A DNA stretch of 64,000 nucleotides, taken from the NCBI RefSeq assembly GCF_000702665.1, contig NZ_JNJA01000006.1:62001-126000 (forward strand), in the 5' to 3' direction. Position 1 is the stretch's first letter. Every line of letters starts with the position of its first letter. Below the pieces are notes generated by a model that was given only the letters and a program-made list of their open reading frames with translations, was not told the origin of the DNA and did not search any database. The position numbers were made by a program, and so were the translations under genes. The stretch comes from Solidesulfovibrio alcoholivorans DSM 5433. Its GTDB lineage: Bacteria; Desulfobacterota; Desulfovibrionia; Desulfovibrionales; Desulfovibrionaceae. Below are positions 1-64,000 of the stretch, in pieces.

Positions 1-492
1 CAGAAAGCGGGGCTGCGCGAAGGGTTCGCCGCCCGAAAAGGTCACGCCGCCGCCGGAGCGGTCGTAGAATTCCCGGTCGAGCTCCACCTCCTCCATGACC
101 TCGGACACGCTCAGGTAGCGGCCGCAGACCGTGAGGGCGTTGGCGTAGCACACGCGCTGGCACAGCCCGCACTGCGGCAGGGCGCAACGCTCCCGGTCCA
201 GGACGATGCCCTCCTCCGGCGTGGCCGTGAGGCAGTGGTTGGGACAGGCGTCCACGCACTTGCCGCACCGGATGCAGTTGGCGGCGATGTACATGAGTTG
301 GGGGGCGGACCGGATGTTTTCCGGGTTCTGGCACCACAGGCAATGGAGCGGGCAGCCCTTGAGGAAGACGATGGTCCGGATGCCGGGGCCGTCGTGGATG
401 GAAAAACGCTGGAAGTCGCTGACCACGCCGGTCGTGTCGTCGGCGTCGACGCCCCGCGGGGAGAAAAGCTGGAATTTCTTGCGCAAGGTCAT
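1..492 (-). CDS. Glycyl-radical enzyme activating protein (partial, 3' end outside window)
   Basis: Radical SAM activase that would install the glycyl radical on the dehydratase encoded just upstream. 164 codons are visible; the frame is open to the window edge, so the C-terminus is missing. The N-terminal third carries the radical SAM CX3CX2C cluster motif (GCPLHCLWCQNPE). It is followed by a ferredoxin-like insert with two 4Fe-4S motifs (CIRCGKCVDACP and CALPQCGLCQRVC), the arrangement known for activases of the glycerol dehydratase/choline lyase branch. Near the edge SGGGVTFSGGEP is the SAM-binding GGE segment. The start at 492 is preceded by GGAG. It follows the dehydratase gene on the same strand after about 130 bases that contain a strong hairpin. 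Family assignment is firm; the substrate enzyme is inferred from adjacency. Confidence 0.93.
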   Translation of the reverse strand, partial: MTLRKKFQLFSPRGVDADDTTGVVSDFQRFSIHDGPGIRTIVFLKGCPLHCLWCQNPENIRSAPQLMYIAANCIRCGKCVDACPNHCLTATPEEGIVLDRERCALPQCGLCQRVCYANALTVCGRYLSVSEVMEEVELDREFYDRSGGGVTFSGGEPFAQPRFL

Positions 493-570
493 GGTGGCTC
501 CGTTTGCCATGCCGGGCCGGCCAACCGGGCATGGGTATCGCCCCGTGGCCGGTCTTCGGACGTCCGGGGA

Positions 571-598
571 GCCGCCGCCTCCCGGGCGAGGCGGCGGC
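571..598 (-). promoter_or_regulatory. Intercistronic hairpin between dehydratase and activase genes
   Basis: An 11-bp perfect inverted repeat (571-581 with 588-598, 6-base loop) lies between the dehydratase stop and the activase start. On the minus strand it is not followed by a T-run, so it is not a clear intrinsic terminator. In glycyl-radical operons the structural enzyme is needed in large excess over its activase, and such a hairpin could protect the upstream mRNA 3' end or cause partial termination. The structure is seen; the role is inferred. Confidence 0.55.
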
Positions 599-621
599 TT
601 TCGGTTTCCGGTTGCGGACGG

Positions 622-3036
622 CTAGAACATCTGCTCGGTGCGCGAGATGATGTCGTCCTGGATGGAGCGGTCAAGGGAGGTGAAAAACGCGCTGTAGCCG
701 GCGACGCGCACGACCAAGCCCCGGTAGTTGTCGGGGTGCATTTGCGCGTCGGTGAGCGTGTCCTTGCTGATGACGTTGTACTGGATGTGCGTGCCGCCGC
801 CGTTAAAGAGCGTCTCGGTCACGGCGATGAGGTTGGAGATGCCCTGGCCGTCCTTGAGGGCGCTCGGGTGGAACTTCATGTTGAGCAGGGTGCCGTTGGA
901 GGCGATGACGTGGTCGAGCTTGGTGACGGACTTGACCGAGGCCGTGGGGCCGGAGTGGTCCATGCCCGACACCGGCGAGACGCCGTCGGCCAGGGGCGTG
1001 CCGGCCTTGCGCCCGTCCGGGGTGGCCCCGACGACGGTGCCCAGGGGCACGTTGGCCGAGACCGGGTACAGGCCGGGCTGGAAGCGCCCGCCCCTGGGAT
1101 TGGCGTACTTCTCGACTTCCTTGCAATAGATCAGGGCGCCTTCGTGGGCGATCTCGTCGGCATAGGGCTCGTCGTTGCCGTACTTGGGCGCGCGGTTGAC
1201 GAGCATCTGGCGCAGGCTTTCCCCCTCGACGCCGGCGAAGTCCGAGGCCAGGGCCGCTTTGAGCTCGGCGAGGCTGACGGCCTTGTCCTCGTAGACGAGC
1301 TTGCGCAGGGCGGCCAGGGAGTCGGCCACGTTGGCCACGCCGACACCCTGCGGCCCGGTGAAGTTGTAGTGCGCGCCGCCTTCCTGGAGGGACTTGCCCT
1401 TGGCGATGCAGTCGTCGACCAGGGAGGACAGGAAGGGCAGCGGGGCGCGCTGGCCGTGGGCCACGTCCACGGCGTTGTCGCTGACCACGAGCAGCTTGAC
1501 GCTGTATTCCATCTGCTTGCGGTAGGCGGCCATGAGGGCGTCGTAGGTGGCAAACGTGGTCAGGTCGCCGGTTTTCGGGCCGAGGCGCTCGCCGGAAAGC
1601 GGATCGACGCCGTTGTTGAGCGTCAGCTCGAGGACCTTGGCGATGTTGAAGAAAGCGGCATCGTGCCAACCCTCGGTCTTGCCGCCGACCTGCGGTTCGA
1701 CGCAGCCGATGATGCCGTAGTCCCGGGCGTCCTCGCGGGTGAGCCCCCGGCTGAGCAGTCCCGGGATGATGAAGCGGTCGTTGTAGTAGGCCGGCATGCC
1801 AAGGCCAAGGCGCGTCACTTCGGCCGCTTTCTCGTACAGGGCCCGGGGCGTTTCGCTGTGCACCCGGATGGAGATGGAGGGCTGGTAGAGCCGGGTGTTG
1901 GCCGTGGCCTGGAGGCACATGTAGGACAGGGGGTTGGTGGCGTCCTCGCCTTCCCGGTCCACGCCGCCGACGATGAGGTTTTGGAACATGGGGTAGCCGC
2001 CAAAGGCCTTGGTCGAGCCTTCGTCGCGCACCTTGTTGATTTCGTTGAACTTGATAAAGAGCAGGTCCAGCAGTTCCTGGGCTTTTTCAATGCCGAGGTC
2101 CTTGTCGCGCAGCAGATAGGGGAACAGGTACTGGTCGAAGCGCATGGGCGAGATGGAGTGGCCGTTGGATTCGATCTGCAAGACGAGCTGGATGAACCAG
2201 AAGGACTGGAGCGCCTCGGCGAAGGTTTGGGCCGGGGAGGCCGGCACCGCGGCGCAGACCCGGGCGATCTCCAGCAGTTCGGCCTTGCGGGACGGATCGG
2301 CTTCCTTTTCGGCCATCCCGGCGGCCAGATCGGAAAAGCGCTTGGCAAAGGCGATGACCGCCTGGTTGGTGATGATCACGGCGTTGAGGAAGGTGATCTT
2401 GGCCAGATGCTCGGGGTTGGTCATGTCGAGTTCGGCCAGTTCGGAGCGGGCTTCGGCGATGATGCCGTTGAGCCCCTTGCCCAGGACCTTGGCATAGTCG
2501 ACGGAGATGTGCCCCACGCCGTTGAAATAGTAGTTGCCGACGGTGAACACGCCGTATTTCTGGGCGTCCTTGGCGGCTTGGGGCATGAGCGCCGTGGCCA
2601 GCTCGTTGGTCGTCTTGCCGTTCCAGTAGGGAAAGAGTGCGCGCAGGGCGGCTTTCTTGGCTTCGGAGATCAAAAAGACGTCGCCGGTGCGTTTTTCCAG
2701 GCGATCGAGTTCGTCCTCCAGCCATTTGCAGGAAAACTCGGGAAAGACCGGCGCGGCGCGTGGCTTGGTGCACTGGTTGCCGACGATGATTTCGTCGGGC
2801 TGGATGAAGATGGTCATCTGGCCGAGGATCTTTTTCAGGGCCTTGGCCCGGCGGATGTGGATGGGCTGGTCCTCTGTCTCCTTGTACGACTCGGTGATGT
2901 ATTGCGCCCGTTCCACGCAGATTTCAGGAGTCAGGGAGATGAAGCGTTCCCGTATGGCCTCGACACGCGGCGTCGGACCGGGCAAATGCAGTACGTCGAT
3001 CTTGTTCAACAGCTCTTTCTCAATACTGCTGGTCAT
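622..3036 (-). CDS. Glycyl-radical B12-independent glycerol/1,2-propanediol dehydratase
   Basis: 804-residue member of the pyruvate formate-lyase superfamily, expected to dehydrate a vicinal diol (glycerol to 3-hydroxypropanal, or 1,2-propanediol to propanal) in the anaerobic cytoplasm. The thiyl-radical motif GCVEPQ places the catalytic Cys at residue 445 and Glu at 447. The following GKTEGWHD supplies Asp459, SNGHSISP supplies His293-Ser294, and GVGHISVDY supplies a His near residue 176. These match the diol-binding His, Ser, Glu and Asp known from clostridial DhaB1. The C-terminal VRVAGYS carries the glycyl radical site at Gly780. This residue set argues against a choline lyase or isethionate sulfite-lyase. 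The start is preceded by a perfect AGGAGG. Which diol is used cannot be told from sequence. Confidence 0.9.
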   Translation of the reverse strand: MTSSIEKELLNKIDVLHLPGPTPRVEAIRERFISLTPEICVERAQYITESYKETEDQPIHIRRAKALKKILGQMTIFIQPDEIIVGNQCTKPRAAPVFPEFSCKWLEDELDRLEKRTGDVFLISEAKKAALRALFPYWNGKTTNELATALMPQAAKDAQKYGVFTVGNYYFNGVGHISVDYAKVLGKGLNGIIAEARSELAELDMTNPEHLAKITFLNAVIITNQAVIAFAKRFSDLAAGMAEKEADPSRKAELLEIARVCAAVPASPAQTFAEALQSFWFIQLVLQIESNGHSISPMRFDQYLFPYLLRDKDLGIEKAQELLDLLFIKFNEINKVRDEGSTKAFGGYPMFQNLIVGGVDREGEDATNPLSYMCLQATANTRLYQPSISIRVHSETPRALYEKAAEVTRLGLGMPAYYNDRFIIPGLLSRGLTREDARDYGIIGCVEPQVGGKTEGWHDAAFFNIAKVLELTLNNGVDPLSGERLGPKTGDLTTFATYDALMAAYRKQMEYSVKLLVVSDNAVDVAHGQRAPLPFLSSLVDDCIAKGKSLQEGGAHYNFTGPQGVGVANVADSLAALRKLVYEDKAVSLAELKAALASDFAGVEGESLRQMLVNRAPKYGNDEPYADEIAHEGALIYCKEVEKYANPRGGRFQPGLYPVSANVPLGTVVGATPDGRKAGTPLADGVSPVSGMDHSGPTASVKSVTKLDHVIASNGTLLNMKFHPSALKDGQGISNLIAVTETLFNGGGTHIQYNVISKDTLTDAQMHPDNYRGLVVRVAGYSAFFTSLDRSIQDDIISRTEQMF

Positions 3037-3440
3037 GACGCAAGCCTCCTGGCGGTTGAGGTTGACGAAGCGGCCAAGTCTTCATGGCAATGCTACATGC
3101 GTATTTTCCCTTTGCTTCCCGTTCAAAATGTCCGTATCGTTGTGCCGTCGCGTTGATGCATCCCCGGCTTTCCCTGGACCGCATCCTTCCTCTACGTTTT
3201 CCATGAAAAGCGTGACCTGAAAGATCTTCCCTTGACAATCCCTCAAAGGGGGGATTTGCACCCCCCCTTTGAGGGATAGGCCGGCGTCGGGCGCGCCCGC
3301 AGATACAGGCCCGTTCCGCCACCGGGGCGCTCGGGGGCAGGGCGAAGGATTTGTCCGAGGAGAGGGGGACGGCAGGGAGTGGACACGTTGCCCACGTCGC
3401 CGTAGGCCATGCTATCAACTCAAACCCGTAAGGGGCCACC
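3037..3440. other. Intergenic region upstream of the dehydratase operon
   Basis: 404 bases separate the divergent dehydratase gene and the small secreted-protein gene. The only clear structure is the 14-bp inverted repeat at 3240-3275, listed separately. I looked for a sigma-54 promoter facing the dehydratase and did not find a convincing one. A TTGACA at 3232-3237 faces the plus strand but has no good -10 partner. Confidence 0.6.
3240..3275. repeat. Perfect 14-bp inverted repeat, possible operator or hairpin
   Basis: The arms 3240-3253 (CCCTCAAAGGGGGG) and 3262-3275 are exact reverse complements separated by 8 bases. There is no adjacent T-run on either strand, so an intrinsic terminator is unlikely. 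It lies about 200 bases upstream of the dehydratase start and 165 upstream of the small plus-strand gene. It could be a regulator site or a leader hairpin for either. The role is unknown. Confidence 0.6.
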
Positions 3441-3698
3441 ATGAAGCGGATCGTCCTGACCCTGGCTTTTTTGTCCCTGGCGGCAGTTGCCTTCGCCCAA
3501 CAAGACCGGCCCGGGACCGTGTTCATTCCGAACGGCAGCGGCGGCATGGTGGACAACGACGGCCGCACCTACACGGGGCCGGCGATCCTTCAAGGGCCTA
3601 TCGTTGAGCCGCAAACGGGCACAGCCTACGTCCCGGCAGGGCCTAACGCCCACGTGAACACCAGGACCGGCCAGGTCATCCCGAGGACGGGAGAATGA
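3441..3698 (+). CDS. Small secreted protein, unknown function
   Basis: 85 residues with a typical Sec signal peptide (MKRIVLTLAFLSLAAVAFA, cleavage likely after AFA), so the mature product of about 66 residues is periplasmic or exported. The mature part is Gly/Pro/Thr-rich and contains two similar short stretches (PGTVFIPNGSGG and TGTAYVPAGPNA), suggesting an internal repeat. No cysteine, no recognisable domain. It stands alone between the dehydratase operon and a stretch without supported genes. Good codon pattern and signal peptide support a real gene; I do not recognise a family. Confidence 0.7.
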   Translation: MKRIVLTLAFLSLAAVAFAQQDRPGTVFIPNGSGGMVDNDGRTYTGPAILQGPIVEPQTGTAYVPAGPNAHVNTRTGQVIPRTGE

Positions 3699-4207
3699 TT
3701 TCGTAGAGCAGCGAGGCCATTTGACGCGGCTCCCCTTTTCTGGCGGGAAACCGTCGTCCGCTCCTCCACGATCCTGAGCTTTCCACTCGCCAAGAGCTGA
3801 TAGACCGACCGGGGCCGCGTCCCGGGTCCCGCGTCCAGTTGCAGCAGCAGCACGGGCGGATACCAGCGCTCCATGACCCGGCAGATGCGTTTCCGGTCCT
3901 CCTGTCGGACAAACTGACCGCACCTGAAACCGAACTACGCAGCCCTGACCCCGGACAAGGCCAACTGGTCACGTGCAGCCACCTGTCCCGCGTCCGACAT
4001 GGCCAGGATGGCTGCGGCGGTCTTGCCGTGAAGGCCAGTGCGGGAACGAGACTGCGGCGTGCAATTCTCGCAAGTCGCTGTTCAGCCTGTTTCTCCGGAC
4101 CGCGAAGCGGCAGTCGTCGCCGGTTTTTCCCCACGTCCTGGATGTTCGCCCGGCTGGCGGCATTTGCCAGCCAACGCAGGCATGTCTCCCAGGGCGGTGT
4201 TCCAAGC
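3699..4207. other. 509-base stretch without a supported gene, possibly decayed coding DNA
   Basis: Open frames exist on both strands but all lack a convincing start and ribosome site, and many are rich in Arg/Ser/Pro as expected for shadow frames. One minus-strand frame around 3720-3870 (RPRSVYQLLASGKLRIVEER) reads like protein but is not preceded by a plausible start. A relic gene is possible; nothing firmer can be said. Confidence 0.4.
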
Positions 4208-5596
4208 TCAACGCGCGTTGAAACGCTGGGAAACCGCCGACGTCAGGTCGTCGATGGCGACCGTTCTCCGAAACCGTATCCCCTCGGGGCTATTGAGAAA
4301 GCGCAACACCGTCGCATCAACCCCCACAAGGGAAAAGGCTTGTGGCCCAAGCGGGCCTTGCTGCCGGAACGGCATTTCCCCGCCCACGGGAAGCACGACC
4401 CCATATCCATGCTCCCGGGCATAACGGCTTACGAGAGCGCGCACGGCCGTCACCATGGGGACAACCATTGCCTCCATCTGCTGTTCGCGTTCCTGCCTGG
4501 AGATCCCCTCCATCTTTGCCAGCCTGCCGACCAGTTCCGGCAACCGATTGCTGTCGAGCACGATTTTTTTGATATCAACTTTTCCGATGCGCGGCGCGCT
4601 GTCCCCAGGCGTCGTCATGCGGGCCGGCGGCGGAGCCGTCCGCCCCTCGCCCGAAGGCGAGGTCCCCCGAGCGGCCAGATTTCGGCAGGTTTCAAGCGCA
4701 CGTGCCGCGGCTCGTTGCACGCACACCTCGCCGTACTTGTCCTTTTCCCGATCCAGGAAGCCAAGGGTGGTTTCCCTGTTGCGGGTGAACAGGCAGGTGT
4801 TGACGAAGCTGGCGTAGGCGTAGTCCTCCTGCTTGAGATAGCCGAAAATCTGTCCCAGGACGAACCACGCGGCGCCATAGCCCGGTTTTATCTCGAGGGA
4901 CTCGACCTCCCTGTCGCGAGCCTGTGCGAACTGCCCGTTGCGAAACAGCGCATAGCCGTAGCTGCCGGTTATTTCGGAGCTCGATTTGTCCTTTGCGTAC
5001 GCAGCCGCGTAGGCTTCGAGCGCGCCGGCCATATCCCCCTGTTGGTTGAGCAGCATATTGCCCTTGCGGCTGAGCTCGTTGGCCGCGGCCCGATCGTACG
5101 CCTCATGGAACACCTTCTTCGGCATCCGCTCCTTCAGAGCGATCGTCGCGTCATAACGCCCATGGAGCGTGTTTTCGAGCATGGCCATGATCGGAGAGGA
5201 GGGGCTTGCGGGCGGTGCATGGTCGGATACGGCCCTCCCGGATGGCGCGTCCTGCCGGGGAAGTGGCGGCGCGGCGTTTTTTTCGCCCTGTAGTGGCTGG
5301 GAAGGCGCCGTGGCGCGAGGCGGCGTGACGGGAGCCGTTTCGGGTTCGGGTGGCAGGCTTTCGAGCCGGTCGAGGGTTATGGATATTTCCGGCTTGGTAT
5401 CCCGGACCGCGCTTTCGGAAGCCGCCTTCGTCGAGGATTCTGCCCGGGGCGGGCCGGACGTCGCAGGCTCGTCCGTTCCCGTGGAATAGCCGACCTCGCC
5501 TTGTCCCCCGTCCGCAGGGCCTGCATGACAAGGAACTCCCCCGGCCAGCATCAGGGCCACAACGATCGCCAGATGAAGGATCCAGTGGACGCGCAT
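4208..5596 (-). CDS. Secreted TPR-containing protein, unknown function
   Basis: 462 residues. I chose the start at 5596 rather than an upstream in-frame codon because it is preceded by GGGAGG and begins directly with a Sec signal peptide (MRVHWILHLAIVVALMLAGG). A low-complexity Glu/Pro/Ala linker follows. A middle region of about 130 residues has tetratricopeptide-like helices (GNMLLNQQGDMAGALEAYAA and GYGAAWFVLGQIFGYLKQ). A C-terminal alpha/beta-looking domain (KVDIKKIVLDSNRLPELVG onward) shows no family I can name. It is the last gene of a same-strand run with the lipoprotein at 5693-6604 and the membrane protein at 6673-9282, suggesting a common periplasmic complex. Function unknown. Confidence 0.78.
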   Translation of the reverse strand: MRVHWILHLAIVVALMLAGGVPCHAGPADGGQGEVGYSTGTDEPATSGPPRAESSTKAASESAVRDTKPEISITLDRLESLPPEPETAPVTPPRATAPSQPLQGEKNAAPPLPRQDAPSGRAVSDHAPPASPSSPIMAMLENTLHGRYDATIALKERMPKKVFHEAYDRAAANELSRKGNMLLNQQGDMAGALEAYAAAYAKDKSSSEITGSYGYALFRNGQFAQARDREVESLEIKPGYGAAWFVLGQIFGYLKQEDYAYASFVNTCLFTRNRETTLGFLDREKDKYGEVCVQRAAARALETCRNLAARGTSPSGEGRTAPPPARMTTPGDSAPRIGKVDIKKIVLDSNRLPELVGRLAKMEGISRQEREQQMEAMVVPMVTAVRALVSRYAREHGYGVVLPVGGEMPFRQQGPLGPQAFSLVGVDATVLRFLNSPEGIRFRRTVAIDDLTSAVSQRFNAR

Positions 5597-5692
5597 GCCG
5601 CCTCCCTTGCCAGGTATTGGCCGTGCCTGGCGTCCTCCCCCTTTTGCCAATCGCCGAAGGAAGCGCAAGGCACCGGCCGTTGCTGTCGTATT

Positions 5693-6604
5693 CTACGAGT
5701 AATCGTCGCTGGGCGTCTTGGGCGTTTTGGGGGCAGGCGTCTTCGCCGGAGCGTCGGACGAAGGCGTCGGCGCATCGGGTTTGAGATCAGGCATATTGAT
5801 GCGGACCTTGTCCTGGACCGGAATCTTGTCTTCAGGCGCAGTCACGGCTGGCGTCGTCCGGGCCGGGGCACGCGCGGAAGCGGCTTCGACGGGGATGTCC
5901 CGGACGGGTTCCAGGGGGGTGGGTTGCATCGCTTCAGGGGATGGTCCGGCCGCAGTGGGTTTGGCGGCAGTCTGCGTTTTTTCCTGCCTGGACGGCTGAT
6001 TCTTCTGCCGCGCAGCCTGCTGTCGCGCTTGGTGCCTGGTCTTTCGCGCCTGATCCTCTTCCTGCTGCCGCTGCAGCGCCTCCATGCGTGCCTGCGCCAC
6101 GGCCTGAGTCTGGAGGATGTTGCGTACGCTGGCGATGCGGGCGGGCAACGCCCGGCGCAAATTGATGGGACAACCGCTGAAGCTGATCAAGTCTCGACAG
6201 TGGTGGTCATAGACATTGTCATTGTACAGATCGACAGCCCTGTCGTAATATGTCAAAGCAGCTTCATAATAGCCGAGTTGTTCTGCGGCAGCGCCAAGAA
6301 AGTAATAGGCTACATCGATCTCATGACCTGTGGTCATGACCAAAATTGCCAGTTGCTTCCATTGGTGGGAGTTGTAAGCAGCCGCCATGCCACGCCAACT
6401 TCCAATAAAATAGAAGCTTGCATTGAGATTGTTGCTCACTAGAACCATTTTTCCTTCTTGCAGATCCCGCAGCATCTGTGCTTCAAGATCAGGCGTGACG
6501 ACCTTGTGCACCGGAGCGCCGCACCCGCCAAGGAAAAGCGTCAAGGATAGAAAAAAACTGGCGAATGCGGCGCAAACAACATGGTTATTCTTTTTGTCCG
6601 ACAT
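5693..6604 (-). CDS. Lipoprotein with TPR-like region and basic C-terminal tail
   Basis: 303 residues. The start at 6604 has AGGAGA upstream; a longer in-frame form exists but lacks that support. The N-terminus has a lipobox (TLFLGGCG), so it should be lipid-anchored. The middle holds a TPR-like pair (EQLGYYEAALTYYDRAVDLY). A Gln/Arg/Lys-rich likely coiled coil follows (about residues 170-210), then a Pro/Ala/Thr-rich tail. It lies 68 bases after the 869-residue membrane protein gene and 96 before the secreted TPR gene, all on one strand. No catalytic motif is visible. Function unknown; a structural or scaffold role is inferred. Confidence 0.8.
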   Translation of the reverse strand: MSDKKNNHVVCAAFASFFLSLTLFLGGCGAPVHKVVTPDLEAQMLRDLQEGKMVLVSNNLNASFYFIGSWRGMAAAYNSHQWKQLAILVMTTGHEIDVAYYFLGAAAEQLGYYEAALTYYDRAVDLYNDNVYDHHCRDLISFSGCPINLRRALPARIASVRNILQTQAVAQARMEALQRQQEEDQARKTRHQARQQAARQKNQPSRQEKTQTAAKPTAAGPSPEAMQPTPLEPVRDIPVEAASARAPARTTPAVTAPEDKIPVQDKVRINMPDLKPDAPTPSSDAPAKTPAPKTPKTPSDDYS

Positions 6605-6672
6605 GGGTTCTCCTTGCTGCAATCGACTGCTTCTTGCGTCTCAAACGGATCCTCACCCTTTTCTGGCGACGA

Positions 6673-9282
6673 TCAGGCCGTTTCCGTCTTTTCCTCGAGA
6701 ACAGGCGACTGTGTACCGAGCGCGGCAACGCACTCTTCAAGGGATGGCGTCATGGTCTCTGTTGCCAACAGACCGCGCAGAAACTGCGTGCCTACTTTGA
6801 GGAAGAACCCCGGCACAAGCACGATGAGTGTTGCCATAAGGTAACAGGCAAATGACTCCGCCCAATGCAATATTCCGTTGACAAGGCTGAGATTCTTCCC
6901 CGGCAGCAGAACATTGCAGGCATAGAGCAGTGAAAGCGCAGCACCGAAAAAGAGATAGAGTGCGATCATTCCGCTATAAATTGTCGATACGATCTCCAGG
7001 CGTTTTACGCTTTTCTTGAGAGAAACGGCTTTTTGCAACACGGACAAAGCCTCTTCTCTCTCCGCCACAGCTTGCCGCAACATGGCGGTCCCGTTCGCAA
7101 CGACCCCGGAAAAATAGTCCTGCGCAAGCTTGTTGAGGACGAAGTGCTCCTCCTTGAAGGCCGCACCACCGGGTTCCCCCACAATGGACAGCAGGATAAG
7201 CGTTTCGATGGCTTGTTCCTCGGTCAGGCTCTTCGGCTCGTTCGTGAGGAAATCGCGAAACAGGCGATCGAGCTCAGGAATCAGCGCTCGCCGTACCAGT
7301 TTGACATCCGGTTCCGGACCGGCCAGTTCATGTTGTGCAAAAAGGACTGGCGCCGGAATGGTTTCGAAGCCCTTGAGGGCCTGCGCGGAAAAAGCCGTCG
7401 CCACGCCGTGCAGGTCAAAGGATTCGTTGGGCAGGCGCAGATCGGCGATGCTTTGCGGCGCGTTGGCGAAAACATGTCCAAGGAGCTTGTAAAACGCCGG
7501 CTTATCTTTCTGAAAAAGGACGATGAGCAGGCCATTGGCCAGGGAGGTTTTCTTGGCGAAATAGTCCTCGAAGGCCTTTATCTGTTGCGGTGTCAATACC
7601 GTGACCAGCGACAGGAACAACTTGTCATTCCGATTATATTTGAAATCAGTGCCCATGTCGTATGTAAATACGGATTCCGCGAAGGCTTCGGGCTTTTCTC
7701 CCATCAGGCCGGCGGCCTCGAGAACATCACCTTTTATATAAGGGACATTGGACTCCACGACGGCGCGAGCAAGCGCATTTACAATATCGCCATTGCCATT
7801 TTTGTTGTATTTTGCAGTTAATTCGGCAAAGAGTCGCAACACAGTTGAATCGCGAAAAACAAGATCTCCGGCATCGTGCCCGATGCTGTTGTAGGCAACG
7901 CCGGCCAATGCGGTGTCAACGCTGTCAAGAAGACTCGTAATCTGGACACGAAGCGAATTTGGCAGTTGTTGAAGAGATTTATACAGGCTGTCGGTATCGT
8001 AAATCGGTCGAAACGCCGCGACGCCGGATAACTCCTGCATCAACTCGACCAATTTTTGCGTCAAAATGGGCTGCTCCATGAATTTGCGGAAATCAAATCG
8101 AATATCGTTGAACAATTTCCGTGACATATCCTTGTCGATGCGGAAGTAGACCCGGGCGGCATACACCGTGTCGGAAAAAGAAAGACGGCTGGGAATGGTT
8201 TTCAGGACCTTGGCCGTGGGTTCGCGCAAGGTTTCAAAGGCGTCGTTGGCTACGGCCAGTCCGACAAGGGCATCGAGCCCTTCCAGGTCACGGATCTGGC
8301 TGACGGCCTTTGCCAAAAAGGTTTTGACCAAGCCATTGGCAAAAAGCCGGTTGTCGCTTCCAGCCAAGGCGGCAAGCAGCATCTTGAAACGATCGATGGA
8401 CACCATCACCTGCCGGCGCCCTTGATCGCAAATGCTATCGATTACTTTTTCGGCGGCGGCCTGAACCGCATCCTTGGGCAATTGAACCAACAACTCGAAA
8501 ACCATCCGTCGCTGCGCCTCGTTGTCTGCCCTGTCGTAGAGCCAAGCGAATTCGCCTGCGGAAGCGGAAAGATGCAGCCCGATCAGATGGGCAATCATGT
8601 CATACGCACGCTCAAAGCCGGGACCGGGCTGCTTGATGACCGGAGTATTGTTTACGGCCGTATAGTCAAGGGTGAATGGTTCTTTTGAATACTTGCACAG
8701 TAAATATCCTTTTTCGAACTGATTTCCTGTATAGTACATGTTCATGTCTTGTAATACATTTGTCTTTGCCTTGGCAGTTGTGGCCGATCCCAGAAGAAGA
8801 GCTATGACAAGCAACGGCAGCACGCCATTTTGGCGCAATATCTTTTTCTTGAGAAAAGAGAATGTCCTAAACGATGTTGAAAGAATCCATCTGTTGGGAT
8901 GATATTTTTTCAAATAAACGATATACAATATTGAGACAAGCAAGCTGATTGCCATGGCTATATATATAACTGTTTCACCCCCGAGAAAGACTAAGGCGTA
9001 TTCTTTTAATATGTTGATTACTTCATTGCCAAGATTCCCATTATACAGAGACGGCCCAAGTCTCTCTAGCATGTTAACTGCTTCACCTGCGAGTTCCTTT
9101 TTCTGGCTTTCTATATTGCTGTTCGTGATGGAAATTTTGTCCTCAAGGGTTTTTCGTTCATTAACGTACTGCTTAAATACATCAGTTTGCATCAAGGATT
9201 GTCCGACTACTTCCGCGTGCGCGACCAGGCTGCAGCAAAGAAACTCTGTCGCAATACAAAGGACATAAAAAATTTTTTTCAT
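6673..9282 (-). CDS. Large envelope protein with N- and C-terminal membrane segments, unknown function
   Basis: 869 residues. The start at 9282 (MKKIFYVLC) gives a signal peptide ending near VAHA; the frame extends 29 codons further upstream without a better ribosome site. A coiled-coil-like stretch (VNERKTLEDKISITNSNIES) follows. Membrane segments occur around residues 100-125 (VIYIAMAISLLVSILYIVYL) and 150-170 (GVLPLLVIALLLGSA). A domain of some 550 residues then has Leu-rich helical character, as in HEAT-like repeats. Two more membrane helices lie near the C-terminus (IYSGMIALYLFFGAALSLLY and FACYLMATLIVLVPGFF). Base composition is lower in GC than most of the window. It heads the three-gene cluster 9282-4208. 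No family recognised. Confidence 0.8.
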   Translation of the reverse strand: MKKIFYVLCIATEFLCCSLVAHAEVVGQSLMQTDVFKQYVNERKTLEDKISITNSNIESQKKELAGEAVNMLERLGPSLYNGNLGNEVINILKEYALVFLGGETVIYIAMAISLLVSILYIVYLKKYHPNRWILSTSFRTFSFLKKKILRQNGVLPLLVIALLLGSATTAKAKTNVLQDMNMYYTGNQFEKGYLLCKYSKEPFTLDYTAVNNTPVIKQPGPGFERAYDMIAHLIGLHLSASAGEFAWLYDRADNEAQRRMVFELLVQLPKDAVQAAAEKVIDSICDQGRRQVMVSIDRFKMLLAALAGSDNRLFANGLVKTFLAKAVSQIRDLEGLDALVGLAVANDAFETLREPTAKVLKTIPSRLSFSDTVYAARVYFRIDKDMSRKLFNDIRFDFRKFMEQPILTQKLVELMQELSGVAAFRPIYDTDSLYKSLQQLPNSLRVQITSLLDSVDTALAGVAYNSIGHDAGDLVFRDSTVLRLFAELTAKYNKNGNGDIVNALARAVVESNVPYIKGDVLEAAGLMGEKPEAFAESVFTYDMGTDFKYNRNDKLFLSLVTVLTPQQIKAFEDYFAKKTSLANGLLIVLFQKDKPAFYKLLGHVFANAPQSIADLRLPNESFDLHGVATAFSAQALKGFETIPAPVLFAQHELAGPEPDVKLVRRALIPELDRLFRDFLTNEPKSLTEEQAIETLILLSIVGEPGGAAFKEEHFVLNKLAQDYFSGVVANGTAMLRQAVAEREEALSVLQKAVSLKKSVKRLEIVSTIYSGMIALYLFFGAALSLLYACNVLLPGKNLSLVNGILHWAESFACYLMATLIVLVPGFFLKVGTQFLRGLLATETMTPSLEECVAALGTQSPVLEEKTETA

Positions 9283-9954
9283 TTTTAAAATTACCACCAT
9301 TTTGCTGTTGCGCTTTGAAGTACGCCCCGCTTCTTCAAAGCAGACAAGCGAAGTCAACTTTATCGTCACAAAAAGATGCTATCGTAGGTGAGGTTCAAGG
9401 TAAAGAGCAGTTTCTCAATGCGCGTTATCGTGTGGCCGTCATTTCGTGTATCATTACCATTTTGCGATTCCCATTGCAGACAACCAGAATCGAGACCGGT
9501 GCGCGCTTCTTGTCGGCAGGCGATTTTTCCTTCTCCAAGCAGCCACCAAGAGAGTCGGGACAACACGCAAGGTCTTCCGGCACAAGCCGCAAGGCACATT
9601 TCATCACACTGAATCTTCTGGGCTGTCCGGCTAAAACGACCCAAGCCCGGTCCCTGGCGGTTATGCAGAGGTGAGCCACTGGGCGGTAATCCAGCCCTGG
9701 AGAACCAGATTTTCAGCAGGCCGCGGTGGGATCTTGTCGCAGAGGGGAGGGCGCGGAGGGACGCATCATTTCTGATGAAGAAAGGCACGGGACATGGCCC
9801 CGCAAGAGCAGCAAGAGTAATTCCTCAAAGTACTCACCGCCCTTGGCGGTCCCGCCGCTATTGTGCGACTTCTCAAGAGCTTCGCTCGCCACGGCGTGGA
9901 TGTTCCTGTGGCCTCCAACCGGCATATTCGGGAATTTTCCCCATCCCGCAGGAC
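9283..9954. other. 672-base stretch without a confidently supported gene
   Basis: It lies between the envelope cluster and the end of the sigma-54 response regulator. One minus-strand frame, 9425-9679 (84 residues, GTG start), reads more like protein than its neighbours but has no clear ribosome site or recognisable domain. No tRNA or convincing terminator was found. Confidence 0.45.
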
Positions 9955-11304
9955 CTATTGCGGCAGCTTGAACTTGCACATCTTGCGATACAGGGTCTTG
10001 CGGCCGATACCGAGCATCTTGGCGGCCACGGTCCGGTTGCCGCCCACATGGTTGAGAACCCGCATGATGAGCTGGCGTTCGCTTTGTTCGAGAGTCGGGA
10101 GAATCCCTCTTTTTTCGGCGCCGTCCAGGGCTCCGACGATCTCTTGCGGCAGCGTCCCCGCCGTGACCAGGTCGTTTTCGGACAGGATGATGGCCCGCTC
10201 GAGAACGTTGCGCATCTCCCGGACGTTGCCCGGCCAGTGGTAGGACAGGAAGCAGGCCTCGGCCGTGGGAGCGATCTTGTAGGGCGGTCGGTCCGGATAG
10301 ATATGGCCGAGGAAATGGGTCGTGAGGGCCGGGATGTCCTCTATTCTTTCCCGCAACGGCGGCACCTCGATGCGAAAGATGTTCAGACGATGGAAAAGGG
10401 CCTCGTGAAAACGTCCGGCCTCGACCTCCTTGGCCAGATCGCGGTTGGTGGCGAACAGAAAACGGATGTTGACCTTGCGCTCTTCGGTCTCGCCCACCCG
10501 CCGGTAGGTCTGGGACTCCAAAAGACGCAGCAGCATGGACTGGAGTTCCAGGGACAGTTCGCCGACCTCGTCGAGGAAAAGCGTTCCGTTGTTGGCCAGG
10601 GCCAGCAAGCCATCCCGGGATTCGGTCGCCCCCGTGAAAGCCCCCTTGCGGTAGCCGAAAAGCTCGCTGCGCAACAACTCCTTGTTGAAGGTGCCGCAGT
10701 TCTTAATGACCAGCGGCCTGTCCGCGCAGGCGCTCTGGTTGTGGATGTTGTGGGCCACCACATCCTTGCCCACGCCTGATTCGCCGGTAATCAGTACCGG
10801 TGTCCGGGTCGGCGCCACCTTGCTGATGAGAAACAGGATCTGTTTGATGGCCAGGGAATGGCCAACGAGCTTGCAGTCGGGCCTGGGCGTCCCCGTCCGG
10901 CGCAAAATCCGGTTTTCCCGTTGCAGCACGGAACGCTGGTAGGCCTTCTCGATCACCAACTTGATCCGTTCCAGGGAAAACGGCTTGGTGATGTAGTCGT
11001 AGGCCCCGATCTTCATGGCCTCGACCGCGCTCGCCACCTCGGCGTAGGCGGTGATCATGATCACCTCCACGTCGGGAAGGCGCTCCCGGAACCGTTCGAG
11101 CAGGCCGAGGCCATTGCTGTCGGGCAGGCGGATGTCCAGGAGGACGACGTCGAAGTCCTGTTCGAGGGTGAGACGGATGGCCTTTTCGGCCGACTCGGCC
11201 GTGGTCACCACCCGGTCGGGCGCGGCCAGGGCCTTTTGGGCCAGGCGGCGGATGGACTGCTCGTCATCGACCACCAAAAGGTTGATGGCTCCGGTTTTAT
11301 ACAT
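9955..11304 (-). CDS. Sigma-54-dependent response regulator (NtrC family)
   Basis: 449 residues, with the start at 11304 chosen because the receiver domain begins at once (INLLVVDDEQ). Domains in order are: receiver with phospho-acceptor Asp in DVVLLDIRLPD; AAA+ sigma-54 interaction domain with Walker A GESGVGKD, the sigma-54-contacting GAFTGA loop and Walker B TLFLDEVGEL; and a C-terminal Fis-type helix-turn-helix (GNRTVAAKMLGIGRKTLYRK). It follows the sensor kinase after 10 bases and the Fe-alcohol dehydrogenase before that. The three genes form one unit, and the regulator probably activates a sigma-54 promoter for alcohol metabolism. I found no sigma-54 promoter immediately upstream of the dehydrogenase, so its target may lie elsewhere. 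Confidence 0.95.
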   Translation of the reverse strand: MYKTGAINLLVVDDEQSIRRLAQKALAAPDRVVTTAESAEKAIRLTLEQDFDVVLLDIRLPDSNGLGLLERFRERLPDVEVIMITAYAEVASAVEAMKIGAYDYITKPFSLERIKLVIEKAYQRSVLQRENRILRRTGTPRPDCKLVGHSLAIKQILFLISKVAPTRTPVLITGESGVGKDVVAHNIHNQSACADRPLVIKNCGTFNKELLRSELFGYRKGAFTGATESRDGLLALANNGTLFLDEVGELSLELQSMLLRLLESQTYRRVGETEERKVNIRFLFATNRDLAKEVEAGRFHEALFHRLNIFRIEVPPLRERIEDIPALTTHFLGHIYPDRPPYKIAPTAEACFLSYHWPGNVREMRNVLERAIILSENDLVTAGTLPQEIVGALDGAEKRGILPTLEQSERQLIMRVLNHVGGNRTVAAKMLGIGRKTLYRKMCKFKLPQ

Positions 11305-11314
11305 GCGTTGCGGC

Positions 11315-12526
11315 CTATTGCGACAGGTAGGGCAGGATGACCTCGAAGACCGCGCCCTTGCCCGGCTCGCTTTCCACGCTGATCTCCCCGCCATGCTTGC
11401 GGATGATGTTGTAACAGGTGGACAGGCCGATGCCGATGCCCTGTCCCGGGGGCTTGGTGGTGAAAAAGGGTTCGAAGAGCTTGCCGATATGCTCCGGCGC
11501 GATGCCGTCCCCGGTGTCGGCCACTTCGAGCGCCACCATGTTGTCCCTGACCCCGGTCCTGATCCTGATCCTGCCCGAGGCCCGTACGGCGTACAGGGCG
11601 TTGCCCACGAGATTGAGCATGACCTGCATCAGTTCCCCGGGATGCCCGAGCACCACGGGGGCGTCCTCCCCCCCGGTCTCCAGGGCGATGATGTCCTTGG
11701 GCAGGCGGCTGAGCCTGGGGCCGAGCAGCTTGAGGCAATTGGCCACGACGTCGTTAAGGTCGACGGTGGTCAGTTGCCGGACCTCGCGGTGGCCGAAGGT
11801 CAGGAGGTTCTGGACGATGCCCGAACAACGGCTGCATTCCATGAGGATGGTGTCCAGAAACTCGTGAAAGTCCTCGAAAAGGGCCGCCGCCTTTTCGCTC
11901 GCCGGCGTCAGGGCCTCGAGTTCGCCCAGGTGCAGGGCCAGGGTTTCGGCGAAGCCGCTGATGCTCGTGAGGGGGTTGTTGATCTCGTGGGCCACGCCCT
12001 CGGCCAAGACGCCCACCGTGGCCATGCGCTCGGCCAGGAAATACTTGGCCTGGAACTGCTTCTCCAGGGTGACGTCGCGCTGCAGCAGCAAGATCCGGTT
12101 CGGCTTGCTTGTGCCGTCCAGCATGACCGAGGCCGTGCACTCGATTTGCCGGTTCTCGCCGCCACGGTTCAGGATTTGCAGACTGCGCGAAACCCGGGTC
12201 GGGCTTTCCATGGCCAGTTCGATGGAACAGGGGGAGCATGGCGCGTCGCACCCCTTGAAGATCTTGTGGCAGGTCAGGCCCGCCGGCGCGAGCCCGGGGT
12301 AGGTGTCGTCAAAGGACTTGTTGACCGACAGCACTTTTTTCTCCCGGGAAATCACGGCCATGACGTCGGGAATACCGTCCAGGATGGCCTGGATGTCCCG
12401 GCGTTTCTGTTCGAGCTCCTGGTTCGATGCCTCAAGTTCGCGGATCTTGCGTTTGACCTCCTTGAAAAACCCCAGCTTGACGGTCTCGATGCCGCTGATG
12501 TCCGCGAGCTTGGTGTCGCGCGTCAT
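11315..12526 (-). CDS. PAS-domain sensor histidine kinase
   Basis: 403 residues, soluble (no membrane helix seen). A short coiled coil (VKRKIRELEASNQELEQKRR) leads into a PAS domain that contains a cysteine cluster (CHKIFKGCDAPCSPC) able to bind an Fe-S cluster or metal, or to act as a redox switch. The kinase core has the H-box GVAHEINNPLTSISGF, N-box NLVGNALYAV, G1 DTGDGIAPEH and G2 GIGIGLS. The start codon overlaps the dehydrogenase stop (TGATG), so the two are translationally coupled, and the cognate regulator follows 10 bases later. A cytoplasmic redox or metabolite signal linked to alcohol oxidation is inferred. Confidence 0.93.
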   Translation of the reverse strand: MTRDTKLADISGIETVKLGFFKEVKRKIRELEASNQELEQKRRDIQAILDGIPDVMAVISREKKVLSVNKSFDDTYPGLAPAGLTCHKIFKGCDAPCSPCSIELAMESPTRVSRSLQILNRGGENRQIECTASVMLDGTSKPNRILLLQRDVTLEKQFQAKYFLAERMATVGVLAEGVAHEINNPLTSISGFAETLALHLGELEALTPASEKAAALFEDFHEFLDTILMECSRCSGIVQNLLTFGHREVRQLTTVDLNDVVANCLKLLGPRLSRLPKDIIALETGGEDAPVVLGHPGELMQVMLNLVGNALYAVRASGRIRIRTGVRDNMVALEVADTGDGIAPEHIGKLFEPFFTTKPPGQGIGIGLSTCYNIIRKHGGEISVESEPGKGAVFEVILPYLSQ

Positions 12527-13668
12527 CACCACGCTCCGTAGTAGATGTTCAGGATGTCCTTCCATCCGGCCGGCCGGGGGTTGGTGAGCAGGCAGATGTC
12601 CTTGGCGGCGTTGCGGCTCATCTTGGGCAGCATGGTGTTGTCGGGCAGGACCTCGCGCAGCCGCGCCGGCAGGCCGATCTCCTCGCGAAAGCGCTCCAGG
12701 GCCGCGATGCCGCCCGCGGCCGTGGCCGCGTCGCTCTCCAGGCGCTCGCCGAGGAGGATGCGACCGATCACGGCCATCTTCGCCTCGCATTCCGGCTGAT
12801 TGTACCGCATGACGCTCGGCAGGAGCAGGGCGTGGGAAACGCCGTGCACCACGTCGTACATGCCGCCCAGGGCATGGGCCAGGGCGTGTCCCAGCCCCAC
12901 GCTGGCGTTGGTGAAGGCGATGCCGGAGGAAAGTCCGGCCACGGCCAGTTGCTCCAGTTCGTCGAGGGCCAGGGTCGCCAAGGCCGGCCGGCTGTGACGC
13001 CAGAGCAGGTCGAGTCCCTTGAGGCTTTGCACCTCGGTCAGGGGATTGGCCAGGGGCGACAGGTAGGACTCCACCGCATGGGCCAGGGCGTCGAACAGGG
13101 GGGCCAGGAGCAGTTCGCGGCTCAGCGTGCCGAGCAGGTTCGGGTCGGTGATGGAGATATTGGGAACAAGAGTCCGGCTGATGATGGTCATCTTGATGCG
13201 CCGCGCCACGTCGGTGATCACCGCGAACTGGGAAATGTTGGATTCGCTGCCCATGGTCGTGGGGATGAAGACCATGGGCGGCAGGGGATCCTTGACCTGA
13301 TTGGCTCCCTCGTAGTCCTTGATTTCCCCGCCGTTGCTGGCCACCAGGGCAATGCCCTTGGCCGCGTCCATGACGCTGCCCCCGCCAAGGGCCAAAACCA
13401 CATCCGCACCGCTTTGGCGGTACAGCTCCACTCCCTTTTTGACCTGATGGTCCTTGGGATTTTGGGCCACGTCGTTGCAATAGACGGACTCCAGGCCCTC
13501 GCGCCTGAGGATGGCTATGAGCCTGTCCAGCCAGCCGGCCGCCTCCACCCCCGGATCGGATACGACGAAAATCTTCGAGGCCCCGAGCTGTTTGGCGCAC
13601 ACGCCGGCATAGTCGAAGCTGCCGCGGCCGAAAATGATTTCCGGAATGGTGAACTTGTGAATGCCCAT
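12526..13668 (-). CDS. Iron-containing alcohol dehydrogenase
   Basis: 380 residues, group III Fe-dependent alcohol dehydrogenase, NAD(P)-linked oxidation of primary alcohols or reduction of aldehydes. The nucleotide-binding GGGSVMDAAKG is present, and the metal site residues are in FDALAHAVESYLS (Asp, His), GLGHALAHALGG and DVVHGVSHALLLP (His, His). The usual TTxGTGSEVT segment is replaced by TTMGSESNISQF, a variation worth noting. The start at 13668 fits the family length. It is co-transcribed with a kinase and sigma-54 regulator, so expression is probably induced by its substrate or the redox state. The substrate is unknown; aldehydes from the diol dehydratase are one possibility. Confidence 0.93.
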   Translation of the reverse strand: MGIHKFTIPEIIFGRGSFDYAGVCAKQLGASKIFVVSDPGVEAAGWLDRLIAILRREGLESVYCNDVAQNPKDHQVKKGVELYRQSGADVVLALGGGSVMDAAKGIALVASNGGEIKDYEGANQVKDPLPPMVFIPTTMGSESNISQFAVITDVARRIKMTIISRTLVPNISITDPNLLGTLSRELLLAPLFDALAHAVESYLSPLANPLTEVQSLKGLDLLWRHSRPALATLALDELEQLAVAGLSSGIAFTNASVGLGHALAHALGGMYDVVHGVSHALLLPSVMRYNQPECEAKMAVIGRILLGERLESDAATAAGGIAALERFREEIGLPARLREVLPDNTMLPKMSRNAAKDICLLTNPRPAGWKDILNIYYGAW

Positions 13669-14006
13669 GGCTCTCGCGCCCCCGGTCTTGAAGCGGCTCC
13701 CCGCGTGTGACCGTCCGCGGCGGCGGGCGGTCTGCGGCCAGGCGTCGCCGGCGGCAGACACCCGTTTGAGAATCCTTTTGATCTTGCCTAGTTGTTCACC
13801 CCATTTCTGTCAATGCCGGGCAACCATAAGCACATGGATCCGCTCCGATTTCGCCCTTCGGGGCAGTGTGACCCGAATCCTACGCCTCCCTTCTTCCAAC
13901 CGTGATAACGCCGCCGCAGGATGGCGGCATAGCCGACGAAGCCCCCTGGCCGACCCTTTATAGGTGCTCTTGGTCTCACTGGCCGTATCTTTAGCCAACG
14001 CCCCGC
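13669..14006. other. 338-base intergenic region upstream of the alcohol dehydrogenase operon
   Basis: On the minus strand a TTGACA (13808-13813) is followed 17 bases later by TAGGCA, a poor -10, so a sigma-70 promoter is only possible. No sigma-54 element (TGGCAC-N5-TTGC) was seen. A 63-codon minus-strand frame at 13788-13979 has no ribosome site or family resemblance. A short GCCGCC/GGCGGC hairpin lies near 13910-13930. Confidence 0.4.
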
Positions 14007-15410
14007 TCAGGCCGTGCGGGCATGCCTGTCCCCCAGCAGGCGCCTGAGGCGGAAATAGTCGTCGTCCAGGCCGATGGCGCACATCTGTTCGTAGACCTCG
14101 GGGCAGACCCCCCTGGCCAGTCGGATTTGCAGCTGGATCAGGTCGTCCACGTCGTATTCGCCGGTGTACAGCGGAGGCGCCGCGTCCGACCGCCAATAGG
14201 CGTCGCTGATGAGTCCCTGTCGCTTGGAAAGTTCGTACTGCCTGGTCCCCGGCAGGATGGTGGTGATGCCGACGATGGGGGAGGTGGCCGGCCGGATCTC
14301 CCGGATGAGCGCGATGGTCTCGTCTATGGTCTCCGGGGTCTCGCCGGGGTTGCCGACCATGAGGAAGCAGCTGGGCTCGATGCCGGCCCTATGCGTCAGG
14401 GCGAAAGCCCTGGCCACCTGCTCCACGGTGAAGCCCTTGTTGACGGACTTGAGGATGCGCGGGCTGCCGGACTCCACGCCGTAGTAGACCCGGTAGCACC
14501 CGGCCTTGCGCATCCAGGCCAGCATCTCCTCGTTGACGCAGTCCACCCGGGTCTCGGCCATCCAGACGAGGTTCAGCTTTCGGTCCAGGATCTCCCTGCA
14601 GATGCCGATGGTCCGCTGGTGGTTCAGGGAGAACAGGTCGTCCGAGAAATACACGTGGCGCACGCCGCGGTCGGCCACCAGCTTCTCCAGTTCGTCGGCC
14701 ACGTTGCCCGGCGAGCGGAAGGCCCACTTGCCGTTGAAAAACTTGTTCACCGAGCAGAATTCGCAGTGGAACGGGCAGCCCCTGGAGGTCATGACATGGG
14801 TTCCGGTCAGCTCCTGGTATTGAGGCGGGATCTCCGGGGACTTGTACTGGGTCAGGTCGAAGGCGTCGTAGGCCGGGAAGGGGAACACGTCCAGGTCGGT
14901 GACGCTCTCCCGGGGCGGGGTCAGGCGCACGTGGCCGTCCCTGAGAAAGGCGATGCCCCGGACGTCGTCCGGGGCCCGGCCCTGGGCCAGACGTCGGGCC
15001 AGTTGCACGATGGTGTTCTCCCCCTCGCCCAGGACCACCACGTCCACGTTGCCGGAAGCGAGCACCTGGTCCGGGAAGAAGGTGGCGTGGGGGCCGCCCA
15101 TGACCACCGGTACCTCCGGGAAGAGGCGCTTGGACAGCTCGGCCAGGCGCATGGCGTTGGCCCGGCCGAAGGTGAAGCAGCTGATGCCCACCAGGCCGGG
15201 TGCGCTTTCGGAGAGCATGGCCTCGACCAGGGGCCAGTCGCGGTCGTGCAGGTCGTGGAACTCCACGTCGAAGTTGCCGGAGCGCAGGGCCGAGGCCAGG
15301 GAGGCTATGCCCAGGGGAACCCAGGTCTTGGGCGGCAGCAGGTCCGCGCTGAAGGTGACCGGATTCATGAGCCGCACCGCGGGAGGGGTCAGGAGCACGA
15401 TTTTTTTCAT
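14007..15410 (-). CDS. B12-binding radical SAM protein
   Basis: 467 residues with the BchE/HpnR-like architecture. An N-terminal cobalamin-binding Rossmann domain (about residues 1-150, with VVMGGPHATFFP and VLGEGE) precedes a radical SAM barrel with SRGCPFHCEFCSVNKFF (CX3CX2C). The C-terminal part contains FLMVGNPGETPET. Such enzymes methylate or otherwise modify unactivated carbons in lipids, tetrapyrroles or natural products. Start 15410 (MKKIVLLTPP) matches the usual beginning of the family, although no good ribosome site is visible. It sits alone between the alcohol dehydrogenase and aldehyde oxidoreductase operons, so context gives no substrate. Confidence 0.9.
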   Translation of the reverse strand: MKKIVLLTPPAVRLMNPVTFSADLLPPKTWVPLGIASLASALRSGNFDVEFHDLHDRDWPLVEAMLSESAPGLVGISCFTFGRANAMRLAELSKRLFPEVPVVMGGPHATFFPDQVLASGNVDVVVLGEGENTIVQLARRLAQGRAPDDVRGIAFLRDGHVRLTPPRESVTDLDVFPFPAYDAFDLTQYKSPEIPPQYQELTGTHVMTSRGCPFHCEFCSVNKFFNGKWAFRSPGNVADELEKLVADRGVRHVYFSDDLFSLNHQRTIGICREILDRKLNLVWMAETRVDCVNEEMLAWMRKAGCYRVYYGVESGSPRILKSVNKGFTVEQVARAFALTHRAGIEPSCFLMVGNPGETPETIDETIALIREIRPATSPIVGITTILPGTRQYELSKRQGLISDAYWRSDAAPPLYTGEYDVDDLIQLQIRLARGVCPEVYEQMCAIGLDDDYFRLRRLLGDRHARTA

Positions 15411-15553
15411 GATGCTGGTCAGCACGCAGGCCGCGACGGCGCGGCCCGCCATGCGCGTTGCGTGCTCCCCCCCTCCCGGAGGGCTGGCGTCTCCAGGAGG
15501 GCGGAGAGCACTGTTCTTGAGGGGTGGCAGCCTTGCTCAAGAACCATTGTCGA

Positions 15554-17701
15554 CTAGCTGGGCAACTGGAACGCCTGGGCCTCGAAGGAGGCGAGCACGT
15601 CGTCCATGTGCAGCTTCTTGAGCAAGCTGCGGGTCGGCAGTCCGGTTTTCACGTCCCACCCCATGAGCTTGTAGTACTCTGTCTTGGTGGCCTCGAAGTG
15701 CTCGCGAACCAGGGGCGGGTGCGGCGGGTCGGACGGGGGGAAGGAGGGCAGGAGCCGGGTATCCACCGGAGCGAAGAAGTGGTCCGGGATCTGGTCGTGC
15801 TCCTCGCGCATGTTCACCGGCTTGCCGTCGTTCCACTCCAAGACCGTCAGGAGCCGGTGCAGCGTCCAGGTCCTGGCGGCCTGCTCGTTGAGCTTTTCCT
15901 GGGTCATGTTTTCTCCGGTGACATACCCCAAGAGCTTGTACTCCACCGAGATGTCTCCGGCGTAGCCCCGGTCCTCGCGGCCGCTGACCATGACGGGATA
16001 GACCCAGTCACAGCCCGTCATGCTGTCCTTGATGCAGCCCCGATAATGAATGAATTGGCTCAGATAGGCGTTGGCCTTGGCAGACTTCTCGCCGTTCCAG
16101 GTCAGGGGGGTGTCGCGGCTGCGGTGGATGTCGTTGAGCCCGTTTTCCGCGACGTCCTTTCCCCAGTGCTTGACGGCCACGGGCATGGCCTGCTTGAAGG
16201 AAAGCCCTGTCCATTCGATCAGGTTGGTCATGGAGTGGCGCATGGGGTCGCAGTTCTCCATGGCGAAGTTCACGGCCCAGTAGTAGCCGAAAGTCCTGGG
16301 GTCGTAGTGGGCGGACATGCCCCAGCCGCCGTTGCCGCCGACCACGCCGCCCATGATGCCTTCCATTTTTATGAATTTCATGACCGCCTTGGCGACCTCG
16401 GGCATCTTGCGCTTCGTAAACTCGTCCGAGATGATGTCCATGGCCCGGCGGAAGCCCTCGCCCAAGGCGTCGCCCAGGAAATCTTCACGATAGGCCATCA
16501 GCGACAACATACCCTCCAGGCCGGCGGAGCCCAGGTTCCCGCCCTCGCGGGGATAGTGGGCGGCCTCCAGGGCCTCGAGGTTCTTCTTGCTGACCAGCTT
16601 CTGGTCGTACATGTGCCGGAGCACGCTCTTGCCATCCACTTTTTCGTCTTGCAGATGCCAGATGAACTGGATCATGGGGAACATCTCGAAAGAGTCCAGA
16701 CCCAGCTTGTTGACCAACTGGCTGGCCTGGAAGGTGCCCTCGTCCTTGTTTCCCATCCATGCGTAAAACCACTGGGTGCAGCTCACCGCGCCAGTGCCCA
16801 TCTTGGGCACCTTCATGTACGTGTAGCAGCCCTGGGGACAGGAGTAACAGGACTGGGTCTTGAGGTGGTATTTCTTCAGCCAGGGCGCATTGCTCTCGGT
16901 CTGGTCGAAGCGCTGGGCCTGATGGTTGATGTCTTTCGGATCCAGATGCTTCCCGGTCCAGCTCAGGGGACCCTTGGACAGCGGGGTGGCGCCCAGGGGG
17001 GCCGGCTGGAACTCGCGGACGCTCTGGACGTATTCGATCAGGCCCTTCTTGTCCGCCACGTCGACGCCCTTGGTGCCCCGCACGGCAATGGCCTTGAGGT
17101 TCTTGGAGCCCATGACGGCGCCGAAGCCGCCCTGTCTGGCCACGTTGCCGAGCCGGTGGATGATGGGCGCGATGCGGACCATCCTTTCGCCGGCGGGACC
17201 GATGGCGGCGATCTGGATATCGTTGTCCTTCTGCTTCTCCTTGATGGCTTCCTGGGCGGCGATGCCGTCCAGGCCCCACACTCCCGAGGCGTCCTCGATG
17301 GTCACCTTGTCGTTGTTGATGTTGATGTACGCCGGCTTGGGGGACTTGCCCTGGACGATGATCGCGTCGTAGCCCGCAAACTTCAGCTCCGCGCCCCAGT
17401 AGCCGCCGAAGTTGCTCCGCGAGGCCAGGGAGTGCTTGGACTGCGTCGCGAAGGAGTGCGGCGAAATGCTGATGACTTCCGGCCGTGAGGTAGAGGGCGC
17501 CAGGGTGCCGGTCAGGGGACCCACGGCGAAGATCAGCCGGTTTTCAGGGTCAAAGGGGCCCGCCTTGGGCGCTTCGTCAAAGATGATCTTGTACCCGAAG
17601 CCGAGGCCGCCTGTGTAGTCCAGGTACTTCTTGGTCTCTTCCGTGGTGATGGAACCATTGCTCAGGTCCACCCGCAATATCTTTCCAGCCCATCCATACA
17701 T
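15554..17701 (-). CDS. Tungsten aldehyde:ferredoxin oxidoreductase
   Basis: 715 residues, AOR family, oxidising aldehydes to carboxylates with ferredoxin as acceptor, using a bis-pterin tungsten cofactor and one 4Fe-4S cluster. The start at 17701 (MYGWAGKILRVDLS) has AAAGGAG upstream and matches the family N-terminus. Cluster ligands are CYSCPQGC around residues 283-291 and a late Cys in MTGCDWV around residue 563. At 715 residues it is longer than the archetypal 605-residue enzyme and closer to the longer bacterial members. It follows the polyferredoxin gene by 24 bases, and that protein is the likely electron acceptor. Probable role: detoxifying or using aldehydes from alcohols or diols. 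Substrate not predictable. Confidence 0.94.
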   Translation of the reverse strand: MYGWAGKILRVDLSNGSITTEETKKYLDYTGGLGFGYKIIFDEAPKAGPFDPENRLIFAVGPLTGTLAPSTSRPEVISISPHSFATQSKHSLASRSNFGGYWGAELKFAGYDAIIVQGKSPKPAYININNDKVTIEDASGVWGLDGIAAQEAIKEKQKDNDIQIAAIGPAGERMVRIAPIIHRLGNVARQGGFGAVMGSKNLKAIAVRGTKGVDVADKKGLIEYVQSVREFQPAPLGATPLSKGPLSWTGKHLDPKDINHQAQRFDQTESNAPWLKKYHLKTQSCYSCPQGCYTYMKVPKMGTGAVSCTQWFYAWMGNKDEGTFQASQLVNKLGLDSFEMFPMIQFIWHLQDEKVDGKSVLRHMYDQKLVSKKNLEALEAAHYPREGGNLGSAGLEGMLSLMAYREDFLGDALGEGFRRAMDIISDEFTKRKMPEVAKAVMKFIKMEGIMGGVVGGNGGWGMSAHYDPRTFGYYWAVNFAMENCDPMRHSMTNLIEWTGLSFKQAMPVAVKHWGKDVAENGLNDIHRSRDTPLTWNGEKSAKANAYLSQFIHYRGCIKDSMTGCDWVYPVMVSGREDRGYAGDISVEYKLLGYVTGENMTQEKLNEQAARTWTLHRLLTVLEWNDGKPVNMREEHDQIPDHFFAPVDTRLLPSFPPSDPPHPPLVREHFEATKTEYYKLMGWDVKTGLPTRSLLKKLHMDDVLASFEAQAFQLPS

Positions 17702-17725
17702 TGTCGCAGCTCCTTTCAAAGGGGG

Positions 17726-18391
17726 TTATCCCAATTCAACGAACTTGATCGCGTCGGCCGGGCAATATTTCACGCATAACGGGTCGCCGCCGCACAGGTC
17801 GCACTTGGAGTAGATGTTTTTTGCCTCGTTGAAGACCACCATGTTCCACGGGCAGGCCGCTAAACATTCGCCGCACCCCTGGCATTTCTTGGGATCGATG
17901 ATCCGGGCGCCGGTCTTCTTGTCCAGGACCAGGGCGTCGTACTGGCAGGCCAGGTAGCAGTCGGCCATGTTGCACTGCTTGCACGCCTCGGTCATGGCAC
18001 AGAGCTTGTTCAGGGAGTGCAGGGGATCGTACAGGGTGTGGATGCGGGCGATGGTCGGCTGACAGGTGTCGTCGTGCGACAGGGAGCAGACGATCTCGCA
18101 GGTCCGGCAGCCGACGCAGGCGGTCGGGTCCGTGACGAGCCAAGCCCGGGCATTGGGCAGTTGGGCCGGGGTGATGCCGCGGTTGGTGCATTCCGGCTTG
18201 AAGTTCTTGGGCGCGGCCATGACATTGGTGACGGCCAGTGCGCCGGCGGCGAGCTGAACGCCCAAAAAACCGAGCATCCTTCTGCGGCTGAGGAGTAACT
18301 TCTTCTCGGGCGGTTGTGCCTCCTCCCGGTGCTCGTCGGGAAGACGCGTCTCCACGGCTTCGGGCAGGGTTGGGGTCGCATTTTCGCTCAT
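17726..18391 (-). CDS. Polyferredoxin (4x 4Fe-4S) with Tat-type signal, partner of aldehyde oxidoreductase
   Basis: 221 residues. The start at 18391 has AAGGAGG upstream. Four cysteine groups typical of the HybA/DmsB-like electron-transfer family are visible: CVGCRTCEIVC, CKQCNMADCYLAC, CQGCGECLAACP and CDLCGGDPLCVKYCP. An unusually long polar N-terminus (about 33 residues) precedes a twin-arginine motif (SRRRMLGFLG) and a hydrophobic stretch (VQLAAGALAVTNVMA). That would be a Tat export signal or an N-terminal membrane anchor. AOR is cytoplasmic in known cases, so either the signal acts as an anchor or the pair is exported together. The gene precedes AOR by 24 bases in one operon. Function as electron carrier is firm; location is open. 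Confidence 0.9.
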   Translation of the reverse strand: MSENATPTLPEAVETRLPDEHREEAQPPEKKLLLSRRRMLGFLGVQLAAGALAVTNVMAAPKNFKPECTNRGITPAQLPNARAWLVTDPTACVGCRTCEIVCSLSHDDTCQPTIARIHTLYDPLHSLNKLCAMTEACKQCNMADCYLACQYDALVLDKKTGARIIDPKKCQGCGECLAACPWNMVVFNEAKNIYSKCDLCGGDPLCVKYCPADAIKFVELG

Positions 18392-18553
18392 GGGGGCCTC
18401 CTTCGTATGGGCCGATTTAAGGAAACACTGATTCATGGGGATAACCTGAGCCTTTTTCCGCAATTTTTGTTAAATGCAGCGCGCTGTGTCCCTTTTTGCC
18501 AAATTGTCTTCTGCTTTTGATGCTATTTTGCTTGAAAAGCGCGGTTTCAACCA

Positions 18554-18571
18554 GAAAAGTGCGCACTTTTC
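18554..18571. promoter_or_regulatory. 18-bp perfect palindrome upstream of the polyferredoxin-AOR operon
   Basis: GAAAAGTGCGCACTTTTC reads identically on both strands. It lies about 165 bases upstream of the polyferredoxin start. With no spacer it cannot form a stable hairpin loop, so a dimeric repressor or activator site is more likely than a terminator. The binding protein is unknown. Confidence 0.4.
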
Positions 18572-19286
18572 CTCATATTGGCAGCGGCTAGCCTCCCTGA
18601 TGCCCCTCTGGAATCAGAACTTGGCCCTATTGAGCAAAATGAAGGCCAGCGATGCGGTGCATGCGGTCGCGACACGCACCACCCTGTGTGCGTGTGGCGA
18701 TAATGTTCCAATGTTGCTGGCAAGTTGGTTATGTCTTGCGTGGCATGAAAAACGGTCCGCAAAACCCTGGAAAGGCCTTGAAGAGGACGTTGGTGTGTTT
18801 GGGAAATCGGGTCGGAATGACCCGGGAAGTCACTTTTTAGTGAGTCAAAGGAGCTCACTACAGAAATCTTTCATACCCTCAAGCGGCGTGAGCCAAGGCC
18901 GTGGCCCAACTGGGCAGCGGGTTGAAGACCTTCTGGGCTTGCCCCGGAAATCGTAACTAACTAGTGCAGGGGAATTTTTCGGTTTTTCTGCGGCCTGACA
19001 TGGCCGGGCCTGGCACTGGGGGCGCTGGTGGGGTCAAAGGATGTTGCGGACGGCGGCGGCCATGAAAACGGCCAAGGTCACCTTGACCCGACCGCGCCGG
19101 CGGCTTCTTTCCAGTCCCTTCATCTTCTTGAGGATCGCCATGGGCGATTGTTCCGGGACAAGCCGGCCGGGCTCGTTGTCGATTACATCGGCAGCGGCCA
19201 GAGCCAGGGCCGGGCAGGGAGCAAACCACGCCCCCGCCCAACGGCTTCACTTTTGTACCCCAGGTTGTACCCCGAAAATTTCCCAC

Positions 19287-19320
19287 AAAAAAAGGGCCTG
19301 CGACTGACTCGCAAGCCCTT
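19287..19320 (-). terminator. Intrinsic terminator beside the duplicated tRNA-Pro 3' end
   Basis: On the minus strand a 12-bp stem with one mismatch (arms 19309-19320 and 19292-19303) is followed by a run of seven T. It sits directly downstream of the tRNA-Pro fragment at 19327, exactly where a tRNA terminator belongs. Its sequence differs from the terminator beside the intact tRNA at 22566-22604. Confidence 0.75.
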
Positions 19321-19326
19321 GAAATA

Positions 19327-19372
19327 TGGTCGGGGCGAGGTGATTTGAACACCCGGCATCCTGCTCCCAAAG
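19327..19372 (-). repeat. 46-bp duplicate of the tRNA-Pro 3' end (attachment-site-like)
   Basis: Identical base for base to 22614-22659, the 3' half of tRNA-Pro including the encoded CCA, the T arm and part of the anticodon stem and loop. It diverges immediately beyond. This is the classic footprint of tyrosine-recombinase integration into a tRNA 3' end. The region before it (cccttgaaata) also resembles the flank of the intact copy. Confidence 0.85.
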
Positions 19373-19756
19373 GCGCACTGGCCGCCTGCATCCTTTGATA
19401 TTATTGGATATTTTGTGCAGTTGGAGAAGCCCGGCCGGACAAAATCGATCCTTTCTGGGCCAATCCCGGTTCTCCGGCGTTAATCCAAAACGCCCCTCTC
19501 CCTCCCAACGCCCTGATGTCGCAGCGTGTCCATCGTCTTCTCTCCATCGCCGCCGGGACTTTCCCCGCCCTTTGGTCCGCCGCGCGGCCACCATGGCCTC
19601 CGGGCAAAACTTCTTGACCCGGCAGCCTCTCTGGCGGGGCGTGATGCCCGGATCCCCGGCCACCCGGCGCCGGATGCTCCCGGCCCGGCGCAGGGCCTCC
19701 CTGTTCAGACAGCTTCGCGCCGCATCATCCAGCGAGACTCCCGCTCCGGGCTTGGC
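19373..19756. other. 384-base non-coding stretch inside the tRNA-flanked segment
   Basis: No supported gene. Frames here are short or Arg/Ser/Pro-rich shadows. No recombination core other than the adjacent 46-bp repeat was recognised. Confidence 0.4.
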
Positions 19757-20668
19757 TCACACCAGCGCATCCGGCGACGCCACCTCCGCCCGCTCGGACG
19801 CGTACTCCGCGTCTCCGGGCAGGATGCTCGGCCGTCGCCGCAGGTCGTCGCACTCCCGGTCCCAAAGCCCCTCCAGGCCGCCCTCGTCCGGCGTGAGGAG
19901 CTTTTGCATGCGGAAGGCGAAGGACACGGGCATGTTGTCGGCCAGGCCGCTGTCGGTGACGCCCTGGCCCTTGAGCCAGAAGGGGTCGCGCCTGGCCACC
20001 AGATTGTGGCGCAGGGGGTCGACGAGCAGGAAGTGGCCGAGTTCTTTTTTATTGTCGCAGAGATACGACACATGCAGATTGTTGTGCCAGCGGAAGATGG
20101 TGGCCTGGAAGGGATTGTCCAGGCCAAAGCGCATAAAGAGCCCCCGGGCCGCGAGACAGCCCGCCTCCACGCGATGCACCCAAAAGACGCACCGGTTCAC
20201 GAAGTCGGCGATGGGCAACACGTAGTGGGCACGGTACACGCCGCCAAGCAGTGCGAAGAGCTTCTCCAGGTAGTGCGGGGAATTAAAGGCCGGATATTCG
20301 TCGTGGAAGGCAGGGCCGAAGCCCGGGGCCACCACGGGCAGGCTCGACTTCCGGACACGGCCGGCGGTCCCCAGCAGGGCGGCCAGGTCCGTGTCCGGCG
20401 ACAGGAGCGCCCCCGGCGACAGCCCCAGGCAGCAGGCGTAGGCGGCCAGGCGTTCCTCGGGGACGCCCTGGCGGATGTCCGCGTCGATGGTGGTGGTGCT
20501 CCGGGGCAGTCCCTGGGCGGTCCAGGCCTCCCAGTTGAGGACGTGCTCCGGGTCCTGGGTGTTCTTGCGCCAGTTCTTGCCGAGCATCTTCAAGGCGCGG
20601 CGCAGATGGCCCCCGGCCACGGGGTGGCGCGGCTTGGCGGGTCTGCCGGAACGTGAGGAATTGTCCAT
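19757..20668 (-). CDS. Hypothetical protein with XRE-like N-terminal region
   Basis: 303 residues. A basic N-terminus (KPRHPVAGGHLRRALKMLGK) is followed by a segment like the last helices of a Cro/CI-type helix-turn-helix (VPEERLAAYACCLGLSPGAL). The remaining 200 residues form an unrecognised globular domain with conserved-looking aromatic patches (FRWHNNLHVSYLCDNKKELG). The start at 20668 lacks a strong ribosome site. It is divergently arranged from the secreted protein gene at 20907 within the tRNA-flanked segment. It may be a cargo regulator of the element. Function unknown. Confidence 0.65.
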   Translation of the reverse strand: MDNSSRSGRPAKPRHPVAGGHLRRALKMLGKNWRKNTQDPEHVLNWEAWTAQGLPRSTTTIDADIRQGVPEERLAAYACCLGLSPGALLSPDTDLAALLGTAGRVRKSSLPVVAPGFGPAFHDEYPAFNSPHYLEKLFALLGGVYRAHYVLPIADFVNRCVFWVHRVEAGCLAARGLFMRFGLDNPFQATIFRWHNNLHVSYLCDNKKELGHFLLVDPLRHNLVARRDPFWLKGQGVTDSGLADNMPVSFAFRMQKLLTPDEGGLEGLWDRECDDLRRRPSILPGDAEYASERAEVASPDALV

Positions 20669-20906
20669 GAAGCGCTGCCATGTGTCGGTGTGAAGATATC
20701 CGTCCTGTCTGACGGCTTTTTCCGGTCATGTCCAGGACGCGCCGGGCGGTTCCCGGGCTGGGCGGCTCCAGGGACAGCCGGGAATTATCCGGGTTTTTTG
20801 TGGTTTTTTTGTGGCGAAAAAACCAGGGAAACCATCTTGTTCTTTTCGGCGTCCGCCGGCCATAGATTTCACCATGGACCGACAGCGGCACACAAGGAGT
20901 CTGCAC

Positions 20907-21875
20907 ATGCGTCGTGAACTTCATGCCATCCCCCTTTCCGGGGCCTGCACACGAACCGCCCCCCGGCTCCCGGCCGCCCTGGCGGCCGTGCTGCTCGCTC
21001 TCGCCTGCCTGTGGACCGGTCGGGCTGATGCCGAAATATGCTGGGGGAAGGTTTGCAGCAACTCTACGAACGTCGTCTGCTGCTCCGGCCATGGGAGTTG
21101 CGTGGCGTTTAACACCTGCGAGTGCCAAGCCGGATACGCCGGGAAGGAATGCGGGCAACCACCCGTGACACCGGACAAGAACTCCCTCGATTTCGGCGCT
21201 GTGGCCACGGGCAGCGCCACGAGTCAATCCCTGATCTTGTCCGTCCTGGCCGGCACGAGCGGGATTTCCGCCACGCTTTCCGGCGAGGGCAGCGGCGACT
21301 ATGCCGTCACCTCCTCATGCTCCGCCACGTTCACAGAGGCGGGGTCGTGCGGCCTGATCATCGGTTTCTCGCCCACCGTCGCCGGCAGCCGCCCTGCCAC
21401 CCTGTCCCTGGCCTCCACGTATACGGACAGCACCGGGACTTACAGCACCGCATGGCCTGTGAGCCTGAGCGGCACGGGAAGCGCTGCGGTCCGGGCCATC
21501 GCCGCCGATCCGGTCGCGGCTTCGAAGCTCTATGCCGCCGTCGCCGGCTCGGGGGTCTATGCCAGCGCCGACGGCGGCGCGACGTGGACGGCGGCCACCG
21601 TGCAGCCCTCCGACACCCGGCTGACGGCCCTGGCCATCAAACCGGACGACACCGCGACGCTCTTCGCCGCCACCAACGGCGGCGGGGTGTTCATCAGCCG
21701 GGACAGCGGCCTGACCTGGAACGCCTGCACCGATACGGGCCTTGATTCCCCGGAGGTCCTCTCGCTCATCGTCACCGGGGCCGGGCAGCTTTTCGCCGGG
21801 ACCGGGGCAGGGGTGTTCACCAGCGGCAACGACTGCGTCTCATGGACGGCGCAAAACACCGGCCTGCCCGAATGA
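20907..21875 (+). CDS. Secreted protein with EGF-like, ASH-like and BNR-type repeats
   Basis: 322 residues. The start at 20907 is chosen because AAGGAG lies upstream and a signal peptide follows (ALAAVLLALACLWTGRADA). An EGF-like cysteine module comes next (CSGHGSCVAFNTCECQAGYAG). A beta-sandwich segment of the HYDIN/ASH or choice-of-anchor type follows (NSLDFGAVATGSATSQSLIL). Then come at least two BNR/sortilin-like propeller blades (GVYASADGGATWTAATVQPS and GVFISRDSGLTWNAC). It ends in the middle of what looks like a further blade (VSWTAQNTGLPE), so it may be shortened. It would act at the cell surface or outside, perhaps in adhesion. Located in the tRNA-flanked segment. Confidence 0.75.
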   Translation: MRRELHAIPLSGACTRTAPRLPAALAAVLLALACLWTGRADAEICWGKVCSNSTNVVCCSGHGSCVAFNTCECQAGYAGKECGQPPVTPDKNSLDFGAVATGSATSQSLILSVLAGTSGISATLSGEGSGDYAVTSSCSATFTEAGSCGLIIGFSPTVAGSRPATLSLASTYTDSTGTYSTAWPVSLSGTGSAAVRAIAADPVAASKLYAAVAGSGVYASADGGATWTAATVQPSDTRLTALAIKPDDTATLFAATNGGGVFISRDSGLTWNACTDTGLDSPEVLSLIVTGAGQLFAGTGAGVFTSGNDCVSWTAQNTGLPE

Positions 21876-21895
21876 GGCCGCGCCAGGAGGACACT

Positions 21896-22219
21896 ATGCC
21901 CGGCCACGCCATGCCAAGCCCCTCCGAACGCCTCGGGCCGGGGCGGCGGCGTTCACGCAGGCGGGCTTTTTTGTGGGTCGCGTGCGCCGCCGTGGCGGCG
22001 CTGTTGAGCGCGGCCGGCGTCCTGTACGCCGCCTACGGGGAATGGGTGGGCACGGGCTCCCTGGCAACCGGCCAGGGCAACCGGGTGGTCACGGCCCTGG
22101 CCGTGTCCGCGGCCGACCCGAACGTCCTCTACGCCGGAACCGGCAGCGCCACGGTCTTTCGCAGCGCCCAGCCGACCACCCGGCCCATGGTTCCCGGAAT
22201 ACTGTTTTTGCTGCAGTAG
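21896..22219 (+). pseudogene. Truncated BNR-repeat membrane-anchored protein
   Basis: 107 codons, start at 21896 with AGGAGG upstream. It has a basic N-terminus, one membrane helix (FLWVACAAVAALLSAAGVLY), and then the beginning of a BNR-like blade (VVTALAVSAADPNVLYAGTG). The homologous pattern stops at about 22185 and an unrelated tail leads to a stop. Relatives of this type normally continue for several blades, so a 3' deletion inside the tRNA-flanked segment is the simplest reading. It follows the secreted BNR protein gene by 20 bases. Confidence 0.6.
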
Positions 22220-22613
22220 GAAAAGCGCGACGAGTCTGAAACCATCTCCTCTCGGAAAGTCTCCCCAACAGGGGTGATTCGCCCCGGCGGTGAAGCAAAA
22301 CGGCAGAAATGCGGCGAACGCATCGGTCAAACGAGTTTTGTCTGCGTCGGCAGATGGAAGCGAAAAAGGCCCAGGCGGCCCCAGCGTTGTAGATGATCAT
22401 AGTCACTACCAAGTCAATTGGGGCCTGCTGATCCCATCGCACAGGGCCTTGGGTGGGACACCCCGCAGCAAATCCGTTTGCAGCCCGCAGCCTGCCCGAA
22501 TGTTGTTCAAAATTCCCTCGTTATCCTGTCGGGTTGGGCAACAGACTGTCCAGTCAGGTTATCCAAAAGCGAAAGGGGACAGGCCGAATACGGTCTGTCC
22601 CCTTGAAATATAT
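22220..22613. other. 394-base stretch between the truncated gene and tRNA-Pro
   Basis: No gene supported. It probably contains the deletion scar that truncated the BNR protein. Its right end carries the tRNA-Pro terminator. Confidence 0.45.
22566..22604 (-). terminator. Intrinsic terminator of tRNA-Pro
   Basis: A 13-bp stem (22573-22585 with 22592-22604, one G-T pair, 6-base loop) is followed on the minus strand by a T-rich run. It starts 9 bases past the CCA end of the tRNA. Confidence 0.8.
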
Positions 22614-22690
22614 TGGTCGGGGCGAGGTGATTTGAACACCCGGCATCCTGCTCCCAAAGCAGGCGCGCTACCAGTCTGCGCCACGCCCCG
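22614..22690 (-). tRNA. tRNA-Pro (anticodon TGG)
   Basis: 77 bases including an encoded CCA. The acceptor stem CGGGGCG/CGCCCCG pairs perfectly, and the D arm GCGC/GCGC, anticodon stem CCTGC/GCAGG with loop TTTGGGA, and T arm with TTCAAAT all fold. The anticodon is TGG, reading CCA and other Pro codons by wobble. Its 3' 46 bases are duplicated at 19327-19372. Confidence 0.97.
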
Positions 22691-22747
22691 ACGAAGACCG
22701 CACTGGTTACTGCAACTTCCCGCCCATGGCAAGAAGGCGCGACGGCC

Positions 22748-23764
22748 TCAGGGCAGGCCGCGCCCGGCGATGGCCGCGCCGCAGGCGTCGCAGGCGCCTC
22801 CGTGCGTGTGCGACGCCGCGAGCCCCATGCCCGCCCGCGCCAGGACCACGGCCCCGCAGGACGGGCACAGCGTCGCATTGTGCCGGTCGTCGTGCACGTT
22901 GCCCACGTAGACGTAGCGCAGTCCCGCCTCCCGGCCGATGGCGTAGGCGCGCTCCAGGCGTTCCGGCGGCGTCGGCGGCACGTCGCGCATGGCGAAATCC
23001 GGATGGAAGCGCGAAATGTGCCAGGGCGTGTCCACACCGAGTTCGTTGGCCAAAAACTGCGCCAGCCGCGTCAGTTGTGCGTCGTCGTCGTTGCGGCCGG
23101 GAATGAGCAGCGTCGTCACCTCCAGCCACCAGCCCAGGCGGCGGATGTGCACGAGGTTTTTGAGCACCGGCGCGAGCTTGGCCCCGCACACCTGCTCGTA
23201 GAATGCCGGGTCCATGGCCTTGAGGTCGATGTTGGCCGCGTCGATGAGACCGGCAAGGGCGTCCAGGCAGGCCCGGCTCGAAAAGCCGTTGGAGACCATG
23301 ATGTTGCCAAGCCCTGCCTCGTGGGCCAGGACGGCCGTGTCGGCCATGAGCTCGAAAAAGACCGTGGGTTCGGAGTACGTGTAGGAGATGGAGGTCGCGC
23401 CGCTGCGTTTGGCCGCGGCCACGAGGTCGGCCGGGGTCGCCCGTTCGCCGGTTACGGCCTTGCCCTGGCGCGGCGGTTGGGACAGGCTGTAGTTCTGGCA
23501 GAAAGCGCAGGAGAGGTTGCAGCCCATGGTGCCGAAAGAGAAAGTCCGGCTGCCCGGGTGGAAGTGGTAGAGCGGCTTTTTCTCCACCGGGTCGAGGTTG
23601 GCCGCGGCAACCCGCTCGTAGGCCAGGGTGAAAAGCGCCCCGCCCTTGTTGACGCGCACCCCGCACAGGCCGCGCGAGCCGTCGGCGATGCGGCAGAAGT
23701 GCGCGCACAGTCGGCAGGACACGCGCCCGTCGGGCAGCTTTTTCCAAAGCCGTGCCGGATGCAT
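22748..23764 (-). CDS. amrS: AmmeMemoRadiSam system radical SAM enzyme
   Basis: 338 residues. The N-terminus has the characteristic cysteine set (CRLCAHFCRIADGSRGLCGV), then the radical SAM motif GCNLSCAFCQNYSLSQ. The C-terminus has a small zinc-ribbon-like pair (CPSCGAV and CDACGAA). AmrS belongs to the Amme-Memo-RadiSAM system found in many anaerobes; its reaction is not settled. Partner genes (AMMECR1, Memo) are not adjacent here. The start at 23764 has AGGAGGG upstream. The gene lies 15 bases downstream of the Gly/Gln-rich secreted protein gene, in the same direction. Confidence 0.92.
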   Translation of the reverse strand: MHPARLWKKLPDGRVSCRLCAHFCRIADGSRGLCGVRVNKGGALFTLAYERVAAANLDPVEKKPLYHFHPGSRTFSFGTMGCNLSCAFCQNYSLSQPPRQGKAVTGERATPADLVAAAKRSGATSISYTYSEPTVFFELMADTAVLAHEAGLGNIMVSNGFSSRACLDALAGLIDAANIDLKAMDPAFYEQVCGAKLAPVLKNLVHIRRLGWWLEVTTLLIPGRNDDDAQLTRLAQFLANELGVDTPWHISRFHPDFAMRDVPPTPPERLERAYAIGREAGLRYVYVGNVHDDRHNATLCPSCGAVVLARAGMGLAASHTHGGACDACGAAIAGRGLP

Positions 23765-23779
23765 GGCGTCCCTCCTTTG

Positions 23780-24457
23780 TTACGGCGTTTGGGAACCGGT
23801 TCCCGGCTGCGCGCCCGTTTGCTGGCCGAAGCCGGCCTGCCCCGCGCCGCCTTGCCCCTGCGGCAGCGAACCCTGCCGCGACATGCCGCCTTGCCCGGCC
23901 TGGCCGGAGGGACCGGCCTGCCCACCCTGGCCGCTTTGGCCGCCAGCCGGCAGGCCTTGCCGGGCCTGCCCCGCGCCCTGGCCGTACTGCCCGCCCGGGG
24001 CCATGTTGCCGGTGCCGTATCCGCCTTGCCCGGTCCCGGGTTGCCCCATGCCTTGCCCTGCGCCCATGGGCATGGCCCCGGGCAGGCCGACCTGCGGATA
24101 GATGTAAAAGGGGCCGGCCTGCGGCTGGTTCTGGTCGGGCTTGGGGCGCGGCCGGATTTCCATGATCTCGTTGCCTTCCTCGTCGCGGCCCATGCGCATG
24201 TGGTCCACCGTGCCCATGTGGATGTCCTTGCGCGGCGTGTCGTCGCCGGATTGCGAGCCGGGCGGCAGCTCCGGCGGCGGGCCGTAGCGCGAGGGGCCGT
24301 CCATGCCGTCAGCCGCCGCGGGCCGGCAGGGAAGGGCCAGGAAGGCCGTGGCGACGAGCGCGAAGGCCGGAAGCGCCGCGCGCAGGGCCGCCGCGAGCGG
24401 GGGGACAGGCTTCCCTTGAATTCGGGCCGCAAAAACACTATGAAAAAATGTTTTCAT
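23780..24457 (-). CDS. Secreted Gly/Gln-rich low-complexity protein
   Basis: 225 residues. A signal peptide with a long n-region (hydrophobic core PAFALVATAFLALP) is followed by a short charged segment (HMGTVDHMRMGRDEEGNEIM) and then about 110 residues of Gly/Gln/Ala/Pro repeats. No catalytic motif. The start at 24457 has GAGGAC upstream and lies only 26 bases from the divergent purM start. The product is exported and probably disordered. Function unknown. Confidence 0.72.
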   Translation of the reverse strand: MKTFFHSVFAARIQGKPVPPLAAALRAALPAFALVATAFLALPCRPAAADGMDGPSRYGPPPELPPGSQSGDDTPRKDIHMGTVDHMRMGRDEEGNEIMEIRPRPKPDQNQPQAGPFYIYPQVGLPGAMPMGAGQGMGQPGTGQGGYGTGNMAPGGQYGQGAGQARQGLPAGGQSGQGGQAGPSGQAGQGGMSRQGSLPQGQGGAGQAGFGQQTGAQPGTGSQTP

Positions 24458-24483
24458 GTCGCAGTCCTCGCAAGGAGCAACCC

Positions 24484-25545
24484 ATGGCCGACAGATCGGC
24501 AGCCTACAAGGCCGCGGGCGTTGACATCGACGCCGGCAACTCCCTGGTTTCGCGCATCAAGTCCATCGTGGCCGGTACCTACGGCAAGGGCGTGGTCTCC
24601 GACATCGGCGGCTTCGGCGGCCTGTTCAAGCTCGAGGCCGGAGCCTATGCCGAGCCGGTGCTGGTGTCCTCCACCGACGGCGTCGGCACCAAGCTCAAGC
24701 TCGCCCATGACTTCGATCGCCACGATACCGTGGGTATCGATCTTGTGGCCATGTGTGTCAACGATATTCTGGTTCAGGGAGCCAAGCCGCTTTTCTTCCT
24801 GGATTATTTCGCCACGGGCAAGCTCTCGGTCGATCTGGCCGCGCGCGTGGTCGCCGGCATCGCCGAAGGCTGCAAGGAGTCCGGCTGCGCCCTGCTCGGC
24901 GGCGAGACCGCCGAGATGCCCGGCTTTTATCCCGACGGCGTCTACGACCTGGCCGGCTTTTGCGTGGGTATCGTGGACAACGCCAAAATCGTGGACGGCT
25001 CGAGCATCGGCGTCGGCGACGTGGTCATCGGCATCGAATCCTCCGGCCCGCATTCCAACGGCTATTCGCTGATCCGAAAGATCCTGGACGCCTCGGGACT
25101 CGGGCCCGACGACCCCATGCCCTTGGCCGGAAAGACCGTGGCCGAGGCGCTTTGCGCGCCCACGCGCATCTACGTCAAGACGGTGCTCAACCTGCTGCGC
25201 GACTTCGAGATCAAGGGCATGGTCCACATCACGGGCGGCGGCTTCTACGACAACGTCAATCGCATCCTGCCCCGGGGCGTGGCCGCGCATCTTCGTTTCG
25301 GCTCCTGGGAAGTGTCGCCGGTCTTCGACTGGCTGCGCGAACAGGGCGGGCTCAGCTGGCCGGAGATGCTGCAGATCTTCAACTGCGGCATCGGCTTCAT
25401 GCTGGTGGTCGCCCCGGAGGTCGCCGGCGACGTCATGCAGCGCCTCAAGGCCCTGCACGAATACGCCCGCATCATCGGTTCCATCGAGATCCGCAAGGAA
25501 GGGGACGAGCAGGTGGTCGTCGCCTTTCCCGAAGACCGCGCCTGA
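24484..25545 (+). CDS. purM: Phosphoribosylformylglycinamidine cyclo-ligase
   Basis: 353 residues, AIR synthetase: ATP-dependent ring closure of FGAM to AIR in purine biosynthesis. Diagnostic stretches are AGVDIDAGNSLV at the N-terminus, the ATP-binding VSSTDGVGTKLKLA, DLVAMCVNDILVQGA, GCALLGGETAEMPG and HITGGGFYDNVNRIL. Length is normal for the family. The start at 24484 has AAGGAG upstream. It is monocistronic as far as visible, divergent from the Gly/Gln-rich secreted protein with only 26 bases between start codons. Its promoter must therefore lie inside that gene's coding region. Confidence 0.98.
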   Translation: MADRSAAYKAAGVDIDAGNSLVSRIKSIVAGTYGKGVVSDIGGFGGLFKLEAGAYAEPVLVSSTDGVGTKLKLAHDFDRHDTVGIDLVAMCVNDILVQGAKPLFFLDYFATGKLSVDLAARVVAGIAEGCKESGCALLGGETAEMPGFYPDGVYDLAGFCVGIVDNAKIVDGSSIGVGDVVIGIESSGPHSNGYSLIRKILDASGLGPDDPMPLAGKTVAEALCAPTRIYVKTVLNLLRDFEIKGMVHITGGGFYDNVNRILPRGVAAHLRFGSWEVSPVFDWLREQGGLSWPEMLQIFNCGIGFMLVVAPEVAGDVMQRLKALHEYARIIGSIEIRKEGDEQVVVAFPEDRA

Positions 25546-25836
25546 GCCGGCGCGGCCCTGGGCTGCGTCCCGCGTGACGGCCGCTTTCGCGGAGACGGTG
25601 CGGGCAGGCCGCCGGGACGTGGCGGCGCGTGGCCGCTTGTCGCCGCCGGCATCCGCACGCACGCGGGCGCGAAGGCCTGCCGCTCTTTCGCGTCGGCGCG
25701 CGGCCTGACCGCGCGCCCGCCGCACGCCTTCCCCTTTCCCGTGGCATTCCTGACGCCTTCCGGCACTACCGCGCCGGCCCGTCCCCCGCACAAGGCGGGT
25801 CGGGTTGCCCTGGCCACGCGCGGCAGGGCAAGGGCG

Positions 25837-26043
25837 CTACGCCGGCTCCCACTGCTTGCCGTCGGCGGCCGGTTTGAAGGACATGGTCTTCCGTGCGCCG
25901 CAGTAGCGACAGAAGAGTTCGACCGTCACGGCATCGCCGTTCCTGGCGGCTTCCGAAGAACGCAGGGCCTGCTTCCGGCAGAAGATGCAGTCGCATTCCG
26001 GGAGCGCGTCCAGAGGCGCGGGGTGTCGCAGCTCGAAACTCAT
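25837..26043 (-). CDS. Small zinc-ribbon protein
   Basis: 68 residues with four cysteines in two pairs (CDCIFC and CRYCGA) separated by about 25 residues, suggesting one zinc site. The start has AAAGGAG upstream. It follows the thioesterase gene by 66 bases on the same strand. No enzymatic motif. Function unknown; an RNA- or protein-binding role is only a guess. Confidence 0.75.
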   Translation of the reverse strand: MSFELRHPAPLDALPECDCIFCRKQALRSSEAARNGDAVTVELFCRYCGARKTMSFKPAADGKQWEPA

Positions 26044-26109
26044 GGCGTTTCTCCTTTTCGTCGCGGCCGGCGGCCGCTTTGATGCAAGATCCGAACGTAT
26101 CGGCCGGGG

Positions 26110-26496
26110 CTACTGGTCGAGGACGTGCTTTTCCAGGACGAAGCAGGTGAACGCGCCCTGGAACACGTCCGTTTCGCCCCGGCGGACCGTGACGGCCACG
26201 CGGCGTTTGCGCCCGGCGTCGGTTTCGGCCACGGCTTCGGCTTCGAGGGTTTCCCCCGCGGCCGTCGGGGACAGGAAACGGACTTCGGCCGCGCCGAGCA
26301 CCACGAACGGGTCGTTGACGGCGAGCATGGCGGCGTAGTCGGCCAGGCCGAACACGAAGCCGCCGTGCACGAGGCCGCGCGCGTCAACGGCCATGGCCGG
26401 GTCGAGCGTCAGGCGCACGACGGCCCGGCCCGGCGCAAGGGACACGGGCGATCCGCACAGGGACGGGGCGATGGCGGTGTGGGTGGCTGGCTGCAT
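26110..26496 (-). CDS. PaaI-type hotdog-fold thioesterase
   Basis: 128 residues. The start at 26496 has AAGGAG seven bases upstream and gives the usual family length. The hotdog helix motif is VHGGFVFGLADYAAMLAVN, with the HGG typical of PaaI/YbgC-like acyl-CoA thioesterases. The conserved strand pattern (AEVRFLSPTAAGETLEAEA) follows. Expected activity is hydrolysis of acyl-CoA or aryl-acyl-CoA thioesters in the cytoplasm as a homotetramer. Substrate is not predictable. It is co-directional with the zinc-ribbon gene. Confidence 0.85.
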   Translation of the reverse strand: MQPATHTAIAPSLCGSPVSLAPGRAVVRLTLDPAMAVDARGLVHGGFVFGLADYAAMLAVNDPFVVLGAAEVRFLSPTAAGETLEAEAVAETDAGRKRRVAVTVRRGETDVFQGAFTCFVLEKHVLDQ

Positions 26497-26562
26497 GGAA
26501 GGCTCCTTATTGGGACCATGCCAAAAGGGGCGAGGCGAGGCAAGACGGCGGCGCGCAAATGC

Positions 26563-26592
26563 AAAGGCCGCCTCCGTTTCCGGGGGCGGCCC
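26563..26592 (-). terminator. Terminator of Flp pilin gene 1
   Basis: Minus-strand hairpin with a 7-bp GC stem (GGCCGCC/GGCGGCC) followed by TTTGCATTT. The same structure recurs at 27133-27162 after pilin gene 2. Confidence 0.65.
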
Positions 26593-26627
26593 TGGCATGC
26601 TGTGCGAAAGCCCTCTGGGCGGCCTGG

Positions 26628-26798
26628 TTAGTTGACCTTGATCTGGCCGGCGATGCTGTTGAAGACGGCGCTCAGGTTCGTGCCCAGGGTGGTGACGACG
26701 CCGATGATGACGGCGGCGATGAGAGCGGCCATGAGTCCGTATTCAACCGCGGTGGCCCCTTCCTCGTCGCGAATGAAAGTGGTGATGGTGCGCAGCAT
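26628..26798 (-). CDS. Flp/Fap-type pilin, copy 1
   Basis: 56 residues, Flp family of type IVb prepilins. A short polar leader precedes the cleavage and first-helix region GATAVEYGLMAALIAAVI, containing the conserved Glu and Tyr. The rest is a single hydrophobic alpha helix and a short tail. GGGGAG lies upstream of the start. The protein differs from copy 2 (27197-27367) by one residue near the C-terminus (FNSIAG versus FNKIAG). It has its own sigma-54 promoter and terminator. Assembly genes of the Tad type are not in the window; a Tad locus elsewhere is expected. Confidence 0.92.
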   Translation of the reverse strand: MLRTITTFIRDEEGATAVEYGLMAALIAAVIIGVVTTLGTNLSAVFNSIAGQIKVN

Positions 26799-26865
26799 GG
26801 TCTTTCTCCCCTTCGATATATGTTTCTGGTCGTTGCTTCCGTTGCCGTTCCTGACACACGGAATT

Positions 26866-26881
26866 AGCAGAGAGCGTGCCA
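26866..26881 (-). promoter_or_regulatory. Sigma-54 promoter of Flp pilin gene 1
   Basis: Minus strand reads TGGCACG-N4-CTGCT. The GG and GC dinucleotides have the exact -24/-12 spacing of the sigma-54 consensus (TGGCACG-N4-TTGCW), with one mismatch in the -12 box. Transcription would start near 26855, leaving a leader of about 57 bases before the ATG. The same element recurs at the same distance before copy 2. Confidence 0.85.
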
Positions 26882-26940
26882 ATCGAACCGCCTGGGGGAA
26901 CATGGCGTAGGGATTGAAGAAGGGTGTTTTTTTTAACGAC

Positions 26941-26956
26941 ACGTTCGAGAAATCGT
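26941..26956. promoter_or_regulatory. Candidate activator site upstream of Flp pilin 1 promoter
   Basis: ACGTTCGAGAAATCGT, an imperfect version of the inverted repeat found at 27509-27524. It lies exactly 59 bases upstream of the sigma-54 promoter, as in the other copy, so about -86 to -101. This suits an enhancer-binding protein. Confidence 0.5.
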
Positions 26957-27132
26957 GGGGCATCGGCATGCTGTTCCCGTATTCGTGGAACCGGAGCGGG
27001 GAATCGGGAAGGAGCCTAAGGCCATGGGCATGGGTGCGCCTGTTCCATTGGCATGCTCCCGAGGTGACCGTTACTATCCAGAAGAAAGCATGTGCTCGCG
27101 CATGGGTAACCGCGTGAACGACGTGCAAATGC

Positions 27133-27162
27133 AAAGGCCGCCTCCGTTTCCGGGGGCGGCCC
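27133..27162 (-). terminator. Terminator of Flp pilin gene 2
   Basis: Same GC hairpin as at 26563-26592, followed on the minus strand by TTTGCATTT. Confidence 0.65.
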
Positions 27163-27196
27163 AGCATGTTGCGCGAAAGTTCTGATGGGCGGTCGG

Positions 27197-27367
27197 CTAG
27201 TTGACCTTGATCTGACCGGCGATCTTGTTGAAGACGGCGCTCAGGTTCGTGCCCAGGGTGGTGACGACGCCGATGATGACGGCGGCGATGAGAGCGGCCA
27301 TGAGCCCGTATTCCACCGCGGTGGCCCCTTCCTCGTCACGAATGAAAGTGGTGATGGTGCGCAGCAT
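27197..27367 (-). CDS. Flp/Fap-type pilin, copy 2
   Basis: 56 residues, identical to copy 1 except one position. It sits 569 bases from it as part of a direct duplication of about 440 bases (26552-26995 versus 27122-27563) that includes terminator, gene, leader, sigma-54 promoter and upstream inverted repeat. Two pilin doses, or two separately regulated subunits, would result. GGGGAG precedes the start. Confidence 0.92.
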   Translation of the reverse strand: MLRTITTFIRDEEGATAVEYGLMAALIAAVIIGVVTTLGTNLSAVFNKIAGQIKVN

Positions 27368-27433
27368 GGTTTTTCTCCCCTTCGATATATGTTTCTGGTC
27401 TTTGCTTCCGTTGCCGTTCTTGCCTGAGGGAAA

Positions 27434-27449
27434 AGCAGGGGGCGTGCCA
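27434..27449 (-). promoter_or_regulatory. Sigma-54 promoter of Flp pilin gene 2
   Basis: Minus strand TGGCACG-N4-CTGCT with correct -24/-12 spacing. The transcription start is predicted near 27423. The spacer bases differ from copy 1 while the -24 and -12 boxes are conserved, which supports function. Confidence 0.87.
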
Positions 27450-27508
27450 AACGGAAGGGGTTTGGCATCCTATTGAAATCACAGTGAAAAGAATTCTTAG
27501 GCGCGCGG

Positions 27509-27524
27509 ACGTTCGAGGAAACGT
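27509..27524. promoter_or_regulatory. Candidate activator site upstream of Flp pilin 2 promoter
   Basis: An inverted repeat ACGTT-N6-AACGT (27509-27524), 59 bases upstream of the sigma-54 promoter. The sequences between it and the promoter have diverged between the two copies, but the repeat and its spacing are kept. Confidence 0.55.
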
Positions 27525-27565
27525 GGATTTGCGGCGCGGCGATCCCGCGTTTGTGGAACCTGGCC

Positions 27566-29749
27566 TCAGGGCAGGGGGGAGAGGCTTGCGCCGAGCAGGC
27601 CGAAGCGCTTGGGGGAGGCGTTTCCCGGGGGCAGGGCGGCGAGCGTCAGGCGGGTTTCCCCGGGCGGCAGCGTCAGGTCCAGGGTCATGGGTGTGGCAAG
27701 GCCCGAGGAGGCGATCTCCCGGGACATGCCCGGACCTGTTACGGCCAGGCGCACCGGGGCCAGGGCGATCAGCGTGCAGGCGAGGCGGGCGCGCAGGGGG
27801 GCGTCGCCGTCCTGGCGCAGGCGCAGTTCTCCGGCCTCCCCGGCCCAAACGATGTCGCCGGTGATGGCGCGCTCGGGCGCGGAAAAGCCCGGGCCGAAGC
27901 GCAGAAGCGCCCGGGACGGTGCGCTCGGGGTGAAGCCGCGCGCCGGGACCAGGGCCACGGAATCCAGGGCGATGCCGCCGCCCGTGGCGGCAAGGGACGT
28001 TTCCGCAAGCCCGGCCCGGCCCACGGTGTCGGCCGGCGTAAGCCGGAAGCGCCCGCCGTCCTGGTAGAGCAGGTCGCAGTAGCGGTTGCCGGCGTCGGCC
28101 GTGACCGTGGCCTTGTCCGCGAAAAGCGTGGGCGCGTCGGGATGCGGCGCGTACGGGTCGGCGTTTGGCGGGCCAAGGCGCGCGACCTTGCCCAGGAGCA
28201 CGGCGGTAACTGTGTCGGTCGGCCCCGACAGCCGGCGCAGGGCGAACACGGGCGCATCCGCCGGCAAGGGGGCGGGCGCGACGGCGACGACGCGCAGCCG
28301 CTTGCCGCTGCGGTGGGCAAACCAGTCCTCCCAGTAGCCCTGGCGCGGTTTTTCCTCGCTTATGGCCACGAAAAGATCCGGGGCCACGAGCAGCGCGCCA
28401 TCCGGCACGGCGGCAAAGGCCGGGCTTTTTGCGGCGAGCGTCGCGGCGCGCCAGCGCGCGCCGGCCGCGACCTTGCTTTCCCGCACCGAGGCGTTGACCG
28501 CGGCGGTCGCCAGCGTGACACCGGCCACGATCACGGCGAGCGCGCCGGCGGTCAGGCGCTTCGCCGCCGGTTTGCCGCCCAGGCGGCCGCAGAGCCACAG
28601 CGCGGCGGCGGCGAGGCCCACCGCCGCGGCGTAGCCCGAAAAGCCCGAGGTCACATACCACGCCAGGCCGCCGGCCGCCGGAGTCTGGTACTTGGGCGAC
28701 AGGGCGATGAGAAGGTTCGGGCACACGAACGCGTAGGCGCACAGGCACGCGGGCACAAGCCGCAGGCGCAGGGCCGGGCCTGTTTCGCGGGCGAGGAGAT
28801 GGTAGGTCAGGCCGCCGCTCACGAGAGCCAGGGCGAGCCAGGACGGGGCCAGCCGCGCCGCGTGGTTCGCGAGCTGCGCCAGGAACTGCGGCAGGGACAG
28901 GACCAGGGCGCTTGTCACGGTGGGAAAGCGGTTGATCCAGTCGCAGCTCAAGGGAAACGCGCCGAGCGGCAGGGCGCTGCTGCTGTAGGCCCAGACGGTG
29001 CGGACAAGGACGACCGGGTCGGAGACGGCCAGGGCGTTGCCCGCGTACTGGCTGGGGTGCAGGGCGCGGTAGGCGAGGCTTGCGGCTACGAAGGCGATAA
29101 ATCCCAGGCAGGAGACGGCCATGGTTCCCCAGCGCGCGCGCGGCGTGCCGCGCGCGGCAAGCCAGAGGAGGGCGCAAAAAAGCGGCGCGTAGGCGAGGAA
29201 GGCCTCGAAATGGCAGCAGGCGACAAAGGAAAGGAGCACGGCGGCGGCGAGAAAGCCGCGTGCGCCGCCCCGGCCGTAGCGCCACAGCCCGCAAGCGGCC
29301 AGAGTCAGGCAGAGCAGCCCCGAATCGAAGACCAGCGGATAGGCCGTCAGGATGTTGTGGTGCCAGTTGTCCTGGTAGAAGGCCAGGGCAAAAAGCGTGG
29401 CCAGGGCGCCGAGCCAGGGCGCGCCGACGACGCTTCCGGCGAAGAGGCAAAAGCCGGCCATGGCCGCGAGAAAAACCGGCAGCGACAGGGCGTGGCGCGC
29501 GGCGGGGCTGTCCAGGAAGTACGGCAGCGAGGTCAGGGCGACGTGGAGGTAGTGGTGGAAGCGGCCCGAGCCCGTGGCCAGTTCGCTGGTCAGCGCGCCC
29601 AGGCGGCCGGCGACGACGTTCTGCTCGTAGTACAGGTCGTCGCTCGTGGCCGGGCCGGCCTCGAGGTAGCCCCACAGGACCAGGACGGCCGTGACAGCGA
29701 GGCAAAGCGCCGTGAAATACGCGGTGGTCCTCGTCGCGTCCTTGGGCAT
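27566..29749 (-). CDS. Multipass membrane protein, possible GT-C-type glycosyltransferase
   Basis: 727 residues. A first helix (FTALCLAVTAVLVLWGYLEA) is followed by a periplasmic loop with an acidic pair (ATSDDLYYEQNVV), then about ten more hydrophobic helices over residues 70-400 and a C-terminal soluble domain of about 270 residues. This organisation resembles GT-C glycosyltransferases that use lipid-linked sugars, but no family signature is decisive. It starts 9 bases after the transporter gene and is the last gene of the five-gene minus-strand run 34439-27566. The related-looking 580-residue protein is the first gene. Confidence 0.75.
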   Translation of the reverse strand: MPKDATRTTAYFTALCLAVTAVLVLWGYLEAGPATSDDLYYEQNVVAGRLGALTSELATGSGRFHHYLHVALTSLPYFLDSPAARHALSLPVFLAAMAGFCLFAGSVVGAPWLGALATLFALAFYQDNWHHNILTAYPLVFDSGLLCLTLAACGLWRYGRGGARGFLAAAVLLSFVACCHFEAFLAYAPLFCALLWLAARGTPRARWGTMAVSCLGFIAFVAASLAYRALHPSQYAGNALAVSDPVVLVRTVWAYSSSALPLGAFPLSCDWINRFPTVTSALVLSLPQFLAQLANHAARLAPSWLALALVSGGLTYHLLARETGPALRLRLVPACLCAYAFVCPNLLIALSPKYQTPAAGGLAWYVTSGFSGYAAAVGLAAAALWLCGRLGGKPAAKRLTAGALAVIVAGVTLATAAVNASVRESKVAAGARWRAATLAAKSPAFAAVPDGALLVAPDLFVAISEEKPRQGYWEDWFAHRSGKRLRVVAVAPAPLPADAPVFALRRLSGPTDTVTAVLLGKVARLGPPNADPYAPHPDAPTLFADKATVTADAGNRYCDLLYQDGGRFRLTPADTVGRAGLAETSLAATGGGIALDSVALVPARGFTPSAPSRALLRFGPGFSAPERAITGDIVWAGEAGELRLRQDGDAPLRARLACTLIALAPVRLAVTGPGMSREIASSGLATPMTLDLTLPPGETRLTLAALPPGNASPKRFGLLGASLSPLP

Positions 29750-29758
29750 GCCGCCCCG

Positions 29759-31096
29759 TTACACGCCGAGCACGTAGTAGCGCAAGTAGATGTAGAGCAT
29801 GGAGATGACGATGGTGCCGAGGGTCACGGGCGCGCCGTACTTGAGGAAGCGGCCGAAGGAGATATGCTGGCCGGCCTTGCCCGCGAGCCCGACCACGATG
29901 ACGTTGGCCGACGCGCCGATGGCCGTGCCGTTGCCGCCGAGGCACGCCCCGAGCGCCAGCGACCACCACACCGGCAGCATGGTCGGGTGGGTGTAGAGCG
30001 CGCTGCCCGTGAGTCCCGTCGATGGTCCGAGCACCTTGTCGGCCAGTTCGGCCAGCAGCGGATTCATGGTGGCGACGAAGGGAATGTTGTCCACGATGGC
30101 CGAGGCGATGCCCGAGAACCAGACCATGACCATGGACAGCACGAGCATGGAGTCCTTGGTCGGGTGGGTCAGCGCGATGACCTTCTGGGAAAAGTACTCG
30201 ATGAGTCCTGCTTTGACCGTGCCGCCGATGATGATGAAAAGGCCCATGAAGAAAAAGATGGTGGGCCATTCCACTTCCTCGAACACCTTTTGCGGGTCCT
30301 CGCCGGAAATGAGCAGCAGGGTCGAAGCGCCGAGCAGGGCCACGGTGGCCGGCTCGTAGCCGAGGAAGCCGTGGAGCATGAAGCCGAGGATGGTCAGGAC
30401 GAGGACGACGAGGCTTTTGGTCAAAAGCTTCGCGTCCTTGATGAGGGCGTTTTCGTTCATGCCCAGGATGCGGGCCTTCTGCTTTTCGCCCACGTGCAGC
30501 CGCTTGCCGAAGACGATTTTCCAGCACAGCATCCAGGCGATCATGATGACCACGATGGCCGGGGCGAGGTGGATCAGGAAATCCACGAAATCGAGGCCGG
30601 CCTTGGAGGCGATCATGATGTTGGGCGGATCGCCGATAAGCGTGGCCGTGCCGCCGATGTTGGAGGCCAGTGCCTCGGTGATGAGGTAGGGCACGGGGTC
30701 GATTTCCAGCTCCTTGGCCACGAGCAGGGTGACGGGGGCCAGAAGCAGCACCGTGGTGACGTTGTCGAGAAAGGCCGAGGACACGGCCGTGACCACGGCG
30801 AAGATGGCCATGATGGCGAAGGGCTCGCCGCGTCCGAGCTTGGCCGCCTTGACGGCCACGTACTGGAACACGCCCGTCTTGGTCATGATGTTGACGATGA
30901 TCATCATGGAGATGAGCAGGAAGATGACGTTCCAGTCCACGCCGAGGTCCACGTCGTGCAGGGCGTCGTGCTGCGTGAGCACCTTGAGCGCGAGCGTCAA
31001 CGCGGCGCCGAAAAGCGCCACCTTGGTCTTGTTGATCTTCTCCGAAACGATGACGGCGTAGGCGCAGACGAAAATGGCCGTGGCGGTCCAGAACAT
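29759..31096 (-). CDS. NhaD/ArsB-family ion transporter
   Basis: 445 residues, about 11-12 membrane helices, ion transporter superfamily (ArsB/NhaD/P-protein). Typical signatures are AFLDNVTTVLLLAPVT, ASNIGGTATLIGDPPN and a second inverted half with ASAIVDNIPFVATMNPLL and LGGNGTAIGASANVIVVG. Members exchange Na+/H+ or export arsenite or other anions; the substrate is not clear. Its start overlaps the end of the CBS gene region (gap 6 bases, ribosome site GGGGAG just before the CBS stop). The CBS protein is thus probably made with it and senses adenine nucleotides to regulate transport. Confidence 0.92.
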   Translation of the reverse strand: MFWTATAIFVCAYAVIVSEKINKTKVALFGAALTLALKVLTQHDALHDVDLGVDWNVIFLLISMMIIVNIMTKTGVFQYVAVKAAKLGRGEPFAIMAIFAVVTAVSSAFLDNVTTVLLLAPVTLLVAKELEIDPVPYLITEALASNIGGTATLIGDPPNIMIASKAGLDFVDFLIHLAPAIVVIMIAWMLCWKIVFGKRLHVGEKQKARILGMNENALIKDAKLLTKSLVVLVLTILGFMLHGFLGYEPATVALLGASTLLLISGEDPQKVFEEVEWPTIFFFMGLFIIIGGTVKAGLIEYFSQKVIALTHPTKDSMLVLSMVMVWFSGIASAIVDNIPFVATMNPLLAELADKVLGPSTGLTGSALYTHPTMLPVWWSLALGACLGGNGTAIGASANVIVVGLAGKAGQHISFGRFLKYGAPVTLGTIVISMLYIYLRYYVLGV

Positions 31097-31102
31097 GGCC
31101 TC

Positions 31103-31564
31103 TTACTCCCCGGCGTCCAGGCCGCAGTGCGCGGCCAGGTATTTGAGGATCGCCCGGCGGCTCACCTCGCCCACAAGCTTGCCCTGGTCGTCGAGCACAG
31201 GCAGCACGTTGACCCCCCGTTCGGCGATGAGCGCCTCGGCCTCCAGGAAGAGGTCGTCGGGGCCGACGGCCACAAAGTCCGTGGTCATGATCTCGGACAC
31301 GGGCTGGCCCTTGCAGCCGGAAAAGGCCTGTCGGATGACGGATGCGTCGTCGGGCAGGGCCTTGACCAGGTTGGAATCGAGATAGAACGGGAACAGGGCC
31401 CGCAGGATGTCGTAGCTGCTGACCACGCCGAGGAGCTTGCCTTCGGGGCTTACGACGTACACGAGGCGGGAGTCGGTGTCGCGGTAGGCGAGCAGCAGCT
31501 CGGAGAACGTGACGTCGGGTCCGACGATGGCCAGGGAGTCGTGCATCATGTTGCGTATGCGCAT
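31103..31564 (-). CDS. Tandem CBS-domain protein
   Basis: 153 residues consisting of two CBS motifs: MRIRNMMHDSLAIVGPDVTF with VVSSYDILRALF, and PVSEIMTTDFVAVGPDDLF with VGEVSRRAILKYL. CBS pairs bind AMP, ATP or related ligands and act as regulatory modules. It lies 6 bases upstream of the transporter, suggesting a separate regulatory subunit for it. Ribosome site AAGGAG. Confidence 0.92.
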   Translation of the reverse strand: MRIRNMMHDSLAIVGPDVTFSELLLAYRDTDSRLVYVVSPEGKLLGVVSSYDILRALFPFYLDSNLVKALPDDASVIRQAFSGCKGQPVSEIMTTDFVAVGPDDLFLEAEALIAERGVNVLPVLDDQGKLVGEVSRRAILKYLAAHCGLDAGE

Positions 31565-31641
31565 GTTCGCTCCTTGCGTCGTGGCTGCGGGGCCGGGGAA
31601 GGGTTACGGCAGGAGGCAATGCGCCTTTTTGCCGAAAATTG

Positions 31642-32640
31642 TCAAGACCGGCCCGGCGCGGCGGCGAGAACCTGCGGATTGAGGCAGGTGGGAGGCGAGT
31701 CCCCGGCCAGCATGGCGAGCAGGTTGCGCGCGGCCAAGGTGGCCATGCCGTCGCGGGCCGTCTGCGTCGCCGAGCCGATGTGCGGGGCGACGACCACGTT
31801 CGGAAGCGCGGCCAGACCCTCGGCCATGCGCGGCTCGCTTTCGTAGACGTCGAGGCCCGCGCCGGCCGGGCGGCCCGCCTTGAGGGCATTGACCAGCGCC
31901 TGCTCGTCGATGATGGGGCCGCGGCCGGTGTTGACCACAATGGCGGTCGGCTTCATGCGCGAAAGGGCTACGGCGTCGAAGGCGTGGCGGGTCTCGGGCG
32001 TCAGCGGCGCATGGATGCTCACGATGTCGGCGGTTTCCAGGAATTCCTCGAAAGGCAGCTTTTTCGCGCCCAGTTCCGTCTCCAGGGCGGTGTTGGGCCG
32101 CCGGCCGCCGGTGTAGACCACGGGCATGGAAAACCCCCGCGACATGCGGGCCATGGCCGTGCCGATGCGGCCCGGGCCGAAGATGCCGAGCGTCCGGCCG
32201 CTTATCTCCTGGCCAATGAATTGCAGCGGCCCCCAGCCGGGCCAGTTCCCGGAGCGCATGACCGCGTCGGCGGCGACCAGACGGCGGGCCACGGCGAAGA
32301 CCAGCGCCCAGGCCAGTTCCGCCGTGGCGGTGGTGAGCACGTCCGGGGTGTTGGAAACGGGGAGTCCCCGCCGCGTGGCCTCGGGCACGTCGATGTTGTC
32401 GAAGCCCACGGCGTAGTTGGCGTAGCCGCGCAGCCTGGGCGCGGCGTCGAAAAAGCCCGCGTCGATGCGGTCGGTGAGCAGGCCGATGACGCCGTCGGCG
32501 TCGGCGGCCCGGGAAAGAAGCTCCGCGCGCGTCAGCGGCCGGTCGTCGGGGTTGACCCAGACGTCGCAATTCTCGCGCAACAGGGCCAGTCCGGCTTCGG
32601 GAATGCGCCGCGTCACCACGACCTTGGGGCGTGCGTCCAT
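31642..32640 (-). CDS. D-2-hydroxyacid dehydrogenase (glyoxylate/hydroxypyruvate reductase-like)
   Basis: 332 residues. The start at 32640 has GAGGAGG upstream. NAD(P)-binding motif GIFGPGRIGTAMAR; catalytic Arg in NTGRGPIIDE, Glu in DVYESEP and His in PHIGSATQTARDGM. The overall closeness to GyaR/GhrB-type enzymes suggests reversible reduction of glyoxylate or hydroxypyruvate in the cytoplasm. It sits second in the run between the 580-residue membrane protein and the CBS-transporter pair, where its role is unclear. Confidence 0.93.
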   Translation of the reverse strand: MDARPKVVVTRRIPEAGLALLRENCDVWVNPDDRPLTRAELLSRAADADGVIGLLTDRIDAGFFDAAPRLRGYANYAVGFDNIDVPEATRRGLPVSNTPDVLTTATAELAWALVFAVARRLVAADAVMRSGNWPGWGPLQFIGQEISGRTLGIFGPGRIGTAMARMSRGFSMPVVYTGGRRPNTALETELGAKKLPFEEFLETADIVSIHAPLTPETRHAFDAVALSRMKPTAIVVNTGRGPIIDEQALVNALKAGRPAGAGLDVYESEPRMAEGLAALPNVVVAPHIGSATQTARDGMATLAARNLLAMLAGDSPPTCLNPQVLAAAPGRS

Positions 32641-32696
32641 GCTGCACCTCCTCTTGAAAACGATGCGCTGCCGCCGCTCCCGTTTCCGGGCCGGCG

Positions 32697-34439
32697 TCAC
32701 AGGCCCGGCAGGGAGAGGACACGCCGGTATAACGCCGCTCCCGCGGCGCTGTCGAGCCAGCGCTTGTCCGGGCGTGGCGCGCGCTCGGCGACGAGAAGGG
32801 CCGCGATGGGCGTAAACGGCGGCAGGGGCGTGACCGTCGAGGCGCGCACGCGCCTTGCGGCCATGCCCCGGGCCTCGACGAGGCCCATGGTGAAAAAGCC
32901 GTAGGGCTTCATGGCCGCGTCGGGGTTGGCGATGTGCAGGAAGGCAAGCTCGGTGGGGGCGGGCAGGGCGCAGTTGAGGAAAAAGGCGTCGTCCCCTTCG
33001 CGGGTAAGCGACACGGCCACGTCCGGCACTTTTTCCACCAGGGAGAAAAAGAGGATCGTCGCCAGGGCCAGGACCTGGAGGGTGGCGCCCGGCCAGGCCC
33101 GACGCAGGCGCGCGGCCAGGATCTGGCCCGCGGCGAAACAGCCGAGCACGGCCGCGACGCCGAGCCCGCGCCCGAGGGAAGCATTCAAGCCCGCGCCCTC
33201 GTGGTCCAGGAAGTCGTAGGGGAGCAGGTAGCCCAGGTGCAGGTGCGGCAGGAGCGTGAAGAGCTTTTCGTAGGGCACCGGGGCGTTGCGGCTGTCGAGA
33301 AAGGCGTTCGGCCAGCGCACGAGCACGCACAGCAGGCAAAAGGAGAGCAGGAAAAAGGGCAGGGCCAGGAACTTCTCGCGGGTCCCGGGCGCGGCCAGCC
33401 AGCGGGCCAGCCCATAGGCCACGAAGGGCATGGCCGCCATCCAGTTGCGCGCGGCATAGGCCTCGCTGCCGTTGGCCCAGAGCATGGTGCAGAAGTAGGC
33501 GGCGAGAAGCGCCAGGACAATGCGGCCGGCCGCGTCGCCATCGCGCCAGACGTAAAAAAGCCCGACCAGGGCGAGCAGCAGGTGCGGGGCGTTTGGCAAA
33601 AGGCCATGGCGCATGTCGAGCAGGTTGACCACGATGCGGTCGGGCACGGCCGCGAGCGTCACGGGAAAGGCCGGGTTGCCGCCGCCGATGGCCGCGCCGA
33701 AGAGCGTGGAGTTATAGAGGAGAAAGAGCCCGAACATGAGAGCGGCGACAAGGCCCATGGCGCACTGGCGCGCCAGGGACAGGCGCGGGCGCAGGGTGAA
33801 GAAGACGATGGCGCAGGCGATGGCCGCCTCGAGCGAGAGCTTCACGTGGACAAAGGGCAGCAGGCACAGGCCGAAGACGGCGGGCACGGCGTTCCCCGGC
33901 TCGCGGCGAGCGTCCGAAACGAAAAAGAGCAACACCAGGGCGTTGACGGTAAAAAGCAGGATCTCGGCGAAAAAAAGGCGCAGGTAGAGCAGCACCGGGC
34001 AGGCGAAGGCCACGGCGGCCACGGCGGCGAGGGACGCCTGGCGGGAGAAGCGGCGCACCAGGGCCGCATACAGCACGCAAAGCCCTGCCGCGCCCACGGC
34101 GAAGGACAGCCAGCGCGCGCCGTCAAGCCCCGCGAAAAAAAGCGCCGGGGAGCCGAGGACAGGGTAGACCACGGAATGGATGAGCCGCCCGGCGTGGCCG
34201 GCCGGGCTTTCGGCCAGGGGCGAGAGCACATCGGTTGCGGCGAGCATCTCGCGCCACAGCGCGTCCGAGGGGTGGAAGCCCTGGCCGTGGAAGAGCCCCA
34301 GGCCGTAGGCGACGTAGCGGACCTCGTCGCCGGTGAAGGCGAGGTTGCCGAGCAGCAGGGCGTGCACGGCCCACAGCGCGCAGACGAGGCAGCACAGGGG
34401 CAGGGCGGCCGATGCGCGGGCGTTTGGGTCCTTTGTCAT
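32697..34439 (-). CDS. Multipass membrane protein, possible GT-C-type glycosyltransferase
   Basis: 580 residues with about 10-12 predicted helices. The first periplasmic loop after helix 1 contains an acidic pair (LAFTGDEVRYVAYG) in the place where GT-C enzymes carry catalytic carboxylates. A C-terminal soluble part of about 130 residues follows. I chose the start at 34439 because upstream in-frame residues look non-coding. It is the first gene of the minus-strand run and is divergent from the htpX leader RNA. Family assignment is tentative. Confidence 0.75.
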   Translation of the reverse strand: MTKDPNARASAALPLCCLVCALWAVHALLLGNLAFTGDEVRYVAYGLGLFHGQGFHPSDALWREMLAATDVLSPLAESPAGHAGRLIHSVVYPVLGSPALFFAGLDGARWLSFAVGAAGLCVLYAALVRRFSRQASLAAVAAVAFACPVLLYLRLFFAEILLFTVNALVLLFFVSDARREPGNAVPAVFGLCLLPFVHVKLSLEAAIACAIVFFTLRPRLSLARQCAMGLVAALMFGLFLLYNSTLFGAAIGGGNPAFPVTLAAVPDRIVVNLLDMRHGLLPNAPHLLLALVGLFYVWRDGDAAGRIVLALLAAYFCTMLWANGSEAYAARNWMAAMPFVAYGLARWLAAPGTREKFLALPFFLLSFCLLCVLVRWPNAFLDSRNAPVPYEKLFTLLPHLHLGYLLPYDFLDHEGAGLNASLGRGLGVAAVLGCFAAGQILAARLRRAWPGATLQVLALATILFFSLVEKVPDVAVSLTREGDDAFFLNCALPAPTELAFLHIANPDAAMKPYGFFTMGLVEARGMAARRVRASTVTPLPPFTPIAALLVAERAPRPDKRWLDSAAGAALYRRVLSLPGL

Positions 34440-34622
34440 GGTCGGTCGGGCCTTTGCCGGTCGCGGCGGGTCGCCTCCCGCCGCGAACGCGGCCGGCGGC
34501 ATGCGGGCGCAAGGTGGCCCAGGGCGGCGGGGCTTGTCAATGCCATGGGGGGCGCGAGGGCGCGGGCAAAATGCCGTGATTGCGGGGGGAAGGCGAAAGT
34601 GACCTTTTTTTGAAGATTCCGC

Positions 34623-34656
34623 TTTACAAATGTGGCGGAACGATTATTTCTAGAAT
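34623..34656 (+). promoter_or_regulatory. Possible sigma-70 promoter for the htpX leader
   Basis: TTTACA at 34623-34628 with TATTTC 16 bases later (34645-34650). A TAGAAT at 34651-34656 is a better -10 but at an unfavourable spacing. The local drop in GC supports a promoter here, in the gap between the divergent membrane-protein gene and the first RNA unit. Weak evidence. Confidence 0.35.
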
Positions 34657-34721
34657 CAACGGCAACCTCATAAGAGGTGAAACCCGAGCAGGAGGGGAAC
34701 GCCGCGACGGAGGCCATCTCC

Positions 34722-34745
34722 CATACCCGGCGAAGCGAGTCGCCC
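34722..34745 (+). repeat. Leader repeat block A, copy 1
   Basis: 24-base block containing the hairpin GGCGA-AGCGAG-TCGCC. Copies at 34943-34966 (one or two differences) and 35146-35169 (loop changed to GAAGAG, stem intact). Confidence 0.8.
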
Positions 34746-34786
34746 CGGAAAATTGGCGGAAAACGACAAAAGTCGTAAGCCAACAA

Positions 34787-34809
34787 GGCGAGAGGACTTC
34801 CCCGATCGC
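34787..34809 (+). repeat. Leader repeat block B, copy 1
   Basis: 23-base block differing by one base from 35200-35222. Its AGGCGAG (34786-34792) is complementary to the left arm of the terminator at 35540-35546, a possible long-range antiterminator pairing. Confidence 0.7.
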
Positions 34810-34942
34810 CAGAGGGACGGATCAGAACGGTGCAGGCCTGCGGGCAGGCACGAAACGTCGAACATCTTGGGTGAGAGGCACTGGTTTTTCCAACGCGAAA
34901 GGCAACCCGAGCCGGAGGTCAGGCCGATGGGCTACGAACCAT

Positions 34943-34966
34943 CATATCCGGCGAAGCGAGTCGCCC
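34943..34966 (+). repeat. Leader repeat block A, copy 2
   Basis: Second copy of the 24-base hairpin block, preceded at 34891-34918 by a further conserved stretch that recurs at 35093-35120. Confidence 0.8.
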
Positions 34967-35145
34967 TGAAGTGACGGCCGAAAGCGGCCGTAAGCGCGGG
35001 GGCCCTTCCACCCCCGCCGGGAAGAGGCGCCCCCGGACGCAAGCGTCCGGGATGAAAAGCGCAAACCCACGGAACAGGGAACCTGGACTGAACAACGCGA
35101 AAGGTCATTCAAGCCGGAGGACGCAGCCAACGGGCAGTGAACTTC

Positions 35146-35169
35146 CATATCCGGCGAGAAGAGTCGCCC
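35146..35169 (+). repeat. Leader repeat block A, copy 3
   Basis: Third copy. The loop differs but the 5-bp stem is unchanged, as expected if structure rather than sequence is selected. Confidence 0.78.
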
Positions 35170-35199
35170 TGATACAGACGGCTGCCTGAGGGCCGTAAC

Positions 35200-35222
35200 G
35201 GCGAAAGGACTTCCCCGATCGC
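35200..35222 (+). repeat. Leader repeat block B, copy 2
   Basis: Matches 34787-34809 with one substitution; follows the third variable hairpin directly. Confidence 0.7.
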
Positions 35223-35538
35223 GGGAGAAGAGGCCGCGAAAGCGCCAAGACGGCGCAAGGCCACTTCGGAAAGGACAAGGATCAGGATTCCGGAAACTTC
35301 GGAAAGTACAACGTGCCGGAAACGGCGCAAAGAAGATAGCAGCAAGTTCCTTCCCGGCGAGATGTCTCGCCGCGCAACGCGGAACCGGAGGTTCTCTCCG
35401 GAACCCGCTCGGCGAAGGCAACCACGCCTTCGCCGGCGACAGGGCCCGGACCCGGTTGCAACGACCGGAAACGTCCCAAGGCCGTAATGGAAGGGTAACG
35501 GCAACAAGGTAACGCAACGCGCAACATGACCGATACGA

Positions 35539-35576
35539 CCTCGCCTGGCCCGACCGAGGACCGGGCGAGGTTTTTT
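35539..35576 (+). terminator. Intrinsic terminator at the end of the htpX leader
   Basis: 10-bp GC-rich stem (35539-35548 with 35561-35570, one G-T pair) followed by six T. The htpX ribosome site (CGGAGG) is at 35593-35598, so only about 16 bases separate the T-run from it. No promoter fits in between, which points to transcription of htpX by read-through past this terminator, unless a promoter lies inside the leader. Confidence 0.85.
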
Positions 35577-35610
35577 GTATTCCCAAGAGACACGGAGGAC
35601 CACACGCATC

Positions 35611-36462
35611 ATGAGCAGCCAGATCAAGACAGCCCTGCTCCTCGGACTGTTGACCGCGCTCATCCTCGTCGTCGGCCAGGCCATGGGCGGCCGGCAAGGC
35701 CTCGTCATCGCCTTTTTCATGGCCATGGTCATGAACCTCGGCAGCTACTGGTTTTCGGACAAGATCGTGCTGTCCATGTACGGCGCGCGGGAACTCTCCC
35801 CGGCCGACGCCCCGGGCCTGCACGCCATGGTCGAGGAACTGGCGCACAATGCCGGCATTCCCAAGCCCCGCGTCATGATCGTGCCCCAGGAGGCCCCCAA
35901 CGCCTTCGCCACGGGCCGCAACCCCGAACACGGCGTGGTCTGCGTGACCGACGGCATCATGCGCCTGCTCTCGCCCGAGGAACTGCGCGGCGTGCTCGCC
36001 CATGAGCTCGGCCACATCAAAAACCGCGACATCCTCGTCCAGTCCATCGCCGCCGTGCTCGGCGGGGCCGTGGTCATGATGGCCAACATGCTGCAATGGG
36101 GGGCGATTTTCGGCATGGGCCGGGGTGACGACGAGGAAGGGGGGCACGGGCTGTTAAGCGGCCTGCTCATGGCCATCCTCGCGCCCATCGCGGCATCGCT
36201 GATCCAGATGGCCATCTCGCGCTCGCGGGAATACCTGGCCGACGCCACGGGCGCGCGCATCTCCGGCACGCCCCTGGCCCTGGCAGGCGCCCTCGGCAAG
36301 CTCGAGACCTACGCCCAGCGCATCCCCATGAACGCCAATCCGGCCACGGAGAACATGTTCATCGTCAATCCCTTCGCCGGCATGTCCATGGCGTCGCTCT
36401 TCTCCACCCATCCGCCCACCGAGGAACGCATCCGCCGCCTGCGCGAAATGGCCGGGCGGTAG
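35611..36462 (+). CDS. htpX: Membrane zinc metalloprotease HtpX
   Basis: 283 residues, M48B peptidase that degrades damaged membrane proteins. Two N-terminal helices ([18 protein letters not shown] and [17 protein letters not shown]) are followed by the zinc site [10 protein letters not shown] (His131, Glu132, His135). A further hydrophobic segment and the third ligand region [11 protein letters not shown] come next. The C-terminus has the usual [16 protein letters not shown]. The start at 35611 has CGGAGG at 12-base spacing. In other bacteria htpX is induced by envelope stress. Here it is preceded by the long structured leader and terminator, implying RNA-level control that I do not know from other htpX genes. 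Confidence 0.97.
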
Positions 36463-36515
36463 CCTGGGCGCGGCGTATCGCTACTCCTCTTCAACGGCTC
36501 AGATCGTCCGAAGGG

Positions 36516-36547
36516 AAAGGGCAGGTTACCGCCTGCCCTTTCTTTTT
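36516..36547 (+). terminator. Terminator of htpX
   Basis: Perfect 10-bp stem (AAAGGGCAGG with its complement), 6-base loop, followed by CTTTTT. Confidence 0.9.
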
Positions 36548-36736
36548 GGGTGCAGGTGAAGTCCGCCAGCCGGCAAGACCGGTAAGCGGTTGAAGCCGAG
36601 CACGTCTGTTGCCCATGTCCGATGGGCGGAATATGCTTTATATTTTATGTGGTTGCGGATGGTGCGAAACCGCATTCCAGGCGCGAAGAATGCTTCACGA
36701 TTTGGTTCGGAGGGCGTGAGGAAAGTGAAAAATAAA

Positions 36737-36766
36737 TTGACAAATAAATATGTATATAATTATATT
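36737..36766 (+). promoter_or_regulatory. Sigma-70 promoter of the 36850-39082 operon
   Basis: Consensus TTGACA at 36737-36742 and TATATT at 36761-36766 with an 18-base spacer, in AT-rich DNA that stands out from this GC-rich genome. A start near 36773 gives a leader of about 77 bases to the first gene. Confidence 0.7.
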
Positions 36767-36849
36767 TTAGTCGAGTATATGTACCGAGCTCTTGGCCGGG
36801 GCATTTCGCTTACCGGTTCAAAAGGGAAGTCGCATATTGGGAGGCCATC

Positions 36850-37770
36850 ATGGACAGCTTCAGGAAGTGGGTGGCTGTGGTGAGCTTTTTGGGTGGCTTA
36901 ATGTGGGTTTTGTTAGAATATTCCGGGATCTTGAGTTCAATATTCTCTTCGGATGTTCTCAATCATATACTTGTGGTGCGGAATAATGCGGGCAATATTG
37001 CAAAGGTAGAAATACATACCCCAGCATACCAGGAACCCGGGGTACAGGAAGTAGCTGCCAATGCAAGCGACATTCAAAATAAGGATATTGCCCCTGTTGT
37101 TCAGGATTCAGGGGGTCGCAAGAAAAATATACCCGTACACCCTAAGGAACAGGTTATGAAACCCCCTGCGCCTTCCAAGGTGTTTGGGGACAAGCAGAAT
37201 AAAGCCGATCGGCAATCCCGGTTGAAAGGGAATGCGCAAAAGGCTCAGTCAGGGCGGACAAGCAAGATCGCCGCTGGGCAAGTGCCGACGCCCCGTGTCG
37301 ATATATCTCGGCGAACGGAGGATATCGTGCCAGTGCCGATGCGGCGCCCATTGATTGCCCCTGCGCCGCAACAACTGGCCACTCCTGCGCCGCAACCGCT
37401 GCCCATCCCTGCGCCGCGAGTCGCGGTCTCCCACGTGTCGAAGGAATTACGGCAGTTCCTGCAGGAGACGGCGTTGCCAGGCGAGCCTGCGGGAGGGCTA
37501 TCTCCATCGCAACAGTACCAGGCCTTCCGGTATTTCGAGGAGGGCTTGCCGTTGTTTAAGCGCGCCGTCCTGGACTACAAGCACTATGTGTCAGGACCAT
37601 CTGGCTATGCCAGTGCGACCGCTGTGGAGGCGAGGAAATCCATGCGGCAGTTCCTCGCTCTGTACGACAAACATGCACCCTACCTTAGCAGCTATGCCAG
37701 CAGCAACGATCTCGTTGAGCAGTATGCAGTATATATCAAAGTCGGCAGGCGCATCGTTGAAAGTGAATAG
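36850..37770 (+). CDS. Membrane-anchored Pro-rich protein, unknown function
   Basis: 306 residues. An N-terminal signal-anchor (AVVSFLGGLMWVLLEYSGIL) is followed by a long, basic and Pro/Gln-rich linker to about residue 205, including alanine-proline repeats (APAPQQLATPAPQPLPIPAP). A C-terminal helical domain of about 100 residues follows (SPSQQYQAFRYFEEGLPLF). The linker could span the periplasm. GGGAGG precedes the start. It is the first gene of a three-gene operon with a lipoprotein protease and a lipoprotein. GC content is lower than the surroundings. No family recognised. Confidence 0.78.
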   Translation: MDSFRKWVAVVSFLGGLMWVLLEYSGILSSIFSSDVLNHILVVRNNAGNIAKVEIHTPAYQEPGVQEVAANASDIQNKDIAPVVQDSGGRKKNIPVHPKEQVMKPPAPSKVFGDKQNKADRQSRLKGNAQKAQSGRTSKIAAGQVPTPRVDISRRTEDIVPVPMRRPLIAPAPQQLATPAPQPLPIPAPRVAVSHVSKELRQFLQETALPGEPAGGLSPSQQYQAFRYFEEGLPLFKRAVLDYKHYVSGPSGYASATAVEARKSMRQFLALYDKHAPYLSSYASSNDLVEQYAVYIKVGRRIVESE

Positions 37771-37779
37771 AGGCAATCC

Positions 37780-38526
37780 ATGAAACGACTCACCGTTATC
37801 TTGTGCGCCTGTCTGCTATGCGCGTGCGTAAAGAACCGGCAACCGGGAGAAATCACGCCTGACGTGGCCGACCTCCCGGTTACTGTCAAGGCTGCGCCTC
37901 CGAGCCGGCAGGAAGATATCGGGACCAGCATCGTATTGGCGGCGACCCATCCCACTAAGGTTGCAGCCGGCATGGTATACCGCGTCGTTGTCCAGGGAAA
38001 GGCCGTGGCCACCGCTTTTGTGGTGGCCACGGCGAATCCCAAGCTGTCAGGCTTCACCGTGCTGGTCACTGCATCCCATGCCCTGGCCGATGTGCAGAGT
38101 GATTCCTCGGCAGGATTGACCGTGGAAGGGCCTGGGAAAATGGTGCTCCCCGTCGTGCGCCACGTGGTTTCCAAGGATATCGACGCCGCCGCTCTGATCG
38201 TCAAGGCGTCATTGCCAGCGGTACCCGCCGGCAGGGGCGCCTCCGTGGGGGCAGTCTGCAGCAGTGAGAACTATTCCTTTTTTCCTCCCATGACCACGCG
38301 CCCGCGCATCCTCTCGAAGGGATATATCATAGAAGCTACGGACAACGATATCTGGGCCTTTCTCATGCCTTTCGCCCAAGGGGGGAGCGGCGCGCCCCTC
38401 ATGGTAGGTGGCGGAGCAGTCGGTCTCGTCAATCAGAAAGTGCTTGATGAAAACAAAAACTTCACAGGAATTGTCCATGCTCTCACTATGCAGTCGGTCA
38501 TGCGTTTTGTTGATGCTCTTCGCTAG
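37780..38526 (+). CDS. Lipoprotein with trypsin-like serine protease domain
   Basis: 248 residues. The N-terminus has a lipobox (LCACLLCACVKN). The chymotrypsin-fold triad is visible: His100 in LVTASHALADV, Asp135 in SKDIDAAALIV and Ser203 in GGSGAPLMVGG, where GxSGxP is retained in the variant form GGSGAPL. It should be a lipid-anchored periplasmic or outer-membrane protease, S1/trypsin-like family. It starts 9 bases after the first gene and overlaps the third by 50 bases, so the three are co-expressed. Substrate unknown; partner proteins in the operon are candidates. Confidence 0.82.
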   Translation: MKRLTVILCACLLCACVKNRQPGEITPDVADLPVTVKAAPPSRQEDIGTSIVLAATHPTKVAAGMVYRVVVQGKAVATAFVVATANPKLSGFTVLVTASHALADVQSDSSAGLTVEGPGKMVLPVVRHVVSKDIDAAALIVKASLPAVPAGRGASVGAVCSSENYSFFPPMTTRPRILSKGYIIEATDNDIWAFLMPFAQGGSGAPLMVGGGAVGLVNQKVLDENKNFTGIVHALTMQSVMRFVDALR

Positions 38527-39082
38527 CATGTTTCTTGATGGCTGTAGTTCACTGGAAATAGCAAAACCTGAGCCACCAGACGCCCCGCCGCTGACGAGAG
38601 TTTGTCCCCGGCTCAGTGATATCGCAGCACACATCGAAAAAAGGGAGTATGTAGAACTCAGTGAGGGACTTCGCGGATGTGTCAACGATGAGCAGATCCG
38701 CACAACCTACAATAATGCTTTTACAGATGGTTATAAATATAAGTTTTTCGTGGAGGCGTTGGCAGCCTACGCCTCCTATCAAGACTTTCAGACGGTTCTT
38801 AACTTGCGCGACCGCCTTCCGTTCCTGTCGCCCGAGGCAAAACATCTTTTTGACGACTATGTGATATTGGCGGGAGACCGCGACTCTTTTGCCCTTTTTA
38901 AGGAGGTGATGCAGTGCGTGCTGACCCTGCCGGATACGGCCCAGCCTTCGGCTTGCCTCGCCAGATATGATGATGCGATCAGGCAGTCACAGGTTGTAGC
39001 CGTGTACCAAAGGGCTTTCGGCGACGGAGGGTCTGATTTTCAGACTACACCAGGCAGAGTTTCCCGTAATCATCTGCAATAA
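38477..39082 (+). CDS. Lipoprotein, unknown function
   Basis: 201 residues. The start at 38477 (CAGGAA upstream) gives a proper lipoprotein signal (CVLLMLFASMFLDGCSS). The mature part is helical with several cysteines (RVCPRLSDIAAHIEK, LRGCVNDEQ, MQCVLTLPDTAQPSACLARY), possibly disulfide-bonded. It overlaps the protease gene by 50 bases, implying translational coupling. It is followed by a strong terminator. No family recognised. Confidence 0.72.
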   Translation: MLSLCSRSCVLLMLFASMFLDGCSSLEIAKPEPPDAPPLTRVCPRLSDIAAHIEKREYVELSEGLRGCVNDEQIRTTYNNAFTDGYKYKFFVEALAAYASYQDFQTVLNLRDRLPFLSPEAKHLFDDYVILAGDRDSFALFKEVMQCVLTLPDTAQPSACLARYDDAIRQSQVVAVYQRAFGDGGSDFQTTPGRVSRNHLQ

Positions 39083-39094
39083 GGGCGTAAGAAG

Positions 39095-39128
39095 AAAGCC
39101 CCCCGCGACGCCGTCGCGGGGGGCTTTT
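39095..39128. terminator. Bidirectional terminator between convergent genes
   Basis: Perfect 15-bp stem (AAAGCCCCCCGCGAC and complement) with a GCC loop and T/A runs on both sides. It serves the plus-strand lipoprotein operon and the minus-strand NYN gene. Confidence 0.9.
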
Positions 39129-39145
39129 TCCGTTGCTGCGGACGA

Positions 39146-39727
39146 CTAGCGGGCCACGTCCTGGGCGAAGTCGTCGATCCAGTAGATGCGGTCCGCCCGG
39201 CATTGCAGGTCGGTGGACACGCCGTTTTTGAACACGAGCAGTTCGAACCGCTTGTTTTTCTCCGTGAGGTACTCCACGGCGTCGAGCAGGTCGCTGTCGC
39301 CGGAGGAGAGGATGAGCGTGTCGTAGTTCTCGATGTGGGTGAGGGCCAACGTGGCCAGACCCACGTCCACGCCTTTCTGCTGTTCGCGGCTCAGGCGATG
39401 CTTGTGGTCGTTGGGGCAGGACACCGACACCTTGCGGCGGCACTGCTCGCAGTAGAGTTCGCTGATTTCGCTGGAGCGCAGTTCGTAGAGCTTGGTGATG
39501 ATTTTCGGGCCAAGCGGCGGGGCGCTACGCATCCAGTTGTAGAAGGAGACTTGCGCATCAGGAGTCGGAGTCGGCACGGAATTGAGATAGTACGCCCGCC
39601 AAAGCGGCCTTTCAACTTCCAGCTTGTTTCTCAGTTTGACATAATCAATGCTGTAATCGCGACTGTAGATGGATTGTCCCCGATACATGTAGCCGGCATC
39701 GATCAGCCAGAGTTTGCGTTCTTCCAT
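39146..39727 (-). CDS. NYN-domain (LabA/DUF88-type) putative ribonuclease
   Basis: 193 residues. The start at 39727 has AAAAGGAA upstream. PIN-like NYN fold with acidic residues in LWLIDAGYMYRG, GVDVGLATLALTH and LSSGDSDLLDAVEYL, the metal-binding set of this nuclease family. A cysteine cluster inserted mid-domain (CEQCRRKVSVSCPND) looks like a zinc knuckle, a less common addition. Likely an RNA-processing or RNA-decay enzyme in the cytoplasm. Monocistronic. Confidence 0.88.
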   Translation of the reverse strand: MEERKLWLIDAGYMYRGQSIYSRDYSIDYVKLRNKLEVERPLWRAYYLNSVPTPTPDAQVSFYNWMRSAPPLGPKIITKLYELRSSEISELYCEQCRRKVSVSCPNDHKHRLSREQQKGVDVGLATLALTHIENYDTLILSSGDSDLLDAVEYLTEKNKRFELLVFKNGVSTDLQCRADRIYWIDDFAQDVAR

Positions 39728-39991
39728 AGGCGTTCCTTTTACGTTTATTGTATGGCTTCGCGGAAAGGGAGGAATTGCGGCAAACAACCATTGCGCCGCT
39801 CCTCGTACTCTACATGAAATGCGGGGATGCGGAAGAAAAAAAGTCGAGAAATTTGTGAAATTCTTTATTTTCAGGAGATTAGGTGTTTTCTGGCGAGAGT
39901 GCCCGACGCCACGCCGGCGTGCGGCGGAGAAAGGCGGCGCGCCGGCCGCGGCGGAAATGCTGGGCCGGCGCGTCGCCCGAAGGGGGACGGA

Positions 39992-40615
39992 TCAGGCTTT
40001 GCGCAACGTCACCCAGACGCCGTAGGCGTCCATGGTCACGATGGCGTCGGCGATGCCGGCCTCGGCCAGGACACGGGGCAGGTAGCCCTCGGCCTTCCAG
40101 TTGTTGCGCGTGTCCTTTTCGCCGTCATCGGTCCATTTGGGCCGCATGGCGCGCACTTCCTCAAGGGTCTGGTAGCGGCTGAAACCGCAGCCGACCATGC
40201 CTGCGCCCCCCGGGGCCAGTACCCGGTAAAGCTCGGCGAAGGCGGCCACGTGGTCGTCCCAGAACGGCACCGAACCGCGGCTGATGAGCAGGTCCACCGA
40301 CCCGCTTTCCAGGGGGATGGCGGTCACGTCGGCTTCGAGGAAGCGGAAGCGCTGCTCCGGCAGGCCGTGGCGCGCGACGTTTTCCCGGGCCAGTTCCAGG
40401 ACTTCGGGCTTGGCGTCGAGGCCGACCATGGCCATCGGCGTGATCTTGGCCAGTTCGATGATGACGGCGGCGCTGCCCGTGCCGACGTCCAGGCACAGGC
40501 CCTGGGATACGCCCAAATCCTCCACGATCTGCCGGGCCAGCAGCGGATACATGGGCGCGAAGCGGTGGTTGGCGTCGTAGACGTAGAAATCCCGGTCGAA
40601 TGTCGATTCGCTCAT
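39992..40615 (-). CDS. Class I SAM-dependent methyltransferase
   Basis: 207 residues. SAM-binding motif I LCLDVGTGSAAVIIELA, acidic motif GLDAKPEVLELAR, motif II LLISRGSVPFWDD and post-motif LYRVLAPGGAGMVG. It follows the periplasmic binding protein gene by 27 bases on the same strand. In sulfate reducers such methyltransferases are often found beside metal-chelate uptake genes, which suggests modification of a ligand, but the substrate is not known. Confidence 0.9.
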   Translation of the reverse strand: MSESTFDRDFYVYDANHRFAPMYPLLARQIVEDLGVSQGLCLDVGTGSAAVIIELAKITPMAMVGLDAKPEVLELARENVARHGLPEQRFRFLEADVTAIPLESGSVDLLISRGSVPFWDDHVAAFAELYRVLAPGGAGMVGCGFSRYQTLEEVRAMRPKWTDDGEKDTRNNWKAEGYLPRVLAEAGIADAIVTMDAYGVWVTLRKA

Positions 40616-40642
40616 GGCGGCTCCTTGTTTGCGCGCGGCATG

Positions 40643-41701
40643 TCAGGGCGCGACGGACTTGCCCGAAAGCAGTGCTGCGGCCTTTGCGTCGGTCAGGTCT
40701 ACCTGGAGGAAGAGTTTGTAGAACGCTTTGGTCTCCTTGACCATATCGTAGGGAAAGGTCTCGGGGTAGAGGGCGCTGGCCAGCCATTTGATGCACAGCA
40801 GGCGCATGAACGACAGCGGCCGGTCGAACCAGCCGAAGGGCGTGTCCGGCAGCAGCAGCACGCGACCGCTTTTGACCGCCGGGATTTCGCTCCAGGCCGG
40901 CGAGGACAGGAGCATGTCGCGGCATTTGGCGTCCTGGGCCAGGATGACCTGGGGAGCGAAACCGGCCACGTCCTCCATGGTCACGCGGTCCATGCCGTAC
41001 CGGTTGGTCTGCGGCTTGGCGTAGACGTTGACGCCGCCGGCGAGCTTGAGGGCCAGGGTGTGGAAGGAGTCCGCGCCGTCGGTGTAGAGCCCGTCGCCGC
41101 CTTCGGCGTAGTAGACGCGCAGGCGCTTGGCTTCGGGAATCGTGGCCAGGCCCTTGCGGATGTCGGCAAGCGTGGCCTCGGCGTAGGCTGCGAGCGCCTC
41201 GGCGCGCTCCGTGCGGCCGAGCGCGGCCCCGAGCATGCGCCAGGCCGGGGCGTAGTCCTCGGGCGTCTGGCTGTCGATGGCGAGGACCGGGATGTGGTGT
41301 TCCTTGAAAAAGACGTTGAAGGCCGCCTGCGGCTTGGCCATGGAGCCCGTGACCACGAGGTCGGGCTTCGCGGCCAGGATCGCGTCCTTGTCCGGGGTGA
41401 CGTCCTTGCCGAAGAAACCGCCGAGCACAGGCAGCTTCGCGGCGCAGGGCGGCAGGTAGCCGGCCGTCGGCGGATAGGGCGGATAGTTCCAGCCGGCGAG
41501 CAGGCAGGGATCGATGGCGTAGACGAGCAGGGCGTCGGGCGGGGACAGGGCGTAGACGCGCGCGGGCGTGTCCGGCACGGCGACCTTGTGCCCCGCCATG
41601 TCGGTGACGGTGCGGGCGAAGGCTCCCACGGGCACGGACAGGACGGCGCACACGGCCAGGGTCTGGGCGAGGCGGAGGCCCCGGGAAACGGTTCGGCGCA
41701 T
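40643..41701 (-). CDS. ABC transporter periplasmic metal-chelate binding protein (TroA/BtuF-type fold)
   Basis: 352 residues. The start at 41701 has AAGGAA upstream and a signal peptide follows (LAQTLAVCAVLSVPVGAFA). The helical-backbone binding-protein fold for siderophores, haem or cobalamin is indicated by TVTDMAGHKVAVPDTPARVY, AAKPDLVVTG and GFAPQVILAQDA. It binds a metal chelate in the periplasm. No permease or ATPase genes are adjacent in the window, so the rest of the transporter must be elsewhere. The methyltransferase gene follows. Confidence 0.9.
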   Translation of the reverse strand: MRRTVSRGLRLAQTLAVCAVLSVPVGAFARTVTDMAGHKVAVPDTPARVYALSPPDALLVYAIDPCLLAGWNYPPYPPTAGYLPPCAAKLPVLGGFFGKDVTPDKDAILAAKPDLVVTGSMAKPQAAFNVFFKEHHIPVLAIDSQTPEDYAPAWRMLGAALGRTERAEALAAYAEATLADIRKGLATIPEAKRLRVYYAEGGDGLYTDGADSFHTLALKLAGGVNVYAKPQTNRYGMDRVTMEDVAGFAPQVILAQDAKCRDMLLSSPAWSEIPAVKSGRVLLLPDTPFGWFDRPLSFMRLLCIKWLASALYPETFPYDMVKETKAFYKLFLQVDLTDAKAAALLSGKSVAP

Positions 41702-42365
41702 GGGCGGGTTCCTTCTTGCGCGAAGGCGCGTTTGGCGGCGGTGCCGCGCGATGGTTGCCGCAAGCATAGCGCGTCCCGAGGATGCGGGGCAACGGGACAG
41801 TCGTTTTATTTGTGCTGTTATTTAAGAGTGTTGCGGATTGTCCGGTGACGGTGGACTGTCACGGGAAGTCTTGAACGCGGGTGTTCGCCGCGATGGGGGC
41901 GCTTTCTGGGAAGGCGTTGCCGTAAGCCGTCTGTGTTTTTTTGCCGATGCATGGGACGGGTACTGCTCCAGAGGAGGTGCGCACGCGGGTGAGGCCGCTT
42001 TGATCATGAGCGATTACGAGAGATTGCGACAAATCGCCGGTGGTTTACATCGGAATTACGATTTTCATTGCTGCGCGATTTATGATTGTTTTGCTCTGTT
42101 TTGCACGGATTTTTCATTTAAGAACAACATGTCATGGCAGTTTCTTGTGCAAACACTGTCTATGGCATGAATTATACAAAGGGCGTGACGGCCCTGCGCG
42201 CAGTGCTAAAAAGCAACATGCTGAAATAGTAAGGTAAAAAGAGTGTTTTCGGTTTTGCTGTCACAATGACGGTTTTGTAAACTTCCTCGCGAGTCCTATC
42301 GCCAGGGGCTCGTCGGCGGCAACGCGCCGTGTGGATGGCGCAGTATCACGCGTGAGGGAGGAAAC
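41702..42365. other. 664-base region between binding protein and porin
   Basis: Divergent promoters of the binding protein and the porin must lie here. A 110-codon plus-strand frame (41838-42170) has no ribosome site or recognisable domain and is not supported. I looked for a cobalamin riboswitch and a sigma-54 promoter and found neither. Confidence 0.45.
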
Positions 42366-43844
42366 ATGAAAAAACTGATCGTCCTGGCTTTGGCTTGTGC
42401 CGCAATCCTGGGGCTCGCCGCGACAGCCCCCGCCGCCACGGAAGTGCGCATGGTGGGGGACGCCCTGGTATACGGCGTGTATTACTCCAACCGCAATTTC
42501 ACCGGCTGGAACCCCGCGGTCTGGACCTCGGCTGCCGGCGCCTACAAGGGCGCGGGCGCCAAGACAGAGGAAAACTTCCAGATATGGGAGCGCTTCCGCG
42601 TGCGCACGGACTTCATCGCCAGCGAGGCCGTGAAGTTCCGCCTGTCGCTCAAGGTGGAGGACACCTGGGGCCACGGCACCTTCACCGCCGCCAACCCGAC
42701 CACGGCGGTGGTGCCCTACCAGGCCTACCTCCAGTTCAAGATCCCGGGTTGCGCCGCGGAGGCCACGGCCGGCCTGCAACGCGTGGACCTGCCCCAGAGC
42801 AAGCTCTTCTACGCCTCGCCGGTCTTCGGCGACAACGCGGCCGCCCTCGTGGTCAAGTCGCCGCTTGTCGACAAGACGCTTTCGGTGGTGGCCGGCTTCG
42901 GGCGGCTCATCGACACCAACCGCACCTATGACACCACCACCACGCAGGTGGCCGACGAACTCGACCTCTACTTCCTGGCCCTGCCCATCGCCGTGGAAGG
43001 CTTCAAGGCCACGCCCTGGGGCGCGGTGGCCGTCGCCGGCAAGAACGCCAACTACTTCACCAACAAGAGCTCGCAATATGGCTCGGCTTATTACGTCGAC
43101 GACCTGGCCTCTGCCGGCACCTTCCTTTCGCCAACGCTGTGGAAGAACGACCAGAACGCCTTCTGGTGGGCCGGCGGCGCGTTCGAAGTCACGGCCCTCG
43201 ATCCGGTCAAGTTCTACGCCGACGTGATCTACGGCACGGGCGCGCAAAGCGACCGCAAGAAGAGCCGCCGCGCAGGCTGGTTCCTCGACGCCGGCGCGGA
43301 ATACACGGGTTTTGACATGCTCACGCCGCAGGTGTTCGCCTGGTGGTCCACGGGCGAGGACAAGTCGACCGTCAACGGTTCCGAGCGCATGCCCATCGTG
43401 CGGCCAAACTGGGGGCCGGGCAACGGCTTCCTCTTCGACGACAGCCAGGCCCTGGTCAAGGACTCCAACGTGGGCATGAGCCCGGTCGGTTCCTGGGGCC
43501 TGGGCGCGAGCCTCAACAACATCTCGTTTATCGAGCGGATGACCAACCGCCTGACCTTCATGTATGTGGGCGGCACCAACTCGGCCCGCGCCATCCGCTA
43601 TCTGAACGACCTCATGGGCAGCAACCCCTACTTCACCATGGGGCGCGACCTGACGGTCAACGAGTATGTCCTGGGCGTCAACTTCGACACCAAGTACATG
43701 ATCTACGAGAACCTGGCCGCCATCGTGGAAACGGGCTGGGCCCACGGCGAGTTCCAGCAGAGCGTCTGGGGCCACCGCCTGGTCAGCCAGTCCCGCGACG
43801 GCGACACCTGGAAGGTGTCCTTCGGCCTGTCGTACAAGTTCTAG
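42366..43844 (+). CDS. Outer membrane homotrimeric porin (Desulfovibrio type)
   Basis: 492 residues. Signal peptide MKKLIVLALACAAILGLA with cleavage near TAPA. The mature chain is made of alternating beta strands and ends in aromatic Phe (SFGLSYKF), the usual outer-membrane beta-barrel insertion signal. Stretches such as VRMVGDALVYGVYYSNRNF and WERFRVRTDF are typical of the abundant porins of Desulfovibrio. GAGGGAGG precedes the start. It should allow diffusion of small solutes. It is monocistronic, with an 18-bp palindrome 15 bases after the stop. Confidence 0.92.
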   Translation: MKKLIVLALACAAILGLAATAPAATEVRMVGDALVYGVYYSNRNFTGWNPAVWTSAAGAYKGAGAKTEENFQIWERFRVRTDFIASEAVKFRLSLKVEDTWGHGTFTAANPTTAVVPYQAYLQFKIPGCAAEATAGLQRVDLPQSKLFYASPVFGDNAAALVVKSPLVDKTLSVVAGFGRLIDTNRTYDTTTTQVADELDLYFLALPIAVEGFKATPWGAVAVAGKNANYFTNKSSQYGSAYYVDDLASAGTFLSPTLWKNDQNAFWWAGGAFEVTALDPVKFYADVIYGTGAQSDRKKSRRAGWFLDAGAEYTGFDMLTPQVFAWWSTGEDKSTVNGSERMPIVRPNWGPGNGFLFDDSQALVKDSNVGMSPVGSWGLGASLNNISFIERMTNRLTFMYVGGTNSARAIRYLNDLMGSNPYFTMGRDLTVNEYVLGVNFDTKYMIYENLAAIVETGWAHGEFQQSVWGHRLVSQSRDGDTWKVSFGLSYKF

Positions 43845-43859
43845 GGGCGTGTTCCTTAA

Positions 43860-43877
43860 ACAATACGATCGTATTGT
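43860..43877. promoter_or_regulatory. 18-bp perfect palindrome between porin and TetR genes
   Basis: ACAATACGATCGTATTGT is symmetric and lacks a loop, so it is a dimer-binding operator candidate rather than a terminator. A related half-site (CGGTATTG) follows at about 43890-43897. It lies about 225 bases upstream of a TetR-family gene, whose product is a natural candidate to bind it. Confidence 0.5.
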
Positions 43878-44016
43878 CATGGAACGGATCGGTATTGAAG
43901 TGGAGTGCCCTTTGGAAACGCAGACGCGTTCTTCAAGGGCGTAACACGGGATCGTCCCGCCCGGGGGGCGAGGGGACAGCGCGCGTTGCCTGTTGCGGCC
44001 GCGGCCTTGGGGTCGC

Positions 44017-44064
44017 GGCCGCTTTGCGTTCCCGGGGCCGCCGTCCCGGGAACGCAAAGCGGCC
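44017..44064. repeat. Perfect 20-bp inverted repeat upstream of the TetR gene
   Basis: Arms 44017-44036 and 44045-44064 are exact reverse complements with an 8-base loop. There is no T-run, though on the plus strand it could act as a transcription barrier after the porin. It ends three bases before the -35 element of the TetR gene. Confidence 0.65.
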
Positions 44065-44067
44065 GTC

Positions 44068-44096
44068 TTGACAAAACCGACCAGATGGTTTTTTAT
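44068..44096 (+). promoter_or_regulatory. Promoter and probable autoregulatory operator of the TetR gene
   Basis: TTGACA at 44068-44073 and TTTTAT 17 bases later. Between and overlapping them lies AAAACC-N8-GGTTTT, an inverted repeat covering the spacer and -10, ideally placed for repression by the TetR protein encoded from 44102. Confidence 0.55.
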
Positions 44097-44101
44097 GCGG
44101 C

Positions 44102-44668
44102 ATGGGCGAAAACCACAAACGCAAGAAGCAGCCGCGGCAGGTCCGGGAGCGGGTGCTCGAGGCCGCGGCGCAGGTCATCGTGGAGCGGGGGCTCGGCGGG
44201 CTGACGCTCGAACTCGCGGCCCGGCGCGCCGGCATCAGCAAGGGCGGGCTGATGCACCATTTCCCGAGCAAACAGGCGCTGCTCGACGGCATTTTCCGGA
44301 TCATCACCACGTCGTTTGAAAGCGCCATCCTCGCCTGCACGGCCCGGGACGACAATCCGCACGGGCGTTTCACCAGGGCCTATGTCGCGGCGACGTTCGC
44401 GCCGCGGCTCGGGGAGTACGACAACGCGCTGCTTGGCGCGTGCGGCCTGGCCATGAGCCGCGATGCGGCGCTTTCCGGGGCATGGCACGCCTGGGTCGAG
44501 GCGCAGCTGGCGGAGCACGGGGAAGACCCCGAAAACATGCTCGGCCGCATGCTCCGCTATGCCGCGGACGGCATGTGGCTCGAACACTGCGGCGCTTCCT
44601 CGGACAGGCTCGCGGCGAAGCGCAAGGCCATGGCCGCGTATTTGATGGAGCTTTCGCAGGAATTGTAG
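44102..44668 (+). CDS. TetR-family transcriptional regulator
   Basis: 188 residues. The N-terminal TetR helix-turn-helix is VRERVLEAAAQVIVERGLGG followed by LELAARRAGISKGGLMHHFP and SKQALLDGIF. The C-terminal ligand domain begins at about residue 60. No strong ribosome site is visible; the start is only a few bases after the presumed promoter, so a very short leader or leaderless mRNA is possible. Likely targets are its own promoter and the downstream flavoprotein gene at 44766. Confidence 0.93.
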   Translation: MGENHKRKKQPRQVRERVLEAAAQVIVERGLGGLTLELAARRAGISKGGLMHHFPSKQALLDGIFRIITTSFESAILACTARDDNPHGRFTRAYVAATFAPRLGEYDNALLGACGLAMSRDAALSGAWHAWVEAQLAEHGEDPENMLGRMLRYAADGMWLEHCGASSDRLAAKRKAMAAYLMELSQEL

Positions 44669-44765
44669 GGCGTACGTGCCCAATAGCGGGGCGCGCGTCA
44701 CGGCGTTACCCGCGCGCAAACAACGGCTCCCGCGCTCCTGCGGCGCGGCGTGCGAGGGGCATCCC

Positions 44766-45362
44766 ATGTCCAAGACGGTTGTTTTCATTCAAGGCAGCCC
44801 GCGCGAGAACGGCAACACGCGGGCGCTGGCGGCACTGGCCAGGGAGACGCTGGCGCTATCGGGCATCGCGTCGGCCGAGATCGACGCGACGCGGCTTAAA
44901 TGCAGCCATCCCGGCTGCCTCGCCTGCGGCCGCTGCCAGGAGGGGCCGGATTTCCGCTGCCAAGTGGACGACGGGCTGGCCCGGGCCGTGGCCACGTTGC
45001 CGGACTACGACGCCGTGGTGCTGTCCACGCCCGTGTTCTGGCTCGGCCCCACGGCCCAGGCGAAAATGTGCATCGACCGCATGGCGAGCCTCGTCAAATG
45101 CTCGGATGCGGGCGCGCTCGCCACACCGCTGCGCGGCAAGATCCTGGGGCTTTTCGCCACGGGCGCGACAGAGCGGGACGAGAACCTGGACATCCTGGAG
45201 CGGCAGTACCGCGTCATGGCCGAATATCTCGGCATGCCGTTCGTTTCCGCGCTGTTCCCCTTCTGCGACGTTCCTGCCGGGCAGGCGGTTGCCGAACCGG
45301 AATTCGCGACCGTGGCCCGGGATTTCGGCGTCCGGCTTACCGCGATGCTCGGCGTCCGCTAG
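44766..45362 (+). CDS. NADPH-dependent FMN reductase / iron-sulfur-flavoprotein-like
   Basis: 198 residues, flavodoxin-like fold. The FMN phosphate loop is FIQGSPRENGNTRALA, and a cysteine cluster follows (CSHPGCLACGRCQEG), as in iron-sulfur flavoproteins of anaerobes, which carry a compact 4Fe-4S motif. The isoalloxazine region is STPVFWLGPTAQAKMCIDR. It probably reduces quinones, oxygen species or electrophiles. It follows the TetR gene in the same direction, suggesting TetR control. Confidence 0.88.
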   Translation: MSKTVVFIQGSPRENGNTRALAALARETLALSGIASAEIDATRLKCSHPGCLACGRCQEGPDFRCQVDDGLARAVATLPDYDAVVLSTPVFWLGPTAQAKMCIDRMASLVKCSDAGALATPLRGKILGLFATGATERDENLDILERQYRVMAEYLGMPFVSALFPFCDVPAGQAVAEPEFATVARDFGVRLTAMLGVR

Positions 45363-45377
45363 GGGCGCACGGGGCCG

Positions 45378-45887
45378 TTACGCCCCGTTGTCGGGGGCCG
45401 GCGGCCCGAGCGGGCGGCCGTCGGCCAGGGCGACGACGTAGCGCGCGCCGAATCCCAGGCGGTTGTCCAGGTAGCGGATGCGGCTTGGGCGAAAGCTGTG
45501 GGGCGCGACGGAAGCCGTTTTTGCCGCCGTCTCCCCCGTGCCCGCGAGCATGGCCGCGGCAAAGGGGAACTTGGCCAGATAGGCGGCCGTGGCCGCGGCT
45601 TTGGCCGCAAGCCCGGCCACTGGGCGCGCCTCGCCCTCCAGTTGCAGGCCCCGGATCTCGCGCCAGGTGGCTGCCTCGGGGTGCACGGTCGCGGCGCAGG
45701 CGGGGTGCGCGGCCAGGTTGCGGCCGTGGCGCGAGGCCAGCGACGAAAAGAAAATGAGGTCGTAGCCGCGCGGCGCGAAATAGACGTCCGTGGCCCAGGG
45801 CCGCCCGTCGGCGCAGGTGGCGAGCGTCATGGCCGCCACGGAAGCGAGCAGTTCGCGCACCGCCGCCGCAAAATCCTCAGGCGTCAT
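45378..45887 (-). CDS. Pyridoxamine 5'-phosphate oxidase-like FMN-binding protein
   Basis: 169 residues. The split-barrel FMN-binding fold is suggested by MTLATCADGRPWATDVYFAP, FFSSLASRHGRNL and GLQLEGEARPV. Catalytic PNPOx residues are not evident, so it may be a flavin- or haem-binding relative. Its start overlaps the ubiX stop by 11 bases, and it is the last gene of the minus-strand run that begins with pilT. It converges with the FMN reductase gene (15 bases apart). Confidence 0.82.
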   Translation of the reverse strand: MTPEDFAAAVRELLASVAAMTLATCADGRPWATDVYFAPRGYDLIFFSSLASRHGRNLAAHPACAATVHPEAATWREIRGLQLEGEARPVAGLAAKAAATAAYLAKFPFAAAMLAGTGETAAKTASVAPHSFRPSRIRYLDNRLGFGARYVVALADGRPLGPPAPDNGA

Positions 45888-46443
45888 GGCCCCAGCGCCT
45901 GTACAGGTCGTGGAGGATGCCGAACTGGTCGAGCACCTTGCCCACGGTCTGGTCCACGATGTCCATGACGGTCTTCGGGCCGTGGTAGAAGGCCGGGGCC
46001 GGGGGCAGGATGACGCCGCCCATCTCGGTCACGGCCGTCATGTGGCGCAGGTGCCCGAGGTGCAGCGGCGTCTCGCGCGGCACGAGCACGAGCCTGCGCC
46101 GCTCCTTGAGCGTGACGTCCGCGGCCCGGACGAGCAGGTTGTCCCCGAGCGACAGGGCGATCTGCGCGAGCGTCTTCATGGAGCAGGGCGCGACGACCAT
46201 GCCGTGCATGGGAAAGGAGCCGCTGGCGACCGGGGCGGCGAGGTCGCCGTGTTCGTGGACCACGTCGGCCAGGGCGCGTACGTCTTGGGCGCTGCGCTCG
46301 GTCTCGAAACCGAGGGTCACGGCCGCGCCTGGGCTTAGGATCAGGTGGCTTTCGACGTCCGGCGCGTCGCGCAAGGCCATAAGCAGGCGGATGCCGTAGA
46401 CGACGCCGCTTGCGCCCGTGATGCCGACCAGAAGACGCTTCAT
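45877..46443 (-). CDS. ubiX: Flavin prenyltransferase UbiX
   Basis: 188 residues. It makes prenylated FMN, the cofactor of UbiD-type decarboxylases. Motifs: GITGASGVVYGIRLL at the N-terminus, the FMN-site Ser in ILSPGAAV, SGSFPMHGMVVAPCSMKTLA, and RRLVLVPRETPLHLGHLRHM (prenyl phosphate binding). Length is typical. The downstream PNPOx-like gene overlaps by 11 bases; acs ends 15 bases upstream. No UbiD is in the window. Confidence 0.96.
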   Translation of the reverse strand: MKRLLVGITGASGVVYGIRLLMALRDAPDVESHLILSPGAAVTLGFETERSAQDVRALADVVHEHGDLAAPVASGSFPMHGMVVAPCSMKTLAQIALSLGDNLLVRAADVTLKERRRLVLVPRETPLHLGHLRHMTAVTEMGGVILPPAPAFYHGPKTVMDIVDQTVGKVLDQFGILHDLYRRWGHDA

Positions 46444-46458
46444 GCGGGTCCCTCTTGA

Positions 46459-48387
46459 TTACTCTTCCGCATCGCTGCGGTATTCGTACGGTTCGCCCAG
46501 TTCCTCGGCGCGCAGGGCGCGGCGCAGGATCTTGCCGCTGCGCGTGCGCGGCAGGGTCTCGCGCAGTTCCACCCCGCGCAGGATGACGATGGGCCCCAGT
46601 TCCCGGCGCAGATGGCCGCGCAGGTCCGCCGCCAGGGCGTCGGCGTCGGGAAAGGCCCCGGTCCAGGCCGGGTCGGCGACCACGAACGCCTTGGCCACCT
46701 CGCCCTTGATCTTGTCCGGCACGCCGATGACCGCCGCCTCGGCCACGAAGCGGTGCGCGCACAGCGCGGCCTCGATCTCGGCCGTGCCCAGGCGGTGCCC
46801 GGCGATGTTGAGCACGTCGTCGGCGCGGCCCTGGATCCAGTAGTAGCCGTCCTCGTCGCGCCGGGCCACGTCGCCGGCGAAGTACGCGCCCGGGATCTTC
46901 TCCCAGTACGCCTCGCGGTAGCCTTCCTCGTCCCCGGCCAGGCCCGAGAACATCCCCGGCCAGGGCTTGCGCAGCACCAGAAAGCCGCCCTGGCCCGGGG
47001 GCACGGGCGCGCCCGCGGCGTCCACCACGTCGGCGGCGACCCCGGGCAGGGCCTTGCCCACGGAGCCGGGCTTGAGCACGGAGATGGGCATGGGCGAAAG
47101 CATGGCCATGCCGGTTTCCGTCTGCCACCAGGTGTCGAGGACCGGACAGTTGGAGCGGCCGATGTGCTTGTAAAACCACATCCAGGCCTCGGGGGAGAGG
47201 GGCTCGCCCACGCTGCCGAGGAGGCGCAGGGTCGAGAGGTCGCGTTTTTTGGGATACTGCGGGCCGTAGCGCATGAGCATGCGCACGAGCGTCGGCGTGG
47301 CGTAGAAGATCGTGGCCCCGTAGCGCTCGATGATCGCGGGCAGGCGGTCGGCCTGCGGGTAGAGGGGGTGGCCTTCGTAGAGAATGACCGTCGCGCCGGT
47401 AAGGAGCGGCCCGTAGACGCCGTAGGTGTGGCCGGTGATCCAGCCGGGGTCGGCGGTGCAGAAGTGGATGTCCGTGGGTTTGATGTCGAACACCGTGCGG
47501 AAGGTGTGGTGCGCGCCGACCATGTAGCCGCCGTGGTCGTGGACCACGGACTTGGGCCGGCCGGTGGTGCCGGAGGTCGGCAGCCAGAAGAGCGGTTCCC
47601 CGGCCTCCATGATCTCCGTGGCCGCCTCGGGCGATTCCTGGCGCAGCAGATCGTGGTAGTAGAGGTCGCGCGGTTCGCGCATGTCGATGTCGTCGCCCGT
47701 GCGCCGCACCACGACCACGGTTTCGGCCGCGTCGCCGCGCACGCCCTCCAGCGCCTCGTCCACCACGGTCTTGAGGTTGATGCAGCGCCCGCCGCGATAG
47801 AAGCCGTCGGCCGTGACGAGCACCTTGGCCTCGGCGTCGTTTATGCGTTCGCGCAGGAACTTGGCCGAGTAGCCGGCGAAGACGAAGACGTGCACGGCCC
47901 CGATCTTGGCCGTGGCCAGCATGGCGACCACGGTTTCCGGCACAGGCGGCATATAGAGGCACACCCGGTCCCCGCGCGAGACGCCAAGGGCCCGCAGCGC
48001 GCAGGCGAAGCGGTTCACCTCGCGGTAGAGCTCGAAATAGGTGAATTTGCGGCAGTCCCCGGCCTCGCCCTCCCAGATGAGCGCGAGCTTGTTCTTCGTC
48101 CAGATGTGGACGTGGCGGTCCAGGGCGTTGTGCACGATGTTGCCGCGCGCGCCGGGGAACCAGCGGTAGTGGGGGGCGCGGCTGTCGTCGAGCACGGCGT
48201 CCCATTTGCGGTGCCACTCGAGCTCGAGCGCCGCCTGTTCCCAGTAGGCGCACGGGTCGGCCTCGGCCAGGCGGTAGGCCTCGGCCAGCTCCGCCGGCTT
48301 GACGTTGGCCTCGATGACCGTTGCCGGGGCCGGCCGGAAGACCCGCTCCTCCACGAGCAGGGCGTCAAGCGTTGCGGGCGTCGGCAT
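46459..48387 (-). CDS. acs: Acetyl-CoA synthetase
   Basis: 642 residues, AMP-forming acyl-CoA synthetase. Core motifs are WLPTSGTTGRPKSVVHDHGG (P-loop), DTWWQTETGM (adenine binding), and the C-terminal hinge and lysine in LPRTRSGKILRRALR, where Lys acetylation controls the enzyme in other bacteria. Length matches Acs; propionate as a substrate is also possible. AAGGAGG precedes the start. It lies 36 bases after the LytTR regulator gene and 15 before ubiX. In this organism it would activate acetate or the acids released by aldehyde oxidation. Confidence 0.96.
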   Translation of the reverse strand: MPTPATLDALLVEERVFRPAPATVIEANVKPAELAEAYRLAEADPCAYWEQAALELEWHRKWDAVLDDSRAPHYRWFPGARGNIVHNALDRHVHIWTKNKLALIWEGEAGDCRKFTYFELYREVNRFACALRALGVSRGDRVCLYMPPVPETVVAMLATAKIGAVHVFVFAGYSAKFLRERINDAEAKVLVTADGFYRGGRCINLKTVVDEALEGVRGDAAETVVVVRRTGDDIDMREPRDLYYHDLLRQESPEAATEIMEAGEPLFWLPTSGTTGRPKSVVHDHGGYMVGAHHTFRTVFDIKPTDIHFCTADPGWITGHTYGVYGPLLTGATVILYEGHPLYPQADRLPAIIERYGATIFYATPTLVRMLMRYGPQYPKKRDLSTLRLLGSVGEPLSPEAWMWFYKHIGRSNCPVLDTWWQTETGMAMLSPMPISVLKPGSVGKALPGVAADVVDAAGAPVPPGQGGFLVLRKPWPGMFSGLAGDEEGYREAYWEKIPGAYFAGDVARRDEDGYYWIQGRADDVLNIAGHRLGTAEIEAALCAHRFVAEAAVIGVPDKIKGEVAKAFVVADPAWTGAFPDADALAADLRGHLRRELGPIVILRGVELRETLPRTRSGKILRRALRAEELGEPYEYRSDAEE

Positions 48388-48423
48388 CCGTGTCCTCCTT
48401 GCCGGGGCGAAAGGGCGGCCCCG

Positions 48424-49305
48424 TTACAGTCCGAGAATCTGCTTGAGTTCGCCGATGCGGCGGCGGCCTATGGGCAGCTCGATGCGCGTCTTGCCGGCCG
48501 TGCGCAGCATGAAGTTGCCGCCGGGCAGCGTCGCGATTTCCGTCACCTGGTCCAGGTTCACGAGGTATTTGCGGTGCACGCGGAAGAAACGGTGGGGCCG
48601 CAGGCGCTCCTCCAGGTTTTTCAGGCGGTAGGACGTTAAGAGCTTCTGGCCTGCCGTGTGCACGAAGGAATAGTCCTCGTAGGCCTCGATGAAAAGAATT
48701 TGCGTGTACGGGAGCAGGATCGTGAGCCCGTCCTGGGTGATGGGCAGCTTCTCGATGTCCACGGGCCGATCGTGGCCCATGTCCCAGGCCTGCCTGAGGG
48801 CGGAGAGGAAGCGGTCCTCCTCCTCGCCCTCGAGGGGCAGCAGCACCGTCTCCTCGGCCTCGCCGTCCTCGTCCCCGGCGGTCGCGGCCATGCCGGCGGG
48901 CCGCCACTGCGCCGGCGGGGCCTCGCGAAAGGCCGGCTTGTAGCGCGACAGCCGCTCCAGGGTCTGGGCGAAGCGCTGGGGCGAAAACGGCCACAGCAGG
49001 TAGTCCGCCGCGCCGAGCTCGAAGGCGCGGAAGGCCTTGGCCTCGTCGGCGGCGATGAAGATGAGCCCGGGCTGGCGCTTGGCCGCGCACAGCGCCTCGG
49101 CCAGCTCGAAGCCGCCCACCTCGCCCGGCAGGTCCACGCCGCAAAAAAGCAGGCCGTAGGGAATGGCCCGCAAGAGCTCCGACGCCTCGTAGGCGTCCAC
49201 GGCCTCACCGAGCACCCGGATGAAGTCCGCCTCGGCCAGACGGGCGCGCAGGGCCGTGCGCACCGCCGGGTCGGGATGGACGAGCAGGGCCGGGATGCGG
49301 TCCAT
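48424..49305 (-). CDS. LytTR-family response regulator
   Basis: 293 residues. The start at 49305 places the receiver domain at the N-terminus (RIPALLVHPDPAVRTALRAR). The phospho-acceptor region LLFCGVDLPGEVGG still has an Asp, and a Lys-like position is in GAADYLLWPF, which departs from the usual TKP. A linker rich in Glu follows. The C-terminal LytTR DNA-binding domain has YTQILFIEAYEDYSFVHTA, RPHRFFRVHRKYLVNLDQV and IGRRRIGELKQIL. It lies between the PilT-like genes and acs in one run, without a kinase beside it. Confidence 0.92.
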   Translation of the reverse strand: MDRIPALLVHPDPAVRTALRARLAEADFIRVLGEAVDAYEASELLRAIPYGLLFCGVDLPGEVGGFELAEALCAAKRQPGLIFIAADEAKAFRAFELGAADYLLWPFSPQRFAQTLERLSRYKPAFREAPPAQWRPAGMAATAGDEDGEAEETVLLPLEGEEEDRFLSALRQAWDMGHDRPVDIEKLPITQDGLTILLPYTQILFIEAYEDYSFVHTAGQKLLTSYRLKNLEERLRPHRFFRVHRKYLVNLDQVTEIATLPGGNFMLRTAGKTRIELPIGRRRIGELKQILGL

Positions 49306-49309
49306 GGCG

Positions 49310-50020
49310 CTACCCTTGCTCCGCGCGGAAATAGGACGGCTTGGCCATGGTCGCGCCGCGGGCGGCTCCCAGGCGCGCGGCGGCATCCGCCGTATCGGCT
49401 ACGGCGAGCACGACGTCCGCGCCCAGGCCAAACGCGGCCAGGGGATCGCCCGTGGCGAACGCGCCGAGCACGATGACGGTCATGGCCTCGCGCGCGCGCC
49501 CGGGCAGGGCGGCCACGGCGGTAAGGAGCGCCTGCGCCCGGGCGTCGCCGCCGGCACCTTCCGCCGGGTCCGCGACCAGGACCACGGCCGGGCGGTGGAA
49601 GCGCACATCGGCCTCGATCTGGCGCGCATCGTGCGACGCGGGCAGGACGTGCCAGCCGGGTGCGGGAAAGGCCGCGGCCACGGCCCGGACCCAGGGCGTG
49701 TCCGGCCCGTCCGGTCCGGCCGGCCCTTCCGAGATATCCGGCAGTGCGGTCAGGACCAGCGCCGCGCCCGGCGGCACGGGCGTCGGCGCGGGCAGGGACG
49801 GGGCCTTGGCGACGGGGCGCGCGGGGGGCGGCGATGGGGCCGTGGCGACGTCGTCGAAGGCCACGCCGCTTGCGGTGCGCGTGAATGTGCGGCGCAGTCC
49901 GCAGGCCGGACAGGTGAAGGCTGCCTTGGCCCCGAGCGGCGGCTTGTCCGGGGCAAGCCGCAGCGTGTGGCCGCCGCAGGGGCAGGTGACGGCAAGGGTT
50001 TCGGCCGCGCTTTGGCTCAT
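49310..50020 (-). CDS. Zinc-ribbon protein with receiver-like C-terminal region
   Basis: 236 residues. The start at 50020 overlaps the stop of the PilT-like gene (ATGA), so they are coupled. An N-terminal zinc ribbon (CPCGGHTLRL and CPACGLRRTF) is followed by a Pro/Ala linker. A domain of about 110 residues with alternating strands (PAVVLVADPAEGAGG and AMTVIVLGAFATGDPL) resembles a degenerate receiver. It lies 4 bases before the LytTR gene. Function unknown; a link to pilus regulation is inferred from position. Confidence 0.75.
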   Translation of the reverse strand: MSQSAAETLAVTCPCGGHTLRLAPDKPPLGAKAAFTCPACGLRRTFTRTASGVAFDDVATAPSPPPARPVAKAPSLPAPTPVPPGAALVLTALPDISEGPAGPDGPDTPWVRAVAAAFPAPGWHVLPASHDARQIEADVRFHRPAVVLVADPAEGAGGDARAQALLTAVAALPGRAREAMTVIVLGAFATGDPLAAFGLGADVVLAVADTADAAARLGAARGATMAKPSYFRAEQG

Positions 50021-51195
50021 GGCGTCTCCCCGGGTTCCGGCGCGGCCGGGCGTTCGAATTCGAGGCCGGTGATGCTGGAAACGGGCTGGCCGCGCCCGGC
50101 CTTGATCGCGTCCAGGGCCCGGGACAGGGCGGCCCGGTCCGCGGCGCGCGAAACGGCCGTATCCTCGCTGACCACGCCCGTGGCGTAGAGCGCGGCCGTG
50201 GCCGCGTCGAAGGAGACCATGCCGTGGGGCTGGCCCTGTTCGATGATGTCGGCAAACCCGGCGGCGTCGCTTTCGCCGGAAAGGATGCGGTCGCGCACGC
50301 GAAGCGTGGCCGCGAGCACCTCCACGGAGGCGGCGCGGCCGCCGCCGATGCGCGGCAGCAGGCGCTGGGCCGCGACGTAGCGCAGGCTCGCGGCCAGGCG
50401 CTGGCGGGCCAGGCGCTGCTCGCCCGGCGCGAAAAAGGCCAGCAGCCGCTCCACCGCGCCGGCGCAGTCGGCCGTGTGCAACGTGGCGAACACGAGGTGG
50501 CCGGTTTCGGCCGCGCCAAGGGCCGCGTCCACGGTTTCCCGGTCGCGCGCCTCGCCGACGAGGATGACGTGGGGGGCCTGGCGCAGGGCCGAGCGGATGC
50601 CGTCGGCGAAATTGGGGAAGTCCGTGCCGAGCTCGCGCTGGCTGACGATGCCCCGGCCCGGCGCAAACAGGCATTCGACCGGGTCTTCCAGGGTGACCAC
50701 GTGCACGGCGCGCGCGGCGAGGATGGCGTCGATCACGGCGGCAAGGGTCGTGGACTTGCCCGAGCCCGTGGCCCCGACCACGAGCACGAGCCCTTCGGCA
50801 AGCGCGGTCATGCGCGAAAAAACCGGCGGCAGCCCGAGTGCCGCCAGCGCGGGCGGCGCGTCCGGCAGGCGGCGCAGCACCAGTTCCAGGCTGTCGGCGG
50901 CGCGGCAGACGTTGACCCGGAAGCGCGCGCCCGACGGGTGGGCGAGGCTCACGTCGCATCCGCCGCGCGCGCGCAGGTCGGCAACGAGGCGCGCGTCCGC
51001 GCCGGCCACGCCCCGGGCGAGGGCTTCGGTCTGGGCGGGGGTCAGCCGGCCGTCGCAGTGCGGCAGGGCCAGCGGGATCGCGCCGCCGTCCACCAGGGCC
51101 ATGGGCGCGGCGCCGGCGGCGAAGATGTAGTCCGAGGCCGACGGCGCGGCGGCAAGGGCCGCGCCGAGGAGGGTGTCGAGGACCAGGCGCGACAT
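50017..51195 (-). CDS. Second PilT-like secretion/retraction ATPase
   Basis: 392 residues, divergent PilT. An N-terminal PAS-like domain is followed by the ATPase core: Walker A VGATGSGKSTTLA, Asp box HVVTLEDPVECLF, Walker B VILVGEARDRETV, and His box TLHTADCAGAVERLL. The C-terminal AIRNLIRE-type motif of true PilT retraction ATPases is not evident; instead there is an Ala/Arg-rich tail. It may be a PilU-like accessory motor. It starts 5 bases after pilT and overlaps the next gene. Confidence 0.88.
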   Translation of the reverse strand: MSRLVLDTLLGAALAAAPSASDYIFAAGAAPMALVDGGAIPLALPHCDGRLTPAQTEALARGVAGADARLVADLRARGGCDVSLAHPSGARFRVNVCRAADSLELVLRRLPDAPPALAALGLPPVFSRMTALAEGLVLVVGATGSGKSTTLAAVIDAILAARAVHVVTLEDPVECLFAPGRGIVSQRELGTDFPNFADGIRSALRQAPHVILVGEARDRETVDAALGAAETGHLVFATLHTADCAGAVERLLAFFAPGEQRLARQRLAASLRYVAAQRLLPRIGGGRAASVEVLAATLRVRDRILSGESDAAGFADIIEQGQPHGMVSFDAATAALYATGVVSEDTAVSRAADRAALSRALDAIKAGRGQPVSSITGLEFERPAAPEPGETP

Positions 51196-51200
51196 GGGGC

Positions 51201-52277
51201 CTACGCCGCCCGCTCGGGGTTGGCCGGAGCCGCGTCGGCGAAGCGCGTCTTGTTGACCGCGTTGCGCCAGGCGTCGGCCGGGGCGATGCGCCCGGCGGCG
51301 AGGAGTTCGAGCAGGGATTCGTCCAGGGTCTTCATGCCGCTGCCTTTCCCTGTCTCCATCACGGAAAAAATCTGGAATACCTTGTTTTCGCGGATGAGGT
51401 TGCGCACGGCCGTGTTGGCCAGGAGGATCTCCTGGGCGAGCACCCGGCCCGGCGCGTCGACGCGGGAAAAGAGCATCTGGGAAATCACGGCGCACAGCGA
51501 TTCGGACAACGCCGAGCGGATCTGCGCCTGCCGGTCGCCGGGAAAGACGTCGATGATACGGTCGATGGTCTTGGCCGCCGAGACCGTGTGCAGGGTGGAC
51601 AGCACCAGATGGCCGGTCTCGGCCGCCTCCAGGGCCAGTTCGATGGTTTCCAGGTCGCGCATTTCGCCGACGAGGATGATGTCCGGGTCCTCGCGCAACG
51701 CCCCGCGCAGGGCGGCTGCGAAGGAGCGTGTGTCGCGCCCGACCTCGCGCTGGTTGACCAGGCAGCCCGTTGTGGCGTGCACGAACTCGATGGGGTCCTC
51801 GATGGTGATGATGTGGTCGCGGCGGTTGTCCGCGGCGTGGCGCACCATGGCGGCGAGCGTGGTGGACTTGCCCGAGCCCGTGGGGCCGGTGACGAGCACG
51901 AGCCCCTTGGGGCGCATGGCAAGTTCGGCCAGGCTCTCGGGCAGGCCCAGGTCGGCCAGGGTGGGCACGGTTTCGGGGATGGCGCGAAACGCGGCCGACA
52001 CGCCGCGCTCCTGGCGGAAGTAGTTGGCGCGCATGCGGCCGATGCCCGGCGCGGCATAGGCGAAATCCAGATCCCCGGTCTCCTCGAAGGTCTTGATCAG
52101 CCGCTCGGGCGCGATCTCGTAGAGCAGCGCCTTGAGTTCCTCGATTTCCAGCACCTTGTATTTGATGCGCTCCAGCCGGCCGTTTAAGCGCAGCATGGGC
52201 TGGGAGCCGCTGGCTAGATGCAGGTCTGAGGCTCCGGTATCCTTGAGCATTTTGAAAAAGGCGTCGATCTGGGCCAT
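51201..52277 (-). CDS. pilT: Twitching motility ATPase PilT
   Basis: 358 residues. The start at 52277 (MAQIDAFFKMLKDTGASDLH) gives the canonical PilT N-terminus. Walker A VTGPTGSGKSTTLAAM, Asp box HIITIEDPIEFVH, Walker B DIILVGEMRDLETI, His box STLHTVSAAKTIDRI. The C-terminal ANTAVRNLIRENKVFQI contains the AIRNLIRE-like motif required for pilus retraction. It is a cytoplasmic hexameric ATPase powering retraction of type IV pili. It is the first gene of a run ending with the PNPOx-like gene, and divergent from the MSHA-type assembly operon that starts at 52615. Confidence 0.95.
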   Translation of the reverse strand: MAQIDAFFKMLKDTGASDLHLASGSQPMLRLNGRLERIKYKVLEIEELKALLYEIAPERLIKTFEETGDLDFAYAAPGIGRMRANYFRQERGVSAAFRAIPETVPTLADLGLPESLAELAMRPKGLVLVTGPTGSGKSTTLAAMVRHAADNRRDHIITIEDPIEFVHATTGCLVNQREVGRDTRSFAAALRGALREDPDIILVGEMRDLETIELALEAAETGHLVLSTLHTVSAAKTIDRIIDVFPGDRQAQIRSALSESLCAVISQMLFSRVDAPGRVLAQEILLANTAVRNLIRENKVFQIFSVMETGKGSGMKTLDESLLELLAAGRIAPADAWRNAVNKTRFADAAPANPERAA

Positions 52278-52614
52278 GGGACCGCCGGGGAGGTTGGGGG
52301 TTGCCGACGCCTTCCTCCTAGCACGGAGGCGGGGGGTTTTGGAATCGCCGGCCCGGCATCCGGCCGTTTTGGGCACGGCTTTTGTAAACCCCGGAGTGCG
52401 TTCCCCCCGGCGTCGCGCGTACATGCCGCGAATCGGGGAAATATCGGGGCGCGCGGCGATGGGCAGGATCGCCGGGAGTTTAACGAAATGAAACGGTCGA
52501 CGTCACAACTTGAAAAAATGAAACGCCAACGGGGCGTTCGGATTCCTGGCCGGGTTTTTTTTTGGCCGAAGCCGACCGTAAATATCGTTAAAGAGCGATA
52601 AGGAGCGAAGGGCG
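52278..52614. other. 337-base divergent region between pilT and the pilus assembly operon
   Basis: It contains a short AACGCC/GGCGTT hairpin (about 52525-52545) and a T9 run after CCGGG. Just before the HTH gene is a small inverted repeat (TATCG-N8-CGATA) partly covering its ribosome site. No sigma-54 element was found despite the sigma-54 activator at the end of the operon. Confidence 0.5.
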
Positions 52615-52800
52615 ATGCGGGACGATTCCACAGAGGTCAAGGAGACCTATACGGTGCAGGAAGTGGCCAGGCTGCTCAAATGCAGCGACCAGACGGTGCG
52701 CAAGTTCATCAGGGGCCGGTCGCTGCGCGGGGTCAAGGTCGGGCGCGGCTGGCGCATCAGCCATGAAGAAGTGGTGCGCCTGACGCGGTTGCAGGGCTAG
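52615..52800 (+). CDS. Small MerR/excisionase-type helix-turn-helix protein
   Basis: 61 residues, HTH_17 (BldC/Xis-like) fold: YTVQEVARLLKCSDQTVRKF with the wing GVKVGRGWRISHEEVVRL. It would bind DNA as a regulator. It is the first gene of the pilus operon, 31 bases before the MshI-like gene, and so is a candidate autoregulator of that operon. AAGGAG precedes the start within a small inverted repeat that may serve as operator or translational control. Confidence 0.85.
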   Translation: MRDDSTEVKETYTVQEVARLLKCSDQTVRKFIRGRSLRGVKVGRGWRISHEEVVRLTRLQG

Positions 52801-52831
52801 ACGGCGAAACGGTCGAAAACGGGAACGACGC

Positions 52832-54886
52832 ATGGGCAAGGAAGCCGACATCACGCCGAACCAGCGGCTCCTGGAGCTGATCCGCAAGCCGGACGCGGCT
52901 GCGGCGGCGTCCGTGGGTGCGGCCTCAGGGCCTGTCAAGGCCGCTGCCGCCCGGCGTCGCGGACTGCTTTCCGGTTTGTTGCCCCGGGGCAAGGCTGTGA
53001 GCGTGGGCGTGGACATTTCCCAGACCCAGCTCGTGTGCGTGAAAATCCGGGGTCGCGATGCCGCGTTCGAGTTGCTCGGCAAGGCGGTGGTGCCCGTGCC
53101 CGAGGGCGTCGCCCCGGGCTCTCCGGAATTCGTGGCCCTGTTGCGCCAGACCCTGTCCGGGCTGTGCGGCGCGGACCCGCTGCCGCAGCTTTGGGCCGCG
53201 GCGCAAAGCTCCCGGGCCAACCTCCAGTTCGTCACCATTCCCAAAGTGCCGTCGCGGCAGGTCAACAACGCCGTGTTCTGGACGGCCAAGAAGGAACTGG
53301 GGTTCGACGAGGCTGCGGTGGTGTTCGATTTCGAACCCCGCGGCGAGGTGGCGGAAAAGGGCGCGACGAAGCTCGGGGCCATGGCCTACACCGCCCCCCG
53401 CGACGCCGTAAGCGTGGTGCGCGGCGACTTCGCCAAGGCCGGCTTCCCCCTGGCCGGGCTCACCCTGGAGCCGTTCTCCCACCAGAACCTCTTCCGCCGC
53501 AAGCTCGTCCCCGAGGCCGGCGCGGCCACGGCCAACCTGCACGTGGGCGCGAATTGGTCCCGCCTGGAGATTTTCAACAACGGCGACCTGATGTTCGTGC
53601 GCGTCATCAAGACATCCATGTCGGGCATGATCCAGGCCGTGCAGGAGGCCCTGGACGCCTACCGGCATTCCTCGCCCCAGGCCGCGGCGTCGCCGGCGGA
53701 GCCGGAATCGGAGCCGGTGACGGCCGCGGACGCGCGCGAGGAGGCAGGGCTCAGCCTGTCGCCGGAACTCGCCGGCCCGATGCTGCTCGACCTGGACAAC
53801 AACGATGTCCCGGGCGGCCTCGTGCTCGACCTCGACGCCGGACCGGCCGCTCCGCCCGAGCCGGCGCAGCCGAGCCGGCCGCTGGTCTCCCCGGAGCAGG
53901 CCCGGGAAGCGTTCGAGGGCGTCATTTACGGCTGCGGCGACCTGCCCGACGACCATCCCGGCGCGGGGCTGGGGCCGGACGAGATCATGGTCATGCTGGA
54001 GCCCGTGGCCTCGCGCCTGGTGCGCCAGGTGGAGATGACGCTCAAGCATTACCGGGAATCCCTCGGCTACGACGCGGTCACGCGCCTGACGGTCTCGGGA
54101 CCGCTCGGGGCGAGCGATGCGTTCGTGCGCTACATCGGCGAGCAGACCGGGTTGCCGTGCGTGGCGCTCGACCCCATGGGCGACCGCGTGCCCGCGGTCT
54201 GCGCCCCGGGAGGGCGGGAAGTGCCCGGACCGGCCTGGACGCAGGCCCTGGGCCTGGCGTTTTCCGAGCGGGCCATCACGCCGAACGTCCTTTTCACCTA
54301 CATCGCCAAGGCGGCACAACGCGCCTCGCGTCTGGTGGAGCAAGGGAGCCTCGTCGCCCTGGCGGTGGTGCTTGCGGCCATGGCCTACTTTTCCTTCGAC
54401 GCCGCGGCCCGGGTCCGGGCGCTGACAGGCGAGCGCGACGCGATCACGCGGGAGATGACCGCCCTCGGCGCGGCCGTCGATCCCGACGGCCTGTCGCGCA
54501 TGACCGCCGAACTGCGCGCCAAGCGCACGGCCCTGCGGGCATTCGCAGGCCGCAACAAGGCGGTGGGGCTTTTCGAACAGGCTTTGGCCCTGGCCCCGGA
54601 CGGCGTGTCCCTGGGGTCCGTCACGGGCGAGTTCGGCCCGCCCGCCATCCCGTCCAAGCCCGGCGCGCCGCAGCCGGCGTCGCAAACGCCCGGCCGGCTG
54701 GTGCTCGAGGGCATGGTGACGGGCGATGCCAGGCTTTTCGATTCGATGCTGGCCAGCTACGTGGTGGCGCTCGAAGGCTCGCCGGTCTTCGACGGCGTGT
54801 CGGTGAAAAAAAGCGAACTCGAAAGCCTCGAAGGCGGCGCGACCGGACTGCGGTTCGTCATCGGGTGTTCGTTCGCGGGGGACTAG
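52832..54886 (+). CDS. PilM-PilN fusion (MshI-like) pilus assembly protein
   Basis: 684 residues. The N-terminal 480 residues form a PilM/FtsA-like actin-fold domain (VSVGVDISQTQLVCVKIRG, NNAVFWTAKKELGF), interrupted by a long acidic, Pro/Ala-rich insert around residues 285-355. A membrane helix follows near residues 505-525 (SLVALAVVLAAMAYFSFDAA). The C-terminus is a PilN-like coiled coil and ferredoxin-like domain (GRLVLEGMVTGDARLFDSML). PilM and PilN are usually separate; MshI of MSHA pili has the combined layout. Together with the next genes it builds the inner-membrane alignment complex. Confidence 0.82.
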   Translation: MGKEADITPNQRLLELIRKPDAAAAASVGAASGPVKAAAARRRGLLSGLLPRGKAVSVGVDISQTQLVCVKIRGRDAAFELLGKAVVPVPEGVAPGSPEFVALLRQTLSGLCGADPLPQLWAAAQSSRANLQFVTIPKVPSRQVNNAVFWTAKKELGFDEAAVVFDFEPRGEVAEKGATKLGAMAYTAPRDAVSVVRGDFAKAGFPLAGLTLEPFSHQNLFRRKLVPEAGAATANLHVGANWSRLEIFNNGDLMFVRVIKTSMSGMIQAVQEALDAYRHSSPQAAASPAEPESEPVTAADAREEAGLSLSPELAGPMLLDLDNNDVPGGLVLDLDAGPAAPPEPAQPSRPLVSPEQAREAFEGVIYGCGDLPDDHPGAGLGPDEIMVMLEPVASRLVRQVEMTLKHYRESLGYDAVTRLTVSGPLGASDAFVRYIGEQTGLPCVALDPMGDRVPAVCAPGGREVPGPAWTQALGLAFSERAITPNVLFTYIAKAAQRASRLVEQGSLVALAVVLAAMAYFSFDAAARVRALTGERDAITREMTALGAAVDPDGLSRMTAELRAKRTALRAFAGRNKAVGLFEQALALAPDGVSLGSVTGEFGPPAIPSKPGAPQPASQTPGRLVLEGMVTGDARLFDSMLASYVVALEGSPVFDGVSVKKSELESLEGGATGLRFVIGCSFAGD

Positions 54887-54889
54887 GCC

Positions 54890-55423
54890 ATGACGCTTGC
54901 CGATCTCAAAAGACGCCTGCCCCCCCGCACGCTGGGCTATCTGGTCGTCGGCGCACTGCTCGCCGGCGCGTTCCTGGCGCTTTTCATCATCCCCGACAGC
55001 CACAAGGCCAAGGAATTGGCCGTGGAGATCGGGCAGTTGCGGGCGGCGCTCGAAGTGCGCCGCCAGATGCTGCCCGTGTTGCAGTCCCTGAACAAGGCCC
55101 GCGCCTCCCTGCCGGCCGTGGACGCGACGGAGAAGCCGGGGCGGCTGCCGCTGTCCGACGTGGGGCGGCTGGCGGCGATCATGGACGACTTGGCCGCGCC
55201 GAGCGGTGTGCGCATGACCCGGGTGTCGCCGGACCCGGCTTCCGTGACGCGGGGGGGGCTGCTGGCGGTACGGCTCGGGATGCTGGGCGAACCCGACAAA
55301 TTTCGCGAGTTTCTGCTGGCGCTTGGCCGTTTTGCACCCTTGGTGCGCATCGAGTCCGTCTCCACGGTGGTAGGCGGCGACGGTCGCGAGTACGCGGTGA
55401 AATGCTGGTTGGGCGTGCAATGA
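54890..55423 (+). CDS. PilO-like (MshJ-like) inner-membrane protein
   Basis: 177 residues: one N-terminal helix (LGYLVVGALLAGAFLALFII), a coiled coil (AKELAVEIGQLRAALEVRRQ) and a small ferredoxin-like periplasmic domain (VRLGMLGEPDKFREFLLALG). This is the PilO/GspM-type architecture. It starts 3 bases after the PilM-PilN fusion gene. Probable partner of that protein's PilN half. Confidence 0.8.
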   Translation: MTLADLKRRLPPRTLGYLVVGALLAGAFLALFIIPDSHKAKELAVEIGQLRAALEVRRQMLPVLQSLNKARASLPAVDATEKPGRLPLSDVGRLAAIMDDLAAPSGVRMTRVSPDPASVTRGGLLAVRLGMLGEPDKFREFLLALGRFAPLVRIESVSTVVGGDGREYAVKCWLGVQ

Positions 55424-55451
55424 ACGGAAGCGTCGAAAAGCGGGGGCAGGG

Positions 55452-55925
55452 ATGACCCGTCGGGAAAAGATCATTCTGGCCTTAACGGGCGTGGTTGCCG
55501 TGGCCGGGCTTTGGATGGGCCTTGGCGGCGACGCGCCGCCGCCGCCGGCAGTGCCCGCCGCGCGCCAGGAGACGGCCCAGGCCGGCAGCATGCTGGCGGC
55601 CATCAAGGACGCGGCGCTGACCCCGGCCGAAGAGGCCATGGTCGCCGCCATCGGGGCTTCCTGGCCGCAGAGGGCGTTCTACGACAAGCCCTTTGCCGGG
55701 CAGACGGCGGCCAAGCCGGTGTCGCGGCCGCGTTTCACCGGCTATGTGGAACTGGGTTCGGGCCGCCTCGCCGTGGTGGACGGCATGGAATACCAGGTCG
55801 GCGACACGCTCGAGAGCGGCGGCTACAAGGTCGTGGCCATCGCGCCGGAGCAGGTGGCGTTGGAAAGCTTGGCCAACGGGCAGCGGATCGAGATCCCCTA
55901 CGAGGGGCGGGACGCCGCCCAGTAG
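55452..55925 (+). CDS. PilP-like (MshK-like) periplasmic protein
   Basis: 157 residues: an N-terminal membrane helix (KIILALTGVVAVAGLWMGLG) followed by a linker and a C-terminal HR-type domain (FTGYVELGSGRLAVVDGMEY, then VGDTLESGGYKVVAIAPEQV). This resembles PilP/GspC domains that contact the secretin N-domains. Position between PilO-like and secretin genes supports this. Confidence 0.77.
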   Translation: MTRREKIILALTGVVAVAGLWMGLGGDAPPPPAVPAARQETAQAGSMLAAIKDAALTPAEEAMVAAIGASWPQRAFYDKPFAGQTAAKPVSRPRFTGYVELGSGRLAVVDGMEYQVGDTLESGGYKVVAIAPEQVALESLANGQRIEIPYEGRDAAQ

Positions 55926-55964
55926 GGCAGGGCGCGCGGGTGGCCGTGCGCGGGGAGCAAGCGT

Positions 55965-57911
55965 ATGCGAGGTCGTTTCATGCAGGGAAATCGATATGGC
56001 CGGGCTGTGATCGCCGCCCTCGTCGCGGCGTCGCTGGCCGCCCCGGGGTGCGTGAAAAAGCCGCAGCAGGACGCCTTCATCAAGCACTGGGACACCATGG
56101 CCAACAAGTCGGAGGGCTATACGCCGACGGCCCATCCGCGCAAGATCGAGAAGGAACAGGCCGCCATCACCGCGAAGAAGCAGGTGCGGGAGGAGGCCAA
56201 GCCGGCCAGGCGGCTGCCCACGCAACGGGTGACCCTGCGCATGTACGACACGGACCTCGTGGCCGTGGTGCGGGCCATGGCCCGCGCGGCCAACCAGAAC
56301 GTGGTGCTTTCCTCCTCCATCCCCGGCTCCGCGAACGGCGGCCAGGGGGGCCTTCGCATCAACGTCAACGTGGCCGATGCGCCGTGGGACGAGACGTTCA
56401 AAAGCATCCTGGTTTCCAACGGCCTGACCTACGCCATCGACGGCGACATCATCCGCGTCATGACCCTGGCCGACATGGAGCAGCAAAACAAGCTCAGGGA
56501 AGCCGACAACAAGCTCGCGGCCGAGGCGGCCCGGGCCAAGGCCATGGAGCCCTACGAGACCTGGAAGGTCGAGGTGAACTTCGCGGACCTCGACGAACTG
56601 GCCGTAACGCTCAATTCGCTGTGCGGCAACACCACGGCCATGCCCGGCCTCGGGAAGGGAAGCCTCACCGAGAACACAAAGATTACCGGCGGCGCTTCCC
56701 CCAACGATGCGACCAAAACGACGAACATCGCCGTCTCCGACCCGGTAAAAGGGCCTACGCCGGCCCTGCCGGCCCTGGGCGACTACAAGCTCGGCCTGCT
56801 CAAGGGCTTCGTCATCCCCGACCACTACAGCAACTCCCTGGTCATCCAGGCGTCCAACGCCGACGCGGAAAAGATCATCCAGCTCATCGAGAAGCTCGAC
56901 CAGCCGCGTCCGCAGATCCGCCTCAAGGCCTTCATCGTGCAGACCGACCGGACCACGGCGCAACAGCTGGGCATCCAGTGGGGTGGATTGCTCAAAAATT
57001 CAAACTTCCAGATGTCGCCGGCCCAGGCGGGCACGATCAGCGGGACGAACAGTTCCACCAACACCGGGACGACCACCGCGACGAGCACGACCACCGGCGG
57101 CACGGCGGGTTCGACCCTGGCGACCAGTTCCACCGGCACGAACACCACCACCGGCGGCTCGAACCTCACCAACGCCTTGTCGCCCATTTTCGGCGGCGGC
57201 ACCTCGGGCCAAGGCTTCGCCATCAACAACCCGGCTTCTTTGACCTCGACCACCACGGGCCTTGGCGCGGCCGGCACCGGCATCAACTTCCTGTTCGGCA
57301 AGATCGGCGAAAACGTGCTCGAGGCCCAGCTCACCGCCCTGGCGGAGGACAACAAGGTCAAGATCCTTTCGAGCCCGACCATCACGACCATGGAGAACAA
57401 GGAAGCCTACACCGAAAACGGCAAGAAGATTCCCTACGTTTCCACGTCCCAAAACGGCACCAACGTGCAGTTCGCCGACGCGCTCCTGCGCCTGGAAATG
57501 CTGCCCCACGTGATCGACGGCAGCAACCTGCGCATGAAGATCGTGGTCAAGGACGACCAGGTGGACGAGAACCAGGGCAACTGGGTGCAGGGCAACCCGC
57601 CCATCTACAAGCGGGAGACCCGCTCGACCCTGGTGGTCGAGGACGGTGACACCATCGTCATCTCGGGGCTTACGCGCGACACCGTCAGTGACGGCCAGTC
57701 CGGCGTGCCCCTCCTGCGCGACATCCCAGGCCTTGGCTGGGCGTTCAAATCGAAAAACAACTCCGTCGAACGGGAACAGATCCTCATCTTCGTCACGCCG
57801 AAGATCCTCAAGGAAAAGCCCGTGGCCCCGGTGCCGCCCGTCGCCGACCGGGTGGACCCGCAGGCCCTGGCGCGCGGGCCCGTGGCCGCGGCCGAAGTCG
57901 TGAAGCCCTAA
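55965..57911 (+). CDS. Pilus secretin (MshL/PilQ-like), lipoprotein
   Basis: 648 residues. The start at 55965 has GGGAG upstream. Lipobox (LVAASLAAPGC), then a secretin/TonB short N-terminal domain (MYDTDLVAVVRAMARAANQN), an N1-type domain (DHYSNSLVIQASNADAEKII) and the secretin core (EAQLTALAEDNKVKILSSPT, VVEDGDTIVISGLTRD, VPLLRDIPGLGWAFKSKNN). Between these lies an unusual Thr/Ser/Gly-rich insertion at about residues 356-410, which may be glycosylated or line the pore. It forms the outer-membrane channel for the pilus. MshL is likewise a lipoprotein. Confidence 0.92.
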   Translation: MRGRFMQGNRYGRAVIAALVAASLAAPGCVKKPQQDAFIKHWDTMANKSEGYTPTAHPRKIEKEQAAITAKKQVREEAKPARRLPTQRVTLRMYDTDLVAVVRAMARAANQNVVLSSSIPGSANGGQGGLRINVNVADAPWDETFKSILVSNGLTYAIDGDIIRVMTLADMEQQNKLREADNKLAAEAARAKAMEPYETWKVEVNFADLDELAVTLNSLCGNTTAMPGLGKGSLTENTKITGGASPNDATKTTNIAVSDPVKGPTPALPALGDYKLGLLKGFVIPDHYSNSLVIQASNADAEKIIQLIEKLDQPRPQIRLKAFIVQTDRTTAQQLGIQWGGLLKNSNFQMSPAQAGTISGTNSSTNTGTTTATSTTTGGTAGSTLATSSTGTNTTTGGSNLTNALSPIFGGGTSGQGFAINNPASLTSTTTGLGAAGTGINFLFGKIGENVLEAQLTALAEDNKVKILSSPTITTMENKEAYTENGKKIPYVSTSQNGTNVQFADALLRLEMLPHVIDGSNLRMKIVVKDDQVDENQGNWVQGNPPIYKRETRSTLVVEDGDTIVISGLTRDTVSDGQSGVPLLRDIPGLGWAFKSKNNSVEREQILIFVTPKILKEKPVAPVPPVADRVDPQALARGPVAAAEVVKP

Positions 57912-57922
57912 GGAGGACGACC

Positions 57923-60022
57923 ATGAGCTATTATCTCGCCTTGGGCCTGGAACGGGAACCGTTCTCCAATTCCCCGGACCCGGACCTGTTGTACCGGGCC
58001 AAGTCCCACCTGGAATGCCTGCAACACATGGAGATCGCCGTGCGCTTGCGCCGGGGCTTGAACGTCGTCCTCGGCGAGGTCGGCACCGGCAAGACCACGC
58101 TCGGCCGCGAGCTCACGCGCATCCTCGCCGCCGACCCCGACATCGAGGTCTATTTCCTCGACGATCCCTACCATCCCACGCCCGTGGAGTTCCTCCTCGC
58201 CCTGTGCCGGCTGTTCGGCGTGGACACGGCCGGGCTCGGCCGCGACGCCGGCCCCATAAAGGACGCGCTCAAGGCCTCGCTTCTGGCCAAAAGCGCCGCA
58301 GGCAGCCGCATCGTGGCCCTGATCGTGGACGAAGGGCAAAAGATCACCCCGGAATGCCTGGAGCTTTTGCGCGAGCTGCTCAATTTCGAGACCAACACCC
58401 ACAAGCTTCTGCAAATCGTCATGTTCGCCCAAAACGAGTTCGAGGACGTGCTGGCCGCGCGGCCCAACCTCGACGACCGGGTGAATTTCCGCTATCGGCT
58501 GCTGCCGCTCGACCGCAGGCAGACCCGGCGCATGATCGAGACGCGCCTGGCCCGCTGCGCGCCGGAGGGTGCGGTTCCGATCCTCTTCACGGGCCTGGCC
58601 ATGCGCCGCATCCATCGCCTGACCAGGGGCTATCCGCGCAAGATCGTGCGGCTGTGCCACCTGTCCATGCTGCTGGCCGTCGGGTTCGGCAAACGGCGCA
58701 TCGGCTGGGGCCTGGTCGGCCGCGCCGCGCGCGAGTCCGCGGGCGGAGCGGGGCGGTGGCTGCGCCGCGCGGCCGCGGCCTGCGCCTGCGCCGCCCTTGT
58801 CGGCGCGGCCGGCTACGGCATCTTTGGCCAGGAATTTTCCGCCCTGCCGCAAACCCTGCTCGAGTTCGCCCGAAAGGGCCGGGCCTCCCTGGCGGGACCG
58901 GCCGTGGCCACGGCCGTCGCACCGCAGGCCGCCACGATGCCCCAGGCCGAGGCCGCGCCGGCCACTACGCCTGCGGCGGCAGCGGACGAAGCGCCCGAAG
59001 TCGTGACCGCCGCCGCGCCCGGGACGCAGGAACCTGCCGCGCAGCCGGCCGTTGCCGCCGCCGCGCCGCAACGCGCCGTTTCGCCCGAACCTGCCGCCGC
59101 GCCGGAAGCCGTGGCCGCAACGGCCGTAGCCGCGCCCGCACCGCAGCCCGTCGCCGCCCACGCGGCCTCGGCCGGCGTGCCGGCGGCCGTTGCCGCGCCT
59201 GCCGCGCCGGCAGCCACGCCCGCGCCCGGCAACGGCCTGGGCGCGGCCATGGACCTGGCCGACGCGGCCCGGTCGCAGGGAGCCGGCGAGCAGATCATCG
59301 TCGTGACCAGCGAGGACGGCCTGCCGGCCCTGCCGCAGCCGACCGGCATGCTGGCCGCGCCGCCGGCCCTGCCAGTCGCGCCGCCTGCGCCGGTCAAGAC
59401 CGTTGCCGCCGCAGGAACCACGCAGAATGCCGTCGCCGAACTCGGCGAGTCCGTGGTGCGCCCCGGCTGGTCGGTCAGCAGGCTGGCGGCCCGGGTCTAC
59501 GGCAACGGAGGGCGGGCCGTGCTCGCGCGCCTGGCCAAGGCCAACCCCGGCGTCGACTTCGGCCATATCCGCGCCGGCGAGTCCCTGGTCTATCCGGTCA
59601 TCGAGGCCAAGGCACCGCCGGTCGGGGCGTATCTCGTGAAGGTGGGCAGCGTGGACAGCCTGGAAAAGGGCTTCGCCTTCATCTCCCGCGTCAGGGACCG
59701 CGAGAACCTGTCGCTGTCGCTTTTCTGCACGCGCCATCCCGAGAACGGGTTCCGCTTCGACGTTGTGGTGGCGGCCCTGTACCCGGACCAGTCCCGGGCG
59801 CAGACGGCCCTGGCCGCGCTGCCGCCGGAACTCGCCGCGCGGGCCGTGCTGCTCGGCGGCTTCCCTGAGGGGACAGCCTATTACACGGACCTCGGCGAAG
59901 CGGACGGCATGGTCGCGCAGGCGTTTCGCCCACTCGGGCGGCAGGTCGCCGAAAGCCGGCCCGCACGCCGTGTCGCGCCGCGCGCCGCCCTCGGCGCGGG
60001 CGAACTGCACGCCGGCGAGTAG
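57923..60022 (+). CDS. ExeA/MshM-like AAA ATPase fused to a periplasmic LysM/SPOR-like region
   Basis: 699 residues. The N-terminal AAA domain (about 1-265) starts like ExeA/MshM (YLALGLEREPFSNSPDPDLL). It has Walker A GEVGTGKTTLGR from residue 51, Walker B VALIVDEGQKITPE, and a sensor region (RGYPRKIVRLCHLSMLLA). A membrane helix lies near residue 285 (AAACACAALVGAAGYGIF). A long Ala/Pro linker (about residues 320-500) follows. The C-terminus has a LysM-like peptidoglycan-binding segment (RPGWSVSRLAARVYG) and a SPOR-like repeat region (VGAYLVKVGSVDSLEKGFAF). Such a protein could open peptidoglycan for pilus passage. The fused C-terminus makes it much longer than MshM. Confidence 0.85.
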   Translation: MSYYLALGLEREPFSNSPDPDLLYRAKSHLECLQHMEIAVRLRRGLNVVLGEVGTGKTTLGRELTRILAADPDIEVYFLDDPYHPTPVEFLLALCRLFGVDTAGLGRDAGPIKDALKASLLAKSAAGSRIVALIVDEGQKITPECLELLRELLNFETNTHKLLQIVMFAQNEFEDVLAARPNLDDRVNFRYRLLPLDRRQTRRMIETRLARCAPEGAVPILFTGLAMRRIHRLTRGYPRKIVRLCHLSMLLAVGFGKRRIGWGLVGRAARESAGGAGRWLRRAAAACACAALVGAAGYGIFGQEFSALPQTLLEFARKGRASLAGPAVATAVAPQAATMPQAEAAPATTPAAAADEAPEVVTAAAPGTQEPAAQPAVAAAAPQRAVSPEPAAAPEAVAATAVAAPAPQPVAAHAASAGVPAAVAAPAAPAATPAPGNGLGAAMDLADAARSQGAGEQIIVVTSEDGLPALPQPTGMLAAPPALPVAPPAPVKTVAAAGTTQNAVAELGESVVRPGWSVSRLAARVYGNGGRAVLARLAKANPGVDFGHIRAGESLVYPVIEAKAPPVGAYLVKVGSVDSLEKGFAFISRVRDRENLSLSLFCTRHPENGFRFDVVVAALYPDQSRAQTALAALPPELAARAVLLGGFPEGTAYYTDLGEADGMVAQAFRPLGRQVAESRPARRVAPRAALGAGELHAGE

Positions 60023-60046
60023 CCGCGAAAGGACCGGAAATCGCCC

Positions 60047-61753
60047 ATGGAGCCCAGAAAACGCCTGCGCCTCGGCGAGATGCTCGTCGCCGCCGGACTC
60101 GTCAGCGAGGACAAGCTGCGCCAGGCCCTGGCCGCGGGCAAGCGCGGCGGACTGCGGCTCGGCCAGCAGCTCGTTCGCGACGGGACCGTCAAGGAATCCG
60201 ACATCGTCGACCTGATCAGCCGCCAGATGGGGCTGGCCAAGTACACTCCGGAGCGCTTCCCGGTGGACAGCCACCTGGCGGGCGTCATCCCGGCGGAAAT
60301 GGCGCTGCGCTCCAAACTCGTGCCGCTGTCCAAGACCGGGAACCTCATCCGCGTGGCCATGCCCGATCCGCTGGACATCAGCGCCATCGAAGACATCGAG
60401 ATCTACAAGAACTGCGAGGTGGAGCCGATCATCTGCACCGAGCGCGAGCTCGGCTACCTGACCAGCGCCATCTACGGCATGGGGCTCGGCATCGAGGGCG
60501 TCCTCGACAGCATCGAGGACATGCGCGACGACGGCGTCAAGGCCGAGGACGGCTCCGGCGACGTGCAGGTCAGCTCGCTGGAGGACATGGCCGGCGAAGC
60601 GCCGGTGGTGCGTTTCGTCAATTCGCTGCTCTCCCAGGCCGTGCGCGAGGGGGCCAGCGACGTGCATATCAGCCCCGAGCGCGACCAGGTGCAGATCCGC
60701 ATGCGCATCGACGGCAAGCTCAAGGCCGTGCCCTCGCCGCCCAAGCCCATGATCCTGCCCATCGTCTCGCGCATCAAGATTCTCGCCAACCTGGACATCG
60801 CCATAAGCCGCGTGCCCCAGGACGGCCGTTTCACCGTGGCCATCGACAAGCGCGAGATCAACATCCGCGTCTCGACCATGCCCACCATCCACGGCGAGAA
60901 CCTCGTCCTGCGCCTGCTCGACATGAGCGCCGGCGGCATGCTGTTGTCCGACCTCGGGCTGTCCGCCGAGGATCTGGCCAAGATCCGCCTGGTGGTGGAC
61001 AAGCCCTACGGCATGTTCCTGGCCACGGGTCCCACGGGCTCGGGCAAATCGACCACGCTTTTCGCGCTCTTGCGCGAAATCAGCCGGCCCGACATCAACG
61101 TCATCACCCTGGAGGATCCGGTCGAATACCGCATGGAGGGCGTGCGCCAGGTGCAGCTCAACCGCCGCGCCGGCATGACGTTCGCCAGCGCCCTGCGTTC
61201 CACGCTGCGCCAGGACCCGGACGTGGTCCTCGTGGGCGAGATCCGCGACCCCGAAACCGCGGCCATCGCCGTGCAGGCGGCGCTCACCGGCCACAAGGTG
61301 CTCTCCACCGTGCACACCAACGACGCCGCCGGCGCGGTCATGCGCCTGACGGACATGGGCATCGAACCCTTTCTCGTGTCCTCGGTGCTCAACGTCTCCA
61401 TCGCCCAGCGCCTGGTGCGCCGCATTTGCCCCAATTGCGCCGAACCCTATACGCCAAAGCCCGAGGTGCTGCGTTTCTGGAACCTCGAAGGCGCGCAAGG
61501 GGCCACGTTCATGCGCGGCCGGGGCTGCTACCTCTGCGGCGACTCGGGGTTCAAGGGCCGCGTCGGGCTTTACGAAATCCTGGTCATCGACGAGGACATC
61601 CAGGAGATGATCAACAAGCGGGCCACCTCGAGGGAGATCAGTCGCTTCGCCGCGGACACGGGGCGGCTCAAGCTCCTGGAGGACGACGCGCGCCTCAAGA
61701 TTCTCGAAGGCAAGACCACCTTCGAGGAGGCCTCCTCGGCGGTCATGCTGTAA
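60047..61753 (+). CDS. GspE/PilB/MshE-type pilus assembly ATPase
   Basis: 568 residues. The N-terminal MshEN/GspE-N domain (RLRLGEMLVAAGLVSEDKLR) can bind cyclic di-GMP in MshE relatives. The motor domain has Walker A ATGPTGSGKSTTLFAL near residue 328, Asp box VITLEDPVEYRM, Walker B PDVVLVGEIRDPETA, His box STVHTNDAAGAVMRL, and the zinc tetracysteine (CPNCAEP and CYLCGDSGFKGR). It powers pilin polymerisation from the cytoplasm. 24 bases separate it from the ExeA-like and PilC-like genes on either side. Confidence 0.95.
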   Translation: MEPRKRLRLGEMLVAAGLVSEDKLRQALAAGKRGGLRLGQQLVRDGTVKESDIVDLISRQMGLAKYTPERFPVDSHLAGVIPAEMALRSKLVPLSKTGNLIRVAMPDPLDISAIEDIEIYKNCEVEPIICTERELGYLTSAIYGMGLGIEGVLDSIEDMRDDGVKAEDGSGDVQVSSLEDMAGEAPVVRFVNSLLSQAVREGASDVHISPERDQVQIRMRIDGKLKAVPSPPKPMILPIVSRIKILANLDIAISRVPQDGRFTVAIDKREINIRVSTMPTIHGENLVLRLLDMSAGGMLLSDLGLSAEDLAKIRLVVDKPYGMFLATGPTGSGKSTTLFALLREISRPDINVITLEDPVEYRMEGVRQVQLNRRAGMTFASALRSTLRQDPDVVLVGEIRDPETAAIAVQAALTGHKVLSTVHTNDAAGAVMRLTDMGIEPFLVSSVLNVSIAQRLVRRICPNCAEPYTPKPEVLRFWNLEGAQGATFMRGRGCYLCGDSGFKGRVGLYEILVIDEDIQEMINKRATSREISRFAADTGRLKLLEDDARLKILEGKTTFEEASSAVML

Positions 61754-61777
61754 GCCCCCGCCAGGAAAGGAGCGTTC

Positions 61778-63004
61778 GTGCCGCAATTCAGCTACGAGGC
61801 CATCAACGAGGCCGGCAACACCGTCACCGGGACGCTCGAGGCCGAAGGCTCCGAGGCGGCGAAGAACCGCCTGGCCGCCATGGGCTACATCCCGGTTTCG
61901 GTCCAGCGCGGCGGCGGGGCGGCCGGCGGCGGGGGCGGCTCCGCTCCGATGCTGTTTCTTTCCCGCGTCAAGGCCCAGGAACTGATCCTTTTCACCAAAC
62001 AGTTCCGCACCATGCTCGGCGCGGGGCTGTCCATGCTGGAAATCCTGCGCGTGCTGGAACAGCAGACCGAAAACGCCCTGCTGCGCCATGTCTGCACGCA
62101 GATGACCGACGACGTGAAAAAGGGCTCCACCATTTCCGACGCCCTGGCCAAGCACAAGCGCGTCTTTTCCGATCTCTACGTCAGCATGGTGCGCGCGGGC
62201 GAGACGGCCGGCGCGCTGCCCGAGGTGCTTGATCGCCTCATCTACATCATTTCCCACGAACACCAGGTGCGCACGGACATCAAGTCGGCCCTGCAATACC
62301 CCATCACCGTGGTCATCGCCCTGGGCATCGCCTTCTTCGTGCTGCTCACCTTCGTGATTCCGGTGTTCGCGCAGATTTTCGCCAGCGCCCACGTGGCGCT
62401 CCCCTGGCCGACGCGGGTGGCGATCGCACTCAACGTCGCCATCAAGGAGTATTGGTACCTGTTGCTCGGCGGTCTCGCCGCCGTGACGACCGCGCTGTAT
62501 TTCTGGTTCAAGACGGAAGGGGGCAAGGTCGCCCGCGACGCCTTTTTCCTGCACATCCCCATCATCGGCATGCTGTTTCGCAAGGCGGCCATGTCGCGCT
62601 TCGCCTCGATCTTTTCCATTTTGCAGGCCAGCGGCGTGCCGGTGCTGACCACCATCGACATCCTCGTCGGCACCATCGGCAACGCGGCCATCGCCCGGGA
62701 GTTTCGGCGCATCCAGGACCTCATCCGCACCGGCCAGGGGCTGGCTGGGCCGCTGGCCCGGGCCAAGTACTTCACGCCCATGGTCGTGACCATGGTGGCC
62801 GTTGGCGAGGAGTCGGGCAATCTCGACGAGATGCTTTCGGCCATAAGCGAACACTACGACGCCGAGGTGAGCTATGCGGTCAAGCGCCTTTCCGACGCCC
62901 TCGGGCCGATTCTCATCGTCGGCCTTGCCGGCGTTGTGGGCTTTTTCGCCCTGGCCATTTTCCTGCCCATGTGGGACATGTCGCAAGTGGCGCTGCATCA
63001 TTGA
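61778..63004 (+). CDS. GspF/PilC/MshG-type inner-membrane platform protein
   Basis: 408 residues with a GTG start at 61778 (AAAGGAG upstream). Two repeats of the GspF domain are visible ([20 protein letters not shown] and [20 protein letters not shown]), with three membrane helices ([57 protein letters not shown]). A N-terminal segment ([19 protein letters not shown]) is typical of the family. It is the rotor platform for the assembly ATPase. It is the last assembly gene before the sigma-54 activator; prepilin genes are expected beyond the window. Confidence 0.95.
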
Positions 63005-63129
63005 CGCGGCGGGAGCGCGGAGCGTCGCATTTGGGAAAAGCGCGTAACCGGATGCCGCCCGCGGCGACGGGTAGTGTGAACGGATTGGCCCCGGTGGGCA
63101 CGGTGCGAAGCGACTGGCTGCGAGGCGGC

Positions 63130-64000
63130 ATGCGGCGACGATTCGATCCGAGTCTGGCGGTGCTCGTTCCCGTCATCCTGGGCGGGGTGGCGACGCTTGC
63201 CGTGCTGTGCGCCGACATGCTCCCCCGGATTTTCCCCGCGATTTTCCTGGCGCAGGGCATCCTCGTGCCCGCCGTTGCCGCCGGATTGGCCGTGGCCACC
63301 GTCGCGGCGGTCTTCGTGCTGTTGGCCCTGCGCCCCATCCGCCGGCTCCTCTCCGCCACGCCCCCGGTTCTGCCTGCGACGGCCGCCGCCGCGCCCCGCC
63401 CTTTCGGCGAATTCGACCGGTTGGGGCTTGTGGCCGACCAGATGGCCGAAGCCCTCGGCAAGCTCGACGCCAGGGCGCAATTCCCGGAGATGGTGGGCGA
63501 GAGCCGGGTCATGCGGGGCGTGTTCTCCCATATCCTCAAGGTTGCGGCCACGGACGCCACAGTGCTGGTCATCGGGGAATCGGGGACGGGCAAGGAGCTT
63601 GTGGCCCGGGCCGTGCATGCCAAAAGCGCCCGCAGCAATGGCCCCTTTGTTGCCATCAATTGCGCCGCCATCCCGGAGGGGCTCCTGGAAAGCGAGCTTT
63701 TCGGGCATGAAAAGGGCGCGTTCACCGGGGCGCACGCCAGGAAGCGCGGCCGGTTCGAGCAGGCGGACGGCGGCACGCTGCTGCTCGACGAGATCGGCGA
63801 CATGCCGCTCGAAACCCAGGCCAAGATCCTGCGCGTCATCGAAGCGCGGCAGGTGGAACGCCTCGGCGGCGAGGGGCGGGGCGTGCCTGTGAACGTGCGT
63901 CTGATCGCGGCCACGCACCGCGACCTGCCGGCCATGATCGCGGCCGGGCGTTTTCGCGAGGACCTCTATCATCGCCTCAACGTGTTTCCGTTGCGGCTGC
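63130..64000 (+). CDS. Membrane-anchored sigma-54-dependent activator (partial, 3' end outside window)
   Basis: 290 codons visible; the frame runs off the window. I read it from the ATG at 63130 (GAGG upstream). Two N-terminal membrane helices (about residues 9-29 and 35-65, including [15 protein letters not shown]) precede a linker. The AAA+ sigma-54 interaction domain follows: [20 protein letters not shown] (Walker A), [20 protein letters not shown] (GAFTGA) and [13 protein letters not shown] (Walker B). Instead of a receiver domain it has a transmembrane sensor region, so it may sense envelope state directly. It starts 125 bases after the PilC-like gene. It is a candidate activator of the sigma-54-driven pilin genes at 26.8-27.4 kb or of prepilins further on. 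Confidence 0.9.

Follow-up and report, generated by a model that had tools for sequence, protein, structure and literature searches.

A kilobase-scale, multi-module RNA upstream of htpX in Solidesulfovibrio alcoholivorans and its probable membership in an apparently undescribed RNA family of the Desulfovibrionaceae

The 64-kb stretch of the Solidesulfovibrio alcoholivorans genome analysed here (the window) carries, directly upstream of the protease gene htpX, a predicted long structured RNA that quite probably belongs to a family of free-standing RNAs, as opposed to being a dedicated htpX leader. What looked like a leader is thereby re-read as an RNA gene: the element would be a giant paralogue, with several modules, in a family of free-standing structured RNAs of the Desulfovibrionaceae that appears to be undescribed. 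Sequence and conservation suggest that its transcription starts at a promoter of its own and mostly stops at its own intrinsic terminator, and the long form would have arisen by module duplication. The known repertoire gains a family that was detected in about one in three of the 288 Desulfovibrionaceae genomes searched, usually in one or two copies and distinct from 6S RNA. If one lineage has indeed enlarged a short RNA to kilobase size by repeating the RNA's own module, one origin of giant bacterial RNAs becomes directly testable.

The long RNA and its place ahead of htpX

The long RNA is predicted to occupy positions 34657–35576 of the plus strand, from the putative start to the end of the U-tract, with its ends placed by the promoter and terminator sequences; a 15-sequence alignment and the fold support it. 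These limits contain no convincing gene. Folded as RNA, the segment 34640–35580 reaches −399.6 kcal/mol, compared with −351.0 ± 7.8 for 20 dinucleotide shuffles (z = −6.28), none of which folded equally well. The plus strand is A-rich, with an AT skew of 0.31–0.47 over the long RNA, and its poverty in T accounts for the long open reading frames (ORFs) seen on the antisense strand. Protein coding by that strand was considered and rejected, as the ORFs look compositional. The lowest-E match of an antisense ORF, to the copy at L034, has 42% protein identity over 130 aa where the DNA is 74% identical, and shorter ORF pieces give higher identities over stretches of 15–35 aa, as expected for a conserved RNA.

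The whole window has a single match in Rfam, a tRNA, and a covariance-model search of 34500–35700 against Rfam 15 gave nothing at E ≤ 10. None of the 24 loci with relatives that were compared with Rfam reached a gathering score on the RNAs. A known riboswitch class was rejected for want of any Rfam match. 6S RNA (RF00013) was also rejected, since the 6S RNA of this genome lies at a separate locus (G000:C14:5838-6019). The preliminary description of this DNA had proposed a gene-free, structured plus-strand RNA of about 920 bases, without a convincing match by eye to four riboswitch classes and with an intrinsic terminator at its end, and on these points it stands; it had also pointed to the regions upstream of htpX in related genomes as the place to look for relatives and covariation, and both were found there, as set out below.

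A promoter-like site precedes the RNA at 34622–34650 (plus strand), consisting of CTTTACA as the −35 element, a 16-nt spacer and TATTTC as the −10 element. All 18 of 18 long copies keep CTTTACA and a TA after 16 nt. The RNA opens with a hairpin, ACCUC-AUAA-GAGGU (34665–34678), of which the pairing CCUC/GAGG in the htpX-linked copies is replaced by GCCC/GGGC in an orphan copy at locus L044 (15-sequence alignment). The hairpin is followed by three copies of a module that can be written as GGAGG, 15–40 nt, CCAUA, 1–4 nt and a hairpin GGCGA-ANNGAG-UCGCC, with variants; the hairpin has five base pairs and an ANNGAG loop. Module 1, the 5′ module, lies at 34685–34745, module 2 at 34908–34966 and module 3 at 35110–35169. 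The repetition is visible at the DNA level as 47-nt direct repeats (D1) at 34702, 34923 and 35126, the outer copies being 64% and 77% identical to the middle one. Pairing of GGAGG with a CUCC of the same module was considered as a further helix and rejected, as it is present in module 1 of the window and absent, by eye, from other modules and from class A copies.

Downstream of the modules is a conserved 3′ domain (35347–35485), made up of a GGCGAG..CUCGCC hairpin, a CCGGAGGUUCUCUCCGG hairpin, a long variable hairpin and a GACCGG-type hairpin. In an alignment of 12 sequences (A1), 93.5% of the cells are paired, two-sided changes occur in 23 cells compared with 9.7 in shuffled alignments, and 11 of 43 pairs show a two-sided change; 0 and 2 of 500 shuffles, respectively, score as high, all these figures referring to a structure derived from the same alignment. 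The RNA ends in an intrinsic terminator at 35538–35576, a 13-pair stem with a bulge (35538–35571) followed by T6 (35571–35576). Seven of its 13 pairs have two-sided changes among 17 sequences (alignment A5), a count equalled in none of 500 shuffles.

The M48 peptidase gene htpX (35611–36462, plus strand; Peptidase_M48, PF01435, 5.9e-37) starts 34 nt beyond the terminator, with a GGAGG ribosome site at 35594–35598. This gap is too small to accommodate a separate promoter, so read-through of the terminator is the likely route to htpX. A simple consensus scan also reported no htpX promoter, which is weak evidence, since the scan missed both the upstream promoter-like site and the terminator of the long RNA itself. 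On balance, then, htpX is probably transcribed by read-through, an arrangement in which a basal amount of the protease would be coupled to production of the RNA.

The arrangement is conserved. A BLASTN search with the long RNA in 59 genomes, its own included, found matches in 14 of 14 genomes of the genus and in 0 of 45 outside it. Every one of the 14 has an htpX-linked copy. All 13 genomes of the genus besides this one have htpX directly downstream of one copy of the RNA, and across the 14 the htpX start falls 21–35 nt past the terminator stretch. The usual layout is a 5′ module, one to three more modules about 200 nt apart, the 3′ domain and the terminator, giving two to four modules in the htpX-linked copies of the genus. 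There are three in the window, L031 and L033, four in L032, L035 and L036, and two in L034, L037–L043 and the orphan L044. The three genomes seen from a second genus, g53, have a shorter version at the same place directly upstream of htpX, about 400 nt long and with one module. They bring the htpX-linked copies, all upstream of and co-directional with the gene, to 17. With almost no U-tract, the g53 terminators may fail to stop transcription, and read-through would then be easier there. Inspection of 30 htpX loci found the RNA at five, three of them in the genus (own included) and two in g53; for two of the 30 (L064, L072) the upstream stretch is wrong, as the contigs end there.

Short relatives across the family

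Relatives of the module also exist as short, free-standing RNAs. Their parts follow one another in the order promoter, 5′ hairpin, CGGAGGG, GAAAUA, CAUA, a hairpin P2 with the loop ANNGAG, a closing stem P3 and U residues; P3 encloses a small hairpin (P5). Measured from GGAGG, 49 copies are 127–180 nt long, and counting a presumed 50 nt ahead of GGAGG, the whole RNA would be roughly 180–230 nt.

The stems are well supported by comparison. Across P2, P3 and P5, 92.3% of the cells are paired and two-sided changes occur in 25 cells, compared with 5.3 in shuffled alignments (0 of 500 as high); seven pairs have a two-sided change compared with 4.0 when shuffled, a number reached by 22 of 500 shuffles. 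P3 occurs as GUGCGCC/GGCGCAC, GAGAUUCGCC/GGCGAAUCUC, ACUUGCC/GGCAAGU and other variants.

These sets were assembled from matches to a covariance model of the core module, R1. There were 75 R1 matches in 58 loci, of which 60 were kept as short copies; the 15 omitted were modules of long copies (L126, L128, L136) or matches that were weak or partial, and among the latter are probably some real second copies (L134, L147, L154, L172). Leaving out 11 more that had no terminator found, belonged to the long class B or were doubtful (e.g. L164, L175) gave the 49 full-length short RNAs, and 35 of these formed the alignment (A4) behind a model of the whole short RNA, R2.

Among 288 genomes of the family, R1 matched 100 at E ≤ 0.01, spread over 25 of 44 genera; the matches in about three of these genomes may be due to chance. 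R2 matched 98 of the same 288 genomes at E ≤ 0.001, and these fall into 13 of the 44 genera. Matched genomes mostly carry one or two R2 matches; among 35 genomes listed for the genus g5, 34 have two and one has one. Among 395 genomes of the phylum, R2 matched seven at E ≤ 0.01, six of them within the family, and the sole match outside it is weak (22.7 bits, E 0.003). The exact module pattern was found in 16 stretches among 84,980 species genomes, 12 of them in records labelled Desulfovibrionaceae or one of its genera. The 12 include several short RNAs, with tandem copies among them (Salidesulfovibrio brasiliensis L080; L079/L090; L084). The other four stretches were judged by eye to be chance matches; they come from Clostridia (L085), Thiocapsa (L086), Hyphomicrobiaceae (L088) and Leptolyngbyaceae (L089).

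A viral collection gave no match to the exact pattern, and a viral origin was rejected for that reason. The same result bears on the reading that the RNA has spread without a function, as a repeat array or mobile element. Internal duplication and the extra copies in some genomes (L044, L126, L128) are what such spread would produce, but the helices carry compensatory changes, the promoter-like site is conserved, most matched genomes have only one or two matches and the viral contigs lack the exact pattern, and we regard functionless spread as highly improbable.

Kinship between the long and short forms

R1 recognises the three window modules with 65.9, 58.4 and 55.2 bits, in their order along the RNA, scores that are no independent test of kinship since the window sequence was in its training set. 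R2 was trained on the 35 short RNAs and no long copy. Run unfiltered on 34500–35700, it scored 16.2 bits at 34690–34754, 19.0 bits at 34913–35008 and 19.6 bits at 35115–35267. These are the three modules, each matched on the plus strand with E < 1e-4; the next best score was 1.6 bits. The module of the window RNA is thus recognised by a model built from other members only, with modest scores of 16–20 bits.

In a search of 23 loci (217,852 bases), the best R2 matches fall on RNAs of this kind, the window modules have E-values of 0.0016–0.013, and a few weak matches lie elsewhere; the top scores were 26.9 bits for L129, which is medium-length and free-standing, and 25.5 bits for L034, the best of the htpX-linked copies. 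Among the matches listed by the whole-genome R2 searches, the window's own genome is represented by its short copy only, and the htpX-linked copies by that of G010 only (E 9.2e-4). The tool itself describes the E-values of its models as rough, and the filters are stricter in large searches. The R2 scores, a promoter of the same form and the same succession of GGAGG, CCAUA and hairpin together argue that the long and the short RNAs are kin.

The S. alcoholivorans genome itself has a short free-standing copy, at G000:C2:480613-480672 (L121, 2114–2173), with promoter-like and terminator sequences. By eye, it is flanked by a sensor-kinase-like gene on one side and, on the other, by an EAL/GGDEF gene that converges on it. 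Long copies may stand alone as well. The orphan copy in Solidesulfovibrio aerotolerans (G005; L044, 3829–4613) has kept two modules, the promoter and the terminator, and the gene behind it is, by eye, convergent only.

Besides L044, the long copies unlinked to htpX in S. aerotolerans (G005) and in G007 are those at L126 and L128 (from about 1335–1443 on); these copies have the promoter-like CTTTACA. At L126, a sub-threshold match to isrF (23.3 of 40 bits) lies behind the modules.

Function and neighbouring genes

The preliminary description had presented the RNA as a leader whose terminal attenuator controls htpX. Part of this idea survives, in that read-through into htpX is likely given the small gap; its main point, that the RNA serves primarily as an htpX attenuator, finds no support, as relatives of the module stand free at unrelated loci, the genes that follow them point either way, and the orphan long copy does without htpX. 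Both the internal repeats and the free-standing relatives had been missed.

In a cis-regulatory family, the gene that follows would be expected to lie on the same strand. It does so behind 27 of 60 short copies and lies on the opposite strand behind 33, as counted on home-made gene calls with doubtful copies included; another gene-call rule gives 24 and 36. With more than half of the 60 lacking a co-directional gene behind them, the family departs from riboswitch and attenuator leaders, which the window RNA resembles as a structured RNA that ends in an intrinsic terminator before a ribosome site, and from which it also differs in matching no class and in having no antiterminator seen to be maintained. 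One candidate antiterminator pairing, checked by eye on the alignments, fails in L035 and L036, where the terminator arms have changed together and the last upstream hairpin has no matching change.

In its strict form, the leader reading holds that the RNA senses a signal and that the terminator is a regulated attenuator of htpX. In its favour, all 14 genus genomes and the three of g53 have the terminator followed by htpX, with no room for a promoter in the gap. Relatives that stand alone, an orphan that is complete with no target gene on its own strand, an antiterminator pairing that is not maintained by eye and the missing Rfam riboswitch match count against it, and we consider it unlikely. 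Since the short copies and L044 stand alone, the htpX arrangement is better seen as one setting of an RNA that works alone elsewhere. The constancy of the htpX linkage in the 14 genus genomes and the three of g53 suggests that there is some cis function too.

UpsM of Rhodobacter, an sRNA derived from a 5′ UTR by premature termination, likewise has its terminator directly upstream of a gene that is reached by read-through. The window RNA resembles such sRNAs in this respect, and its family differs from them in that the other members usually have no such gene.

The preferred reading is of an RNA gene. A conserved module repeated inside one molecule suggests multivalent binding, in which each module would bind one copy of the same putative partner. 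The long form might accordingly be a multivalent trans-acting scaffold or sponge, a tentative proposal in which CsrA is one candidate partner. Taken further, and somewhat more speculatively, this would be a new bacterial RNA class that works by valency, in which the binding module of an RNA of about 200 nt, mostly present once or twice in a genome, has been multiplied into a scaffold of 0.7–1.1 kb and wired by read-through of the terminator to htpX, a membrane quality-control protease whose level would then track synthesis of the RNA.

One concrete form of the RNA-gene explanation is a CsrA-titrating sponge of the CsrB/RsmZ kind, with the GGAGG of the module as the CsrA site. Like CsrB and RsmZ, the family described here consists of paralogous RNAs that stand free and contain repeated units and GGA motifs. 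CsrA is encoded in 54 of the 59 family genomes searched, the number of modules varies, and genes of cyclic di-GMP turnover adjoin short copies in some genera. The 49 short RNAs with 50 nt upstream hold 275 GGA compared with 242.8 ± 10.8 when shuffled, and 82 ANGGA compared with 67.3 ± 6.3; the conserved GGAGG stands in an ANGGA context in 39 of the 49. But this enrichment is slight and the sites are few, at 1.67 ANGGA per short RNA, which sets the family apart from CsrB and RsmZ. The window RNA shows no clear excess, with 33 GGA compared with 29.4 ± 4.2 and nine ANGGA compared with 7.4 ± 2.8, and its GGA are unpaired at a fraction of 0.42 against an average of 0.41; the highest GGA excess among 15 long copies is that of L035 (43 compared with 33.9 ± 4.0). 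Nor are CCAUA and the loop of the hairpin known to belong to a CsrA site. A CsrA sponge in this specific sense seems quite improbable.

Other large structured RNAs are known in bacteria. GOLLD, ROOL and OLE are large, ornate RNAs that form homo-oligomers, according to the accessible text of PMC12286853. The window RNA resembles them, as far as that text describes them, in being a large structured bacterial RNA and differs in having no Rfam match, in being built from tandem copies of a module shared with short RNAs, and in belonging to an RNA family that the present searches place in a single bacterial family. No description of either the long or the short RNA was found in the accessible text of the open-licence literature searched, PMC11124144 included, and the word “Desulfovibrio” has no occurrence in the accessible text of the genome surveys PMC8632094, PMC11109978 and PMC6429828. 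The RNA family thus appears to be undescribed.

Several observations concern the genes beside the RNAs. Neighbours of the cyclic di-GMP type were noted by eye at three short copies, EAL/GGDEF beside L121, HD-GYP-like beside L174 and GGDEF-like beside L148; none is general. A protein of 76–109 aa with a DLI.DPF-like end motif is encoded upstream of the short RNA at L148, L151, L153, L158, L143 and L178, and the L148 representative has no Pfam match. In genus g40 (L142, L172), the short RNA lies just upstream of a gene for a small RRM protein (PF00076, 3e-21 for L172, the one tested), which is a possible partner of the RNA there.

One member of the genus has a second htpX (G008:C1:3603978-3604829), 71% identical to that of the window, at which BLASTN detected no long RNA. 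In other genera (L050, L051, L052), a small heat-shock-like gene, of Hsp20 type by eye, precedes htpX in place of the RNA. Behind htpX in the window, at 36600–37250, the GC content falls from about 0.68 to 0.45 around a 306-aa protein with no Pfam match, and this stretch is perhaps recently acquired DNA.
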